Assembly: GCA_030609325.1 (NCBI GenBank)
Contig: JAUWCL010000023.1
Coordinates: 1-55,088, forward strand
Direction of reading: 5' to 3'
DNA from: Candidatus Krumholzibacteriota bacterium
GTDB taxonomy: Bacteria; Krumholzibacteriota; Krumholzibacteriia; Krumholzibacteriales; Krumholzibacteriaceae
DNA: 55,088 nucleotides
Part shown: positions 1 to 55,088 of the stretch, in pieces
Position numbering within the stretch: position 1 is the stretch's first letter
Layout of the letters: each line of letters opens with the position of its first letter
Notes under the pieces: generated by a model
The model's database searches: none
The model's input: the letters and a program-made list of their open reading frames with translations, nothing else
Told to the model about the DNA's origin: nothing
Translations under genes and position numbers: made by a program

Positions 1-268
1 CCATCATACCGGTGCCCTCCGGCTGCCCATATCATATCCTGTCGATAATTCCCCAGCTCAATTATCCCATAACAATTTGAATTATTTGATGGAAGCCGGC
101 TTTTGAGGCATTATTCGCGGTTGAGGCTCCCTGTTTGTAAGACAGGCGTTCTGACATTCATAATTCTTACAGGCCACTAATTCTGCTGCATTGCAACAGC
201 TTAACTTCCCCCGTTCACTGTGCTGGGCCTTGCGGCCTCAGCAAAACGGGATTGAGCGATCAGGGGAA
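1..268. other. Non-coding left edge; possible start of an outgoing gene
   Basis: No complete gene is visible here, downstream of the helicase stop at 269. At the extreme left edge two ATG codons read leftward at positions 7 and 4, preceded by GGAGGG with 8 bases spacing, so a minus-strand gene may begin here and leave the window; two codons are too few to identify it. Positions 129-147 hold a perfect hairpin identical in form to a tRNA-Val(TAC) anticodon arm (see findings). A GC-rich imperfect hairpin at about 220-240 has no T-run, so I do not call it a terminator. Confidence 0.35.
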
Positions 269-2428
269 TCATCGCCTGAACGTGAACGGCGCGTAGCTGG
301 CGAGGAACTTCTTCGTCCCGTAGCCGGGGAACTGTACCGAGACCTTGAGCTCCGCCCCCGATCCCTCAAGCTTCTTTATCTTCCCCTCGCCGAACTTGGG
401 ATGGTAGATGGTCACTCCGACGCGGTACCTCGAATCCTCGCGTATGAAGTCGGAGCTCTCCGTGAACGAGTCGAAAGAGGGGATCGACGCCGCCAGTTCC
501 GCAAGAGGCCGCCTCGGCACAGCGCTGCCCGATACCTCGGTATGCTCCTCCGGTACCTCGTCAAGGAACCTCGACGGCCTGTTTCCCGTCCAGCTGCCGA
601 ACTGCATCCTGCTCGCCGCGCAGAAGAGATAGAGCTCCTCCATCGCCCTGGTCATCCCGACGTAGAAGAGCCTGCGTTCCTCCTCAAGCTCCGTATCGTC
701 GTCGAAGGCAGAATAGTGCGGCAGGAGTCCCTCCTCGAGGCCCGTGATCATCACGGCCCTGAACTCGAGTCCCTTCGAGTTGTGAAGGGTCATCAGGTTC
801 ACCTTCTCCTCGTTTTTCATGGCGTCGATGTCGCTGAGCAAGGCGATTTCTTCGAGAAACACCGAAAGCACGGGGTTCTCCGACGACGACGAGAACCTCA
901 GCGTCTCGTTCAGGAGCTCCTCGACGTTCTCGAGCCTCGTCTGCGCAGTGGCCGGATCCTCCTTGAGATAATCCCTGTACCCGGTCCTCTCGATGACGGT
1001 CGACAGGAGCTCGTGCGCCGTCTGTTCCTCCACCATCAGCTCGAAAGAGGCCATCATCTTCGAGTACGCCAGCGCCCTCGACCTCTGCGCGGTTCCGAGC
1101 GAGTCGAGCGCTCCCGGTTTCCGGATAAAGGGATGGAGGCTCTCGCCGGCCGCGGCGTTCTCGATCTTCTCAAGTGTCACACCGCCTATCCCCCGCTTTG
1201 GAACGTTTAGTACCCGGCGGAAGCTCACGTCGTCTTCGGGATTGCTGATCAGCTTGAGGTAGGCGAGCAGGTCCTTTATCTCTTTCCTCTCGTAGAACCT
1301 CACCCCGCCGATGATCTGGTACGGCAGCCCAGATTTCATCATCGCCGTCTCGAGGGAGCGCGACTGCGCGTGCGTGCGGTAGAGGATCGCGATCTCGTTC
1401 CGGCTGTATCCCGCCCGGATCAGTCGGATGATCGCTTCCCTTACCGCCGCCGCCTCACCTCGGTCGTCCGCGGCGTGATATATCCTCACAGCCTCGCCGC
1501 GGTCCTTCTTCGACCAGAGTTTTTTCCCCTTCCTTCCCGCGTTGTTGGCAATCACCGCGTTCGAGGCGTCGAGGATCGTCCCGGTCGAGCGATAGTTCTC
1601 CTCGAGCCTTATCGTGACTGTGCCAGCATAGACGCGGTCGAACTGCAGGATGTTCTCTATCGTTGCTCCCCTCCACCCGTATATCGCCTGGTCGTCGTCG
1701 CCTACGACGAAGAGATTACGGTGCACCGAAGCGAACATGTCGATCATTACCATCTGGATCGTGTTCGTATCCTGAAACTCATCGACGAGTACATACTTGA
1801 ACTGCCTCGCGTATCTCTGCAGGACCTTGGGATGAGCGGAAAACAGCTCCACTACCCGGACGATGAGGTCGTCGAAGTCGAAAGCGTTGCATTTCTTCAG
1901 CTGCGCGGCGTACTCGCCGTATACCGTAGCATACAGCTCTTCGAGCCTGTCGACTGCCTTCTCGAACGCCTCGCCGGGGGGCACTAGCCCGGTCTTCCAT
2001 CTCGAGATCCTGCTCCTGATCGCCGCCGGCGGATACTCATCGAGCTTCCAACCTTTCTTCTTCATTATGTCCTTGATGAGACTCGTCACATCGACCTCGT
2101 CGAAGATCGCGAAGTTGTTCCTGAACCCGATATGCTTCGCCTCGCGCCGCAGGATCCGCAGGCCGGTGGCGTGAAACGTCCCGATCCACGACGGTGCTCC
2201 CCTCCCGCCGACGGCCCTGTCGACGCGCGCGCGCATCTCGCCCGCCGCCTTGTTGGTGAATGTGAAGGCGAGGATCCGGTCGGGAGAGACCTTCTTTTCC
2301 CTGATGAGGCAAGCGATCCTTTCAATCAGGACCCTCGTCTTTCCGCTGCCCGCTCCGGCGAGAACGAGGACGTGCCCCTCGGTCGTCTCGACGGCCTGCA
2401 TCTGCTGTGGGTTCAGTTCGGTCTTCAA
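269..2428 (-). CDS. uvrD: UvrD/PcrA/Rep-type ATP-dependent DNA helicase
   Basis: Superfamily 1A 3'-5' DNA helicase of 719 residues, the usual length for PcrA/UvrD. The Q-motif start LNPQQMQAV is followed by Walker A AGAGSGKT (24-31), motif II DEFQDT (216-221), GDDDQAIYGWRGA, the ENYRST motif, and motif VI with VGMTRA. The C-terminal 50 residues (around VGVTIYHPKFGEG) match the Tudor-like, polymerase-binding tail of PcrA. By family knowledge it unwinds DNA in nucleotide and mismatch excision repair and removes proteins from DNA. It is the last gene of the block after the barrel protein; the 48-base gap suggests co-transcription. pcrA would be an equally fair name. Confidence 0.95.
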   Translation of the reverse strand: MKTELNPQQMQAVETTEGHVLVLAGAGSGKTRVLIERIACLIREKKVSPDRILAFTFTNKAAGEMRARVDRAVGGRGAPSWIGTFHATGLRILRREAKHIGFRNNFAIFDEVDVTSLIKDIMKKKGWKLDEYPPAAIRSRISRWKTGLVPPGEAFEKAVDRLEELYATVYGEYAAQLKKCNAFDFDDLIVRVVELFSAHPKVLQRYARQFKYVLVDEFQDTNTIQMVMIDMFASVHRNLFVVGDDDQAIYGWRGATIENILQFDRVYAGTVTIRLEENYRSTGTILDASNAVIANNAGRKGKKLWSKKDRGEAVRIYHAADDRGEAAAVREAIIRLIRAGYSRNEIAILYRTHAQSRSLETAMMKSGLPYQIIGGVRFYERKEIKDLLAYLKLISNPEDDVSFRRVLNVPKRGIGGVTLEKIENAAAGESLHPFIRKPGALDSLGTAQRSRALAYSKMMASFELMVEEQTAHELLSTVIERTGYRDYLKEDPATAQTRLENVEELLNETLRFSSSSENPVLSVFLEEIALLSDIDAMKNEEKVNLMTLHNSKGLEFRAVMITGLEEGLLPHYSAFDDDTELEEERRLFYVGMTRAMEELYLFCAASRMQFGSWTGNRPSRFLDEVPEEHTEVSGSAVPRRPLAELAASIPSFDSFTESSDFIREDSRYRVGVTIYHPKFGEGKIKKLEGSGAELKVSVQFPGYGTKKFLASYAPFTFRR

Positions 2429-2476
2429 GCGGCGGATCCCTTTCGTGATAGACAGAGATTTATGCCGGACGGCATT

Positions 2477-5400
2477 CTAGAATTGCGGCCCGATATAGAA
2501 ATGGAACGCCGGACTGCCGGTGTACCTGAAGTCGGTCGGCCAGCCCAGCTGGAAGTCGAGCACCATGTACCCGAACCTCATGTAGAATCCTACACCGAAG
2601 TCGCTCCAGAAGTCGAGCCCGTTGATTTCCCTCGGTTTCAGTCTCGGGTCCATCCGCTCTATGAAAACCGGCTCGCCCCAGACCGAACCTGTGTCGAAAA
2701 AGAACGTTCCGCCGATATTCCCGATGCCCCATCTGCCGGGCCACCCGAATATCAGGGCATCGATAAGCGGAAACCTGTACTCGAGGTTGACGAGGATCAT
2801 CCTCGGTCCCTGGAACTGCAGGTACTCATAACCCCTCAGCGTCAACGGCCCGCCGAGGAAATAGAACCGCCTGTCCGGCCCGGTGCTCATGCTCGTCACG
2901 GCGCGAAGGGCTAACGAGTTGCGGTGCCACAGCGGGAAGTACTTCCTGTAGTCCATCAGGAAGGTCGTTCTCGAGATGTCCTTGCTCGAGAATCCGACGG
3001 CACGCGAGGCGCTGATCATCCACCTCGTACCGATTACGGGGCCAAACGCCCCGTAGTATGCAGAGTCGTGCACCATGGAGAGGGTCGGCTGGAAAAGCCT
3101 CCTCTGCGAGCTTGCCAGGGAGAGATAGTAGTCCTCCTCGGGCGAACCGATGATATCCTGCATCATGTAGAACTCGCGATCCGAGATGAACGCCTGAAGC
3201 TCGAGATCGGCGCGTGTAAACATCGAGAAAGGGAAGCTCACGTTTGTGAAAACACCGTAATTACGCTCGGAAAAATACCTGTAATCGGTGAATATTTCCC
3301 CTACCGAGGATACCCTCGAGTTGAGGTAGTTCTTGAACTGAAAGATACCGAACGAGTAGTCGAGCCTGCGCTTGAGGTAATAGTAGCTCAGCATTATGTC
3401 GCTGTCCTCAAGCGACCCGTACAGGCCAAACAGCAGGAATATGTGGTGGTCACCGAGCAGGTCGCTGACCGCCACCTGGTTCATCATTCCAAAACCGAGT
3501 CCGGTCGAGAAGAAAAGCCCCATACCGTTGCCGATGTAGTCGGGCTGGAACTTCAGGCTGTAGGGCTCGATCGTGCCTATCTTCTCCTTCATCAGCTCCC
3601 GCTTCGCTTCGAGCGAGTCGGGATGGATTCCATCCTTCGAATCCTCGTTGATCACGATGAACGGAACATCGCTGTCACGAACTGCGCCCGGTATGCCGGG
3701 ATCCCCCGGGTCCTTTAGCGTCGTCCCTTTTCCCGATATCTCGCCGCGCACGCTTCCCGAGACCACCCTGTCGTCGTCCTCCCGCCATCGATCGTCGAGG
3801 AAAATCGTGTTGAGAAGCGAGTCTGCCGAATCGACAGAGGCCATGCTGCCCGTCTCCGGTTCCTGCGGCTGAATACTGTAGTCGGGTATCCGGCCGAATG
3901 GCCTCGCGGTCCCCTTCTCCTCCGCCAGCATCGGGCTTCCCGCCGAATACGAGACGGAGGATTTCTCGGAGAACTGCTCCATCACGAAGAGGTCGTATCC
4001 GCCCTGGTTGAAAGCGCTGAATACCAGCCTGTCTCTCTCCTCAGAATATGCAGGCGTGAATAAGCCTCCGAGCACGTCGGTGAAACGATGATAGGCGCCG
4101 TTGATCAGGTTGCCCCTGTAGAGGTTGGTCACGTCTGTCTCGTCGGAGGTGAAGATGATCTCCCCGCCCCCGTTGATGATGAGCGGGGCGCTGTCGTTCC
4201 CGGGGGTAGAGATGAGGAGTTCCTTCTCCCCAGTCTCGATGTCAACGCTCCAGATATCCGTCTCGACCTCGAGGACATTGTCGCCGAGCTGCAGGTTGAC
4301 ACCGGCGAGCCTTTCGACACCCGCGCTGTCGGGAGCGAATATCGGCTGGACGGCGACGAGCGGATGCCTGCTGTATGCAAGCTTTCTGCCGTTCGGAAAC
4401 CATGCCGGGTCGGACTCGTCGTTCATGTCGTCGGTGACCTGTGTGGCCGTCTCCGTCTCCAGGTCGTATACATATAGGTCGGTCTTGCCCTTGATCACTC
4501 CGACCACCGCGACCACCCTGCCATCCGGCGAGAGGGTCGGGCTGAAGAAGAAATCGAGTGGCATGTCGATCTCTTTCAGGATCCTGCCCCCCGGCACGGA
4601 CAGGACAAACAGCCTGTCCCGCCCGTCAGACTTCGCCACGAAAGCGATGCTTTTTCCGTCGGCCGCCCAGGTGAGGCTCGATTTCATCGACCTGATCGAC
4701 TCGAATTTCTCCGACATAGAGCCGACGAGCATTTTCTTCTCGATCTTGCCCGTGATGGCGTTCATCAGGTAGATGCCGTCGAGGCCCTTCCTGTCCGAGT
4801 AGAAGATGACGTATTCGCCGTCCGGCGAAAACTCGGGCTTTGTGTTCTGGTAGCTGTGATCCTTGACATGGTCGGTGAGGCGGCGTCCGTGGTACTCCGG
4901 CTCCTTCTTGTCCGCATAGGCCGGCCAGTACTTGCGCCTCAGCTCCTTCTTCCACGCCTTGGAGAGCTCGGAAGTCGTTATCCCCAGGGTCGATTTCAGG
5001 GCAGCGTCGATGGACCGCTGGTATCTCAGCTGGTCCATGATCTCGACGATCTTGCCGGGGCCATACGTCTCGTTGATGTAGTTGATGGCGGACTGTCCCG
5101 CCTTGTAGTTCATGTACCCGCCGGCATAGTTGAGATCGTACGGAAGGTAGTCGAAGACCGTTGCGTCGCGCATGTACATCCTGGCGGTGGCGTCCATGCC
5201 GCCGACCGAGTAGTACTCCGCCATACCCTCGGCAAACCATAGTGGGATATTGAAGAGCGCGCCCTGCACGAAGGCCGACCTGAGCAGCGAACCGTAGATT
5301 ATGTCGAACTGGAACATGTGCACGAGCTCGTGGATTGCCGTGTGGGCAAAATCCCCGTTACTGCCGCCGAAATGGAGTACCATCCTCTTGCGCAGCGGCT

Positions 5401-5761
5401 CTGCGAAGGCCTGGACGCCCTCGGGCAGGAGGCCCCAGGTAATATTGGTCTGCTGGAAATACGAATGGCTCGCGTAGAGGATGACGGGGATCCGCCATGC
5501 GATGTTGTGTTCGAAATCGTTCGAGTGCTTCGCGTACCCGTACTCGAGGATCACCGCCGTCCTGGCGGCCAGGTCGCGGTATCCCTTATGGAAATGCAGA
5601 TCGAAATGGGGTGTCTTGAGGACCTTCCACTCGAAATCGTTGTACTGGACCTTGTTCTTGCCGAACCACCACGCCTGCGCACGGACCTCCTCCGTGCTGA
5701 CGACGAAAAGAGCCAGTACGACAAGCGAAAGCACCAGCAGACGGTATCTGAGCCGCCTCAT
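2477..5761 (-). CDS. Secreted metallopeptidase-like / TolB propeller / outer-membrane barrel fusion protein
   Basis: A 1094-residue protein with three visible parts. A signal peptide (hydrophobic core about 7-21, cleavage likely after VRAQA at 30) is followed by a gluzincin-like domain with HELVH at 144-148 and a downstream WFAEGMAEYYS segment offering the third metal ligand (E178 or E182), as in the peptidase MA family. About 290-600 holds repeated PD40/TolB-type blades (FSPDGEYVIFYSDRKG, LSPDGRVVAVVG, WFPNGRKLAYSR). The last ~370 residues look like a 16-strand Bac_surface_Ag (Omp85) barrel, with LRGYEYLQFQGP and a C-terminal aromatic ending FYIGPQF. Predicted location is the outer membrane. 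Its substrate is unknown. It lies just downstream of tamB, which supports a role in outer-membrane biogenesis or a cell-surface protease-like role. Confidence 0.85.
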   Translation of the reverse strand: MRRLRYRLLVLSLVVLALFVVSTEEVRAQAWWFGKNKVQYNDFEWKVLKTPHFDLHFHKGYRDLAARTAVILEYGYAKHSNDFEHNIAWRIPVILYASHSYFQQTNITWGLLPEGVQAFAEPLRKRMVLHFGGSNGDFAHTAIHELVHMFQFDIIYGSLLRSAFVQGALFNIPLWFAEGMAEYYSVGGMDATARMYMRDATVFDYLPYDLNYAGGYMNYKAGQSAINYINETYGPGKIVEIMDQLRYQRSIDAALKSTLGITTSELSKAWKKELRRKYWPAYADKKEPEYHGRRLTDHVKDHSYQNTKPEFSPDGEYVIFYSDRKGLDGIYLMNAITGKIEKKMLVGSMSEKFESIRSMKSSLTWAADGKSIAFVAKSDGRDRLFVLSVPGGRILKEIDMPLDFFFSPTLSPDGRVVAVVGVIKGKTDLYVYDLETETATQVTDDMNDESDPAWFPNGRKLAYSRHPLVAVQPIFAPDSAGVERLAGVNLQLGDNVLEVETDIWSVDIETGEKELLISTPGNDSAPLIINGGGEIIFTSDETDVTNLYRGNLINGAYHRFTDVLGGLFTPAYSEERDRLVFSAFNQGGYDLFVMEQFSEKSSVSYSAGSPMLAEEKGTARPFGRIPDYSIQPQEPETGSMASVDSADSLLNTIFLDDRWREDDDRVVSGSVRGEISGKGTTLKDPGDPGIPGAVRDSDVPFIVINEDSKDGIHPDSLEAKRELMKEKIGTIEPYSLKFQPDYIGNGMGLFFSTGLGFGMMNQVAVSDLLGDHHIFLLFGLYGSLEDSDIMLSYYYLKRRLDYSFGIFQFKNYLNSRVSSVGEIFTDYRYFSERNYGVFTNVSFPFSMFTRADLELQAFISDREFYMMQDIIGSPEEDYYLSLASSQRRLFQPTLSMVHDSAYYGAFGPVIGTRWMISASRAVGFSSKDISRTTFLMDYRKYFPLWHRNSLALRAVTSMSTGPDRRFYFLGGPLTLRGYEYLQFQGPRMILVNLEYRFPLIDALIFGWPGRWGIGNIGGTFFFDTGSVWGEPVFIERMDPRLKPREINGLDFWSDFGVGFYMRFGYMVLDFQLGWPTDFRYTGSPAFHFYIGPQF

Positions 5762-5881
5762 CTATCGATCCTCCCGCGGGGTTGACAAGTACGCACACCC
5801 CCACCCTTCACACCCCCGTACAATATAAAGATGTCCCCTGAATTGTACATTTTCAAGGGATTTAACGAATTATTCCCGGTT

Positions 5882-8800
5882 TCAGAACTCCCAGCGCAGC
5901 TTGAGGTCGACGTTGTACTCGTCGGTGCTCCTCGAACTCTCCCCCTGCATCGCCGTTTCGGAGTACTTTATCATCTGTGTTCTGATGAGAAATAGCCTGC
6001 TGATCCTGTACTCTACCTCTATCTGCCTGACCGTCGATATCGCAAGGCCCTGCTTGTACTTCACGTAGAGTCCCTCGGAGAGGTATTTACCCACGGCTAC
6101 CATCGTATGCTTCTGCTCCGTCCCGTTCGTCGTGCGGTCCTGCGTCCCCTCGGTCTCGAGCTCTATCGTGAGCCCCTGCATCTGGGAATTGAGCACCCTC
6201 TCGATATAGTTCGCGGCTAGGTTCTGCGCCGTGCCGACTGCGTCCCATCCGTCCTGCCCCCCGGGAGAGCCGATGATGCCGCCGCCGAGCATCTTCCAGA
6301 TGTCTGTCTCGCTGTATCCGGGATCCTCGTGCACGAGTGTCACCTTGGGCTCGACGTCGTCCTGCAGCCAGAGAAGGGACAGGAATATCTTGCGGCCTTC
6401 CGGATCGAGCGTCTCCGCTTCGATGTCTACTATCGGCCTGAATCCACCGGCGTGGACGAACTCGAGCTTGCCCGACCTGACCTTGAACTTGTTCCCGTAG
6501 ATATTGTACCAGCCCCTTACGAGATCGAGCGTGCCCCTCAGGTAGGTCCCCCTCTGGTCATGGTGCAGCGTGACCTCGCCCCGCATCTCGATGCTCGAGT
6601 CCAAGGTCTTTATCCATGCATTCCCCGGTATGTCGAGGTCTATAAGCGCCAGCAGCGAGGGTGTCAGCGTGCCCGACGGCGTTCCAGAGATCAACTCGTC
6701 CAATACGAGGAAGACCTCGGCCTTTTTTACCTCGAGATCGCCGGTCAGCGACGGAACAGGCCTGCCGTCTATCATCTCGGTCCCGGCGTGGATGTTCCCG
6801 CTCGAGATCGCCATCACGTTCGGGATGCTGGCGAAGAGGCACTTGTCGATCTTGAGGTCGACGTCGTACCACTCGGGCCGCCACCCGCTCAGCCCGATCT
6901 TTCCGCTCCCGATGAACGAGCCGTCCTTCCCTTCCTTCCCCTTGAGATGCTGAATCGTTATCAGGGTATCCTGAAGGAGTATGTTGGCGTCGACGTCGCG
7001 AAAACGCTCCTCCATGCCGGCCGGCCGAAATCCGGCCTTCTCGAGCCTCAGGTCCCCGAGGATCACCGGATCGACTATCGGTCCCTCGATCTTGAATCCG
7101 GCGGAGAACTTCCCCTTCGCCTCCGCCACCAGATCGGTGACGCCTGTGATGTCCTCGAGCGGGCCGGGAGGCACGTACATCTCGAGATATATGTCGCCCC
7201 CCATGTCGATCGAGTAAAACCAGTCCTCCCTGATGATCGGTATTCTGCCTGCAAACTCCCCGTCATGGCCGTCGGCGATCGTGATCCCTCCCGAGAGGCT
7301 GACCCTCTCACCCTCCAGCCGCGCCTCTATCTCGACATGCGGGATAGAGAGGTTCTTCCTCGAAAGCTCCCTTACCGAGCCATTCATTCCGGCGATCGGA
7401 TGTACCAGAGAATCGCTCACCACAACCCTGCCGGTGAAATACCCGCTGCTGAACGGAATGTTCCTTGAAAATCCCAGGAAGGGAGCTAGCGAGAGATCCT
7501 CGCACGAGGCCTCTAGATCGACGGTATGCCCTCGAAGCGCCCTGCGCCCGTCCCTGAGCAGCTCCCGCAGGGAGCATCCGTTCAGCTTCCCCTCGAGCCC
7601 GAGTCCTCCTAGCGGAGACGACACCCTGTACTCGTCGATCGTGTAGACACCCTCTGCGTAACTGGCCAGCAGCCCCATCGTGTCGATGCACATCGTGTCG
7701 AAGAGTCCGTCCTCGAGAATCATGTCAATATCGACACCCGGATCGGAGAGGCAGCCCGAGACGATGACCGTCCCCTTCGCCCTTCCGCTGAGGGGACGGT
7801 CGGTCACACCCGCTGCGTGGAGCAGCGAAGCTTCTGTCCGGTCGAAGGTAAAGACGCCCGATATCAGGTCCTCTATTTCGTCGATCCTGCAGTCGAGGTA
7901 GAGCGCCCCCGCCCTTGAATGGAGCTGCAGGTCGTCGAACTCTACTCCCTCTTCGCCGAACACGACGGTGAATTCACCGTTGCTCCTCCACTGCTCGTCG
8001 AGCGCTGAGATGACCACCTCGGAGAACTCTATCTCGGTGCTCCCTTCGGTGCTGCAAACCTCGCCTCTCATATCGGCATCGAATCCGGGCCTGGTGAGGA
8101 AGAGCCTCTTGAAGGTCGTTATGCCGTCGTCGTACTCCAGTGAGACATCAAGCCCCGAGAAAGAAGCCGGATCGATCCGGCAGCTGTCGCCGGAGAGCTC
8201 GAGCTGCACGCCGTACGATTCCTCTTTCGTTACGACGAGCTTGATATCACCCGCCGGTACGAGTATCCGGTTGTACCTGAAATCGGCGAAGGTCCCGTTG
8301 CCGCGCAGCTCCCACTCGTCGAACGAGCCGCCGATCACCAGGTTCATGCTGACGTCGCCCCTGTACTCCTCTATCCCGAGATAGGGAAAGAGCGTATCTT
8401 CCTTAGAGCAGGACACGTCGATGTACATCCTCAGGTCCTCGTCGTTGAGCGATCCGTGCGAACGGATCCTGTGCGTCGGCGAATCAACGGCTATGTATCC
8501 GAATTCGAGGCTGTCGGGGCTGAGCGACCCGTTGACCACAACCGTCTCGAACGGGAAGCCGCGTACGTGTCCCGCGCCGAGGTCGCAGTCGAACAGCATC
8601 AGCGAGCTCTGCGTATAGTAAGACAGCCTGACATGGCCGTTTATGTCAGTCTCCGGGAGGCCGGCGCCCTTGGCAAATCCCTGCGAGAGGTCAAGCCCCT
8701 GCGCATCGATATCGAGCAGGAGCATCTGCGGGCTCTCGAATGTGTAGAAACCGCTGCCGGCGACCCTCGCGCCGTTGAACCTTCCCTTTCCCTTGTCGAC

Positions 8801-9781
8801 GCGGAACAGCGGCGGGAACCACTCCCCCTCGAGTTCGAAGCCCTCGAGGGCGTAGCCCGAGAAGATTCCGTTAAGTTCCGCCTCGATGGAGAACCTGTCT
8901 GGCGTCCCCTTCACCGAGACGAGGCCCTGCAGCTCCCCGAAGTGCGAAGTCTCTACGTTGACGATCTTCGCGACCTCCTCGACGTATATGGGGAAAGCAT
9001 CAAGGTGCAGATCGAAAATCATCGAATCGGGATCGATGCTCCCGCCTGCGATGAACGCCGACTCGTCGAGCTCGACGAAGAGGCTGTCGAGATATATTTC
9101 GCCCGGCTGCCCGCCCGGGATGCGCTCTTTGTCAACCTTGTGGATATATTCTAACTTTCCGGCTATATCCCTGAGGAATATGCCTCTCCTGATATCCTCA
9201 GCCCCACCACCAGTCAAATCGACGTGAACGATCCTGCCGTCCGAATCGACCGAGCCCTTGAGCGCTATGTCCTTCAGGGCATCGGCCCTTCCAGGTCTCT
9301 GGAATATCACCTGGCCGCCGCGCAGGACGAACCTGTCGACGGAAAAGACGGGCAGGTCACCGCCACCGTCTCCCTCCATGTACGGGATTATGTTTATCCC
9401 GGTGGAATCGGGCTTTATCCAGACGTGGGGATTGTCGAGTTCGACGAGGCTGAACCTCGGCGAGCCCGATATAAGCGACCCGGCGCCGTACTCTAGCTCT
9501 ATCCTGTCGATCCTGACGATGTCGTACGAGAAATCCTCGCCCTCGTGGCGGATGCGGAAATCACGGACCTCGATATGATTCAGCGGATTTCCGGACATCC
9601 CGCCGATCTCCAGGGTGAAATTGGTGCCGCTGAAGAGGTAGCGCGAAAACATACTTCCCGCGCTGCCGGCGAAAAAATCGGTCCTGAAGATCACGATCAT
9701 CATGATAAACGCCGTTATGAGCAGCCCTATGGCAAGCAATACCCACGGCGTCACCTTGTGCTGTATGATCCGCTTGACCAA
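5882..9781 (-). CDS. tamB: TamB-family translocation and assembly module protein
   Basis: 1299 residues with one N-terminal membrane anchor (about 14-34, VLLAIGLLITAFIMMIVIF), then a long beta-rich body made of AsmA/TamB-like repeats, and a C-terminal DUF490 domain recognised by GWYNIYGNKFKVRSGKLEF and the run that ends in LRWEF. By family knowledge TamB spans the periplasm from the inner membrane and works with an Omp85 partner in outer-membrane protein insertion or lipid transport. The Omp85 gene is directly upstream (17-base gap), so the two form the expected pair. The length is within the family's range (E. coli TamB about 1260). Confidence 0.9.
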   Translation of the reverse strand: MVKRIIQHKVTPWVLLAIGLLITAFIMMIVIFRTDFFAGSAGSMFSRYLFSGTNFTLEIGGMSGNPLNHIEVRDFRIRHEGEDFSYDIVRIDRIELEYGAGSLISGSPRFSLVELDNPHVWIKPDSTGINIIPYMEGDGGGDLPVFSVDRFVLRGGQVIFQRPGRADALKDIALKGSVDSDGRIVHVDLTGGGAEDIRRGIFLRDIAGKLEYIHKVDKERIPGGQPGEIYLDSLFVELDESAFIAGGSIDPDSMIFDLHLDAFPIYVEEVAKIVNVETSHFGELQGLVSVKGTPDRFSIEAELNGIFSGYALEGFELEGEWFPPLFRVDKGKGRFNGARVAGSGFYTFESPQMLLLDIDAQGLDLSQGFAKGAGLPETDINGHVRLSYYTQSSLMLFDCDLGAGHVRGFPFETVVVNGSLSPDSLEFGYIAVDSPTHRIRSHGSLNDEDLRMYIDVSCSKEDTLFPYLGIEEYRGDVSMNLVIGGSFDEWELRGNGTFADFRYNRILVPAGDIKLVVTKEESYGVQLELSGDSCRIDPASFSGLDVSLEYDDGITTFKRLFLTRPGFDADMRGEVCSTEGSTEIEFSEVVISALDEQWRSNGEFTVVFGEEGVEFDDLQLHSRAGALYLDCRIDEIEDLISGVFTFDRTEASLLHAAGVTDRPLSGRAKGTVIVSGCLSDPGVDIDMILEDGLFDTMCIDTMGLLASYAEGVYTIDEYRVSSPLGGLGLEGKLNGCSLRELLRDGRRALRGHTVDLEASCEDLSLAPFLGFSRNIPFSSGYFTGRVVVSDSLVHPIAGMNGSVRELSRKNLSIPHVEIEARLEGERVSLSGGITIADGHDGEFAGRIPIIREDWFYSIDMGGDIYLEMYVPPGPLEDITGVTDLVAEAKGKFSAGFKIEGPIVDPVILGDLRLEKAGFRPAGMEERFRDVDANILLQDTLITIQHLKGKEGKDGSFIGSGKIGLSGWRPEWYDVDLKIDKCLFASIPNVMAISSGNIHAGTEMIDGRPVPSLTGDLEVKKAEVFLVLDELISGTPSGTLTPSLLALIDLDIPGNAWIKTLDSSIEMRGEVTLHHDQRGTYLRGTLDLVRGWYNIYGNKFKVRSGKLEFVHAGGFRPIVDIEAETLDPEGRKIFLSLLWLQDDVEPKVTLVHEDPGYSETDIWKMLGGGIIGSPGGQDGWDAVGTAQNLAANYIERVLNSQMQGLTIELETEGTQDRTTNGTEQKHTMVAVGKYLSEGLYVKYKQGLAISTVRQIEVEYRISRLFLIRTQMIKYSETAMQGESSRSTDEYNVDLKLRWEF

Positions 9782-9798
9782 GACCTTCCTCCGGTCCC

Positions 9799-11730
9799 TT
9801 AAAAGATCTGTCCCAGGCTGATGTGTATCCGGTATCTCTCCTGGCCCTCGTAGAGCTTTATCGGATACCCGAAATCGAGCCTGATCGGTCCGACCGGCGT
9901 GTAGTATCTCAGGCCGAATCCGATCGAATATTTGAAATCGAGCTCATCGACATCCTCGGGGTCGACGGAGATCTTGAACTGGCTCCCCGAAATATCATCG
10001 ATGTCGTTCCAGACGTTTCCTGCGTCGAGAAAGAAGACCCCGCCGAAATTATACTGCCCGAGCCACGGGAGCGGGTATCTCCATTCGGCGTTGCCCAGCA
10101 GGAGGACGTTACCTCCGATCGGCTTCCCGTACGTACCCGTCGGGCCGACGGCGTTCTCCCTGTACCCCCTCACCGAGTTGGCGCCACCGGTGAAGAACCT
10201 CGCTTCAATCGGAACGCCGGTGACCTTGCTGTTGCCGAACGGCTCGACGTATCCGAACCTGAGCCTGTATGCGAAGACCGATCGCCTCGTCACCTTTCTA
10301 TACTCCTGCAGCGTCGGTACGATCGAATAATAATCGTCGTCCCCGCCGAGGAAGCCGCCGGCGAGCCTCGTCGACAGCGTCACATAGGCACCCCGCGTGG
10401 GATTGAAAAAGAAGTCCCTCGTGTCTTTCCTGAAGCTCAGGTCGAGGGCCCGTCTTCTCGAGGATTCCTTCTCGTCCTCGACATGTTCACGCTTTATGTT
10501 CTCGAACGAGTACGAGAAATACATCGTCGATTGCCTGGTGAATTTCCGGGCGATTGTCAGACTGAGGCTCGTCTGCCTGACCAGGGCCGGCACCACCGTC
10601 GCGTCATATGTATAGTTAGCGCTCGTGGCGAAGGTATTCCATGTACCGAATACGTGCGGGAAGATCAGTGCGCCCTCATACATCTCGAACTGTTTCTTGG
10701 GGTCCCAGTACTCCTGCTTGTACTTGCTGTCCCTGAAAAGCCTGTAGCCGAACTCCGCCTTGAGGTTCAGCGCGTACCCCCTGCCGATGAGGTTGCGCTG
10801 CCCCCACTCACCGAAGACCCTGTTCGCGTGGACGTTGCCGACGCCGAATCCCGCCTCGATGTATCCCATCTTGCGCTCTCGCACCTGGACATCGAGGTTA
10901 ACGTCGCCGTTCTCGAGATCGAGCCCGTAAGGGTCGATCTCTACCGAGTTGAAATACCCCGTGTTGTAGAGGTTCCGTTTACTCTCCACCACCTTGGACA
11001 ACTTGAAGTACTGCCCTCTCTCTATGAGCAGCTCCCTTCGGACAAGCTCCTCTCTGACCCTCGAGTTCCCCGTCACCCTGATGCTGTCGATCTTCACCGG
11101 TATCTTCGGGTCTATCTGCCATTCGATGTCGACCTCGACCGAATCACGGACGGCCTTCGGGACGACCGACGATGCGAGGTATCCATGCTCGAAGAACTTG
11201 CTGAAAAGCGTGAAGCGGTCAATCTCGAGGATGTTATCGTTGAAGGCTTTTCCCTCGGTCAACTGCAGTCCCTTCCGAAGATCACTCTCCTTGATAAGGG
11301 GCTGTTCGGTGAACGAGAGGTCCCTCACAGTGGTCTGGGGACCCTCGTTGACAAGGATGCGGATCTTTACCGTGTTCTTCCTCACGTCCTTATCGACCGA
11401 CTCGAGATCGACCGTCGCGGAAAAATACCCGTTCTTGACGTAGAATGACCTGATCGACTCGAGGTCCCGCCTGAGGAAGTCGCGCCTGTACTTCGGTTTG
11501 CTGAATATGTGCCAGAATTTCTTTTCCTTCGTACGCATCCGCTTCTTCAGCACGCCATCGTCGAAACTGCGGTTGCCGAGGATCACGATGCTCTTGACTA
11601 CGGGCAGGTCCAGGCCGAAGTCGGTCTCGTCGGCCGAGGCGTATCCTGCCAGGACGGCGACAAGGGCGACAGCTGCCGCCGCGCACATCGTTACTCTTGA
11701 AGGGAATCCGGGCATTGCGATTGACAACAC
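9799..11730 (-). CDS. BamA/TamA-family outer membrane assembly protein
   Basis: 643 residues: signal peptide (hydrophobic stretch about 16-30, cut after GYASA), POTRA-type repeats from about 40 to 290 (for example VKSIVILGNRSFDDGVLKKRM, VKIDSIRVTGNSRVREELVRREL), then an Omp85 barrel with the RGYRENAVGP loop motif and a C-terminal signature IRLDFGYPI...YRIHISLGQIF ending in phenylalanine. The size is closer to TamA than to five-POTRA BamA, and tamB follows immediately, so TamA function is the better guess; a general BamA role cannot be excluded. The longest frame starts at GTG 11730; ATG 11715 is an alternative. A lipoprotein gene diverges 40 bases away. Confidence 0.88.
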   Translation of the reverse strand: MLSIAMPGFPSRVTMCAAAAVALVAVLAGYASADETDFGLDLPVVKSIVILGNRSFDDGVLKKRMRTKEKKFWHIFSKPKYRRDFLRRDLESIRSFYVKNGYFSATVDLESVDKDVRKNTVKIRILVNEGPQTTVRDLSFTEQPLIKESDLRKGLQLTEGKAFNDNILEIDRFTLFSKFFEHGYLASSVVPKAVRDSVEVDIEWQIDPKIPVKIDSIRVTGNSRVREELVRRELLIERGQYFKLSKVVESKRNLYNTGYFNSVEIDPYGLDLENGDVNLDVQVRERKMGYIEAGFGVGNVHANRVFGEWGQRNLIGRGYALNLKAEFGYRLFRDSKYKQEYWDPKKQFEMYEGALIFPHVFGTWNTFATSANYTYDATVVPALVRQTSLSLTIARKFTRQSTMYFSYSFENIKREHVEDEKESSRRRALDLSFRKDTRDFFFNPTRGAYVTLSTRLAGGFLGGDDDYYSIVPTLQEYRKVTRRSVFAYRLRFGYVEPFGNSKVTGVPIEARFFTGGANSVRGYRENAVGPTGTYGKPIGGNVLLLGNAEWRYPLPWLGQYNFGGVFFLDAGNVWNDIDDISGSQFKISVDPEDVDELDFKYSIGFGLRYYTPVGPIRLDFGYPIKLYEGQERYRIHISLGQIF

Positions 11731-11770
11731 CTTCTGTTGCGTGTAATTTCGTCAGGTGATGAGAGGCTTT

Positions 11771-12121
11771 ATGTTAAAACTGCGCGTTAAGAAACTGGGC
11801 CTGGCTCTGTCTGCCTCAATGCTCGCAGCGGCGGCGCTTCTTGCAGCGGGTTGCGAAAACCCCGACACCGTCGGCACGGAAAAGACCAAAAACCTCACGC
11901 CTGACGAAAGGTATCTCGTCCAGCTTTATTTGAAAATAAACGATTTAGAAAGAAATCTCCAAGATAATCCGGCCGACAGCGCCATAAAATGGGACGAACT
12001 GAAAGCCTCGGTGGACACGGCCTGGGTCAGACGGACGATAGACGGACTGGAAAAGGACCCGAAGAGGTGGCTCGGCGTCTATACACGCATCAACGACCTG
12101 ACGTTCGACAAGCGGCCCTGA
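11771..12121 (+). CDS. Small putative lipoprotein, function unknown
   Basis: 116 residues if started at ATG 11771, chosen because GAGAGG sits four bases upstream; GTG 11756 gives five more residues. A lysine/arginine-rich start and hydrophobic core are followed by the lipobox LLAAGC, so signal peptidase II processing is expected at that cysteine, with glutamate at +2. The mature part is ~90 residues, charged and probably helical (DERYLVQLYLKINDLERNL). I do not recognise the family. It is one of only two plus-strand genes, placed between the divergent Omp85 gene and the convergent end of rseP (10-base gap), which suggests an envelope role. Confidence 0.7.
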   Translation: MLKLRVKKLGLALSASMLAAAALLAAGCENPDTVGTEKTKNLTPDERYLVQLYLKINDLERNLQDNPADSAIKWDELKASVDTAWVRRTIDGLEKDPKRWLGVYTRINDLTFDKRP

Positions 12122-12131
12122 ATACCCCCGA

Positions 12132-13481
12132 TCACCCGAATAGATTGAGAATGTCGACGGCGAAGATGAAGGCCATCAGTGCTATCAGTATGATAAACCC
12201 GACCTGCCCCATCATCTCCTCGACCTTCGGGCCCGGCTTGCAGCCGGTCAGAGCCTCCACGAGGAAGATCACGAAATGTCCCCCGTCGAAGGGAAGTATC
12301 GGCAGGAGATTGAATATCGCCAGGTTTAGTGAAAAGAAGGCGATGAAAGTCAGCAGGTAGTTGAACCCCCACCTCACCATCTCGCCGGCCATTTCTCCGA
12401 CGCGCAGGGGTCCACCGACAGCTCTTATCGAAGCCTGTCCGGAGAAAAGCTTCTTCAGGAATTTCATGATCCCGACGAACATCTCCTTGTACGCTTTGGC
12501 GCCGAGCACGACAGACGCGCCGAAGCCGACCTTCTCCTTCTCGTAAAGCTCGTTTATACCGATCGCCCCTACCTCGATGATTTCGAGCCTCTCCCCCTCC
12601 TTCGCCGCATCCATCCCCTCGGGGATGATCGTCGCCGAGAGGGTGTCGCCGTCCTGGACCCATCTGAAATCCATCGGCACCTCGAGACGGTCGTGGATGA
12701 GCTGCTGGAGCTCTATATAGGTGTTGACGGTGGTATCGTTCACCGAGAGGATGAGAGCCCCGCCCTTCATACCGGCGTCGTACGCCGGACCGTCCCGCTT
12801 GACGTCGCCGATCATGGGCCGTGAATATGAGAAGATCCCTATGATCAGCCTCTCCTCCTCCTCATTCCAGGCCGGGGATACATCGATCTCGAGCGTGTCG
12901 GTCACCCGGACCACGACAAATCTCGAAATCGCGTCCTCGTCGTAAGTGATCAGATCGGCAATCTCCATGCCGGCGACGACCTCCTCCCCGTTTACGGAGA
13001 GGACCCTGTCGCCAGGCATGAACCCCGCTGCCTCTGCGGGCGAATCGGGCGTTACGTTGACGATTATGTCTCTCGGGTTGGCGATGAAGACACCCTGCGT
13101 CCATATGCTCATTACGAAAAGGATCAGGGCCGCGAGCGCGTTCATGAACGGTCCGGCGAGGACTACCGACATCCTCTGCCATGGATTCTTGTTCCTGTAG
13201 TACTTCTCCTCGGAGACACCGGCGAGGAGATCGTCAGTATCGCTCTCTTCGCCCTCCGCCTTCTCGCTCTCGCCGGCCATCTTCACATACCCTCCGAACG
13301 GCAGAGCAGAGATGGCGTACTCCGTCTCCCCGATCTGTTTCTTCAGGATCTTGGGGCCGAAACCGATCGAGAACGTCACCACGTATATGCCGTTGAGCTT
13401 CGCCGCTATGAAGTGACCACCCTCATGGACGATGACCACGACGCTCAGAACGAAAATGAATGCTGCAAGTGTCAGAAGCAT
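12132..13481 (-). CDS. rseP: Site-2 protease RseP (M50 zinc metalloprotease)
   Basis: Membrane-embedded zinc protease that makes the second cut in anti-sigma and signal-peptide-remnant processing. HEGGH (19-23 from the start used here) lies in the first membrane segment, and the second half of the active site is NLLPILPFDGGHF near the C-terminus, with two PDZ regions between (GFMPGDRVLSVNGEEV; GMKGGALILSVNDTTV). The frame is open to 13523, but ATG 13481 is preceded by GGAGG at proper spacing and starts directly with the first membrane helix, giving 449 residues. It is the last gene of the dxr-cdsA-uppS operon, 13 bases after dxr, a common arrangement. Confidence 0.93.
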   Translation of the reverse strand: MLLTLAAFIFVLSVVVIVHEGGHFIAAKLNGIYVVTFSIGFGPKILKKQIGETEYAISALPFGGYVKMAGESEKAEGEESDTDDLLAGVSEEKYYRNKNPWQRMSVVLAGPFMNALAALILFVMSIWTQGVFIANPRDIIVNVTPDSPAEAAGFMPGDRVLSVNGEEVVAGMEIADLITYDEDAISRFVVVRVTDTLEIDVSPAWNEEEERLIIGIFSYSRPMIGDVKRDGPAYDAGMKGGALILSVNDTTVNTYIELQQLIHDRLEVPMDFRWVQDGDTLSATIIPEGMDAAKEGERLEIIEVGAIGINELYEKEKVGFGASVVLGAKAYKEMFVGIMKFLKKLFSGQASIRAVGGPLRVGEMAGEMVRWGFNYLLTFIAFFSLNLAIFNLLPILPFDGGHFVIFLVEALTGCKPGPKVEEMMGQVGFIILIALMAFIFAVDILNLFG

Positions 13482-13494
13482 GTATCCTCCATCA

Positions 13495-14667
13495 TCAGGC
13501 GGCTGGTCCGCCGTACCGTTCATTCAGAAATTCCCGGGCCCAGCGGTCCGCCTCAAGGACGTCCTCGACCGTGCCGGCCGGACCCGTTTTATGCGCGGCA
13601 AGTGCCTGTTCTATCCAGTCTATAATATCGAGAAATCCTATCCTTCCCGCAAGGAAGGCTTCGACCGCCGTCTCGTCGGCAGCGTTCAACACGGCGGGAG
13701 CCGTACCGCCCTTCTCCGCCGCCTCCATCGTGAGCTCGAAGGCGGGGTACCGCTCCGGCTCAAAGGTATGGAATTCGAGCCTCGAGAGCTCCTCGAGGGA
13801 GAGCTGTTCCCACGGGAACTTCACCATCCCGGGATGGTAGAGGGCGCTGATGATCGGCAGTTTCATGTCGGCAGGACCGAGATGCGCCATCAGCGAACCG
13901 TCCCTCAGCCTCGTGATGCCGTGAACGAGAGACTGCGGGTGGATGACGACGCCGATAGATTCGTAACCGTACCCGAACAGCCAGTGCGCCTCGATCACCT
14001 CGAGCCCCTTGTTGAGCAGGTGCGCCGAATCGACCGTCACCTTCCTTCCCATCTTCCATGTCGGATGGTCGAGTACCTGCGCTACGGTGACGTTCTTCAG
14101 GTCGGCGGACTCCCTGCCGAAGAAAGGCCCGCCCGACGCAGTGAGGATAATCTCGACCGTCTCGTCCTCGTGCCCCTTGAGGCACCTCGAGAGCGAGAAG
14201 TGCTCGCTGTCGACCGGGATCACGCGCGCACCGCCATTCTCGAGCAGCCGGTCGACGATCTCACCGCCGGTGACGAGCGATTCTTTGTTGGCCAGTGCCA
14301 CGTCGCACCCGGCCTCGAGCGCCATTACGGTAGGTACCAGTCCGGCGACGCCGACGAGGGCGTTAATGACAAGATCGGGCTTCGAATCGGAAATCAGCGC
14401 GATCAGGCCGTCTGTTCCGATCCCCGCGCTCCTTCCGGCGAGGTCGGAGTCCTCGGCCATCAGCTTCGCGTGCGCGTCTTCGTCCCTCAGGGCGAATCTG
14501 GCCCCAGCGAACTCGCGCAGCTGCAAGCCCAGCTCACCGATGTTGTTTCCCGCCGCGAGGCCGGTGATCTCAAAGTCTTCCGGAGCGTGCGAGATTATCT
14601 CGACTGCGGACCTGCCTATCGAGCCTGTCGAGCCGAGTATGACAATCTTTCTTCGCTTGCGTTCCAT
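13495..14667 (-). CDS. dxr: 1-deoxy-D-xylulose 5-phosphate reductoisomerase
   Basis: Second enzyme of the MEP isoprenoid pathway; it converts DXP to MEP with NADPH and a divalent metal. The N-terminal NADPH-binding motif GSTGSIG is at 12-18, ALANKESLV follows near 130, and the metal/substrate loop is in the SEHFSL region with VDSEH. The length of 390 residues is normal. The gene is packed between cdsA (1-base gap) and rseP. The neighbouring uppS uses the isoprenoid precursors this enzyme supplies. Confidence 0.96.
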   Translation of the reverse strand: MERKRRKIVILGSTGSIGRSAVEIISHAPEDFEITGLAAGNNIGELGLQLREFAGARFALRDEDAHAKLMAEDSDLAGRSAGIGTDGLIALISDSKPDLVINALVGVAGLVPTVMALEAGCDVALANKESLVTGGEIVDRLLENGGARVIPVDSEHFSLSRCLKGHEDETVEIILTASGGPFFGRESADLKNVTVAQVLDHPTWKMGRKVTVDSAHLLNKGLEVIEAHWLFGYGYESIGVVIHPQSLVHGITRLRDGSLMAHLGPADMKLPIISALYHPGMVKFPWEQLSLEELSRLEFHTFEPERYPAFELTMEAAEKGGTAPAVLNAADETAVEAFLAGRIGFLDIIDWIEQALAAHKTGPAGTVEDVLEADRWAREFLNERYGGPAA

Positions 14668-14668
14668 A

Positions 14669-15529
14669 TCAAACCTTCATCACGAAATATCTCAGCGCGT
14701 AATATATCAGCGGCGCGGTGAACAGCAGCGAGTCGAACCTGTCGAGTATGCCGCCGTGCCCCGGTATCGCCGTTGAGGAATCCTTGAGCTTGGCGTCGCG
14801 CTTGATCATCGACTCGACGAGGTCGCCGAGTTGCCCGATGACCGAAGCCGCTATCGCCAGCGCTACCGCATCCACGATGCCGAGCTGAGTTTCCATCAGC
14901 CCGCGCGCGATGAGTATTCCTACTATCGAAAGAAACGTGCCGCCCAGGGCACCCTCGACCGTTTTACCCGGCGATATCGAAGGGAAGAGCTTCCGCCTGC
15001 CGAACATCTTGCCGAAGATGTAGGCCCCCGTGTCGCAGCACCACGTCAGCGTAAAGACGATGATGACGAACGTGAAGCCCGCCGCGTAATCGAGGCCGGC
15101 GATTATCGGCAGCTCGCGCAGCAGCATCAGGTGGCTGCCGAGCCACGATACGTACAGCACCCCGAATATCGTGACCGAGATGTGGTATACGGCGTGCCCC
15201 TTGTCTTTGCGGATCAGCTCGGCGATCATCACTGCGATGAACGTCAGCGTCAGCAGGACGTTGGCGTAGATCCCCTGCCTGAAAAAGAGATACCAGGGAA
15301 GCGCCCCTCCGCTGAGCACCCCAATCCACTTGTATGGACGCAGCCCTTTCGCCTCCATCATCTTGTAGAACTCGAAGAGACCGAGGATGATTATCATATC
15401 TACCAGTATCAGGTAGTAGATACCACCGCGGTGAGCGATTATGAAGAAGCACGGCAGGAACACTGCCGCGGCGAGCAGCCTCCTCGCGAGCGATCCCCCG
15501 CGGGATTTCTTTTCCGTTCCATCCATCAC
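14669..15529 (-). CDS. cdsA: Phosphatidate cytidylyltransferase
   Basis: Integral membrane enzyme that makes CDP-diacylglycerol from phosphatidate and CTP, the entry point to phospholipid synthesis. 286 residues with about seven to eight hydrophobic segments. The CdsA signature is near the C-terminus: SMIKRDAKLKDSS followed by PGHGGILDRFDS. Its start overlaps the uppS stop by four bases (ATGA), so translation is probably coupled. The uppS-cdsA-dxr-rseP order is the widely conserved cell-envelope precursor cluster. Confidence 0.95.
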   Translation of the reverse strand: MMDGTEKKSRGGSLARRLLAAAVFLPCFFIIAHRGGIYYLILVDMIIILGLFEFYKMMEAKGLRPYKWIGVLSGGALPWYLFFRQGIYANVLLTLTFIAVMIAELIRKDKGHAVYHISVTIFGVLYVSWLGSHLMLLRELPIIAGLDYAAGFTFVIIVFTLTWCCDTGAYIFGKMFGRRKLFPSISPGKTVEGALGGTFLSIVGILIARGLMETQLGIVDAVALAIAASVIGQLGDLVESMIKRDAKLKDSSTAIPGHGGILDRFDSLLFTAPLIYYALRYFVMKV

Positions 15530-16281
15530 TTCTCTCTCCCGCCGCCGATGTCCCCGAACCTTCTCTCGCGACCGAGGTACTCGTCTATCGCAGCGAAGAT
15601 ATGCTCCTCGCGAAAGTCGGGCCAGAGCACGTCTGTGACCACGATCTCGGTGTAGGCGATCTGCCAGAGGAGGAAATTGCTGATCCTCATCTCGCCCGAT
15701 GTCCTTATCAGAAGATCGGGATCGTGGATGTCGGGCGAATAGAGATATCCGGCAAATGTATCCTCGTTGAGCGATCCGGGATCGAGGCCGCCCGCGGCGG
15801 CGGCGACAGCGATCTTCCTCGCCGCATCCACGATCTCGGCGCGCCCCCCGTAGCTCAAGCAGAGGTTGAGTATCATCCCGTCGTTAGACGAGAGCGACTC
15901 AATCATCTCTTCGAGCGTCTTTTTCGTCCCTGCCGGAAGCAGGTCGAGTCGACCCATCGCGCGCAGCCTGACGTTGTTGTCCTTCAGCTCCAGGTACTCC
16001 GACCTGAGGACCGTGCCAAGAAAACGCATCAGCGCCTTTACTTCCTTCGAAGGCCTCTGCCAGTTCTCCAGCGAGAAGGTGTAGAGTGAAAGGGTGGGGA
16101 TGCCGAGCCTCGCGCAGGTGCGTACCGCGACGCGGACCGACTCCTTTCCCGCCTTGTGGCCGGCGATCCTCGGGAGCTTGCGCTTCTTCGCCCACCTTCC
16201 GTTGCCGTCCATTATGACGGCAATATGCCCCGGCAGGTCATGCGTACCCTTGAGTCGTTCGATTTCCCTGTCTATATCCAT
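15526..16281 (-). CDS. uppS: Isoprenyl transferase / undecaprenyl diphosphate synthase
   Basis: Cis-prenyltransferase that builds the C55 carrier lipid for peptidoglycan and O-antigen synthesis from FPP and IPP. The family start HIAVIMDGNGRWAKKRKLPR carries the catalytic aspartate; later motifs are YTFSLENWQRP and DLLIRTSGEMRISNFLLWQ. 251 residues is the normal length. It lies 16 bases after frr and overlaps cdsA by four bases. Confidence 0.96.
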   Translation of the reverse strand: MDIDREIERLKGTHDLPGHIAVIMDGNGRWAKKRKLPRIAGHKAGKESVRVAVRTCARLGIPTLSLYTFSLENWQRPSKEVKALMRFLGTVLRSEYLELKDNNVRLRAMGRLDLLPAGTKKTLEEMIESLSSNDGMILNLCLSYGGRAEIVDAARKIAVAAAAGGLDPGSLNEDTFAGYLYSPDIHDPDLLIRTSGEMRISNFLLWQIAYTEIVVTDVLWPDFREEHIFAAIDEYLGRERRFGDIGGGREK

Positions 16282-16297
16282 GCGGGCGACCGCGGCT

Positions 16298-16861
16298 CTA
16301 GAACTCCAGTATTTCCTTTTCCTTCAACTCAGTCACCTTGTCGAGCTCCTTGATCGACTCATCTGTCAGCTCCTGGATCTCCTTGTGGTAGCGGTGGTAG
16401 TCGTCCTCGGAGATATCGTGGCCCTTCTCGAGCTGCTTGAGATGATCGTTCGCGTCACGCCTGATGTTCCTGATGGCAACTTTCGCGTCCTCGACCATCA
16501 GCTTGACCGACTTGACGAGCTCGTGCCTTCGCTCCTCGGTCAGCGGAGGCAGGGGTATCCTTATCAGGTTGCCGTCGCTCTGGGGGTTCAGACCCAGGTT
16601 CGACTGCTGGATCGCCTTTACGACCTCGGTGACCATTGTCTTTTCCCACGGCTGTATCGTGATGAGCTTTGTATCAGGAACGCCTATATTCGCGATCTGA
16701 TTGATCGGAACATGCGTTCCGTAGTAATCGACCTTGATACTGTCAAGCAGGCTCGCGGAAGCCTTGCCCGTCCTCACCGTGGCCAGCTCTTCCTCGACGA
16801 CCTCGATCGACTTCTTCATATGGGCTTCAGTCTCCACGAAGATCGCGTCGACGTTATCCAT
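16298..16861 (-). CDS. frr: Ribosome recycling factor
   Basis: 187 residues, the standard RRF length. The protein acts with EF-G to split post-termination ribosomes. Recognisable family segments are VRTGKASASLLDSIKVDYYG near 30-50, the central PWEKTMV, and IRIPLPPLTEERRHELVK in the second half, followed by the long helical C-terminus. It follows pyrH by ten bases in the conserved order rpsB-tsf-pyrH-frr. Confidence 0.97.
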   Translation of the reverse strand: MDNVDAIFVETEAHMKKSIEVVEEELATVRTGKASASLLDSIKVDYYGTHVPINQIANIGVPDTKLITIQPWEKTMVTEVVKAIQQSNLGLNPQSDGNLIRIPLPPLTEERRHELVKSVKLMVEDAKVAIRNIRRDANDHLKQLEKGHDISEDDYHRYHKEIQELTDESIKELDKVTELKEKEILEF

Positions 16862-16871
16862 TTCGACCTCC

Positions 16872-17585
16872 TCACTGCACGATTGTACCGACAGTCTCTC
16901 CCATTATGACTCTTTTGAGGTTCCCCCTTGTAAGGATATCAAATACCACGATGGGTATCCCGTTATCCCGGCAGAGGGCAACAGCCGCGGCGTCCATCAC
17001 CTTAAGGTCCTGCTTTAAGATATCAGTGTACGTTAATGATTTTATTCTCGTTGCGTTCGGGTTTGTCTTTGGGTCACTGTCGTAGATACCATCCACCTTC
17101 GTTCCCTTGACGAGGGCGTCCGCACCTATCTCTGAGGCCCTCAGCGCCGCCGCCGAATCGGTTGTAAAGTACGGATTCCCCGTGCCTCCGGCCATGAGGA
17201 CAATCCGTCCCTCCCGCAGGTGCCGGAGCGCCTGCCGCCGCACGAAACGCTCTGCCGCCACCTCGAGGGAGAACGGCGTCATAACGACCGCCTCCACCCC
17301 GCTGCGCTCGAGCGCCCCCTGCAGCGCCAGCGCGTTGATCACGGTGGCCATCATCCCCATATAGTCACACGATACCCGGCCGTCGCCCTCGCTGCAGAGG
17401 ACGGCGCCCCTGAGGATATTTCCACCCCCCAATACGACTGCCAGCTCGATTCCCGTCCCGCGAGCCTCGATCAGCTCCCGGGCGAAGCCGTCGACCTTTT
17501 CCATATCGATGCTGTGGCCCTCGCTTCCGAAGACCTCGCCGCTTACCTTCAGCAGCAGCCTTTTGATCTCCGGTCGTTTGCTCAT
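16872..17585 (-). CDS. pyrH: Uridylate kinase (UMP kinase)
   Basis: Phosphorylates UMP to UDP; bacterial UMP kinases are amino-acid-kinase-fold hexamers regulated by GTP and UTP. Motifs: LLLKVSGEVFG at the start, VVLGGGNILRG, TGNPYFTTDSAAALRA, and KVDGIYDSDP. The open frame reaches 17618, but ATG 17585 has AAGGAGA upstream and gives the normal 237 residues; ATG 17600 would only code for the ribosome-binding region. An intrinsic terminator ends just 16 bases upstream of this start (see terminator entry), so its expression probably depends on read-through from rpsB-tsf. Confidence 0.95.
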   Translation of the reverse strand: MSKRPEIKRLLLKVSGEVFGSEGHSIDMEKVDGFARELIEARGTGIELAVVLGGGNILRGAVLCSEGDGRVSCDYMGMMATVINALALQGALERSGVEAVVMTPFSLEVAAERFVRRQALRHLREGRIVLMAGGTGNPYFTTDSAAALRASEIGADALVKGTKVDGIYDSDPKTNPNATRIKSLTYTDILKQDLKVMDAAAVALCRDNGIPIVVFDILTRGNLKRVIMGETVGTIVQ

Positions 17586-17600
17586 CGGGTCTCCTTCCAT

Positions 17601-17632
17601 AAAAAAGCGCAGGAGCATACAGCCCCCGCGCT
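17601..17632 (-). terminator. Intrinsic terminator/attenuator between tsf and pyrH
   Basis: On the minus strand AGCGCGGGGG pairs with CTCCTGCGCT (ten pairs, two of them G-U) around a 7-base loop and is followed at once by six T. It lies 43 bases after the tsf stop and 16 bases before the pyrH start, leaving no space for a promoter between the T-run and pyrH. Confidence 0.75.
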
Positions 17633-17674
17633 CTGTCTATTCAAAGATCAGCGCTGTATCGTTTTCCCCGCTGT

Positions 17675-18277
17675 TCAGGATGCTTCCTCCCCCAACTTGA
17701 AACGGGCAAACCTCTTGATGACCATGTTCTCACCGAGTTTGCCGATAGTCTCCCTGAGAAGCTCCTCGATCGTGACCTTGTCGTCCTTGATGAACGGCTG
17801 CTCGAAAAGAACGATTTCACTGTAGAATTTTTCGACCTTACCTTCAACGATTTTATCGAGGATCTTTTCCGGCTTGCCGGACTGAAGGGCCTGGTTGCGG
17901 AAGATCTCCTTCTCCCTCTCGAGAACGTCCTCGGGGATGTCCTCTCTCTTGACCACGATCGGGGCCGTCGCGGCGACCTGCATGGCGATGTTCTTGCCGA
18001 GACTCTGGAAGTCTTCCGTCATGGCGACGAAGTCAGTCTCGCAGTTAAGCTCGACGATGACGCCCAGCTTGTTGTTGCTGTGGATGTACGAGAATATCTG
18101 GCCCTCGTTGGCCTCCTTGTTTGCGCGCTTGGCGGCCGCTGAGAGGCCCTTCTCCCTGAGGATCTTTACGGCGGCGTCCACGTCCCCGCCAGACTCAGTC
18201 AGGGCCTTCTTGCAATCCATCATCCCCGCGTTAGTCATGTCACGCAGTTCCTTGACCATCTTCGATGTGATCTCCAT
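17675..18277 (-). CDS. tsf: Translation elongation factor Ts
   Basis: Nucleotide exchange factor for EF-Tu. 200 residues, the short form lacking part of the dimerisation domain seen in the ~280-residue E. coli protein. Family motifs: VKELRDMTNAGMMDCKKALTE at the start (UBA-like domain), then IVELNCETDFVA near 75 and the core ending in IGENMVIKRFARF-like sequence (here IGKLGENMVIKRFARF). It follows rpsB by 47 bases, the universal pairing. Confidence 0.97.
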   Translation of the reverse strand: MEITSKMVKELRDMTNAGMMDCKKALTESGGDVDAAVKILREKGLSAAAKRANKEANEGQIFSYIHSNNKLGVIVELNCETDFVAMTEDFQSLGKNIAMQVAATAPIVVKREDIPEDVLEREKEIFRNQALQSGKPEKILDKIVEGKVEKFYSEIVLFEQPFIKDDKVTIEELLRETIGKLGENMVIKRFARFKLGEEAS

Positions 18278-18324
18278 CTCAAATTCCTCCGTAATGCCTA
18301 TATCCGGTCGGCCGGATCGTCCCG

Positions 18325-19416
18325 TTATTCAGACTTCTCTTCGGCCTTTGTATCTGCTTTTCCCCCGGCTGGTTTCGTCTCTGCCTTGCCGGCGTCGTCC
18401 TTCTTCACTGCAGGCTTATCAGCGTTGGCGCCGGCGGCTGCGGACTTGCCGCTCCCGGATCCGCCGGATCCCGCCTTATTCGCCGCGGGCCTGCTCTGGC
18501 CGCCGCCCTTGCGATCTGACTGCCTCGGGCCGCCGCCCTTGCGATCTGACTGCCTCGGGCCGCCGCCTTTGCGATCTGACTGCCTCGGGCCGCCGCCCTT
18601 GCGATCTGACTGCCTCGGGCCGCCGCCCTTGCGATCTGACTGCCTCGGGCCGCCGCCCTTGCGGTCGGGCTTTGGGCCGCCCTTCTTCGCCTCGGCGGCC
18701 TTCTCCTGCTTCTCGAGGAAGTCCTTGTTCTTCATGTAGCGGGCCCTGCCCTCGATGACCGCGTCGGCGAAGGTTTTCGTGAAGAGCTTGATCGACCGGA
18801 TCGCGTCGTCGTTCGCCGGAATGGCGTAGTCGAGATCATCAGGATCGCTGTTCGTATCTATAAGACCGATCAGTGGGATGCCGAGCTTCCTCGCTTCCTT
18901 GATCGCGATTTCTTCCTTATTCGTGTCGAAAACGACGAGGCACGCCGGGGCACCCTTCATTCCGCGGATGCCCGAGAGCACCTTGAGAAGCTTCTCCTTG
19001 CGCTTGTCGAGCATGAGCCCCTCCTTCTTGGAGAGCTGCTCGATGCGCCCGTCTTTTTCCATCTCTTCTATGTCATCGAGACGATCGAGGCTGAGCTTGA
19101 TCGTCTTGAAGTTTGTGAGGGTCCCGCCGAGCCATCGCTCATTGATATAGTACATGCCGCATCGCTCGGCGTCCTCGCGCACGGAGTCCTTCGCCTGCCT
19201 CTTCGTTCCGACGAAGAGGACCGTCTTTCCTTCCGATGCCATCTGGAGAAGGACGTTGTACGCGTTCTGGAGAGTATCGAGAGTCTGGCGCAGATCGATA
19301 ATGTAGATACCGTTCTGTTCCTTAAAAATATAGGGCTTCATCTTTGGATTCCAGCGCCTCGTCTGGTGTCCGAAGTGAACCCCCGCTTCCAGCAGGTCCT
19401 TGATCTGGACTTTCAC
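18325..19416 (-). CDS. rpsB: 30S ribosomal protein S2 with repeat-expanded C-terminal tail
   Basis: Residues 1 to about 235 are a normal S2: [71 protein letters not shown]. The start is GTG 19416 behind AGGAGG. After about 240 the protein continues for ~120 residues that S2 does not usually have: a basic glycine-rich stretch with the decapeptide [10 protein letters not shown] repeated five times, then a low-complexity Ala/Lys/Gly/Glu region ending AEEKSE. The decapeptides are encoded by near-identical 30-bp DNA repeats. The tail is probably disordered; its function is unknown. Confidence 0.96.
18496..18660 (-). repeat. 30-bp tandem repeat inside rpsB
   Basis: Five full 30-bp units (18511-18540, 18541-18570, 18571-18600, 18601-18630, 18631-18660) plus a partial unit at 18496-18510. 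The only difference I see between full copies is one base, T instead of C at 18568, and it is silent in the protein. Such identity implies recent expansion by slippage or unequal exchange, or selection on DNA sequence. Confidence 0.97.
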
Positions 19417-19466
19417 TTTTTCCTCCTAGGTTATTCCTCCATCCCTCCCCCGGGAGCGTCCGAAAC

Positions 19467-19484
19467 GGGCTTCCACGCCCGTCA
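19467..19484 (-). other. Hairpin in the rpsI-rpsB intergenic leader
   Basis: Minus-strand ACGGGC pairs perfectly with GCCCGT around a 6-base loop in the 105-base gap before rpsB. There is no T-run, so it is not an intrinsic terminator. S2 autoregulatory leaders are known in other bacteria; whether this hairpin is one is inference. Confidence 0.35.
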
Positions 19485-19521
19485 CCATGGACCCTGCGGA
19501 GAGATGTGTGTCCTTGAGAAT

Positions 19522-19914
19522 CTATCGCTTGGAGAACTGGAACTTCTTCCGTGCTCCGGGCTGTCCGTACTTCTTCCTCTCCTTCTCCCTGGGGTCTCTG
19601 GTGAGGAACCCGCCGGACTTCAGTGCTTTCTTGTGGGTCTCGTCGTGAAGAAGGATCGCTCTCGAGATACCGAGACGAATCGCTCCCGCCTGACCGGCCT
19701 TGCCGCCGCCGGAGACCGTCGCCTTGATTTCATACGTTCCCTCGGTATTGGTCACGCCGAGGGGCTGACGAACGAGAAGCGTCAGGCTGTCTCTCTTCAT
19801 GTAATCGGCCAACTCCTCACCGTTCACTATGACCGAGCCCTTTCCCTCGCTGAGATAGACACGGGCTACCGCCGATTTTCGTCTTCCCACCGCATGGTAG
19901 ATCTCTTTTGCCAA
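19522..19914 (-). CDS. rpsI: 30S ribosomal protein S9
   Basis: 130 residues, normal length. Typical start YHAVGRRKSAVARVYLSEGKG, central GGGKAGQAGAIRLGISRAIL, and the conserved basic C-terminus GARKKFQFSKR that reaches the P-site tRNA. It follows rplM by 60 bases as in nearly all bacteria; here rpsB-tsf follow in the same direction, joining two ribosomal operons. Confidence 0.98.
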   Translation of the reverse strand: MAKEIYHAVGRRKSAVARVYLSEGKGSVIVNGEELADYMKRDSLTLLVRQPLGVTNTEGTYEIKATVSGGGKAGQAGAIRLGISRAILLHDETHKKALKSGGFLTRDPREKERKKYGQPGARKKFQFSKR

Positions 19915-19974
19915 GTCTTTACACCTCCTTCCGGCCGAAAATGCGTTCCTGCAAACACAGGCCGTGGATCATCC

Positions 19975-20406
19975 CTAGAACTCCAGCTCCTTCGGCTGCT
20001 GCGACTCGTGAGGGTGTTTCTCGCCCGCATAGACCTTCAGCTTTTTCAGGAGCCTGCGGCCGAGCTTGTTGTGGGGAAGCATCCCCTTGACCGCGTTGGT
20101 AACGGCGAAGGTAGGATCCTTCTCCATCTTGTCCTTGAAGCTGATCAGGCGAATACCGCCCGGGTACTTGGTATGGCTCCAGTAGGTCTTGTCTTCCCTC
20201 TTGTTACCGGTAACGTGGATCTTCTCCGCATTGACTACGATCACGAAATCGCCCACATCCATGTGCGGGGCGTATCCCGGCTTGTTTTTGCCTCTGAGGA
20301 TGGTAGCGACCCTCGTCGCCAGCCTGCCGAGCGTCTTCCCGCTCGCGTCCACTACGTACCAGTCCCTCTCAAACTCTCCCGGTTTGAGAACCGTGGTCTT
20401 CTGCAT
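19975..20406 (-). CDS. rplM: 50S ribosomal protein L13
   Basis: 143 residues, standard. Family motifs [16 protein letters not shown] near the start, [18 protein letters not shown], and [22 protein letters not shown]. First gene of the long ribosomal/growth cluster; a strong promoter lies about 50 bases upstream of its start, with a GGAGG ribosome-binding site before the ATG. Confidence 0.98.
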
Positions 20407-20455
20407 TTTTCAGTCCTCCGTACACTTTTCCGATATATTTCGGTAAAGAAGCTAA

Positions 20456-20484
20456 AATATATATGGGTTAGCGGATGATGTCAA
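20456..20484 (-). promoter_or_regulatory. Sigma70-type promoter of the rplM operon
   Basis: Minus strand TTGACA (20479-20484, perfect -35), 17-base spacer, TATATT (20456-20461, 5 of 6 for -10). The expected start site near 20449 leaves a leader of about 43 bases before rplM. Confidence 0.85.
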
Positions 20485-20511
20485 GATGCGTTTGACTGGT
20501 AAAATCGGTCA

Positions 20512-21645
20512 TTACGCCGGCAGGATCCCCGCCTTCCCGGCCGCGGCGGATATCTTTTTCGCGTCGGGGCTCTCAATCACACATGTCTCGGTTATTATAG
20601 CAGTTAAGAATCCAGCGGGTGTCACGTCGAAGGCCGGGTTGTACGCCCTGGCCTCGTCGGGGGCCGTCTTGACCCCGGCGAACGACTTGACTTCCCCCGG
20701 ATCGCGCTCCTCGATCGGAATGCTGGAACCGTCCTCGATGGAGAGATCGAAGGTCGACCAGGGGGCGGCGATATACATCGGTACGCCGTATTTCCCGCAG
20801 AGTACGGCCAGCCCGAGGGTCCCGATCTTGTTCGCCAAGTCCCCGTTAGTGACGATCCTGTCGGCCCCGGTCATCACGGCGTCGATGCGGCCGGCGGCAA
20901 AGAGCGAGGCGGCGGCGTTGTCGCAGAGGACGGTCACGTCGATGCCGGCACGGGTCAGCTCCCATGCGGTGAGCCTCGCCCCCTGGAGCAGCGGCCGCGT
21001 CTCGCAGGCGTAGACGCTGATCCTCTTCCCCTGCTCATGGGCCGTCTTGATGACTGCCAGGGCCGTACCGTAACCGGCCGTCGCGAGCCCTCCCGCGTTG
21101 CAGTGTGTGAGAACGGTCATACCGTCCCTGAGCAGGACCGCACCGTTCTCCCCGATGCGGTGGTCGGTCTCGAGTTCCCCGTCGTGTATGGCGAACGCCT
21201 CTGCGGAGACATTCTCCGCCAGCAGTGCGATATCACTCCCGCTCCTCTCTATCGCCTTCCTCATCCGCTCGAGCGCCCAGAAAAGGTTTACCGCCGTCGG
21301 CCTCGTCGCGGCGAACATGTCGGCCGTTTCGAGAAGCTTCGCTGCAATCGCAGCCCCGTCAAGGCCCTCGATATCGAACCCTGCCGCATCCGATCCGTGA
21401 TCGAAGATATGATCTGGCGCATCCTTCCGGCCGGCAAGTATCTCGTTTTCCAGTGCGAGCAGTACCCCGTGGGCGGCGGCTACGCCGATGGCCGGAGCGC
21501 CGCGGACCCTGAGAATCCGAATAGCCGCGGCCAGTTCTTCAGGATAGCCGATCTCGACGTATTTCTCCTCGGTCGGCAGGAGTATCTGGTCGAGGATCAC
21601 GACCTTTCCCTTTATGTAATCGACAGTCCTGACGATCATCTTCAT
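20512..21645 (-). CDS. mtnA: Methylthioribose-1-phosphate isomerase (eIF2B-like)
   Basis: 377 residues of the eIF2B-related sugar-phosphate isomerase family. Motifs RGAPAIGVAAAHG near 50, HCNAGGLATAGYGTALAVI, YACETRPLLQGARLTAWEL, and GADRIVTNGDLANKIGT, with the catalytic cysteine (HCNAG) and aspartate. MtnA opens methylthioribose-1-P to methylthioribulose-1-P in methionine salvage. No other salvage gene is nearby, so a related role such as ribose-1,5-bisphosphate isomerisation is possible. ATG 21639 has better spacing to GGGGGAG than ATG 21645. It follows yjbQ with no gap. Confidence 0.9.
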   Translation of the reverse strand: MKMIVRTVDYIKGKVVILDQILLPTEEKYVEIGYPEELAAAIRILRVRGAPAIGVAAAHGVLLALENEILAGRKDAPDHIFDHGSDAAGFDIEGLDGAAIAAKLLETADMFAATRPTAVNLFWALERMRKAIERSGSDIALLAENVSAEAFAIHDGELETDHRIGENGAVLLRDGMTVLTHCNAGGLATAGYGTALAVIKTAHEQGKRISVYACETRPLLQGARLTAWELTRAGIDVTVLCDNAAASLFAAGRIDAVMTGADRIVTNGDLANKIGTLGLAVLCGKYGVPMYIAAPWSTFDLSIEDGSSIPIEERDPGEVKSFAGVKTAPDEARAYNPAFDVTPAGFLTAIITETCVIESPDAKKISAAAGKAGILPA

Positions 21646-22065
21646 CTACTCCCCCACCACGTTGAAATGTACCGTTCGGCTGCGTGACCGGTTGTCGAAC
21701 TCGAGGAATACGATCTGCTGCCACGTCCCGAGGACTAGACTTCCCCCGGATACCGGCACGGTGACCGACGGCCCGATAAGCGCCGCCCTGAGATGAGAGA
21801 AACCGTTCCCGTCCCCCCAGGTCGCGTCATGGTCGTACATGACACCCGACGGGATGATCCTCTCGAAGAACTCGGGCAGGTCGCGCAGGAGCCCGGGCTC
21901 GTACTCGATAGTGGTAATCCCCGCCGTCGATCCGGGTACGATAACGGTCATCTGCCCCGAGGTGACCCCGCTTTTCTCGACGATCTCTCTCGCCGCAGCT
22001 GTGATGTCGACGATCGTCCCGTCTCCGTCGGTATTGAACCCGTAGTGGCTCTCGTATGTGATCAT
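21646..22065 (-). CDS. YjbQ/UPF0047 family protein (secondary thiamine-phosphate synthase type)
   Basis: 139 residues from ATG 22065; the longer frame to 22194 overlaps maf and its extra part is unlike the family. Family hallmarks are GQMTVIVPGSTAGITTIEYEP, the HDATWGDGNGFSHLRA block with the metal-binding histidines, and the ending WQQIVFLEFDNRSRSRTVHF. Known members have weak thiamine-phosphate synthase activity in vitro, and the biological role is not settled. The start lies one base after the maf stop (TGACATG), so the genes are translated together. Confidence 0.9.
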   Translation of the reverse strand: MITYESHYGFNTDGDGTIVDITAAAREIVEKSGVTSGQMTVIVPGSTAGITTIEYEPGLLRDLPEFFERIIPSGVMYDHDATWGDGNGFSHLRAALIGPSVTVPVSGGSLVLGTWQQIVFLEFDNRSRSRTVHFNVVGE

Positions 22066-22066
22066 G

Positions 22067-22684
22067 TCACCGTCCCCCGTCCATAGACGCAAGCTCCGCC
22101 TCGAGCCTGCGGAACATGCCGAAGAGCCTCGCCACGGGCAGCCCGACGACGTTGAAGTAGCACCCCTCGATCCTCTCGATGAAAGCGGAGGCATACCCCT
22201 GGATCGCGTATGCGCCGGCCTTGTCGAAGGGCTCCCCTGTCTCGATATACCTTGAGATCTCCTCCGGTCTCAGCTCGCGGAAAAATACCTTCGTGCTCTC
22301 GGCCTCGATTATCCTAATGTTCGGCGGGGCGATGAGCACTATCCCGGTAACGACCTCGTGCATACTCCCCGACAGGGTCTCGAGCATCTCCCGCGCCTCC
22401 TCGGGGCTGCCGGGCTTGCCCATCACCTGCCCCTTGCACAGAACGATCGTGTCGGCAGCGATGATCGTCTTGCGCGGCCGCGTCATCTGCGCATCCACAC
22501 ACTTGATCTCGGCGAGCAGTCTGGCACTCTCGACCGGATCGTTCCAGGGCACCTCCGACTCGTCGACTTTCGAGGGAAGGATCTCGAACTCGAATCCGAG
22601 ATTCTCGAGGATCTCCTTCCGTCTCGGCGAGGCCGAGGCGAGCAGCAGCCTCTCCTGTACCGCGGCGGGCAGAAACGGATTCAT
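22067..22684 (-). CDS. maf: Maf-family nucleotide pyrophosphatase
   Basis: 205 residues from ATG 22684, whose ATGA overlaps the dtd stop; the frame extends to 22780 but those extra residues lie in dtd and do not resemble Maf. Motifs: LLLASASPRRKEILENLGF at the start, ESARLLAEIK, ADTIVLCKGQVMGKPGSPEEA, and DKAGAYAIQGYASAFIERIEG. Maf proteins hydrolyse non-canonical or excess nucleoside triphosphates (dTTP/UTP or modified bases) and can affect septation. Substrate choice cannot be read from sequence by eye. Confidence 0.94.
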   Translation of the reverse strand: MNPFLPAAVQERLLLASASPRRKEILENLGFEFEILPSKVDESEVPWNDPVESARLLAEIKCVDAQMTRPRKTIIAADTIVLCKGQVMGKPGSPEEAREMLETLSGSMHEVVTGIVLIAPPNIRIIEAESTKVFFRELRPEEISRYIETGEPFDKAGAYAIQGYASAFIERIEGCYFNVVGLPVARLFGMFRRLEAELASMDGGR

Positions 22685-23127
22685 CGCATTTCCCTGTCGA
22701 CTATGAGAGTGACGGGGCCGTCGTTGACTAGTTTTATCTTCATCATCGCGCCGAACTCCCCTTCGGCCGTCTTCGGCCACCTGGCAGATATGTTGTCGAC
22801 GAACTCACGGTAGAGCCGCAGCGCCTCGGGCCCCGGGGCACTGTCAGTATAGGCAGGCCTGCGCCCCTTGCGGCAGTTCCCGTAGAGGGTGAACTGGGAG
22901 ACGACGAGCACCTCGCCGTCGATCTCCATCACCGAGAGGTTCATCTTTCCCGCGTCATCCTCGAATATCCGCAAGTCGAGACACTTGCGCGCCATCCAGT
23001 CGAGGTCCTCCGGCGTGTCCCCACTGCGGAAGGCTGCCAGCACGAGTATGCCCCGCCCTATCGACGCGATCGTCCTGCCGTCGACAACAACGCTCGCCTC
23101 GCTTACCCTCTGGACCACTGTACGCAT
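22681..23127 (-). CDS. dtd: D-aminoacyl-tRNA deacylase
   Basis: 148 residues from ATG 23127, the normal DTD length; the longer frame to 23196 adds residues unlike the family. MRTVVQRVSEASVVVDG is the usual start, SQFTLYGNCRKGRRP carries the SQT/F active-site motif, and NDGPVTLIVD carries the C-terminal chirality-checking Gly-Pro motif. It removes D-amino acids mischarged on tRNA. It overlaps maf by four bases. Confidence 0.96.
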   Translation of the reverse strand: MRTVVQRVSEASVVVDGRTIASIGRGILVLAAFRSGDTPEDLDWMARKCLDLRIFEDDAGKMNLSVMEIDGEVLVVSQFTLYGNCRKGRRPAYTDSAPGPEALRLYREFVDNISARWPKTAEGEFGAMMKIKLVNDGPVTLIVDREMR

Positions 23128-23192
23128 CGAAAACTTCCGTTCAGAGAATTCTCCGGCATCGACCTCGTATCGGCCCCGGACATTTGATGCCG

Positions 23193-23961
23193 TCACTTAT
23201 CCTTATTAATGCATTTCTCGAGAAAAGGCACCAACTTATCGCCACGCAGCGACTTGTTGACCTCTACGATCTTCCCCTCAGGATCGACCAGTATCATCTT
23301 TCGGTATCATGACTTCCGCTGTTATACATGACTTCTGCCAGCAGCAGTGCAGCGAATTTTCTGACTGCCCCATCAGGGTCATTTTCGACAAAATCAGCGA
23401 GAGTACTCTCGGGCACTGACCAGTCATACCTGAAATCTGTAACGTCCCTGTGAATCCGGGAATATTCCTTGTACGCGGCAGCGGATGAATCTCGTTCGGA
23501 CTTTATCATCCGCTCGATGGCCCAGACCCTTTCCAGGTACCTGCCGGTATCGGTCAATACTACCTCGGACTGTTCATCGACAGGCTGCATTATCAAACGC
23601 ATGGATATGTCCTGATTACTGCCGGACAGAGCGATTACTCTATCGATCGGCTCATATCCCGGAGAGTATGCATAAAGCCTGTAAAGACCGGGCCTGGCCG
23701 CACGCACCATGAAGTTTCCTTCCTTGTCCGCCAGCGCGACGTCGTACGGATCGAATCGGATTCCCCTGAAGTGCGCAATCCTGATCTGCGCGTAATCAGG
23801 AGTATTATCATCCGTGCCCATAACTATGCCTTTTATTACTGCTAACTCTGAAGAACTGGTATCTTCCCAGTAATCCTTCTCCTCATAAAGAGAATTACGG
23901 GCAGCACTGCGGTCAATGTCAGGGCAATGAATATCCCTTTCACCTGTTGACTCACCTCCAT
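23193..23961 (-). pseudogene. Broken TlpA/redoxin-type protein with carboxypeptidase-regulatory-like domain
   Basis: Three frames read on as parts of one gene. The 5' part (ATG 23961 or GTG 23943, behind GGAGG) codes for a short peptide with one membrane helix (GIFIALTLTAVLPVILF) and stops at 23842. The next frame, open to 23294, starts DYWEDTSSSELAVIKGIV and continues into a beta-sandwich regulatory domain. A third frame from about 23310 to a stop at 23193 reads YRKMILVDPEGKIVEVNKSL then RGDKLVPFLEKC, the usual last ~35 residues of a TlpA-like thioredoxin fold. The thioredoxin core with its CxxC is missing, so the gene has lost its middle and shifted frame at least twice. It lies 37 bases after recJ. 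Confidence 0.65.
23294..23821 (-). CDS. Open central fragment of the broken redoxin gene
   Basis: 175 residues from the first ATG. The first ~75 residues (AQIRIAHFRGIRFDPYDVAL, ADKEGNFMVRAARPGLYRLY, then AYSPGYEPIDRVI) fit a carboxypeptidase-regulatory-like beta sandwich, as found in front of thioredoxin domains of secreted proteins. The rest is helical with no recognised motif. It ends in a seven-residue out-of-context tail (SHDTER) created at a deletion junction. The frame also continues upstream of the ATG without a stop for about 40 codons, so this is an internal piece, not a complete gene. It may still be translated. Confidence 0.45.
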   Translation of the reverse strand: MGTDDNTPDYAQIRIAHFRGIRFDPYDVALADKEGNFMVRAARPGLYRLYAYSPGYEPIDRVIALSGSNQDISMRLIMQPVDEQSEVVLTDTGRYLERVWAIERMIKSERDSSAAAYKEYSRIHRDVTDFRYDWSVPESTLADFVENDPDGAVRKFAALLLAEVMYNSGSHDTER

Positions 23962-23998
23962 AATTGAAAAAAACAAACCCCGATGCGGAATATGCAGA

Positions 23999-25726
23999 TT
24001 ATTTTTCTTCGCCTACGGCCGCCGGTTCTGCGGTCTTGTGAATCAGCGTCACCTGGATCTGGGCCTCTTCCTTGCCCTGCCAGACATTCCGCCTCAGGTG
24101 CGCCAGAACGTCGATCCTTCCCCCGATCACGTCGTACGGCTGCCAGCTCTTGCCGAGCGAGAACCCGATCATCTCTAGCGAAGTCCCGTCTTCCTGCGAG
24201 ACAGCGAGCCTGAGGTGGTGCTTGCCAACTATCCTCGTCTTCCCGAGCACGTCGAGGTCGCGGATCAGCATGAGCGGCTCGCCGTTGCCGGGGCCAAAGG
24301 GCGCCAGTTGCTCGATGAACGATATGATGCCGAGGTCGCACTCTGCGAGCGAAACTTCCACGTCGGCATATATATGGGAATGTCCCTCTCTGTCGCCGGC
24401 CGCCTCGCCGACGACCTTGTTAAAACATTTGTTGAAGGCCGGTATGTCCTCTTCTCTTATCGTAAATCCGCCCGCTTCCCTGTGCCCTCCGAACGCGGGC
24501 AGGAACTGAGAACATTTCTCCAGCGCGTCGCGGATATTTATCCCGCCTGAAGACCTCACAGATCCCTTGCCGACGCCGTCCCGCACGGCGATAAGCACCG
24601 AAGGGACACCGTAGTTCTCCGCGAGCCTCGCCGCCCCGATTCCGACCACTCCCTCGTGCCACGAGGACGACGAGAAGACCAGTGCGTTCGGCTCGCTCCG
24701 CTTGAACATTATGTCGGCGAGGTAGCAGGCCTCCTGGGTAACCTGGCTGTCATGGGCCCGCCGCTGCCTGTTTTTTTCCTCGATCTCCCCGGCGATGGCC
24801 TTCGCCTCCTCTTCGTCCTTCGTCGTCAGCAGCTCGACTACGCCTCGCGCGCTGCCGATCCTGCCGGGGGAGTTGAGCCTGGGCACAATGGTGAAGCATA
24901 TCTGCCGCGCCGAAAAACCGGAAGCGGCGAGGCCGCATTTCCGCCTCAGCGCTTTAAATCCCGGCCTCTCCCACTTCCCCAGCTCCGCCATGCCGAGGGT
25001 GACAAGCGACCTGTTCTCGCCGACGAGGGGCACGTAGTCTCCCAGCGTCCCGACGGCTACGAGGTCGAGGAGGCGACCGAGCTTCATATCGATGCCCATA
25101 TCCTTCTCGATGCCCTGGAGAAGCTTGTACGCCACCCCCGCGCCTGAGAGCTCTTTGAACGGGTATGTCTCGCCGGGCAGCTTGGCGTTGATGAACGCCC
25201 TCGCCTCAAGGACCCTCTCTCCTATCTCGTGATGGTCGGTGATAACGACCGGGATACCGCCGTCGGCGAGCTCCTTTACTATGTCGCCGTCGCTCGAGCC
25301 GCAATCGACGGTGATCACCAGACCGAGGCCCACCTCGAGGCTTCTCTCGGCAATGCGCCTCGCCATGCCGTAGCCATCCTTCTTGCGGTCGGGGATAAAG
25401 TAGTGAACGTCGGCGCCGATCGAGCGCAGCCCCTCGCAGAGAATCGCCGTCCCGCATATTCCGTCGGCGTCGTAGTCGCCGTGGACGAGTATCCGGCTGC
25501 CTGCCGAAACGGCTTCCCGCACGGCCTTTACCGCCTCACCCATCTCACTGAATAGGAAGGGATCGTGTATCCGGTCGATCGTGGGCGAGAGAAACTGCCT
25601 CGCTTCTTCCTCGTTGGCGACTCCCCTCGACGCCAGGATCCTCGCGGCGATCGGGGATATTCCGAGCCCATTGCTCAGGTTAGTTATTATGCCGGCATCG
25701 ACCGGCCGAACGAGCCAGGAAGACAT
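23999..25726 (-). CDS. recJ: Single-stranded-DNA-specific exonuclease RecJ
   Basis: 575 residues, normal for RecJ. DHH-superfamily motif I is HGDYDADGICG (82-92), motif II lies in VDCGSS, the DHH motif is ITDHHEIG (DHH at 164-166), and the DHHA1 part carries SSSWHEGVVGIGAARLAE and GGHREAGGFTI. The C-terminal OB-like domain ends with a short acidic tail. It degrades single-stranded DNA 5'-3' in recombination and mismatch repair. rnpB lies ~26 bases upstream. Confidence 0.95.
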   Translation of the reverse strand: MSSWLVRPVDAGIITNLSNGLGISPIAARILASRGVANEEEARQFLSPTIDRIHDPFLFSEMGEAVKAVREAVSAGSRILVHGDYDADGICGTAILCEGLRSIGADVHYFIPDRKKDGYGMARRIAERSLEVGLGLVITVDCGSSDGDIVKELADGGIPVVITDHHEIGERVLEARAFINAKLPGETYPFKELSGAGVAYKLLQGIEKDMGIDMKLGRLLDLVAVGTLGDYVPLVGENRSLVTLGMAELGKWERPGFKALRRKCGLAASGFSARQICFTIVPRLNSPGRIGSARGVVELLTTKDEEEAKAIAGEIEEKNRQRRAHDSQVTQEACYLADIMFKRSEPNALVFSSSSWHEGVVGIGAARLAENYGVPSVLIAVRDGVGKGSVRSSGGINIRDALEKCSQFLPAFGGHREAGGFTIREEDIPAFNKCFNKVVGEAAGDREGHSHIYADVEVSLAECDLGIISFIEQLAPFGPGNGEPLMLIRDLDVLGKTRIVGKHHLRLAVSQEDGTSLEMIGFSLGKSWQPYDVIGGRIDVLAHLRRNVWQGKEEAQIQVTLIHKTAEPAAVGEEK

Positions 25727-25751
25727 ATCAGCCTCGCGTTTCTATTGTGTA

Positions 25752-26135
25752 AAAGAACGGCGGAGCGGACTAGTAAGCCGAGTTCTGTCCCGGTCCGCAA
25801 GCGGACCGGTGATGATCATTTATCTGGGGCCGGCGTTTCCGCGGGCCACGATCGACCTACCCGAGAGTCAAACGAAGCGGGCCGCTTCTCCTCTTCTATT
25901 TGGTCTTTCTCCGGGTGGGGTTTACCTGGCTGCCGCCGTCGCCGACAGCACCGGTGAGCTCTTACCTCACCATTTCACCCTTACCGCCGGCAAGCCGGCG
26001 GCGGTATATTTTCTGTGGCACTTTCCTTGGGGTCGCCCCCACTGGGAGTTACCCAGCACCCTGCCCTGTGGAGCTCGGACTTTCCTCGAACACCCCGAAG
26101 GGCGCCCGCGATCATCCCGTCCTCTCCGCCGTCCA
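25752..26135 (-). ncRNA. rnpB: RNase P RNA (bacterial type A)
   Basis: The catalytic RNA of RNase P, which matures tRNA 5' ends. Minus strand shows GAGGAAAGTCC near the 5' end (universal CR-I/P4 strand), ACAGGGCAGGGTGCTGGGTA, the CCCAAGGAAAGTGCCACAGA block, and at the 3' end ACAGAACTCGGCTTA. The ends form a long P1 helix: GGACGGCGGAGAGGAC (26119-26134) pairs with GTCCGCTCCGCCGTTC (25755-25770) with two mismatches or wobbles. Exact ends are inferred from P1 and the promoter. It lies between rnhA and recJ. Confidence 0.95.
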
Positions 26136-26136
26136 A

Positions 26137-26165
26137 ACTGTATTCGGACCGCTGTCTGGCGTCAA
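26137..26165 (-). promoter_or_regulatory. Promoter of rnpB
   Basis: Minus strand TTGACG (26160-26165), 17-base spacer, TACAGT (26137-26142). The predicted start falls at the P1 helix of the RNase P RNA, which supports both the promoter and the RNA's 5' end. Confidence 0.7.
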
Positions 26166-26204
26166 TATATCATAGTGGGGCACGAAGGTCAAAGGATGGG
26201 AAAT

Positions 26205-26852
26205 CTACTGGGTCTCTACCGCTTCGTCAAGGATCTCGTTGGCCAGCCTGTCGGCCGCCGCATTGCGGGCACGCGGGACGTGCTCCCAAACGCATTTATC
26301 GAATCCCGCCGCGAGTTCCCGGACCTGCCCGGCGAGGACGGCGAGGTTCTCGTTCCTGATCTTGTACTCGCCGTTCATCTGCTTGACAACGAGTTCGCTG
26401 TCCATCCGGATTGTGACGCTGGGCACGCCGAAATCGGCCGCCAGCTCAAGGGCGAGAATGCAGGCGCTGTACTCGGCGACGTTGTTCGTCGCCTTCCCCA
26501 ACCGCTTCGCCCTGGAAGTCAGCTCCGTCCCTTCCGTATCGTAAGCGACAACGGCCGCGGATGCGGGGCCGGGATTCCCTCTCGAAGCCCCGTCCGCGTG
26601 GACGATCAGCTCCGAGATCGTCATACCGGTGATATCGACCGTCTTCGCCGCGGTGCCGACCGATACGGGTTCGGAGGGAGGCGCAGGTTCAGGAGAGCCG
26701 GTGCTGATCTCTTTTCCCAGCTCAACAGCCATCTCCCGCAGCGCATCCTCCGCTTCGGCCTTCGCGAGGAAGCCGGACTGCTCCCACGCGTTATCGAGCG
26801 GCAGTCCACCCGCGAGCAGCTCGAGAAGCTTCTTGAGGCTGTTCTTTTTCAT
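26205..26852 (-). CDS. Ribonuclease HI family protein with N-terminal extension
   Basis: 215 residues from ATG 26852, which overlaps the upstream stop by one base (TGATG). Residues ~80-215 are an RNase HI-like fold: HADGASRGNPGPASAAVV (D87), NNVAEYSACILAL (E127), RMDSELVVKQMNGEY (D151) and RNAAADRLANE (D201), the complete catalytic set. This is the short cell-type RNase HI related to B. subtilis YpdQ/archaeal forms. The first ~75 residues are a small helical domain (MKKNSLKKLLELLAGGLPLD) plus a Pro/Ser linker that I do not recognise; it is not the DRBM-like hybrid-binding domain. Role: removal of RNA from RNA-DNA hybrids. Confidence 0.88.
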   Translation of the reverse strand: MKKNSLKKLLELLAGGLPLDNAWEQSGFLAKAEAEDALREMAVELGKEISTGSPEPAPPSEPVSVGTAAKTVDITGMTISELIVHADGASRGNPGPASAAVVAYDTEGTELTSRAKRLGKATNNVAEYSACILALELAADFGVPSVTIRMDSELVVKQMNGEYKIRNENLAVLAGQVRELAAGFDKCVWEHVPRARNAAADRLANEILDEAVETQ

Positions 26853-27583
26853 CAGGATTTCGGTTCCTGGTCGGCCGGAAAATAGATCAGAATCCGTCCG
26901 CATGCCTCGCAGGTCAATATGGTGTCGTTGCGCCTGACCTCGTGCACTTGCTGCGGCGGAACCCGGCTGAAGCACCCCTGGCATACGGCGCCTATGAGGT
27001 TCGCCACGCCGGAATCCCCTTTGACCTTCAGTATTCGCTCGTAGCGCTTTCGTATCCTCTCGGAGAGCAGGGGCAGGGTCCCGGCCCTCTCCTTTTCCAG
27101 CCTGGCAAGCGTCGCCTTCGCCTCCTCGATCTTGTCCTCCCAATCTTTCTTCGCGGCGAGCTTGGTATCCTTCTCGGTGTTGATCTTCTCTGTGGCGGCG
27201 GCTACTTCTTTCTTCTCGGCCTCGAGCAGGGTGAGAATCTCGAGGCCGCGGTTCTCGTGCCCTTCGATCTTATTCTCGAGGAACTGGATCTCGGAAGTCT
27301 TCGCCGCGTACTCCTTGTTATCCTTCACGATCAGCAGCTCGTTCTTCTTCGTGACGATAGCCGCGCGGTCGTCCTTGACATCGCCGTCGAGACGGATCTC
27401 CTCCTTCTTGAGCTTCTCCAGCTCAGCCTCTGCCTCGGTGTACCGCTCGTCCATGTCGCTCACTTCCTTCTCGAGTTTCCTGATTGTGAGCGGAGCCGTC
27501 TCGAGGATCCTCTTGTTCTCCTTCATCTGGAGATCTTTCTGTGCCATCTGGATGAGAAACTGGATGTCGCTTTCAACCGTCAT
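26852..27583 (-). CDS. Coiled-coil C4 zinc-ribbon protein (DUF164/CdsZ family)
   Basis: 243 residues from ATG 27583; the longer frame to GTG 27661 runs through a terminator hairpin and is rejected. Residues ~10-185 form a long coiled coil rich in Lys/Glu, followed by a zinc ribbon with CQGC (201-204) and CEAC (225-228). The family is widespread; a chlamydial member binds RNA/DNA, but the cellular role in most bacteria is unclear. It is translationally coupled to the RNase HI gene and follows a structured leader RNA, so an RNA-linked function is a reasonable inference. Confidence 0.9.
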   Translation of the reverse strand: MTVESDIQFLIQMAQKDLQMKENKRILETAPLTIRKLEKEVSDMDERYTEAEAELEKLKKEEIRLDGDVKDDRAAIVTKKNELLIVKDNKEYAAKTSEIQFLENKIEGHENRGLEILTLLEAEKKEVAAATEKINTEKDTKLAAKKDWEDKIEEAKATLARLEKERAGTLPLLSERIRKRYERILKVKGDSGVANLIGAVCQGCFSRVPPQQVHEVRRNDTILTCEACGRILIYFPADQEPKS

Positions 27584-27607
27584 AGTCAATCTGTACCTCT
27601 CGTCGCT

Positions 27608-27636
27608 AAAAAAAATGCTTCCCGAACGGGAAGCAT
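27608..27636 (-). terminator. Perfect intrinsic terminator before the zinc-ribbon gene
   Basis: Minus strand ATGCTTCCCG pairs perfectly with CGGGAAGCAT around a two-base minimal loop (TT) and is followed by an eight-T run. It lies 25 bases upstream of the ATG at 27583, the position expected for transcription attenuation. Confidence 0.92.
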
Positions 27637-27745
27637 CTGATAAGGCATGCTGATATCGCACCCGGGCTTGCCCGGTCGCGGAGCGATGGGATTGTTGTAA
27701 GCTCTCTCCATACCTGTCGTTTCGTTTTCAAAGATCAGACAATAA
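27608..27745 (-). ncRNA. Candidate structured leader RNA or small RNA
   Basis: About 138 nt between a promoter-like site and a perfect terminator, 25 bases before the zinc-ribbon gene. Nested helices read from the sequence: P1 GTCTGAT (27734-27740) with ATCAGAT (27635-27641); P2 GGTATG (27709-27714) with CATGCC (27644-27649); P3 ATCGC (27683-27687) with GCGAT (27655-27659); P4 CCGGGC/GCCCGG with loop AA (27662-27675). Large purine-rich internal loops (GAAAACGAAACGACA; GAGAGAGCTTACAACAATCC) remain unpaired. I do not recognise a known family. It could be a cis-acting attenuator or a free small RNA. Confidence 0.55.
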
Positions 27746-27751
27746 GCGAGC

Positions 27752-27780
27752 ATGCTATAGAAATACCGCAGGGCGGTCAA
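27752..27780 (-). promoter_or_regulatory. Promoter of the leader RNA/zinc-ribbon operon
   Basis: Minus strand TTGACC (27775-27780) and, at 17 bases spacing, TAGCAT (27752-27757); TATAGC at 15 bases spacing is an alternative -10. Start expected near 27745, giving a ~160-base leader before the coding region. Confidence 0.55.
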
Positions 27781-27807
27781 GTTTTATTTCGGTAATAACT
27801 GACCAGA

Positions 27808-28914
27808 TCAATGATACATCGGAACAGCCGTCTCTTCGACAGCGGCAGCCGCCAGACCTGTCGTCTCGTACGAGAACTCGGTGATCGACCAGGTCGCCCC
27901 GCCGTCCGTCGTGGCCAGCACGACCGCGTGTACGACCGAGCGGCCCTCGATCATTTCCTCCCTGCCTGTGCCCGCTATCCAGCCGCGCGATAAATCAACG
28001 AAATGTACGGCGCGAAGGTCGACGATCCTCTCGTCCACTGGCGTTACGTCAGTCCAGGTCTCCCCGCCGTCGACGGTGCGCAGTATCGAGGTCTTGCCTA
28101 CGGCGAAGACCGACATCGCGTCGTGGATAAAGAACTCGCGTACCGTGGCCGTCTCCATCTGCGTCGTCCAGGTCCGCCCGCCGTCCGTGGTCTTCATGAC
28201 GACGGCGCCGCCCGCCCATCCGGTCTGCTTGTCGTTGAACTCGATGGTGACGATCCCCCTAAGGATCGAGGCGTTCGAGCCCGGCACGGCCGACCAGGAC
28301 ATGCCGCCGTCTTCGGTAACGTATACGAGCTCGGGATCGGAGTCTGTCCACTTGCTTCCCATCAGGTATGCGTTGTCTTCGTCGATAACGGTCATCGACC
28401 AGGCGCCGCGGTACTCGACTATGGGCAGCCAATTGTTTACCCAGCCGCTCCCACCGTCCTCTGTCACGAAGACACCGTGATACCCGAGAATGAACCCCTC
28501 GGTGTCGCTGACAAACCTGACCTCGAACAGGTCGTCCATCTGGGGATACCCGGTGAATACTTGCCTCTCCCAGGTATACCCGCCGTTATCGGAAACGTAG
28601 AGTTTGCCCTCGCGGCCGACGACCCAGCCGTTCTGCGTGTCGGAGAAGTAGACTCCCCTGATGTCGAGCTCATCGATCGTCACGGGCGTCCAGGTCTCTC
28701 CTCCGTCCTCGGTCACGACGGCCGTACCGAGCCGCCCCACGATCCAGCCGTGGTCGGCGTCGGCGAAGTAGACGTCGTTCGCCCCGAGCAGCTCGTTCTT
28801 GATCTCCAGTGGAGGCTCGGGAGCGACAGACCTGTGCTCCGAGCAGGAATGTGTCTCGAAAAGTATGAATGCGATAATCATGAGGGCGAGTAGGAAGCTG
28901 CGCCTGAGTTGCAT
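27808..28914 (-). CDS. Ycf48-like beta-propeller lipoprotein
   Basis: 368 residues from ATG 28914 (the frame reaches 28935). The N-terminus is a signal peptide (LRRSFLLALMIIAFILF) ending at a cysteine in THSC, a loose lipobox. The rest is at least six repeats of about 45-50 residues of the type GWIVGRLGTAVVTEDGGETW, the BNR/Ycf48 propeller pattern. Ycf48 helps assemble photosystem II in phototrophs, but similar proteins are common in non-phototrophs with unknown ligands; nothing here suggests photosynthesis. Predicted to be secreted or lipid-anchored. Confidence 0.85.
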   Translation of the reverse strand: MQLRRSFLLALMIIAFILFETHSCSEHRSVAPEPPLEIKNELLGANDVYFADADHGWIVGRLGTAVVTEDGGETWTPVTIDELDIRGVYFSDTQNGWVVGREGKLYVSDNGGYTWERQVFTGYPQMDDLFEVRFVSDTEGFILGYHGVFVTEDGGSGWVNNWLPIVEYRGAWSMTVIDEDNAYLMGSKWTDSDPELVYVTEDGGMSWSAVPGSNASILRGIVTIEFNDKQTGWAGGAVVMKTTDGGRTWTTQMETATVREFFIHDAMSVFAVGKTSILRTVDGGETWTDVTPVDERIVDLRAVHFVDLSRGWIAGTGREEMIEGRSVVHAVVLATTDGGATWSITEFSYETTGLAAAAVEETAVPMYH

Positions 28915-29128
28915 TTTTGACCCCCGCCGTTGCAAAGTAAAGCTGTGTATTACATCGGCTTATAGCCGTCCGGTGTCGGCCGGAAAGCCCAAGCTCTTTT
29001 ATATCAGCGAGATAGCTTCCCACACCGTGTGCCGCTCCGCCATAGCGAGTCCGCGGGCGGGAAACAACGGGAAATCCCACGCAATCTTCAGGCCGGATAA
29101 AGAGTCCTGACCGGGCCTTATATAGTAA

Positions 29129-29590
29129 TTATATATCTTCTGGAGCAATATGCCAGAGGAGCTTCCAGTCTCCCCCGTCCTGATACTCGTAGCAGGAGAC
29201 TTCGGCGGTCTTGAACTCGGTATTCCAGCCGCAGACCTCGCCGCGGGTGAGCTCGCACGAGAGCAGTCCCATGAACGGCATGTGGCCGACGAGCATCGCG
29301 CCCGGCGACGAGGCGACGTAGATGTCCCATCCACCGATATCGTCGTGCGGCCGAAGTCCCTTCTCCTCCCGCACTCCTCCGGGAGGATTGAGCCTGGAGG
29401 CGAGGACTTCGGCGGTCTGCCTGGCCCTGGCCCTGCCGCTGTGGACTATGACCTCGGGGGCGACGTCCCCCAGCTGTGCGAGATGGTCAGCGACTTTTTC
29501 TATCTCCCGCATCCCCTCTTCGGACAGGGACCGGGCAGGATCTACCGACGCATTGACGGGCTTCGCGTGCCTGACAAGGTATGCCCTCAA
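29129..29590 (-). CDS. sixA: SixA-like phosphohistidine phosphatase
   Basis: 153 residues of the histidine phosphatase superfamily. The catalytic RHA motif is VRHAKPV with H8, followed by the second arginine region HSGRARARQTAEVLA and the distal VGHMPFMGLLSC histidine. Length and motifs fit SixA, which removes phosphate from histidine residues of phosphorelay or PTS proteins. No histidine kinase or PTS gene is nearby, so the target is unknown. Confidence 0.88.
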   Translation of the reverse strand: MRAYLVRHAKPVNASVDPARSLSEEGMREIEKVADHLAQLGDVAPEVIVHSGRARARQTAEVLASRLNPPGGVREEKGLRPHDDIGGWDIYVASSPGAMLVGHMPFMGLLSCELTRGEVCGWNTEFKTAEVSCYEYQDGGDWKLLWHIAPEDI

Positions 29591-29612
29591 ATTATTCCTC
29601 GCGCAGACGTGA

Positions 29613-29794
29613 CTATTTCAGGAACCTGATCGTAAACGGATATCTGTAATGCTCCCCGTTGTTCACCTTGACCGCCGATCAACCAGACCACAAGGGGCCT
29701 CAAGGACGAACCCTACGCCGTTACCTATCAGGCCGACGAGCGCTATGATGTGGCACAGCGAGGCCCATCTCCGGGCCTCTGTGTTCTGTTCCAC
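29613..29794 (-). pseudogene. Remnant of a DUF4870 membrane protein gene
   Basis: A GTG at 29794, behind GGGGGA, opens a frame starting EQNTEARRWASLCHIIALVG with LIGNGVGFVL after it, the usual N-terminus of DUF4870 membrane proteins. After a one-base shift the text continues PLVVWLIGG, and a third frame gives NNGEHYRYPFTIRFLK with a stop at 29613, the usual C-terminus of the same family. The two or so membrane segments normally between are absent, so the gene has an internal deletion plus a frameshift. It begins four bases after the Cdd1-like gene stop. Confidence 0.7.
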
Positions 29795-29797
29795 CTT

Positions 29798-30112
29798 TCA
29801 TCCCCCTTGTCCCTGCCTGCCGGGAAATGATCCATACAGGTCTCTCTGCCGGTCCTTCCAGTTCCACCACTTCTGCAGATCCGGAGGGGGATCATCGGTA
29901 CTCGCGCAATATACTGCGCATCGAAATGCGTACAGGACGCATCGATCCATATGTGATCCTCTTAGCTCTATAAGATTCTGATACATCGATTCAGGATCAG
30001 AGCCTGAGAGATCAGAAACGCGTTTATAGCCCAGATCCCTCAGGTCCTTGGCCATGCTCTTCCCGATGCCCGGGAGGCTGTCGAGTCTATCGTCCTGGAT
30101 TTGTTTAATCAT
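29798..30112 (-). CDS. Helix-hairpin-helix protein of the pathogenicity-locus Cdd1 type
   Basis: 104 residues. LDSLPGIGKSMAKDLRDLGY is a helix-hairpin-helix motif, and the remainder (DPESMYQNLIELRGSHMDRC, VLYAFRCAVYCAS, LQKWWNWKDR) matches the small family first named for the Clostridioides difficile pathogenicity locus. The name reflects first discovery, not virulence. The HhH fold suggests DNA binding; the function is not established. It is followed at once by the DUF4870 remnant and preceded by an AT-richer gene, in an accessory stretch. Confidence 0.82.
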   Translation of the reverse strand: MIKQIQDDRLDSLPGIGKSMAKDLRDLGYKRVSDLSGSDPESMYQNLIELRGSHMDRCVLYAFRCAVYCASTDDPPPDLQKWWNWKDRQRDLYGSFPGRQGQGG

Positions 30113-30132
30113 TTTAATCGGAGCCGCCAGCT

Positions 30133-31077
30133 TCAGCGAACTGATAGATTGCTCCCATTTGTTTGTACATTCTTTCCGTGCCCTGGCTTTTCAATATCTT
30201 TCTCTTGTTTTACCAGATTATAACTATCGAGAAAAAGATCCTCGTCAGAAATTATAGCTCCATATGAATTGCCTTCAGAATCATACATCTCCGTCTCAAG
30301 ATGAACATACATGCCTAAAAAACCACGCCTGCCATACCATAAACATACTATGTCATCATCATCTAATAACTCATTGTATATTCTAATCTTGAAGCCGCTC
30401 ATCCTTCCCGCCGGCAGGTTAAGCACTTCATGACTCTCTACAAATGAATAAAACAATGGAATGTCTCTAATAATCCATTCCTGCCTTGGGCGTAAAGGAT
30501 ATCTTAAACGTTGGATTTCATCTGGAAGAATTCCACCTGGAGGACCACTTGATAATAGAGCTGAGTTGGCCTTACGTCCCAATAATTCGTTTATCGCGGA
30601 TATTTTATTAAAATGCAAGATCCTGGCTCTTTCGATTGCATCATTATCAATAATATTCAATCCATTGGCAAAATTTTGCCAGAGCACAGTCCATCGGTCG
30701 CAGTTCAGATCTAAATTGTCATCTGAGAGTCTTATTATATAGCGGTCCTCACCCGGAGGATCACTCGCAGCAACATCAGCTTCATATAGCCCTGCACGAT
30801 CCTGCCGATACCGGATCCAATAAGTAATTATTTCATCGCGGCCACTTTGAGCGATTTCCTGCTTTTCCAGAATGTACTCTCTATCGAACAACTCTTCTTT
30901 GCCGACGATTGTTCTCTTCTCATTGATCGATATACAGTAAGATTCAGAGCCCTCCATCGATATGGATGACTCACCTGTATAGGCCCAGGAATTCCCTATA
31001 GCAAGAGGATAGTATTCACCTTGTTGCTGGTTATTCTGGCTTACGCCGATATTTAATATTGCTTCTTGTTGACTCAT
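30133..31077 (-). CDS. 5'-truncated lipoprotein-like gene, function unknown
   Basis: 314 residues from the first ATG, which has no visible ribosome-binding site. In the same frame, directly upstream, the codons read SLFAACDINETGVVDAEIQN: a lipobox (LFAAC) and a typical start of a mature lipoprotein. Upstream of that the frame has no start codon or signal peptide; it runs into a different broken gene. So a deletion seems to have removed the 5' end. The product starts YYPLAIGNSWAYTGESS-like beta-rich sequence, similar in style to secreted proteins that begin 'LaxGNxWxY'. It is visibly AT-richer than all neighbours, suggesting transfer. I cannot name the family. Confidence 0.5.
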   Translation of the reverse strand: MSQQEAILNIGVSQNNQQQGEYYPLAIGNSWAYTGESSISMEGSESYCISINEKRTIVGKEELFDREYILEKQEIAQSGRDEIITYWIRYRQDRAGLYEADVAASDPPGEDRYIIRLSDDNLDLNCDRWTVLWQNFANGLNIIDNDAIERARILHFNKISAINELLGRKANSALLSSGPPGGILPDEIQRLRYPLRPRQEWIIRDIPLFYSFVESHEVLNLPAGRMSGFKIRIYNELLDDDDIVCLWYGRRGFLGMYVHLETEMYDSEGNSYGAIISDEDLFLDSYNLVKQEKDIEKPGHGKNVQTNGSNLSVR

Positions 31078-31103
31078 GAGTGTGTTCTGGATTTCAGCAT
31101 CTA

Positions 31104-31367
31104 CTACTCCCGTTTCATTAATATCACAAGCCGCAAAAAGTGATATTCGGTGCGGACCATCGTGACGGTAAGGTTCCTGTCGTCCTGCTCGACTATCATG
31201 CTCGAGGAGCGTGGGGTTCGTTTCTTGCCGTCCTACCTATGGCCGAAATCGCTCTTTTCCCTGTTGATCGTCCATTCGCCGGAGAAATCCGTATTCTGTT
31301 GCTGAGAACCCAATGTTACTGGTCCGAGCAGCAGGGCGAATAGTATTAACAGGCCTATGCAACGCAT
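31104..31367 (-). pseudogene. Remnant of a small secreted protein gene
   Basis: ATG 31367, behind AGGGGA, begins a clear signal peptide (CIGLLILFALLLGPVTLGSQ) and then DFSGEWTINREKSDFGHR, typical of small secreted proteins in Bacteroidetes/Acidobacteria-like genomes. An in-frame TAG at 31233 follows, but the frame continues beyond it with SSSMIVEQDDRNLTVTMVRT and then runs into the truncated lipoprotein gene. So it has a nonsense codon and has lost its 3' half at the same junction (about 31140) where the lipoprotein gene has lost its 5' end. Confidence 0.65.
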
Positions 31368-31435
31368 TGGAGTCCCCTGATAAGGTTAAAATCTATTTAT
31401 AATATACCATATTGGGACCTCTTTGGTCTATACGC

Positions 31436-31467
31436 CGACGCCGACACGTTTGAACGTGTCGGCGTCG
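31436..31467 (-). terminator. Strong hairpin after the tRNA, probable terminator
   Basis: CGACGCCGACACG pairs with CGTGTCGGCGTCG around TTTGAA (13 perfect pairs, extendable to 15). It lies seven bases after the tRNA CCA end. There is no T-run on either side, so termination is inferred from stem strength and position. Confidence 0.55.
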
Positions 31468-31473
31468 GAGAGA

Positions 31474-31548
31474 TGGTGGGCCCAACAGGATTTGAACCTG
31501 TGACCGACCGGTTATGAGCCGGGGGCTCTACCGCTGAGCTATGGGCCC
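31474..31548 (-). tRNA. tRNA with anticodon CAT (elongator Met or Ile2)
   Basis: 75 nt with encoded CCA. Acceptor GGGCCCA pairs with TGGGCCC; D arm GCTCAGCGGTAGAGC; anticodon stem CCGG/CCGG around CTCATAA; T arm ACAGG-TTCAAAT-CCTGT. CAT with this acceptor does not look like initiator tRNA, since position 1 pairs normally. It may be elongator Met or the Ile2 species whose C34 becomes lysidine; sequence alone does not settle this. It lies 13 bases after rpoD and is probably co-transcribed with it. Confidence 0.93.
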
Positions 31549-31561
31549 TGTTCCTGGTTGT

Positions 31562-33313
31562 CTAAATATCTATATACCCCTTTAGTTTCCGTGCGCGGCT
31601 GGGGTGCATGAGCTTCCTCAGCGCCTTCGCCTCGATCTGCCGCACTCTCTCCCTCGTCACCTTGAAGATCGTACCGACCTCTTCCAAAGTCCTGGGGGTT
31701 CCGTCGCCGAGGCCGAACCTCAGCCTTACGACCTTCTCTTCCCTCGGAGTCAGTGTCGCGAGCACCCTGGCCACCTGATCCTTGAGCATCGAATGGGCGG
31801 CCGTCTGGTCGGGCGACGAGGCGCCGGTGTCCTCGATGAAATCGCTGAGGTTACTGTCGTCGTCCTCGCCGATCGGCCTGTCGAGCGATATCGGCTCCAT
31901 CGAGGCCTTCATCACGCTCTTGACCTTGCCGACGGGGTAGTCGAGGCGGCTTGCCACCTCTTCGGGCGTCGGCTCGCGGCCGAACTCCTGGATCAGCTTG
32001 CGCTGCGTGCGCGAGACCTTGTTTATCGCCTCGATCATGTGCACCGGCACCCTGATCGTTCTCGCCTGGTCGGCGATCGCCCTGGTGATCGCCTGCCTGA
32101 TCCACCACGTGGCGTAGGTGCTGAACTTGTAACCTTTTCGATAGTCGAACTTGTCGACGGCGCGCATCAGGCCGCTGTTGCCCTCCTGGATCAGGTCCAG
32201 GAACTCGAGTCCGCGGTTCGTATACCGCTTGGCAATCGATATAACAAGGCGGACGTTCGCCTCTATCATTTCCTGCTTTGCCCTTTCGGCTTTCCGTTCG
32301 CCGAACCTGACGTCGCGGATGATCTTCTTCAGCGGCTGGTACTCGACGTTCTCGCACTTCTCGATCTGGCGGCACTCGCGCTCGATGACCTTTATCCTGC
32401 CGCAGAAGTCCTCGAGGTTCTCTCTGGACCACTTGACCTTTTTCTTCAGCTCCGACTTTGCCTTTGTGGAGCGGCCCCTCATGATCTTGACGGCATCGCG
32501 CACATCGTCGGCGGTCATGCCGATGAACTTCTCGTATTCGTGAAGCTCCTTGTAGTGCTTCTCGAGCTCGGTGAGGATCTCCTTGTTGCAATCTACCATC
32601 CAGGCGATCTGAACGGGATGCACCTTGATCCTGGAGTACTTTTCCTTGAGCTTCCTGTTCTTGTTCTCGAGCTGTTTGGTCAGCTCCGCTTCCTTCTTCT
32701 TGCTGATGCGCTTGCGGAGCTGTGCCTTGATATCGTCGGTCTCGTTGCGCATCTTGATTATCTGCTTCAGAATCGAGGTGTATTTCTTCTGGTCCTTTTT
32801 CCCCGAGTAATGCGGGTGAAGGCCTCCGGTCTCGAGCTGGAGAACCTCCTCGAGACGCACCTCCTCGGACTCGATGAGCCTTACATACTCAACGAGGCGG
32901 TCGGTCGTCGAGGAAAGACTGAATATCGCGTGGACGATCTTGCCGTTGCCCGTCTCAATGCGCTTGGCGATCTCTATCTCGCCTTCACGGTCGAGAAGCG
33001 GGACCTTACCCATCTCGCGAAGGTACATCCTCACCGGATCGTCGTACCGGACGCCGGGAGTGAGCATATCATCGACCTTCTTCGCTTCCTTCTGCTCGCG
33101 CCTGACCTGGGCGTCGATCTTCAACCGGGCCTTCTCGTCGGTGTCGAAGAACTCGATGTTCTCTTCGCTGAGCTTGTCGTAGAGGGGGATGATATCCTCG
33201 GGATTAAACTCCGTCCCTACCAGACCCTCTATCTCTTCGTGGAGAACGTAACCCTTCTCACCGGCGAGTTTCCGGATTTCCACAAGAACTTCTTCAATCC
33301 TGTTACGATCCAT
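31562..33313 (-). CDS. rpoD: RNA polymerase primary sigma factor RpoD
   Basis: 583 residues from ATG 33313, which overlaps the dnaG stop by one base (TGATG). Region 1.1-like N-terminus, region 1.2 [21 protein letters not shown], a ~200-residue charged non-conserved region, regions 2.1-2.4 with [20 protein letters not shown] then [20 protein letters not shown], region 3, and region 4.2 with [18 protein letters not shown]. The presence of a full region 1.1/1.2 and non-conserved region marks it as the housekeeping sigma factor. It recognises the TTGACA/TATAAT promoters seen in this window. The dnaG-rpoD order is classic. Confidence 0.97.
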
Positions 33314-35082
33314 CAAGACTGAGAATCCTCCTTGATCTCCAGTTTACCGAGCTCTCTTTCGATCTCTATATAAGCCGAGACTATTCCTATCCTCTCGGAT
33401 GAAGTCTCGTCCGAACCTTCTTCTTCGAGCTGCCTGAGGCGTTCCTTCATCTCGGCCATCTCGACCTTCAGGGCAGCCTTCTTGATCCACAGCACCGTAT
33501 CGTGGAGGATCTCCCGCGCCGGGCCCGGGGGCGGCTCGGCGAGCGTTATCTCGGCGGCAAGGGTCGAGAGCTCCGGGTCGCTGATCGAGCCGGTGAACCG
33601 GGGCCCGGCCGGATCGACACCGTTCTCTAGTGCCTCTTTGAGGGCCTTGAGGAGCTTCCTGTAGCTCTCCCCCTCGAGATCCTCCTCGATCATGTTATTT
33701 GTGACCAGGGCGGCCAGGTCGGCGCTCGTGAGCGCGATCCTGAACATCACCTTCTGGTTCTCTTCTCTTTTTGTGACGGTGTGCCGAACGAATCGTTCGG
33801 CGGGCGGCTTGCGCCTTCTCCCGGGCTTGAGGCTCGATCTGAGGGTCGCCACGGGTATTTCGAAGAGGCTGGAGATCTCCTGCAGGAGTATCTCCCGCCT
33901 CACCCCGTCGTCTACCCGGGCAACCGTCATGAGCAGGTGCTCTACGACCTGCTGCTTGCGCGATGCTGTCCTTGCCCCTTTCCGGACCTCGCCGTGGAGG
34001 TAGCTAAAATAATCAGGAGCAGAACTCATCAACTCCCGGAGAGCCTCTACTCCTTCTTTCCTTATGAAACTGTCGGGATCCTCTTTTTCCGGCAGAATGA
34101 CTATACTGGTATCCAGCCCCTCGATTACAAGCTGGTCAGCAGCCCTTACTGCCGCACGTATTCCCGCCCTGTCACCGTCATTGATAATATATATACGTTT
34201 AGCGTATCGTGCAAGCAGTCTGGCCTGATCTTCTGTCAGGGAAGTGCCGCATACGGCGCATATATTGGTGATCCCGCCATTCCATAGCATCAGGTGATCT
34301 ACATAACCCTCTACTATCACGGCCGTTCGGGACTTTCGGATATCGTCCTTCGTCTGGTTGAGCCCGTAGAGGATTTTACCCTTGTGGTAGATGGGATTCT
34401 CCATTGAATTGAGGTATTTGGGCTCTGAATTGTCCAGGACACGGCCCGCGAAACCCACAACGCGCCCCGGGAGGCTGTGGATGGGAAATATTATGCGGTT
34501 CCTGAAATAGTCCCTGTAGCCCGTAGTCCCCCTGCTCCGCATTATCAGCCCCATTTCGAGGAGGGTGTCCTTCTTTATGCCCGCCTCCGAGGCCGCCTTG
34601 TATAGCGATTCCCAGGAGGGACCGGCGAAGCCGATCATGTACTTCTCGATCTGTTCCCTGCCGAATCCCCTGCGTTCGAGGTATTCAGAGGCTTCCCTGC
34701 TCTCCTCGAGTCCTTTCCTGAAATGGAGTTGGGCGAACTCCATAGCCCGGTAGTATGGATCGAACCTGCTGCGGTCCTCGCCTCCGGTCAGGTACCTCCC
34801 GACGTCGACATTGAGGGGCCCAGCGAGCTCCTTGACCGCCTCTATGAATCCGACTCCCTCGTATTCCATCAGGAAGCTGTAGACGTTCCCACCCTTGCCA
34901 CAGCCGAAGCAGTGGTAGATCTGCTTCTCGGGACTGACCATGAAGCTCGGGGTCTTCTCGCCGTGAAAGGGGCAGAGAGCCTTGAAATTGCGCCCGGCGC
35001 GCTTCAGGTCGAGGACTCCGCCGATCACCTCGACGATATCCGTCCGTTCCCTGATGTCGTCAATGACATTGTCGGGTATCAT
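33313..35082 (-). CDS. dnaG: DNA primase
   Basis: 589 residues, normal length. The zinc-binding domain [11 protein letters not shown]...[11 protein letters not shown] carries C37, H40, C58, C61. The RNA polymerase domain has [17 protein letters not shown] and the TOPRIM region [12 protein letters not shown] with [12 protein letters not shown]. The C-terminal helicase-binding part is variable. Synthesises RNA primers on the lagging strand. It overlaps rpoD; upstream lies a truncated cupin gene. Confidence 0.97.
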
Positions 35083-35110
35083 CGTTCTTCGGTTACCTTT
35101 TTCTGACCTG

Positions 35111-35275
35111 TCAATTAAAAACCACGTCTACCGGGGTGATATGACGCTTGAGATTCTGACCCGGCGTCAGCGTGATCACCGTGACCATCGCGTCATCGGT
35201 GTCGTACAGGTTGCGTGCGTCGACGCCGTGCGCGGTCTTTATAATCTCCATGTCGTTCAGTTTCCTGATGTTCAT
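35111..35275 (-). pseudogene. Truncated cupin gene
   Basis: A 54-codon frame from ATG 35275 (behind AAAGGG) reads NIRKLNDMEIIKTAHGVDAR, then LYDTDDAMVTVITLTPGQ, then NLKRHITPVDVVFN and stop. This is the N-terminal half of a small cupin protein; the family continues after 'HITPVDVFFY' with a glycine turn and the rest of the barrel, about 60 more residues, missing here. The coding signal stops abruptly after VVF, so a 3' deletion is likely. It lies 28 bases before dnaG and 34 bases after mutS2. A functional micro-protein is possible but unlikely. Confidence 0.65.
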
Positions 35276-35309
35276 CCCGTTTTCCCTTTTTTTATACTCT
35301 GGCTTCGGG

Positions 35310-37718
35310 TTACTTCAATCTCACTATCGCAACGCCGTCGCCGCCGAGCGCCGGTTCACCCGGCCTGACATCGGCGACACGCGGATCGCTCCTCATCATG
35401 TCGTAGACCGCCTGCTTGAGAATACCACGGCCTATCCCGTGGATGATCTGGACCGTTCCGAGGCCCTGCAGGGCCGCCCTGTCGATGAAGGCGTCGACCT
35501 TCTCCATAGCCTCTGCCCTCTCGAGCCCGCGGATCATCAGCTCTGTCTCGACCGGTCTGTCGTATGGCAAGTTGTAGCTGACCTGCGGCCTCTTCGGCTT
35601 CTGCTTCGTGCTCTCCGCCTTCGAGAGATCGCCCGCTTTCGTTTCTACCCTCATGCCTCCGGGCAGTTCCAGCAGTATCCTGGAGGTTCCCTCGACCTCG
35701 ATTACCTTCCCCTTCCTGCCGAGGCTGATGACCATGACCCACTGGCCGGGAGCGAGCGTGTCGGAATCGACCGGCTCGAGGGAGCCTTCTGACCTGAGCG
35801 GCTTTATCTCCTTCTCGAACCGCTCGGCTCTTTTCTGAATCTCCTGCTTCGAGCGGGCGATGACCTTGCGCTCCGCCTGGGCGGTGCGGATATCCTTTAC
35901 GAGTCGCTCCATCTCTACGCGCGTCGACTTGACGATGTCAAGCGCCTCCCTGCGCGCTTCCTGTTCAAGTTCCTCGCGGTTCTTCTCGAGGTGATCAAGA
36001 CGGTTACGGTAGCTACCGACGAGGCGTTCGAGCTCCTTCTCCTTGCTTATCAGCTTCTCGCGCTCTGCTGCGAGCATGCGCTCGGTCCTCTCCAGGTCGG
36101 CCAGCAGCTCCTCAAGCTTGAGCGATGGGCTGGCCATGTTTTCCCTGGCCTTATCTATGATCTCTCCGGGGAGCCCCATCCTTCCCGCCGTCTCGATACC
36201 CCAGCTCCGTCCCGGTATACCCATCTTCATCCTGTAGAGGGGCTGCAGTTCGTCGGGGTCGAACTCGAGGGTGGCGTTCCCGGCGTAATCGGTGTCGTGG
36301 GCCCAGCCCTTGAGAAAGCTCATGTGCGTCGTCACAACGGTCCTGCCGCATCTCGTGGAGAGGTCTTCGAGCAGGGCGCCGGCGAGCGCCGCTCCTTCCT
36401 CAGGATCGGTCCCGTCCCCTATCTCATCGACGAGAACGAGCGAATCCGGACCGGCGAGCTCGAGGATCCTGTTCATCTTGATCACCCTCGACGAGAAGGT
36501 GCTGAGCGATTTCTCGATCGACTGGTCGTCGCCGATATCGACGAATATTGCGGGGTGGTCAGGAACGACCGTGCCGTCGAGGCATGGCAGCAGCAGTCCG
36601 TGCCTGTCCATCAGGATCATGAGGCCTATCATTTTGAGGGCGACGGTCTTCCCGCCCGCATTGGGGCCGGAGATCACGAGGGTCTTCATGTCTGCTTCGC
36701 ATGAGAGGTCGAGGCCCGTCACTTCCCTGCCTTTTCCCTCCTCGGCGAATCCCTTCTCGAGAAGGGGGTGCCTCGCCGATCTTATTACGAGCGTTCCGTC
36801 CGTGCTGTGCTGGGGTCGCACGCACCTGTACTTCACAGCGAATACCGCCCTGGCCCTTATCGTGTCGAGGATCAGAAGATTGTTTTGGTTACCGGACAGG
36901 TCGTTTCTTGCTGTATATACTTCTGATGTCAGGGCGGCGAGGATTCTGAGAACTTCGTCCCGCTCGCTGTGGATGGCCGCCTCGAGGCGGTTGTTCTCCT
37001 CGACGAACCCGAGGGGCTCCATGAAGAGAGAGGCCCCGCTGCCGCTCTGGTGGTGGACGATGCCCTTGACGTGCGATGCCTCATCTCTCGGCAGGGAAAC
37101 GACGAACCTCTCCCCGCGCACAGTGACAAACTCCTCTCCCCTTCCCTTCGTGTGAGCGGAAACGAAGTCGGCGCACTCATTCCGGAGCTTCGAGCGGAGG
37201 TTGCCGATCTTCTTTCTCAGCCGGGCGAGTTCCGGGCTCGCCCTGTCGAGCACATCGAAATCGGGGCCGACCGTCTTCTCGATCCTTTTTACGATATCGT
37301 CGCGGATGGAGAATCCGGTGAGGTATTCCGAGATCAGCGGCAGGTCCTCTTTCGATCTCTCGATGAACCTGCTCACCTCGCCCGCCTTTCTCTCGGCGGC
37401 GGCGATGGCGGCGAGATCCTCGCCCGATGAGGTCATCCCCTCAGCGCTGATCCTCGAGAGCTCCGCCGTGCTGTCCCTCCAGCCGGCTATCGGCAGGTCC
37501 TCGCCGTCCTGCCGGATCTTCATGAGCTCGAGCGTCTCGTTCTGGCGTTTCTCTATCTCTTCGATCGTGCCGAGGACCGGCGCGGACAGGATGACGCCTG
37601 CCGTCCGCTCCGAGGCGGCCTGCCGCGCGACCATCGCGAGGACGGCGCCGAGCTCGAGCTTCTCCGCCGCCTGCAACAGTTCATCTTTCAATGCGGAACG
37701 CCTCTCGTTTGAGTCCAT
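35310..37718 (-). CDS. mutS2: MutS2-family ATPase with Smr domain
   Basis: 802 residues from ATG 37718 (AAAAGG upstream; the frame extends to 37751). MutS core and lever region, then the ABC ATPase with Walker A GPNAGGKT (351-358), VLVDEIGDGTDPEEGAAL and the TTHMSFLK switch, a long coiled coil (about 520-640), a KOW-like region, and a C-terminal Smr domain with IHGIGRGILKQAV. Known MutS2 proteins act in anti-recombination or rescue of collided ribosomes. The usual LDLRG at the start of the Smr domain reads LMIRG here (see findings). Confidence 0.94.
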   Translation of the reverse strand: MDSNERRSALKDELLQAAEKLELGAVLAMVARQAASERTAGVILSAPVLGTIEEIEKRQNETLELMKIRQDGEDLPIAGWRDSTAELSRISAEGMTSSGEDLAAIAAAERKAGEVSRFIERSKEDLPLISEYLTGFSIRDDIVKRIEKTVGPDFDVLDRASPELARLRKKIGNLRSKLRNECADFVSAHTKGRGEEFVTVRGERFVVSLPRDEASHVKGIVHHQSGSGASLFMEPLGFVEENNRLEAAIHSERDEVLRILAALTSEVYTARNDLSGNQNNLLILDTIRARAVFAVKYRCVRPQHSTDGTLVIRSARHPLLEKGFAEEGKGREVTGLDLSCEADMKTLVISGPNAGGKTVALKMIGLMILMDRHGLLLPCLDGTVVPDHPAIFVDIGDDQSIEKSLSTFSSRVIKMNRILELAGPDSLVLVDEIGDGTDPEEGAALAGALLEDLSTRCGRTVVTTHMSFLKGWAHDTDYAGNATLEFDPDELQPLYRMKMGIPGRSWGIETAGRMGLPGEIIDKARENMASPSLKLEELLADLERTERMLAAEREKLISKEKELERLVGSYRNRLDHLEKNREELEQEARREALDIVKSTRVEMERLVKDIRTAQAERKVIARSKQEIQKRAERFEKEIKPLRSEGSLEPVDSDTLAPGQWVMVISLGRKGKVIEVEGTSRILLELPGGMRVETKAGDLSKAESTKQKPKRPQVSYNLPYDRPVETELMIRGLERAEAMEKVDAFIDRAALQGLGTVQIIHGIGRGILKQAVYDMMRSDPRVADVRPGEPALGGDGVAIVRLK

Positions 37719-37763
37719 TGGTATTCCTTTTCGGGGGACGTACGGGTGCACGCCGGTGCGGTA

Positions 37764-38378
37764 TCAGTCTTCCGGGTCGTTTTCCAGCCGCTCTTTGCTC
37801 TTCTCGAAATTTTCTTTTATGTTACCGAGCGTTTTCTTCGCATCCTTGACCGCGTCTGAGTCCTTGATCCTCGCGATCTGCTCGAACTTAGCGCCTCCCG
37901 GCATATTGCTAACCACGACGTCGAACATCAACGGCAGTACGGGGTATATGGCGCCAGTGACAGGGTCCTCCCTGATCTCTTTTTTCATATCGTCGGGGAA
38001 CGGGAGAACCATTATCAGCGAGAGCACGAGACTGACGATCAACGCGCCCTTCAGCGCGCCGAAAAGCCCGCCGGCAACGCGGTCGAACATTCCCATGATC
38101 GTCAGGCCAAAGAGCTTCTGCAGCCCGTGGCCGACGAAATGCACGCCGATGATGATCCCCATGAAGATCGCCATCGCGGTGAGCGCGAGGGAGATCCTGT
38201 AATCGGCCGAGGTCTTTCCCTCTATCCACACGGCGAGGACGTGGGCGAGGTAGAATGCCGCCAGGAAGGCCACGATGATCCCGGCCACCTCGAGCACCTG
38301 GCGTATCAGGCCCCTCTTGAACCCGACGATGAATAACCAGGCGAGGATCGCTATCACCAGGATCCGTACTATCTCCAA
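37764..38378 (-). CDS. cvpA: CvpA family membrane protein
   Basis: 204 residues if started at TTG 38378, four bases after the yqeY stop and behind GGAAGGG; the frame is open to TTG 38417 but that part lies inside yqeY. Four hydrophobic segments (VRILVIAILAWLFIVGF; VLEVAGIIVAFLAAFYLAHV; LALTAMAIFMGIIIGVHFVG; GALIVSLVLSLIMVLPF), the central GMFDRVAGGLFGALKGA motif, and a charged C-terminal helix fit CvpA. The family is linked to envelope homeostasis and colicin V production; the mechanism is unclear. Confidence 0.85.
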   Translation of the reverse strand: MEIVRILVIAILAWLFIVGFKRGLIRQVLEVAGIIVAFLAAFYLAHVLAVWIEGKTSADYRISLALTAMAIFMGIIIGVHFVGHGLQKLFGLTIMGMFDRVAGGLFGALKGALIVSLVLSLIMVLPFPDDMKKEIREDPVTGAIYPVLPLMFDVVVSNMPGGAKFEQIARIKDSDAVKDAKKTLGNIKENFEKSKERLENDPED

Positions 38379-38382
38379 CTGT

Positions 38383-38847
38383 TTATTCCCTTCCGCCGCG
38401 CAGCTGTTCCATCGCAATTGTCTTCACGACGCCTCCGTCGACGCGGCCCTTGAACTTCGCCATCATCTGCCCCATCACCTTACCCATGTCCTGCGGTCCA
38501 CTCGCACCGGTCTCCGCAATCATCCTTTCGACTTCGGCCCTTATCTCTTTCTCTCCCATCTGCTCGGGGAGGTATGCCATCACGATCTCGAGCTCCTTGC
38601 GCTCGCTCTCGGCAAGGTTGTCGCGGCCGCCCTGCTCGTAGCCCTTGATCGACTCGCGTCTTTTTTTCGCGTAGCTCGTCAGGACAGAGAGCTCCTTCTC
38701 TTCACTCAGCTCCCCTCTCTCCTCGAGCTGGGCGTTCTTCATCTCGCTTAGCATCATCCGCAGGGTGCTGACGCGAAGCTTGTCCTTCTCCTTCATCGCC
38801 GTCTTGAGGTCTTCCTGCAGTTTTACGTTTATTACATTTCCAGTCAT
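38383..38847 (-). CDS. YqeY/GatB-like domain protein
   Basis: 154 residues of the GatB/YqeY family: LQEDLKTAMKEKDKLRVSTL at the start, Y-x-KKRRESIKGYEQGGRDNLA in the middle, EIVMAYLPEQMGEKEI and the C-terminal GKVMGQMMAKFKGRVDGGVV. The fold matches the tRNA-binding tail of the GatB amidotransferase subunit, but stand-alone members have no settled function. First gene of the yqeY-cvpA-mutS2 group, with a consensus promoter just upstream. Confidence 0.93.
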   Translation of the reverse strand: MTGNVINVKLQEDLKTAMKEKDKLRVSTLRMMLSEMKNAQLEERGELSEEKELSVLTSYAKKRRESIKGYEQGGRDNLAESERKELEIVMAYLPEQMGEKEIRAEVERMIAETGASGPQDMGKVMGQMMAKFKGRVDGGVVKTIAMEQLRGGRE

Positions 38848-38890
38848 GTCATCCCTTTCAAGGTCTGATCCCGGATATGGCTAATCTATC

Positions 38891-38920
38891 ATTATACACA
38901 CGGCTGACACCGTCCGTCAA
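38891..38920 (-). promoter_or_regulatory. Sigma70-type promoter of the yqeY operon
   Basis: Minus strand TTGACG (38915-38920), 18-base spacer, perfect TATAAT (38891-38896), about 43 bases upstream of the yqeY start. Confidence 0.85.
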
Positions 38921-38937
38921 CAAAAGGCGGGATTTCT

Positions 38938-39729
38938 CTATGTCTTGCAGTCCTTTTTACAGAGTATCATGAGGGAGGCGATCAAAAACGAGCTCGTCTC
39001 GCTTCTGAGCCGGTTCAGGCCGAGTGAGACCTTGACGGCGCCGGCCGAAACGAGTGCTTCCTTCTCCGTTTCGGTCAATCCGCCCTCCGGACCGGCTATC
39101 CCCAGCATCTCGAGCTCGTGCGCCGGCGTGCCGTGGGTCCGGCCGGGGCCATCCTGCTCTCTTGACACGCCAGGAAAGGACATGCCGTCGACGTCGGCGA
39201 GATATATCCTCCCGTAATCCTTCAGCCTGTCCAGGAACCCGGCGAACGGGGTCACCGGCTCTATCCTCGTGAACCACGGATTACCCGATTGCTTGCAGGC
39301 CGCGGCGACCTTTCTCTCGAGGCGCTCCCGCTTCTTCAGGGCTTCCCGCTCTCCACCCTTCCAGATGCTTCTCTCGCACTGAAACGGTACTATACGCCTC
39401 ACACCGATCTCAGCGCATTTCTCGACGGCGAAATCCATTCTGTGCGACTTGATCAGCGGCACCGCGATGTCAACAGTGCAGACCGGCCCGGCCTGTATTG
39501 CCGACACGATCCCGGCCGTGACACCGGAGCCCCTTTTCAGCCCACCGATCGTTCCGCCCGTCCTGATCACGGCCCTGTACCTGCCGCCCTCTCCATCGAG
39601 GAGGGTCACCTCGTCGCCCGGTTTCGCCCTGACGACCTCGAACAGGTGACGCGACTCGCCCTCGCCGAGGACGACCACATCCCCCCTGGAAGGGGCTCCA
39701 TTGATGATGAAGAATCTCTCCGATGACAT
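38938..39729 (-). CDS. rsmE: 16S rRNA m3U1498 methyltransferase RsmE
   Basis: 263 residues with an N-terminal PUA-like domain and a C-terminal SPOUT (knotted) methyltransferase. Motifs: HLFEVVRAKPGDEVTLLDG, KSHRMDFAVEKCAEIGVRRI, QCERSIWKGGEREALKKRER, the IGPEGG-type loop (IAGPEGGLTETE) and LGLNRLRSETSSF (usually LGxRILRTETA). Methylates 16S rRNA U1498 at N3. It follows dnaJ by one base, and its placement at the end of the hrcA operon is common. Confidence 0.94.
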   Translation of the reverse strand: MSSERFFIINGAPSRGDVVVLGEGESRHLFEVVRAKPGDEVTLLDGEGGRYRAVIRTGGTIGGLKRGSGVTAGIVSAIQAGPVCTVDIAVPLIKSHRMDFAVEKCAEIGVRRIVPFQCERSIWKGGEREALKKRERLERKVAAACKQSGNPWFTRIEPVTPFAGFLDRLKDYGRIYLADVDGMSFPGVSREQDGPGRTHGTPAHELEMLGIAGPEGGLTETEKEALVSAGAVKVSLGLNRLRSETSSFLIASLMILCKKDCKT

Positions 39730-39730
39730 A

Positions 39731-40876
39731 TCAGGAAGTGTAGACCTTCCTGCCCGCGGGCGGAAGTTCGTTCTTGAGCTTTCTGTCGAGGTTCTCGAAT
39801 GCCTCTTTCTCCTCGCCGGCGATGTTCTGCGGCGTCCAGGCGATCAGCCTCACGAGCTGGTCGCCGTGACCGTGGCCGTGGAGCCTCGGTATCCCCTTGC
39901 CTTTCAGGCGGAAAATCTTGTGCGAGTGCGTCCCGGCGGGGATCTTCAGCGCGGCCTTCCCCTCGAGGGTCGGTATTTCGACCTTGTCTCCGAGGGCAAG
40001 CTGGCTGAACGATACTGGCTGGTCGATAAGGATGTCGAAACCGTGCCTCTCGAAGATCCTGTTCTCGATCTCCTCGATGACGATGATGAGGTCACCGGGC
40101 ACCCCGCCCCTCGGGGCCGAGTCTCCCTGGCCTGCCAGCGTGATGTAGTTGCCTGTTGAGACGCCGGCGGGAATCTTCACCTCGACGCTGCTCGTGCCCT
40201 TCACCCGTCCGGCGCCGCTGCACCTGGCGCAGGAATCGGTCACTATCGTGCCCTCTCCCCCGCATGTCGAGCAGGTCGATACGTTGACGAATGTGCCGAA
40301 GAGCGATCTCGATGCCTGCCTGATCTCCCCATGTCCCTGGCAGGTCGGGCAGGTCTTGCGTTCGGAGCCCTTCGCGGCGCCCGAGCCGCCGCACTCCCTG
40401 CACGAGACCAACCTGGTGACCTTGATCTTCTTGACGGTCTCCCTGGAGATCTCCTCGAGGGTGAGTTTTAGATGGATCTGGAGGTCCCTGCCCCTCATCC
40501 TCGCGCCTCCGCGTCTTCTTCCACCTCCCTGGGAACCTCCGAAAAAGTCGAATCCGCCGCCGCCCATACCGAAGTCGCGCATGAAAGCGCGCAGGGCATC
40601 GCTCAGGTCGAACCCGCCGCTGTAGTCGAATCCACCCGCGCCCCCTGCACCAGACATCCCGGCATGGCCGAACTGGTCATACCGCTCCCTCTTCTCCCGG
40701 TCGCGGAGGACCTCATAGGCCTCTGTGGCATCCTTGAACTTCTCCTCGGCCTCGTGGTCGCCTGGATTCTTGTCTGGATGATACTTGAGTGCAAGCTTGC
40801 GGTAAGCTTTCTTTATATCATCGGTCGAGGCACTCCGCTCGACGCCGAGCACATCGTAGTAGTCCCTTTTCGCCAT
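39731..40876 (-). CDS. dnaJ: Chaperone DnaJ
   Basis: 381 residues. J domain (1-70) with the HPD motif in YHPDKNPGD, a Gly/Phe-rich linker ([13 protein letters not shown]), a zinc-finger domain with four CxxCxGxG units ([32 protein letters not shown]), and the C-terminal client-binding domain. Stimulates DnaK ATPase. 57 bases downstream of dnaK in the hrcA operon. Confidence 0.97.
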
Positions 40877-40933
40877 GCCCCATCCGGTCGCTTGTTATAT
40901 CCATACGCCGGTTATTGAGATATCAGAGTTTCC

Positions 40934-42766
40934 TTACTCACCGAGCGAATCTGAATCGTTAGTCGCATGATGATACATCAGCTCGGCGATCTTGTACACC
41001 GCTGTTGAGAGATTCTCGGCTTTCCTGCGAATATCCTCCGGATCGGCGTCATCTTTCTTGATGAGATCCTTGAGGTCGTGCAACGCTCCATCGATGATCA
41101 CCCTGTCTTCCTCGGGGATTATGTCGAGATGCTCCTCGATGGTCTTCTCGGTCGAATAGATGAGGATCTCCGCCTCGTTGCGGACCCTGGCGATCCTTTT
41201 CTTCTGCCCATCCTCGAGGGCGTGCTCCTCGGCGTCCTTGACCATCCTCTCGATGTCGTCCTCGGAAATGCCGCTCGCGACCTTGATCTGTATCTTCTGC
41301 TCCTTGCCGGTGCCGAGATCCTTGGCCGAGACGTGCATGATGCCGTCCGCGTCGATGTCAAAAGTGACCTCGATCTGGACGACCCCGCGCGGTGCGGGCG
41401 GGAGGCCGACGAGGTCGAACCTCTCCAGCGTCCTGTTGTCCTTCGCCATCTCGCGCTCTCCCTGCAGAACATGGATGCTCACTGCCGGCTGGTTATCCGT
41501 AGCCGTCGAGAAGACCTGGCTCTGCTTGCACGGTATTGTCGTATTGCGGTAAATCAGCGTCGTCATCATCCCGCCGAGCGTCTCTATCCCGAGACTGAGT
41601 GGGGTGACGTCGAGCAGCAGTATCTCGTCGACGTCGCCGGAGAGGACCCCGCCCTGTATGGCAGCGCCCAACGCGACCACCTCATCTGGATTGACGCCCT
41701 TGTGTGGCTCCTTGCGGAAGAAGTCGTTCACGAACTTCCTCACGGCGGGGATCCTCGTGGAACCGCCGACCAGGATGACTTCGTCTATGTCTTCGACCTT
41801 CATCTTCGCGTCCTCGAACGCCTGCTTGCAGGGCTCGAGCGTCTTCTGAATAAGGGGATGGATCAGCTTCTCCATCTCGGCCCGGGTCAGGACCATATCG
41901 AGATGCTTCGGACCCTCCTCGTCGGCACAGATGAAAGGCAGGTTTATGTTCGTCTCGTGGACTGTGCTGAGCTCGCACTTGGCCTTCTCCCCCGCTTCCC
42001 TGATCCTCTGCATCGCCATCTTGTCCCCGGACAGGTCCACTCCGCCGGTTTCCTTGAAGTTATCCACTATGAAGTTGACGATTACGCGGTCGAAATCGTC
42101 GCCGCCGAGCATCGTGTCGCCGTTTGTTGACCTGACCTGATATACGCCCTCGCTGAGCTCGAGTATCGAGATGTCGAAAGTGCCGCCGCCGAAATCGTAG
42201 ATGGCGATCTTGCCCTTCTTGTCCTTGTCGAGCCCGTAGGCGAGCGCGGCCGCCGTCGGCTCGTTGACTATCCTCTTCACATCGAGTCCCGCGATCTTGC
42301 CTGCGTCCTTCGTCGCCTGACGCTGGCCGTCGTTGAAATAGGCCGGAACGGTGATTACAGCCTCGGTGATCTCCTCGCCGAGATACTCCTCCGCGAAAGT
42401 CTTTATCGCACGAAGTGCCATCGCCGAAATCTCTTGCGTGCGGTGGCTGCGGTCCTTGAGCTCGACGAGGATTTCGTCGTTCTTTCCGCTCTTGATCGAG
42501 TAGGTTACCTGCTTCGTCTCTTCCTCGGCCTCGGAGAACCTTCTGCCGATGAAACGCTTGATGCTGTATATCGTGTTGTCGGGATTGGTCACCTGCTGCC
42601 TCTTTGCCAGCTGTCCGACGAGTCTCTCGTTGTTCTTCGCCAGAGCGATGACCGAAGGAGTGGTACGTCCACCCTCGGCGTTCGGAATGATCACCGGCTC
42701 GTTTCCCTCGATTACAGCGACGCACGAGTTTGTCGTTCCGAGATCGATACCAATTACCTTACCCAT
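40934..42766 (-). CDS. dnaK: Chaperone DnaK (Hsp70)
   Basis: 610 residues, slightly short for DnaK. N-terminal ATPase with [36 protein letters not shown], and [16 protein letters not shown]; substrate-binding domain with GVPQIEV-like sequence altered to [17 protein letters not shown]; helical lid to the C-terminus. The Gly-rich acidic tail usual in other DnaKs is reduced to NDSDSLGE. Lies between grpE (35-base gap) and dnaJ. Confidence 0.98.
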
Positions 42767-42801
42767 GTTTCTGTCCTCTTTCCGGCGGCGCCCGGCCCCT
42801 G

Positions 42802-43635
42802 TCAGCCACTGCCCTTCGAAACAACGACTCTGGTCGGTCTGATCACCTGGTCGTTCAACATATATCCTTTCTGAACCACTTCAGCGACGATCCCCGCCTC
42901 AACGTCTTCACTCTGCATCTCGGCTAACGCCTCGTGATATTGAGGATCGAACGGCTTGCCCACCGCTTCGATCTCGCTGAGCCCGTTGCGCCTGAGCAGG
43001 TCGAGGAGGGATGAATGAATAAGAGTGACACCACCCCTGAAATGTTCGATCGAATCCCCCGAATGCTCGAACGCCCGGTCAATGTCGTCGAGAACGCTGA
43101 GAATCTCTTTCAATAATCCGGCATTCGCCTGATTTTTAAGCAAATCCCATTCCTGACGGGTCCTCTTCTTGTAGTTTTCGAACTCCGCGGCGAGACGCAT
43201 GAGCCTATCTTCTTTAATCTCTACGACTTTTTCCGTTTCGATGAGCCTCTGGCGGAGCTTCTGGAGCATCTCGTTCTTCCGTGCAAGATGCTCGGCTATT
43301 TTGGCTTTAGACTCTTTTTTGTGCTTTTTCTTGCCGGATTCCCTGCCCCGGGGTTTTTCTTCCGTCTCGGCGTCCGGATTCTTCAGCCATTCCAGATCAT
43401 CTTCGCCGGCAGGCTCTGCAGACTCTTCAGGCGTTACGGTTACGGATCCCCCGTCTTCCTTATCCTCGACATCGTCGTGCAGGATCTCGATCTCGTCGGG
43501 ATCGACGGCGTCCTGTATCTCCACCTTCCGGTCGGATCCGGTCTTTCCGGCCTTTTCACTTTCACTGGTCAAGGGATCTTCCTTCCGTTTTCCAGTTCCA
43601 TCCCCTCCTGCGGTTTCATCAGTTCCCGATAACAT
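42802..43635 (-). CDS. grpE: GrpE nucleotide exchange factor with long acidic N-terminus
   Basis: 277 residues, longer than the usual ~190. The C-terminal ~150 residues are GrpE: a long coiled coil with [20 protein letters not shown] and the beta domain ending [20 protein letters not shown]. The first ~120 residues are low-complexity, acidic and lysine-rich ([20 protein letters not shown]), probably disordered. Exchanges ADP on DnaK and acts as thermosensor. It starts one base after the hrcA stop. Confidence 0.95.
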
Positions 43636-43636
43636 G

Positions 43637-44659
43637 TCAGAGCTCTATCAACTCGCGCGCCATCCCGTCGAGCAGGGACAGGACCGACCGGTAGCTCATC
43701 CTCGTCGGCCCGAGCACCCCGAGCAGCCCCTCACATCTTCCCGCGGGGATCGCCCTGGTCACGACCGAGAATTCCTTCAATTCCTCGATCTCGTTCTCGG
43801 CGCCTATCGTCACCATCACTCCGCGACCGAAACGGTTTCTCATCGCTCTCAGCATCAGGCTCTTCTCTCCCATCAGGGTAACGAGAGAGCGCAATATGCG
43901 AGGATCCTGCATCTCCGGTATATCTTCGATGCTGTCCGTTCTTCTCAGATAGTACTCCAGGTCATACGTCCCTCCGAAGAGGAAGTCAGCTTCGCCGGCG
44001 ACCACTCCAGCGATCTCCCTGTCCGGCCCGGTGCACTCCCTGGCGCATCCGGCCAGGCGCACGGCCACCTCGTCGAGCCGACAGCCCGCTATCCGCTCGT
44101 TTATTATCTGGACGGCCCTTTCGATGGCACGCGGCCTGTACCTGCGGTCCATTTCGACCTCGACTATTCTCTCCCTGCCGTCCTCGGTGCACAGGACGGC
44201 GAGCACCCTTTTCCCCTCGCGCTGGACCATCTCGAGCCTGCCGACCCTGCCTCCCGGGCCTAAGACACCGACCATCAGCCCGACACAGCTGGTCAGCTCG
44301 CTGATCAGCCGGGACGTGATCGTCATAACCCCGCGGATGTCGCCGCGGTCGCGCCCCATCCTCGACTTCAGCTGCTCGACGACGCGCCTTGCAGGCTTTC
44401 CGATCCTGCCGATCCCGTCGACGTAGAGACGATATCCCGTGTCGCTAGGCACCCGGCCCGAGGAAACGTGAGGCTTGTAGAGATAACCCTTGGATTCGAG
44501 GCGGTTCAGGATTGCACGGATATTGGCCGAACTGGACTGGAGCCGGTATCTTTTCTTCAGCATCTTCGAGCTGACCGGCTTACGAGTCTTGATATACAGA
44601 TCCACTATGCTGCGCAACATCCCTGATTCTACGGAAGTTACGTCATTTATGGCCATCAT
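43637..44659 (-). CDS. hrcA: Heat-inducible transcription repressor HrcA
   Basis: 340 residues from ATG 44659; ATG 44656 is equally possible, and the longer frame to 44728 would run across the promoter and operator. N-terminal winged helix: MLRSIVDLYIKTRKPVSSKM, SSSANIRAILNRLESKGYLY, HVSSGRVPSDTGYRLYVD. C-terminal GAF-like regulatory domain with ENEIEELKEFSVV and ATG-type end PTRMSYRSVLSLLDGMAREL. HrcA represses the operon by binding CIRCE, which is present directly upstream. Confidence 0.96.
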   Translation of the reverse strand: MMAINDVTSVESGMLRSIVDLYIKTRKPVSSKMLKKRYRLQSSSANIRAILNRLESKGYLYKPHVSSGRVPSDTGYRLYVDGIGRIGKPARRVVEQLKSRMGRDRGDIRGVMTITSRLISELTSCVGLMVGVLGPGGRVGRLEMVQREGKRVLAVLCTEDGRERIVEVEMDRRYRPRAIERAVQIINERIAGCRLDEVAVRLAGCARECTGPDREIAGVVAGEADFLFGGTYDLEYYLRRTDSIEDIPEMQDPRILRSLVTLMGEKSLMLRAMRNRFGRGVMVTIGAENEIEELKEFSVVTRAIPAGRCEGLLGVLGPTRMSYRSVLSLLDGMARELIEL

Positions 44660-44661
44660 TT

Positions 44662-44688
44662 CTGGCACTCTCCATGTAAGACTGCTAA
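44662..44688 (-). promoter_or_regulatory. CIRCE operator (HrcA binding site) upstream of hrcA
   Basis: Minus strand TTAGCAGTC, nine bases, GAGTGCCAG: an inverted repeat with exact CIRCE spacing. Arms match the TTAGCACTC-N9-GAGTGCTAA consensus at 8 of 9 and 7 of 9 bases. It lies between the -10 element and the hrcA start, and its second arm overlaps the ribosome-binding region, so HrcA would block transcription of hrcA-grpE-dnaK-dnaJ-rsmE. Confidence 0.88.
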
Positions 44689-44699
44689 CCGTCTGCCAT

Positions 44700-44728
44700 A
44701 ATGTAGGGTCTCGCCGCCCCTTTGTCAA
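44700..44728 (-). promoter_or_regulatory. Sigma70-type promoter of the hrcA operon
   Basis: Minus strand TTGACA (44723-44728, perfect), 17-base spacer, TACATT (44700-44705). The predicted start falls near 44693, just before the CIRCE element, the normal geometry for HrcA repression. Confidence 0.82.
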
Positions 44729-44895
44729 GCGCGGTAACTGCCTGTCGTAATTGCATATTGCGGATTGACGGCTTCGTCACTGAAACGTATCGCCGAGGAC
44801 ATTCCGCAGTCTTTCAGGACCGAATTTGCAATAATAATGCCTTGGGAAAAAATTTCTTCTGATCGTTGTCGCAAATCGCCCTTTCGGGCGGAAAC

Positions 44896-45525
44896 TCACC
44901 TGATTATATCGCCGATCCTGGCGACCCGCACCCAGGGCCATTCCTTCTGGACCGAGAAATATATGAACAGGGCCTTGCCCATTACATATTTCCTGTCGAG
45001 CATGCCCCATTCGCGCGAGTCGGCACTGTTGTCCCTGTTGTCTCCCATCACGAAGACGTGCCCCTTCGGGACTGTCCGCGGCCCGTAGTTGCTCAGCACC
45101 CTGCCGCCTCGTATGTGTTTCGTGTAGCTTTCCTCCATCACCCTCCCGTCGACCTTGAGGATCTTGCCCTTGACCTCCACGGTCTGGCCCTCGACGGCGA
45201 TACACCGCTTGATGTAGTCGGTCTTTCCATCCCTCGGATACTTGAAGATGATGATGTCGCCCGGCTTCGGGTCCTTTATGGCGGGGAGCCTGTAGTCCGT
45301 CATCGGGACCTTGGCACCGTAGATGAACTTCGACGCAAAGAGGAAATCGCCTTTCAGCAGGGTATCCTCCATCGACTCGGAGGGGATGTGGTAGCTCTGG
45401 ACGATGAGCGCGCGCACGATGAGCGCGAGAACAACCGCCGTGACGATTATCTCTATATATTCACGAAGCTTCGACTTAGGCGGAGCGCCCCTCTTCTTTC
45501 CCTTGCCGTTTTCCTTATCTGACAT
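44896..45525 (-). CDS. lepB: Signal peptidase I
   Basis: 209 residues from ATG 45525 behind GGAGG; the frame extends to 45651 but that part is unlike the family. One N-terminal membrane helix (IEIIVTAVVLALIVRALIV), then the catalytic serine box IPSESMEDTLL (S51) and the lysine box YIKRCIAVEGQTV (K106), and the family box GDNRDNSADSREWG. The periplasmic enzyme cleaves Sec/Tat signal peptides. Short, single-helix form typical of non-proteobacterial lineages. A TATAAT-like box sits at 45554-45559 upstream, without a good -35. Confidence 0.95.
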   Translation of the reverse strand: MSDKENGKGKKRGAPPKSKLREYIEIIVTAVVLALIVRALIVQSYHIPSESMEDTLLKGDFLFASKFIYGAKVPMTDYRLPAIKDPKPGDIIIFKYPRDGKTDYIKRCIAVEGQTVEVKGKILKVDGRVMEESYTKHIRGGRVLSNYGPRTVPKGHVFVMGDNRDNSADSREWGMLDRKYVMGKALFIYFSVQKEWPWVRVARIGDIIR

Positions 45526-45637
45526 CCGGTCCTCCGGGCAGTCTTTAATCACCATTATACACGATTCAGGCCCGCCGCTGTTTCGCAGGGAGCATCCCGC
45601 CAGCACGGGCCCACGATACATAATGCAACATCGGCAC

Positions 45638-46297
45638 CTAGAAATCAACAACTACGGCAAGCCCCGTTCCCTCTCCCCTGCGGGCGGTCTCGACGCGGAA
45701 ACGCATGTCGTGCAGGTGGGCATCAACGTAGGCGTCGAGCATCACGATAAGCACGACTCCGGAGGTCCACCACACCCAGTCTATCGTCCTCTCCTTGTGC
45801 TCCTCGTACCAGGCGTTGGCTTCCTTCCACTCGTAATTGAGGCAGAGATCCTCGCTCCCGGGAAAGCAGGGAACGTACTGGTCGCAGCTGTCCCTCTCCT
45901 TGAGGAAGTCATTCGCCTTTCTGTAGTTGTGAAGGATGTTCATTATATAGTACGTCTCGACACCAAGGGCTATCACTGCCTTGAATGCCTTATCGTTGTA
46001 GATCTGACCCAGTCCAGGGAACGCGAGGGCGCAGAGCATCGCCGTCCTCGGGTTCTTCCTCTTCTTCCAGGTCGAGCCCTCAATGTCGGACTCGCCCGTC
46101 TCTTTCGCTAGAAGTTCCTTGATATGGTCGGACGACCAGTCCTGCTCCTCAGCCCTCTTCGCCGTCGTATCGGCCGGTACCGTCAGGGTGAATGCGGGAA
46201 GACCGGGACCGGAAGCGGTCTCTCCGGCGAAGCATGCTGTTCCGGTGATCAGTGCCGCGAGGACCGTGAGCGGGATTATCAGCCTGCGAAGACTCAA
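45638..46297 (-). CDS. DUF5683-type membrane protein
   Basis: 219 residues. Signal peptide LIIPLTVLAALITGTACFA, then a ~60-residue charged linker, and from ~85 the pattern KNPRTAMLCALAFPGLGQIY followed by three hydrophobic segments, the DUF5683 hallmark (P-x-x-A...PGxGQxYN). A cysteine pair lies in a periplasmic loop (CDQYVPCFPGSEDLC). Function unknown; the family is common in FCB-group bacteria. lepB lies 112 bases downstream. Confidence 0.78.
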   Translation of the reverse strand: MSLRRLIIPLTVLAALITGTACFAGETASGPGLPAFTLTVPADTTAKRAEEQDWSSDHIKELLAKETGESDIEGSTWKKRKNPRTAMLCALAFPGLGQIYNDKAFKAVIALGVETYYIMNILHNYRKANDFLKERDSCDQYVPCFPGSEDLCLNYEWKEANAWYEEHKERTIDWVWWTSGVVLIVMLDAYVDAHLHDMRFRVETARRGEGTGLAVVVDF

Positions 46298-46354
46298 CCG
46301 GTTCTCCCTGTTGCTCCCCGGCGCGTTCGATCATCCGCGCGCCGGATAAAGATA

Positions 46355-46452
46355 TGGCGGGAACGTGTGGGAATCGAACCCACCCCGGATGGTTTTAGCA
46401 CCCGGCAGAAGGATTTGAAGTCCTCGGGGCCCACCAGAACCCATCCATTCCC
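46355..46452 (-). tRNA. selC: tRNA-Sec (selenocysteine, anticodon TCA)
   Basis: 98 nt with encoded CCA, longer than ordinary tRNAs. Anticodon arm AGGACTTCAAATCCT with the TCA anticodon in CTTCAAA, the sequence found in bacterial SelC. Acceptor GGGAATG pairs with CGTTCCC; extended D arm (GGGTTCTGGTGGGCCC); long variable arm TGCCGGGTGCTAAAACCATCCGG-type hairpin; T arm GTGGG-TTCGATT-CCCAC. The anticodon reads UGA, so the genome should make selenoproteins with SelA, SelB and SelD coded elsewhere. Confidence 0.93.
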
Positions 46453-46461
46453 ACCCGATAA

Positions 46462-46490
46462 ATGATAGTTAAATTCCGGGGCATTGTAAA
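46462..46490 (-). promoter_or_regulatory. Promoter of tRNA-Sec
   Basis: Minus strand TTTACA (46485-46490), 17-base spacer, TATCAT (46462-46467). Predicted start within a few bases of the tRNA 5' end at 46452. Confidence 0.75.
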
Positions 46491-46495
46491 GAAGC

Positions 46496-46873
46496 TCAAT
46501 CGAGAAGTGCGATCGCCTCGATCTCGACCAGCGCGCCCAGGGGCAGCGCGCCGACTTCGAAGGCCGCCCTGGCCGGGGGATCCGACTCGAAATACCCGGC
46601 ATAGATCCCGTTCATCGTCTTGAAGTCGTCCATCGACTGAAGCAGGACGGTCGCCTTGATTATCGAGTCCATGCTTCCGCCGGCCTCCTCTACGATTGCC
46701 TCCAGGTTCTCGAGGACCTGCGTGACCTGGGCCTCGAGGCCCTCGGCCATATTACCGGTGGCCGGATCGATACCGATCTGGCCAGAGATGAACAGCAAGT
46801 CTCCCGCCCTGACCGCCTGACTGTAAGGACCGACTGCGGCAGGAGCCTTGTCAGTGCTGATTATCCGTTTCAT
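46496..46873 (-). CDS. ridA: RidA/YjgF family enamine/imine deaminase
   Basis: 125 residues, standard. Family signature AVGPYSQAVRAGDLLFISGQ near the start, and PPARAAFEVGALPLGALVEI near the end containing the conserved arginine that binds the substrate carboxylate, followed by EIEAIA. RidA hydrolyses reactive 2-aminoacrylate-type intermediates. Follows glmS by 15 bases, probably in the same transcript. Confidence 0.94.
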   Translation of the reverse strand: MKRIISTDKAPAAVGPYSQAVRAGDLLFISGQIGIDPATGNMAEGLEAQVTQVLENLEAIVEEAGGSMDSIIKATVLLQSMDDFKTMNGIYAGYFESDPPARAAFEVGALPLGALVEIEAIALLD

Positions 46874-46888
46874 CGAATCAGCTCCCTT

Positions 46889-48721
46889 CTATTCGACTGT
46901 GACGCTTTTCGCGAGGTTGCGCGGCTGGTCGACGTGACAGCCCCGCATCACCGCAATATGATAGGCTATGAGTTGCAGCGGAATGACCGCGAGTATCGGG
47001 TAGAGGAAATCGAGAGTCCTCGGGATGAATATCACGTGATCGGCCATATCGATGATCTCGTCGTTCCCCTCGGTCGTTATCGCGATGATCTTGCCCTTCC
47101 TCGCCTTCACCTCGTTGATGTTGCCGACGATCTTCTGGTAGGCGGCGTCGCGCGGGCAGATGATAACGACGGGCATGTTCTCGTCGATGAGCGCGATCGG
47201 CCCGTGCTTCATCTCTGCGGCAGGGTACCCTTCGGCGTGCACATACGAGATCTCCTTGAGCTTCAGGGCTCCCTCGAGGGCAACGGGGTAGTTCGGTCCG
47301 CGTCCGAGGTACAGGAAATTGTCGTGCTTATGGTACTTCTCCGATATGTCCCTGATCGCATCGTTCGACTCAAGGATCTGGGCGATCTGGTCGGGAAGGG
47401 CCTTCATCGCGGCGATCATCTCCTGTCCCTCCGTCTGGGAGATGTTCCGTTGACGCCCGAACATCAGTGAGAGCAGCGAGAGGACCGATATCTGCGAAGT
47501 GAATGCTTTCGTCGAGGCCACTCCGATCTCGGGGCCGGCGTGGATGTAGACACCGGCATTAGATTCGCGCGCGATCGTGCTGCCGACTACGTTTACGATC
47601 CCCATGCAGCGCACACCGCATCTCTTCGCCTCACGCAGCGCGGCGAGGGTGTCTACCGTCTCGCCCGACTGGCTGATGGCAAAGACGACCGTACCCTTCT
47701 CGAGGACGGGATTGCGGTAACGGAACTCGCTCGCGTACTCGACCTCGACTGGGATGCGCACCTTTTCCTCGATCATGTACTCGCCGAGGAGTCCCGCGTG
47801 CCAACTCGTTCCGCACCCGAGAATCACCAACCGCTTCACCTCGTGCATCTCCTCCGCGGTCATGTCGAGGCCGCCGAGCTTGGCGCAGCCCGTTTCGACT
47901 ATCAGCCTTCCCCTAATCGCGTTGCGGATCGTCTCGGGCTGCTCGAATATCTCCTTGAGCATGAAGTGGTCGAATCCGCCCTTCTCTATCTGTTCGAGGT
48001 CCCAGTCGACCTCCTGTATATGGTGCTCGACGTACTCGTTCTGGACCGTCATCGTCGTGAAGTGCTTCGGCGTAGCGACGACCATCTGCTGATCCTCGAG
48101 GTAGATCACCTGGCGGGTATGCTTGAGCAGGGCGGCGACGTCGCTCGCGATGATGTACTCATCGTCGCCTACACCGAAGACGACCGGTGAGCCGTTTCTC
48201 GCCGCGACTATCTTCTCCGGTTCTGAGGCGGAGACAACCAGGATGCCGTAGGTACCCTCGACCAACTCGAGCGCCCTCTGGACGGCGAACTCGAGATCGT
48301 CGCCGTTGTAGAACCTCTCGATCAGATGTGCGAGCACCTCGGTATCGGTATCCGACCTGAACTCGCACCCCTCGGCCAGAAGCGATTTCTTCAGCGTCAG
48401 GTAGTTCTCGATGATCCCGTTGTGCACGATGGCGATCCTCATGTCCGAGGAGTAATGCGGGTGGGCGTTGATCTTGTTCGGCTCGCCGTGCGTTGCCCAT
48501 CTCGTGTGGGCTATCCCCAGGCTCCCCGAGAGGTCCTGATTCCCGATGATCCTCTCGAGCTCCTTTATCTTGCCGGGCATCTTCTCGGTGAAGAGCTCGC
48601 CGTCGCGGACGATGGCGATCCCCGCCGAGTCGTACCCCCTGTATTCGAGTCTCTTGAGCCCTTCGAGCAAAATATCCCCTACATTCTCACTCCTGCCGAT
48701 ATATCCGACTATTCCGCACAT
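46889..48721 (-). CDS. glmS: Glutamine-fructose-6-phosphate aminotransferase (isomerising)
   Basis: 610 residues, normal length. Class II glutaminase domain begins CGIVGYIG with the catalytic Cys2 after Met removal, with HTRWATHGEPN; the two SIS domains include LGCGTSWHAG, ISQSGETVDTLAAL and the C-terminal LAKSVTVE. Makes glucosamine-6-phosphate for peptidoglycan and LPS. No glmS ribozyme core is apparent in the 124-base gap upstream. glmM lies upstream, so the first two steps of UDP-GlcNAc synthesis are together. Confidence 0.97.
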   Translation of the reverse strand: MCGIVGYIGRSENVGDILLEGLKRLEYRGYDSAGIAIVRDGELFTEKMPGKIKELERIIGNQDLSGSLGIAHTRWATHGEPNKINAHPHYSSDMRIAIVHNGIIENYLTLKKSLLAEGCEFRSDTDTEVLAHLIERFYNGDDLEFAVQRALELVEGTYGILVVSASEPEKIVAARNGSPVVFGVGDDEYIIASDVAALLKHTRQVIYLEDQQMVVATPKHFTTMTVQNEYVEHHIQEVDWDLEQIEKGGFDHFMLKEIFEQPETIRNAIRGRLIVETGCAKLGGLDMTAEEMHEVKRLVILGCGTSWHAGLLGEYMIEEKVRIPVEVEYASEFRYRNPVLEKGTVVFAISQSGETVDTLAALREAKRCGVRCMGIVNVVGSTIARESNAGVYIHAGPEIGVASTKAFTSQISVLSLLSLMFGRQRNISQTEGQEMIAAMKALPDQIAQILESNDAIRDISEKYHKHDNFLYLGRGPNYPVALEGALKLKEISYVHAEGYPAAEMKHGPIALIDENMPVVIICPRDAAYQKIVGNINEVKARKGKIIAITTEGNDEIIDMADHVIFIPRTLDFLYPILAVIPLQLIAYHIAVMRGCHVDQPRNLAKSVTVE

Positions 48722-48802
48722 TTCAAACTCCCCCGATCAAGCGGGCATACCACCCCGCCGGGTGAAATCACGGCTTCCTACCATCCACCGTGTGTATTTT
48801 TT

Positions 48803-48828
48803 CGCCGGTTCCCCTACCGGCGCTTTTT
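48803..48828 (+). terminator. Terminator-like hairpin between glmM and glmS, T-run on plus strand
   Basis: CGCCGGT pairs with ACCGGCG around TCCCCT (extendable at the base), followed on the plus strand by CTTTTT; on the minus strand, the coding direction, an A-run follows. It therefore looks oriented against the genes. It could still weaken minus-strand elongation. Confidence 0.4.
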
Positions 48829-48845
48829 CTCCTGCATTTATCCGC

Positions 48846-50198
48846 TCAAACTGAAGCGGCCGCCTCAGATGCTTTTATGACAAACTCTTCGGCAAGTCCG
48901 GCGGTCTCCGCCTCGGCTATTATCCGTACTACGGGCTCGGTGTTCGATCTTCTGACATGTACCCAGCCCTTATCCATATCAATTCTTATACCATCAAGGT
49001 CATTATAATTCCCGTCGAATGTATTCCTGAGCTTAGATGAAAGATCCTCGAACGACCCGTCGAATCGGATCTTCTCCTTCACGACGCTGTAATCGGGCAG
49101 TCCGGCGGTCAACTCCCCGACGGTCCTGCCGGAAGAGACGACGTGCTGGAGGATCAGCGCGATCCCCGTCATCGCATCCCTGCCACGGTGTACCTTCGGG
49201 TATATCACTCCTCCGTTCCCCTCTCCCCCTATCACGGCTCCCTTCTCCTTCATCACCTCTATCACGTTCGCCTCGCCGACCTTCGACCTGAACGTCTCCA
49301 CCCCGTGCCTTGCGGCAACGTCGTCGATACGCCTCGTTGTCGAGAGATTGACGACGACCGGTCCCTTCTCGATCCCCAGCACGAAATCGGTCGCGAGCGA
49401 GAGTGTCAGCTCCTCGCTGAGCACTGTTCCGGAGCCATCTACAATTACAAGTCTGTCGGCATCGGGATCGCAGGCGAACCCGATGTCGGCGCCCGATTCC
49501 GGAACAGCCGCGGCGAGCGCGGTGAGGTTCACCGGGCGGGGCTCCGGGTCGTGCGGGAACGGAGAATCGACGTCTGTGTAGAGAGCGGTTACCCCGACTC
49601 CCAGCTCGTCGAGAAGCATCGGCACGATGCGGCTCCCCGCACCGTTGACGCAGTCGATCGCCGCCTTGAGGCCGGCATCCGCGATGACGTCGCGGTCTAT
49701 GCAGTCGAGCGACAGTATCTTATCTACGTGATTGCGGTCGGCCCCGTCGTAGATTTCGTACGAGCCGTATCTCCCGGCGGGTTCGTAGAGTCCGCCGTCG
49801 CCCTCGACCAGTTCCCTGATGCAGGCAACGGCCACCGAGTCTATGAACTCGCCCCGGCCGTTGAGGAGCTTCAGCGCGTTCCACTCCTCGCCGTTATGGC
49901 TCGCCGTGATGACGATCCCGCCGTCGGCGCCGAGGTGCCCTACCATCAGTTCAACGGTCGGGGTGGCGGCGATGCCGACGTCGACGACATCGATTCCAAG
50001 GAACCTCAGGGCCGCCGAAGCGGCCGCGGCGAGGGCTGGTCCCGAGGCGCGAGAATCCCGCCCGATCACGACGCGTTTTCCGCCGAGCCACGCTGCATAG
50101 GCGGCGGCGAAGCGCGCAGCGACCTCGGGATTCATGTCGTCGCCGAGAAGTCCCCTCACGCCTGAGACGCTTACCATCAGTGAATCGGGTATCCGCAA
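48846..50198 (-). CDS. glmM: Phosphoglucosamine mutase / phosphomannomutase family
   Basis: 450 residues of the alpha-D-phosphohexomutase family. Begins SLMVSVSGVRGLLGDDMNPE (TTG start at 50198 behind GGGGGAG; ATG 50177 would cut this motif). The phosphoserine loop is ITASHNGEEWNALK (S100), the metal loop DPDADRL, the sugar-binding loop GGEGNGGVIYP, and the phosphate-binding RRSNTEPVVRI. Position directly upstream of glmS supports glucosamine-phosphate use; the start sequence resembles archaeal-type GlmM. Confidence 0.92.
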   Translation of the reverse strand: MRIPDSLMVSVSGVRGLLGDDMNPEVAARFAAAYAAWLGGKRVVIGRDSRASGPALAAAASAALRFLGIDVVDVGIAATPTVELMVGHLGADGGIVITASHNGEEWNALKLLNGRGEFIDSVAVACIRELVEGDGGLYEPAGRYGSYEIYDGADRNHVDKILSLDCIDRDVIADAGLKAAIDCVNGAGSRIVPMLLDELGVGVTALYTDVDSPFPHDPEPRPVNLTALAAAVPESGADIGFACDPDADRLVIVDGSGTVLSEELTLSLATDFVLGIEKGPVVVNLSTTRRIDDVAARHGVETFRSKVGEANVIEVMKEKGAVIGGEGNGGVIYPKVHRGRDAMTGIALILQHVVSSGRTVGELTAGLPDYSVVKEKIRFDGSFEDLSSKLRNTFDGNYNDLDGIRIDMDKGWVHVRRSNTEPVVRIIAEAETAGLAEEFVIKASEAAASV

Positions 50199-50302
50199 AT
50201 CTCCCCCTCGGGTATCCGGCAGCTTTCAGCCCCTTACACGACTGACGTTATCCGATATGAGCACGAGTGTCAACCACCGGGGCCGGGCCCGTCCCCCGTG
50301 TG

Positions 50303-50337
50303 AAAAAAAGGGCGGGAGAATTCCATTCCCCGCCCTT
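50303..50337 (-). terminator. Intrinsic terminator after acs
   Basis: Minus strand AAGGGCGGG pairs with CCCGCCCTT around a loop (GAATGGAATTCT), followed by a T-run within TTTTTTT. Lies 27 bases after the acs stop. Confidence 0.88.
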
Positions 50338-50363
50338 CGTTGTCGAAACAGACGACCTTCGGC

Positions 50364-52328
<1,965 letters not shown>

Positions 52329-52628
52329 CTGTAACCTCCTGTAGGTTCAGCGTTTGGGTAAACAAACTTTAACTTTTCCAGAATATCGGAAAAATACGAA
52401 CTGGAAGGGGCATAATACCCGCACCCGCTCCTCCTGTCAACCCCAAATAAAGCGAGAAAATCATGAGCGTGCAAGCGGTTTCAGAGCGTTTCGGACCGTT
52501 TTCAGGACTTTTTTCAATTTATCGTCAGGGAGGGCTCAAGACGACTTGACATGGAGGGCCCGAAGTCGTACCTATTTATAGAGATTTCAGTGTTTTAACG
52601 GCCCTTCAGCCCATCCGGAGGCGGATCG
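52329..52628. other. 300-base divergent intergenic region between acs and the CitF-like gene
   Basis: No gene. The acs side carries AGGAGG and a small hairpin at 52333-52347 (minus AACCT-ACAGG-AGGTT) that would hide this ribosome-binding site. On the plus strand TTGACA (52546-52551) is a good -35, but the -10 candidates at 17 or 21 bases are weak. GGAGG precedes the ATG at 52629. Short direct-repeat-like text (GAGCGTTTCGGACCGTTTTC) may hold an operator but no clear palindrome. Confidence 0.4.
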
Positions 52629-54236
52629 ATGGATTTCGTGAAGAACTCACTGGGGCGCAGAGTCCCGACCATGGTCAACAAAGTGGAGAAGAAGCCCTTC
52701 AAACAAGCGTTCGATCCCGATTACAGCGACCTTTACGCGGGGCGGCCCGGCCGCTCGAAGATGCGTTGCGGCAGGAGCAAGGTGACCACACTCGACGAGG
52801 TAGTCTCGATCCTGCAGGACGGCGACTGGATCTCGTATCCGCACTACTACCGCCTCGGCGACCACTGCCTCGAGATGATCGTCGCGAAGCTCCGCGAGAA
52901 GGGCCTGAAGGACATTCACCTCCTCGGCAACGCCTTCTTCGACAACTGCGTCCCCTGGCTCCCCGAGGCGATAGCCGACGGGACGATCGCGGGGATAAAC
53001 GGAAGCTGCTACCGCAAGATGGGCGAGCACCTGATGGCAGGCGATTTCCTCCCCTGGATCGTTACCGGTTACGGCCACGGCAACAGGGTCAGGCGCTTCC
53101 ACACGGGCGAGGCAAAGATCAAGGTCGCATTCGGCCCGGTTCCGATAGCCGACCAGTGGGGAAACGCCAACGGCCTGATGGGCGACCCGTCCTCGTGGGT
53201 CGGCCCGCTCGGCCTCTTCCTCGCCGACACCCTGTGGGCGGAAAACGTATGCCTGCTCGCCGGCGAGGTGAGCGAAATATATCTCTTCCCCCGCTCCCTT
53301 TCGATGGTCGACGTCGACTATGTCGTGAAGGTCGATAATCCCGGCGATGCTTCCGGAGTCGGCTCGGGCACTCTCGACATCGACAAGATCAGGGCGAACA
53401 AGTTCAACTCGCAGATAGCCGGGCAGGTGCTCAAGGTAATGGACGCGGCCGAGGTAATCTTCGACGGATTCAACTTCCAGGTCGGGTCGGGCGCCGGACT
53501 GATCGTGCTCGACGAGATCAAGAAGATCCTCATCGAGAAGAAGATCCAGTCGGGATTCGCGATCGGCGGCTGCACTTCGCTGCACGTCGAGATGCTCCAG
53601 GAGGACCTGATACGCAATCTCCTCCACGGCCAATGCTTCGAGCCGTCGGAGAGGGTCATAAAGTCGATGCTCTACGACCACAACCACTATGAGATATCAA
53701 CAGGCGAATACGATGACATGGCGAACAGGGAAAATGCGGTGAACATGCTCGCTGTCTCGGTACTTTCAACGCTCGAGATGGATGTCAACTTCAACGTCAA
53801 CAGCATCTGCGCGGGCGGACGGATAATAGGCGGCATCGGTGGCGCCCAGGGAGTGGCCGCCGGCTCCGAGCTAACTATCATGTTCCTCCCGCTGGCGACC
53901 GGCAAGAAAGAGAACGGCAAGGGATTCCCCAGGATCGTCGATAGTGTCTACACCGTATCGATACCGGGCGAGTGCATCGACGTCGCAGTGACAGAGAAAT
54001 ACGTCGCCTTCAACCCGAAATCGACGTCGAAGTACATGGACGCGCTGAGTAACAACGCGGCGGCTAGCGGCCTGAAGATCGTCTCGATGGAGGAGCTGCA
54101 CGAACTCTCGAAGAAGGCGGCAGCAGAGTTCGGCAAGACGCCACCGCGTCCCGAGCTGACCGACGAGCCGGTCGAGGTCGTCGAATGGAGAGACGGAACG
54201 ATCCTCGACACGATATTCAAACCGGCGCCTAAGTAA
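52629..54236 (+). CDS. Citrate lyase alpha subunit-like CoA transferase, stand-alone
   Basis: 535 residues. The second half matches CitF (citrate CoA-transferase subunit): LEMDVNFNVNSICAGGRIIG, then GGIGGAQGVAAGSELTIM, FLPLATG, RIVDSVYTVSIPGECIDVAV and TEKYVAFNP. The first half has ILQDGDWISYPHYYRLGDHC and a Rossmann-like CoA-transferase fold. CitF swaps the acetyl-thioester of the acyl carrier CitD for citrate. No citD, citE, citC or citG is present, so it may act as a free acyl-CoA:carboxylate CoA transferase. Plus strand, good GGAGG site, divergent from acs. Confidence 0.78.
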   Translation: MDFVKNSLGRRVPTMVNKVEKKPFKQAFDPDYSDLYAGRPGRSKMRCGRSKVTTLDEVVSILQDGDWISYPHYYRLGDHCLEMIVAKLREKGLKDIHLLGNAFFDNCVPWLPEAIADGTIAGINGSCYRKMGEHLMAGDFLPWIVTGYGHGNRVRRFHTGEAKIKVAFGPVPIADQWGNANGLMGDPSSWVGPLGLFLADTLWAENVCLLAGEVSEIYLFPRSLSMVDVDYVVKVDNPGDASGVGSGTLDIDKIRANKFNSQIAGQVLKVMDAAEVIFDGFNFQVGSGAGLIVLDEIKKILIEKKIQSGFAIGGCTSLHVEMLQEDLIRNLLHGQCFEPSERVIKSMLYDHNHYEISTGEYDDMANRENAVNMLAVSVLSTLEMDVNFNVNSICAGGRIIGGIGGAQGVAAGSELTIMFLPLATGKKENGKGFPRIVDSVYTVSIPGECIDVAVTEKYVAFNPKSTSKYMDALSNNAAASGLKIVSMEELHELSKKAAAEFGKTPPRPELTDEPVEVVEWRDGTILDTIFKPAPK

Positions 54237-54445
54237 GCACAGCACTTAATCTGAAAGAATGCGGGCGCATTTACTATGAAGAAAATGGACCTTCTCTGTT
54301 ATTATGTGTCTCTCTTGAGTAAATAGATTTTCAGGGAACCCGCTTGTATATAGATCCGAGACTCTGCAGCCGGGTTTTTCATGGATCAAACGACTCTATG
54401 AATCCAGGGCTTCATAATTCACGTGACTCCATGGATCACAGGACC
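54237..54445. other. Intergenic region with short repeats
   Basis: Between two convergent genes. ATGGATCA occurs three times (54380-54387, 54431-54438, 54448-54455, the last inside the HNH stop region). No tRNA, terminator with T-run or reading frame is clear. Confidence 0.4.
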
Positions 54446-55088
54446 TCATGGATCAAAGTACTGTTCCATGTGCTTTTCCCCGAAAGCTCTTTTGGCCTCC
54501 AGCCGGTTATGCCTCGCGCATAACAGCCTCAGGTTGGATGGTGAGTTGTCCCCGCCCCTTGCGAACGGGACTATGTGGTCTATCTGAAGGTCCCGCGTCG
54601 AACCGCACCGTTTTCCTCCTGGCGCGACAAACGTACACCGCCCCTTGTCTCTGGCGTAGACCTCATCCCGTACTGCCCGGGGGATATGACGGGAGGCTTC
54701 CCGCTTCTGCGAACGCTTCGGTTGCGGCTGCTTTGACTGTGACGGTTTTGTCTGCTTCTGAGAGGATCTTAGATGCTTCTGTGAGCTTTTCTGCCCTTTT
54801 TGTCCGTCTTTCCGCTTCTCGCGCTCGGCCTTCCTCCTGATCCTGCCCTCGGGGCTGTGACGTTCGATGTACTCGTCCATCAGGATATCGAAGAGCTCCT
54901 CAAACTCGAGTTTTGCGTGATACTTCGTAGAGAGCAGAGAGCGTATCCGCTCGAGCTTCTCGAGAAACTGCGGATCTACCCCGAACTCTACCCTGAACCT
55001 CTGCTCGAGGACCATACGGCGCTCCGTCCCGGGCCCCTCTCCGCTGTCCGGGCCGCTCGCGCCGCCGGCAGCGCTGCCGCTGCCGCAA
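54446..55088 (-). CDS. HNH endonuclease, N-terminus may lie outside the window
   Basis: At least 189 residues from ATG 55015; the frame stays open to the right edge with a Gly/Ser/Ala-rich stretch (SGSAAGGASGPDSGEGPG), so the true start may be beyond it. Residues 1-60 of the visible ATG form are helical (VDPQFLEKLERIRSLLS), then a Lys/Gln/Ser-rich linker with SQK repeats, and a C-terminal HNH domain: GRCTFVAPGGKRCGSTRDLQ, DHIVPFARGGDN, NLRLLCARHN. This form with a low-complexity linker and HNH tail is common as a multi-copy gene in Myxococcota-like and related genomes. The role is unknown, possibly mobile or defence-linked. Confidence 0.8.
   Translation of the reverse strand, partial: CGSGSAAGGASGPDSGEGPGTERRMVLEQRFRVEFGVDPQFLEKLERIRSLLSTKYHAKLEFEELFDILMDEYIERHSPEGRIRRKAEREKRKDGQKGQKSSQKHLRSSQKQTKPSQSKQPQPKRSQKREASRHIPRAVRDEVYARDKGRCTFVAPGGKRCGSTRDLQIDHIVPFARGGDNSPSNLRLLCARHNRLEAKRAFGEKHMEQYFDP

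Follow-up and report, generated by a model that had tools for sequence, protein, structure and literature searches.

The amino-acid attenuators trpL, hisL and pheL place a leader open reading frame (ORF), and then a terminator, ahead of an operon. At the E. coli ampC attenuator, termination is thought to be decided by ribosome loading on the leader. The E. coli pyrBI operon carries a short leader ORF, pyrL, before and across an intrinsic terminator, and tight coupling across pyrL is required to prevent terminator formation, according to the account of Roland 1988 given in PMC5021804. Here we describe a promoter, a short ORF and a terminator in a comparable order ahead of a DUF164 gene cluster in a Candidatus Krumholzibacteriota bacterium. 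The window, that is, the whole stretch of DNA analysed, comprises 55,088 nucleotides (GCA_030609325.1, contig JAUWCL010000023.1), and the locus occupies its minus strand as follows.

27752..27780, minus strand: sigma-70-type promoter TTGACC-17-TAGCAT (hexamers TTGACC 27780-27775 and TAGCAT 27757-27752, 17 nt apart), with spacing and TTGAC core the same in 27/27 relatives
27712..27744, minus strand: 5' untranslated part of the leader, placed by the promoter and by the pyrimidine profile of relatives
27586..27711, minus strand: leader ORF of 41 codons (MERAYNNPIAPRPGKPGCDISMPYQMLPVREAFFLATRGTD*), spanning the terminator, with a frame that stays open as far as the terminator in 24/26 relatives
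27613..27638, minus strand: intrinsic terminator (the putative attenuator), AGATGCTTCCC-GTTC-GGGAAGCATTT plus a T-rich tail, with compensatory changes in 5/9 pairs
26852..27583, minus strand: DUF164 gene (C4-type zinc ribbon, CT398-like coiled coil), the gene that would be gated
26205..26870, minus strand: RNase HI gene (RVT_3 / RNase_H), second gene of the operon
25758..26127, minus strand: RNase P RNA gene (rnpB), downstream, with a separate promoter-like site (26192-26164)

To place this arrangement in a wider context, DUF164 orthologues were gathered from 58 related genomes and then from the whole family, order and class, and the DNA upstream of them was examined. The comparison rests on 27 orthologues from families f1, f2 and f7 with enough readable upstream DNA, the window's genome included and one genome (G042) left out for its masked bases. 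In all 27, spread over three families of one class, TTGACN-17/18-TANNNT is followed by a leader 97-129 nt long, then by an intrinsic terminator and by DUF164. What the original prediction had called a promoter-like site is a sigma-70-type promoter that recurs 5' of DUF164 in each of these 27 orthologues, and the search for a conserved element upstream of DUF164 in related genomes, which it had proposed, found the whole promoter-leader-terminator unit in all of them. The perfect terminator that it had reported is likewise present at 27638-27613, as a stem of 11 pairs (one of them G-U) followed by a T run, where shuffles of the region would yield 0.3 terminators by chance. The promoter and the terminator are real and deeply conserved.

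The gene had been placed 25 bases past the terminator, and we find its start about 25-30 nt beyond, at ATG 27583 or TTG 27589. Among the 27 relatives the distance from the terminator stem to the conserved DUF164 N-terminus is 34-58 nt, which is too short for a second promoter, so every DUF164 transcript must cross the terminator. The element is missing from families f3-f6 and f8, in which a tRNA-Met(CAU), often with a tRNA-Val, precedes DUF164, sometimes with a terminator of its own; it is therefore confined to three families (f1, f2 and f7) of the class.

Transcription is predicted to start at about 27744, as judged from the promoter position. In the relatives the leader RNA is pyrimidine-rich over about 15 nt at its start and purine-rich thereafter; the enrichment is strong over the ~10 nt that follow the -10 box and reaches 82% at +6..10. 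An A-rich tract lies 5' of the -35 box in nearly all relatives, and also at the promoter of the window. Together, the A-rich tract and the pyrimidine-rich start (27730-27755 and relatives) suggest a strong promoter whose activity may respond to nucleotide levels. Leaders of the same genus (27608-27745, L003 and L004) share 98.6% identity, versus about 90% for the flanking genes, a degree of conservation that includes the 5' untranslated part and exceeds what an open frame alone would need. Between genera, no leader sequence could be aligned outside the terminator, and k-mer counts for a shared leader motif stayed within the null.

The genes downstream are those that had been named originally, a DUF164 zinc ribbon, RNase HI and rnpB, and the relatives of the DUF164 protein in the PDB are CT398 (4ilo) and HP0958 (3na7). 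The rnpB gene lies downstream of DUF164 in 16 of the 20 relative loci searched. Since it has a good promoter-like site of its own, an attenuator at this position would mainly concern DUF164 and RNase HI.

By their sequence, the leaders look as if they were translated. In the window, the leader ORF ends 2 nt ahead of the DUF164 ATG and overlaps the alternative TTG start. An ATG frame open to the terminator is found in 24 of 26 leaders versus 10.5±2.3 in dinucleotide shuffles, and control DNA was flat, with counts of 9 for the reverse complements and 10 for upstream DNA; the two leaders that have no qualifying frame are G015 and G022. Because the pyrimidine/purine composition of the leaders might bias this null, shuffling was repeated with the body alone (11.4±2.4) and in 48-nt blocks (13.3±2.4), and the observed 24 exceeded the maximum of 1000 shuffles under each null. 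Counting early ATGs gave the same picture (38/48 open versus 21.5±3.1). The lineages are related, so these nulls are somewhat generous, and versions with one sequence per genus, in which 16-17 of 18 genera have an open frame versus 7.9±2.1, address most of that.

The start position was also computed and is clustered. An ATG lies at +28..39 from the predicted transcription start in 13/19 lineages versus 4.7±1.8 (maximum 11 in 2000 shuffles), a bin that was picked after the profile had been seen; taking the fullest of all bins instead gave 15 observed versus at most 13 in shuffles. As a control, the tRNA-to-terminator spacers of the other families gave 2/9 versus 2.3. The frame of about 22-44 codons reaches the terminator, in contrast to the minimal leader frame of ampC. 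In about 16/27 leaders the frame closes between -5 and +11 nt relative to the stem foot, so that many relatives come closer to the pattern of the pyrE attenuator, whose ORF ends at the base of the stem. In the remaining leaders, that of the window included, the frame runs past the hairpin, and several of these frames end close to the gene start.

The predicted peptides are not conserved. We found no peptide similarity between genera, and within-genus substitutions, judged by eye, showed no clear pattern of synonymous or codon bias, so that the frame is kept in openness and length and not in sequence. In family f2, one-base indels switch the frame between close relatives and each frame is still open. 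No conserved regulatory codons were seen in the leaders, which have a modest excess of K, N, P and R only. A Cys-Arg motif that by eye looked conserved in several candidate peptides was dropped as cysteine is not enriched. A Shine-Dalgarno energy of -4 kcal/mol is reached at 11/27 leader starts, versus 35% of control positions and 25/27 gene starts; in most relatives the leader start does not surpass control positions, and no Shine-Dalgarno sequence precedes the leader ATG of the window.

A promoter, a short frame and a terminator ahead of the cluster suggest that its genes are probably on only when a ribosome follows close behind the polymerase. Our best reading, which we consider probable, is a translation-coupled transcription attenuator that would work like E. 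coli pyrBI. Transcription would begin at the strong dedicated promoter, and a ribosome would initiate at the ATG some 33 nt from the 5' end of the transcript and read the short frame. If it kept pace with RNA polymerase, it would cover the emerging 5' arm of the hairpin, either by stopping at the foot or by reading through. With the hairpin blocked, the polymerase would proceed into DUF164 and RNase HI, possibly also into rnpB; if translation failed or lagged, the hairpin would form and transcription would terminate. Where the ORF crosses the terminator and reaches the gene start, as it does in the window, DUF164 translation may be coupled to it as well. The promoter, the terminator, their conservation, the open frame and its start position were established computationally, and from these we infer leader translation, the blocking of the hairpin by a ribosome and the nature of the signal; since no codon or peptide is conserved, the signal would be general ribosome-polymerase coupling.

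The likeness to pyrBI lies in the short ORF before and across an intrinsic terminator, in the close-following ribosome that prevents the hairpin (proposed here), in the dispensability of an alternative antiterminator, and in an ORF that can end beside the first gene. The genes and the phylum differ and there is no homology, the leader Shine-Dalgarno sequences are weak here, and any nucleotide sensing by the DUF164 leader is conjectural. Unlike trpL, hisL and pheL, the DUF164 leader has no run of a single codon, no conserved codons and no competing antiterminator helix. Against an attenuator of the pyrBI kind stand the weak leader Shine-Dalgarno sequences, the frame-shifting indels of family f2, the two leaders that have no qualifying frame and the lack of a clear codon pattern among within-genus substitutions. 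We also entertain a more far-reaching form of the idea, in which the peptide is irrelevant and the promoter, start position, open frame and terminator are kept as a sequence-independent gauge of coupling, to which control by DUF164 at the stem may add. Such a gauge would set the expression of an operon for RNA processing, comprising DUF164, RNase HI and perhaps RNase P RNA, in three uncultured families, and in this full form we regard the proposal as rather improbable.

The original prediction had described the region as a structured RNA with four nested helices, P1-P4, arranged as in riboswitches or attenuators. Its location before a terminator and a gene and the one stable hairpin in the window's genus speak for a folded leader of this sort. 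However, P1 opens with a 5' strand whose first bases belong to the -10 hexamer; as this precedes the predicted start at ~27744, the strand should be absent from the RNA. In the other two species of the genus P1 is disrupted as well, with a changed 5' strand and an intact supposed partner, so that the helix fails in two of three sequences. For P2-P4 we took positions from the minimum-energy fold, since none had been given; the helices besides P1 show hardly any variation and no two-sided change within the genus. A consensus fold of 26 leaders recovered the terminator as its sole helix, with two-sided changes in 5/9 pairs, and neither this fold nor the genus comparison revealed compensatory changes in helices outside the terminator. 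Folding of the whole region, terminator included, is modestly better than that of shuffles (z -1.70), the leader of the window without the terminator gives z -1.09, and across 27 leaders without the terminator no excess stability was seen (mean z -0.05±0.18, standard error). Pairing of the leaders with the 5' arm of the terminator is slightly below that in shuffles (mean z +0.5) and hence gives no sign of an antiterminator. A search of Rfam at gathering and relaxed thresholds matched the leader to no family. The sole match to 6S RNA (RF00013) in the genome is elsewhere (C55:32365-32550), and Phe_leader (RF01859) scored 20.8 bits against a cut-off of 55, its resemblance being limited to the terminator hairpin. 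With no covariation outside the terminator, no excess stability, no antiterminator and no Rfam family, a structured aptamer or structured small RNA is not supported, and the riboswitch or folded-leader reading is already largely refuted; we give it almost no chance. The comparison with attenuators survives through the position of the leader and the conserved promoter-terminator pair, while that with riboswitches does not, and the original prediction was thus partly right: the promoter, the terminator and their conservation are real, the structured RNA is not. Of the two outcomes that it had named as refuting, helices without covariation were observed, whereas the absence of an element upstream of DUF164 was not.

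An RNA could also be made here for its own sake. A free small RNA, roughly 130 nt long and ending at the terminator, with the downstream genes merely using read-through, would fit the conserved strong promoter and terminator, the tightly held leader length and the high identity of the leader within the genus relative to its flanking genes. It would not account for open frames and a start position beyond chance or for a leader that is always attached to DUF164, and the leaders share neither motif nor structure and cannot be aligned between genera outside the terminator, so we consider it unlikely. Another alternative is a terminator of fixed, partial efficiency that holds operon output constant, with an open frame that protects the leader or is incidental. 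It agrees with the absence of an antiterminator and with the weak Shine-Dalgarno sequences, but leaves the surplus of open frames and the clustering of the ATG in need of another reason, and we regard it as quite doubtful. Whether the terminator is a generic one was addressed by a strict pattern search of the family genomes. GCTTCC-N3-8-GGAAGC-N-TTTT is present in 10/20 genomes of family f1 and at the DUF164 leader locus only, so that within this family the inner stem is kept in sequence and not just in pairing. A plain terminator would not explain this conservation, and a protein might recognise the stem. DUF164 itself, as an autoregulator, or another RNA-binding protein would be a candidate reader of the stem, and the DUF164 relative HP0958 has been reported to bind flaA mRNA (PMC5947703). 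Yet the stem differs in other families (ACCTCC, GCTTCTC) and the open frames would be left unexplained, which makes control by a protein very unlikely.

A translation-coupled attenuator at this locus would add a new site to a known type of control and makes a prediction that can be tested, and the literature searched contained no report of such attenuation of a DUF164 cluster. Zinc-ribbon proteins of the DUF164 type occur widely and are little understood; RNA binding has been reported for HP0958, which belongs to them. If true, such attenuation, by tying the DUF164-RNase HI-rnpB cluster to active translation, would give an initial hint of the conditions under which DUF164 proteins are required. 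RNase HI has R-loops as its substrate, and uncoupling of polymerase from ribosome favours their formation. The locus also illustrates that comparison of relatives can unmask a structured-RNA look-alike, a promoter-leader-terminator unit seen in one genome, as a probable translated attenuator.

A gene for a YCF48/BNR-repeat protein (27808-28935, same strand) lies just upstream of the promoter, and YCF48/BNR-like coding sequence is visible 5' of the leader in many relatives. The leader stands where sister families carry the tRNA-Met(CAU)/tRNA-Val unit; in the window, tRNA-Met(CAU) is found 4 kb away at 31474-31548, and in the sister families it is directly 5' of DUF164 (L107-L126). Further along, the window holds a selenocysteine tRNA gene (RF01852) at 46355-46452, which implies selenoprotein synthesis in this lineage.
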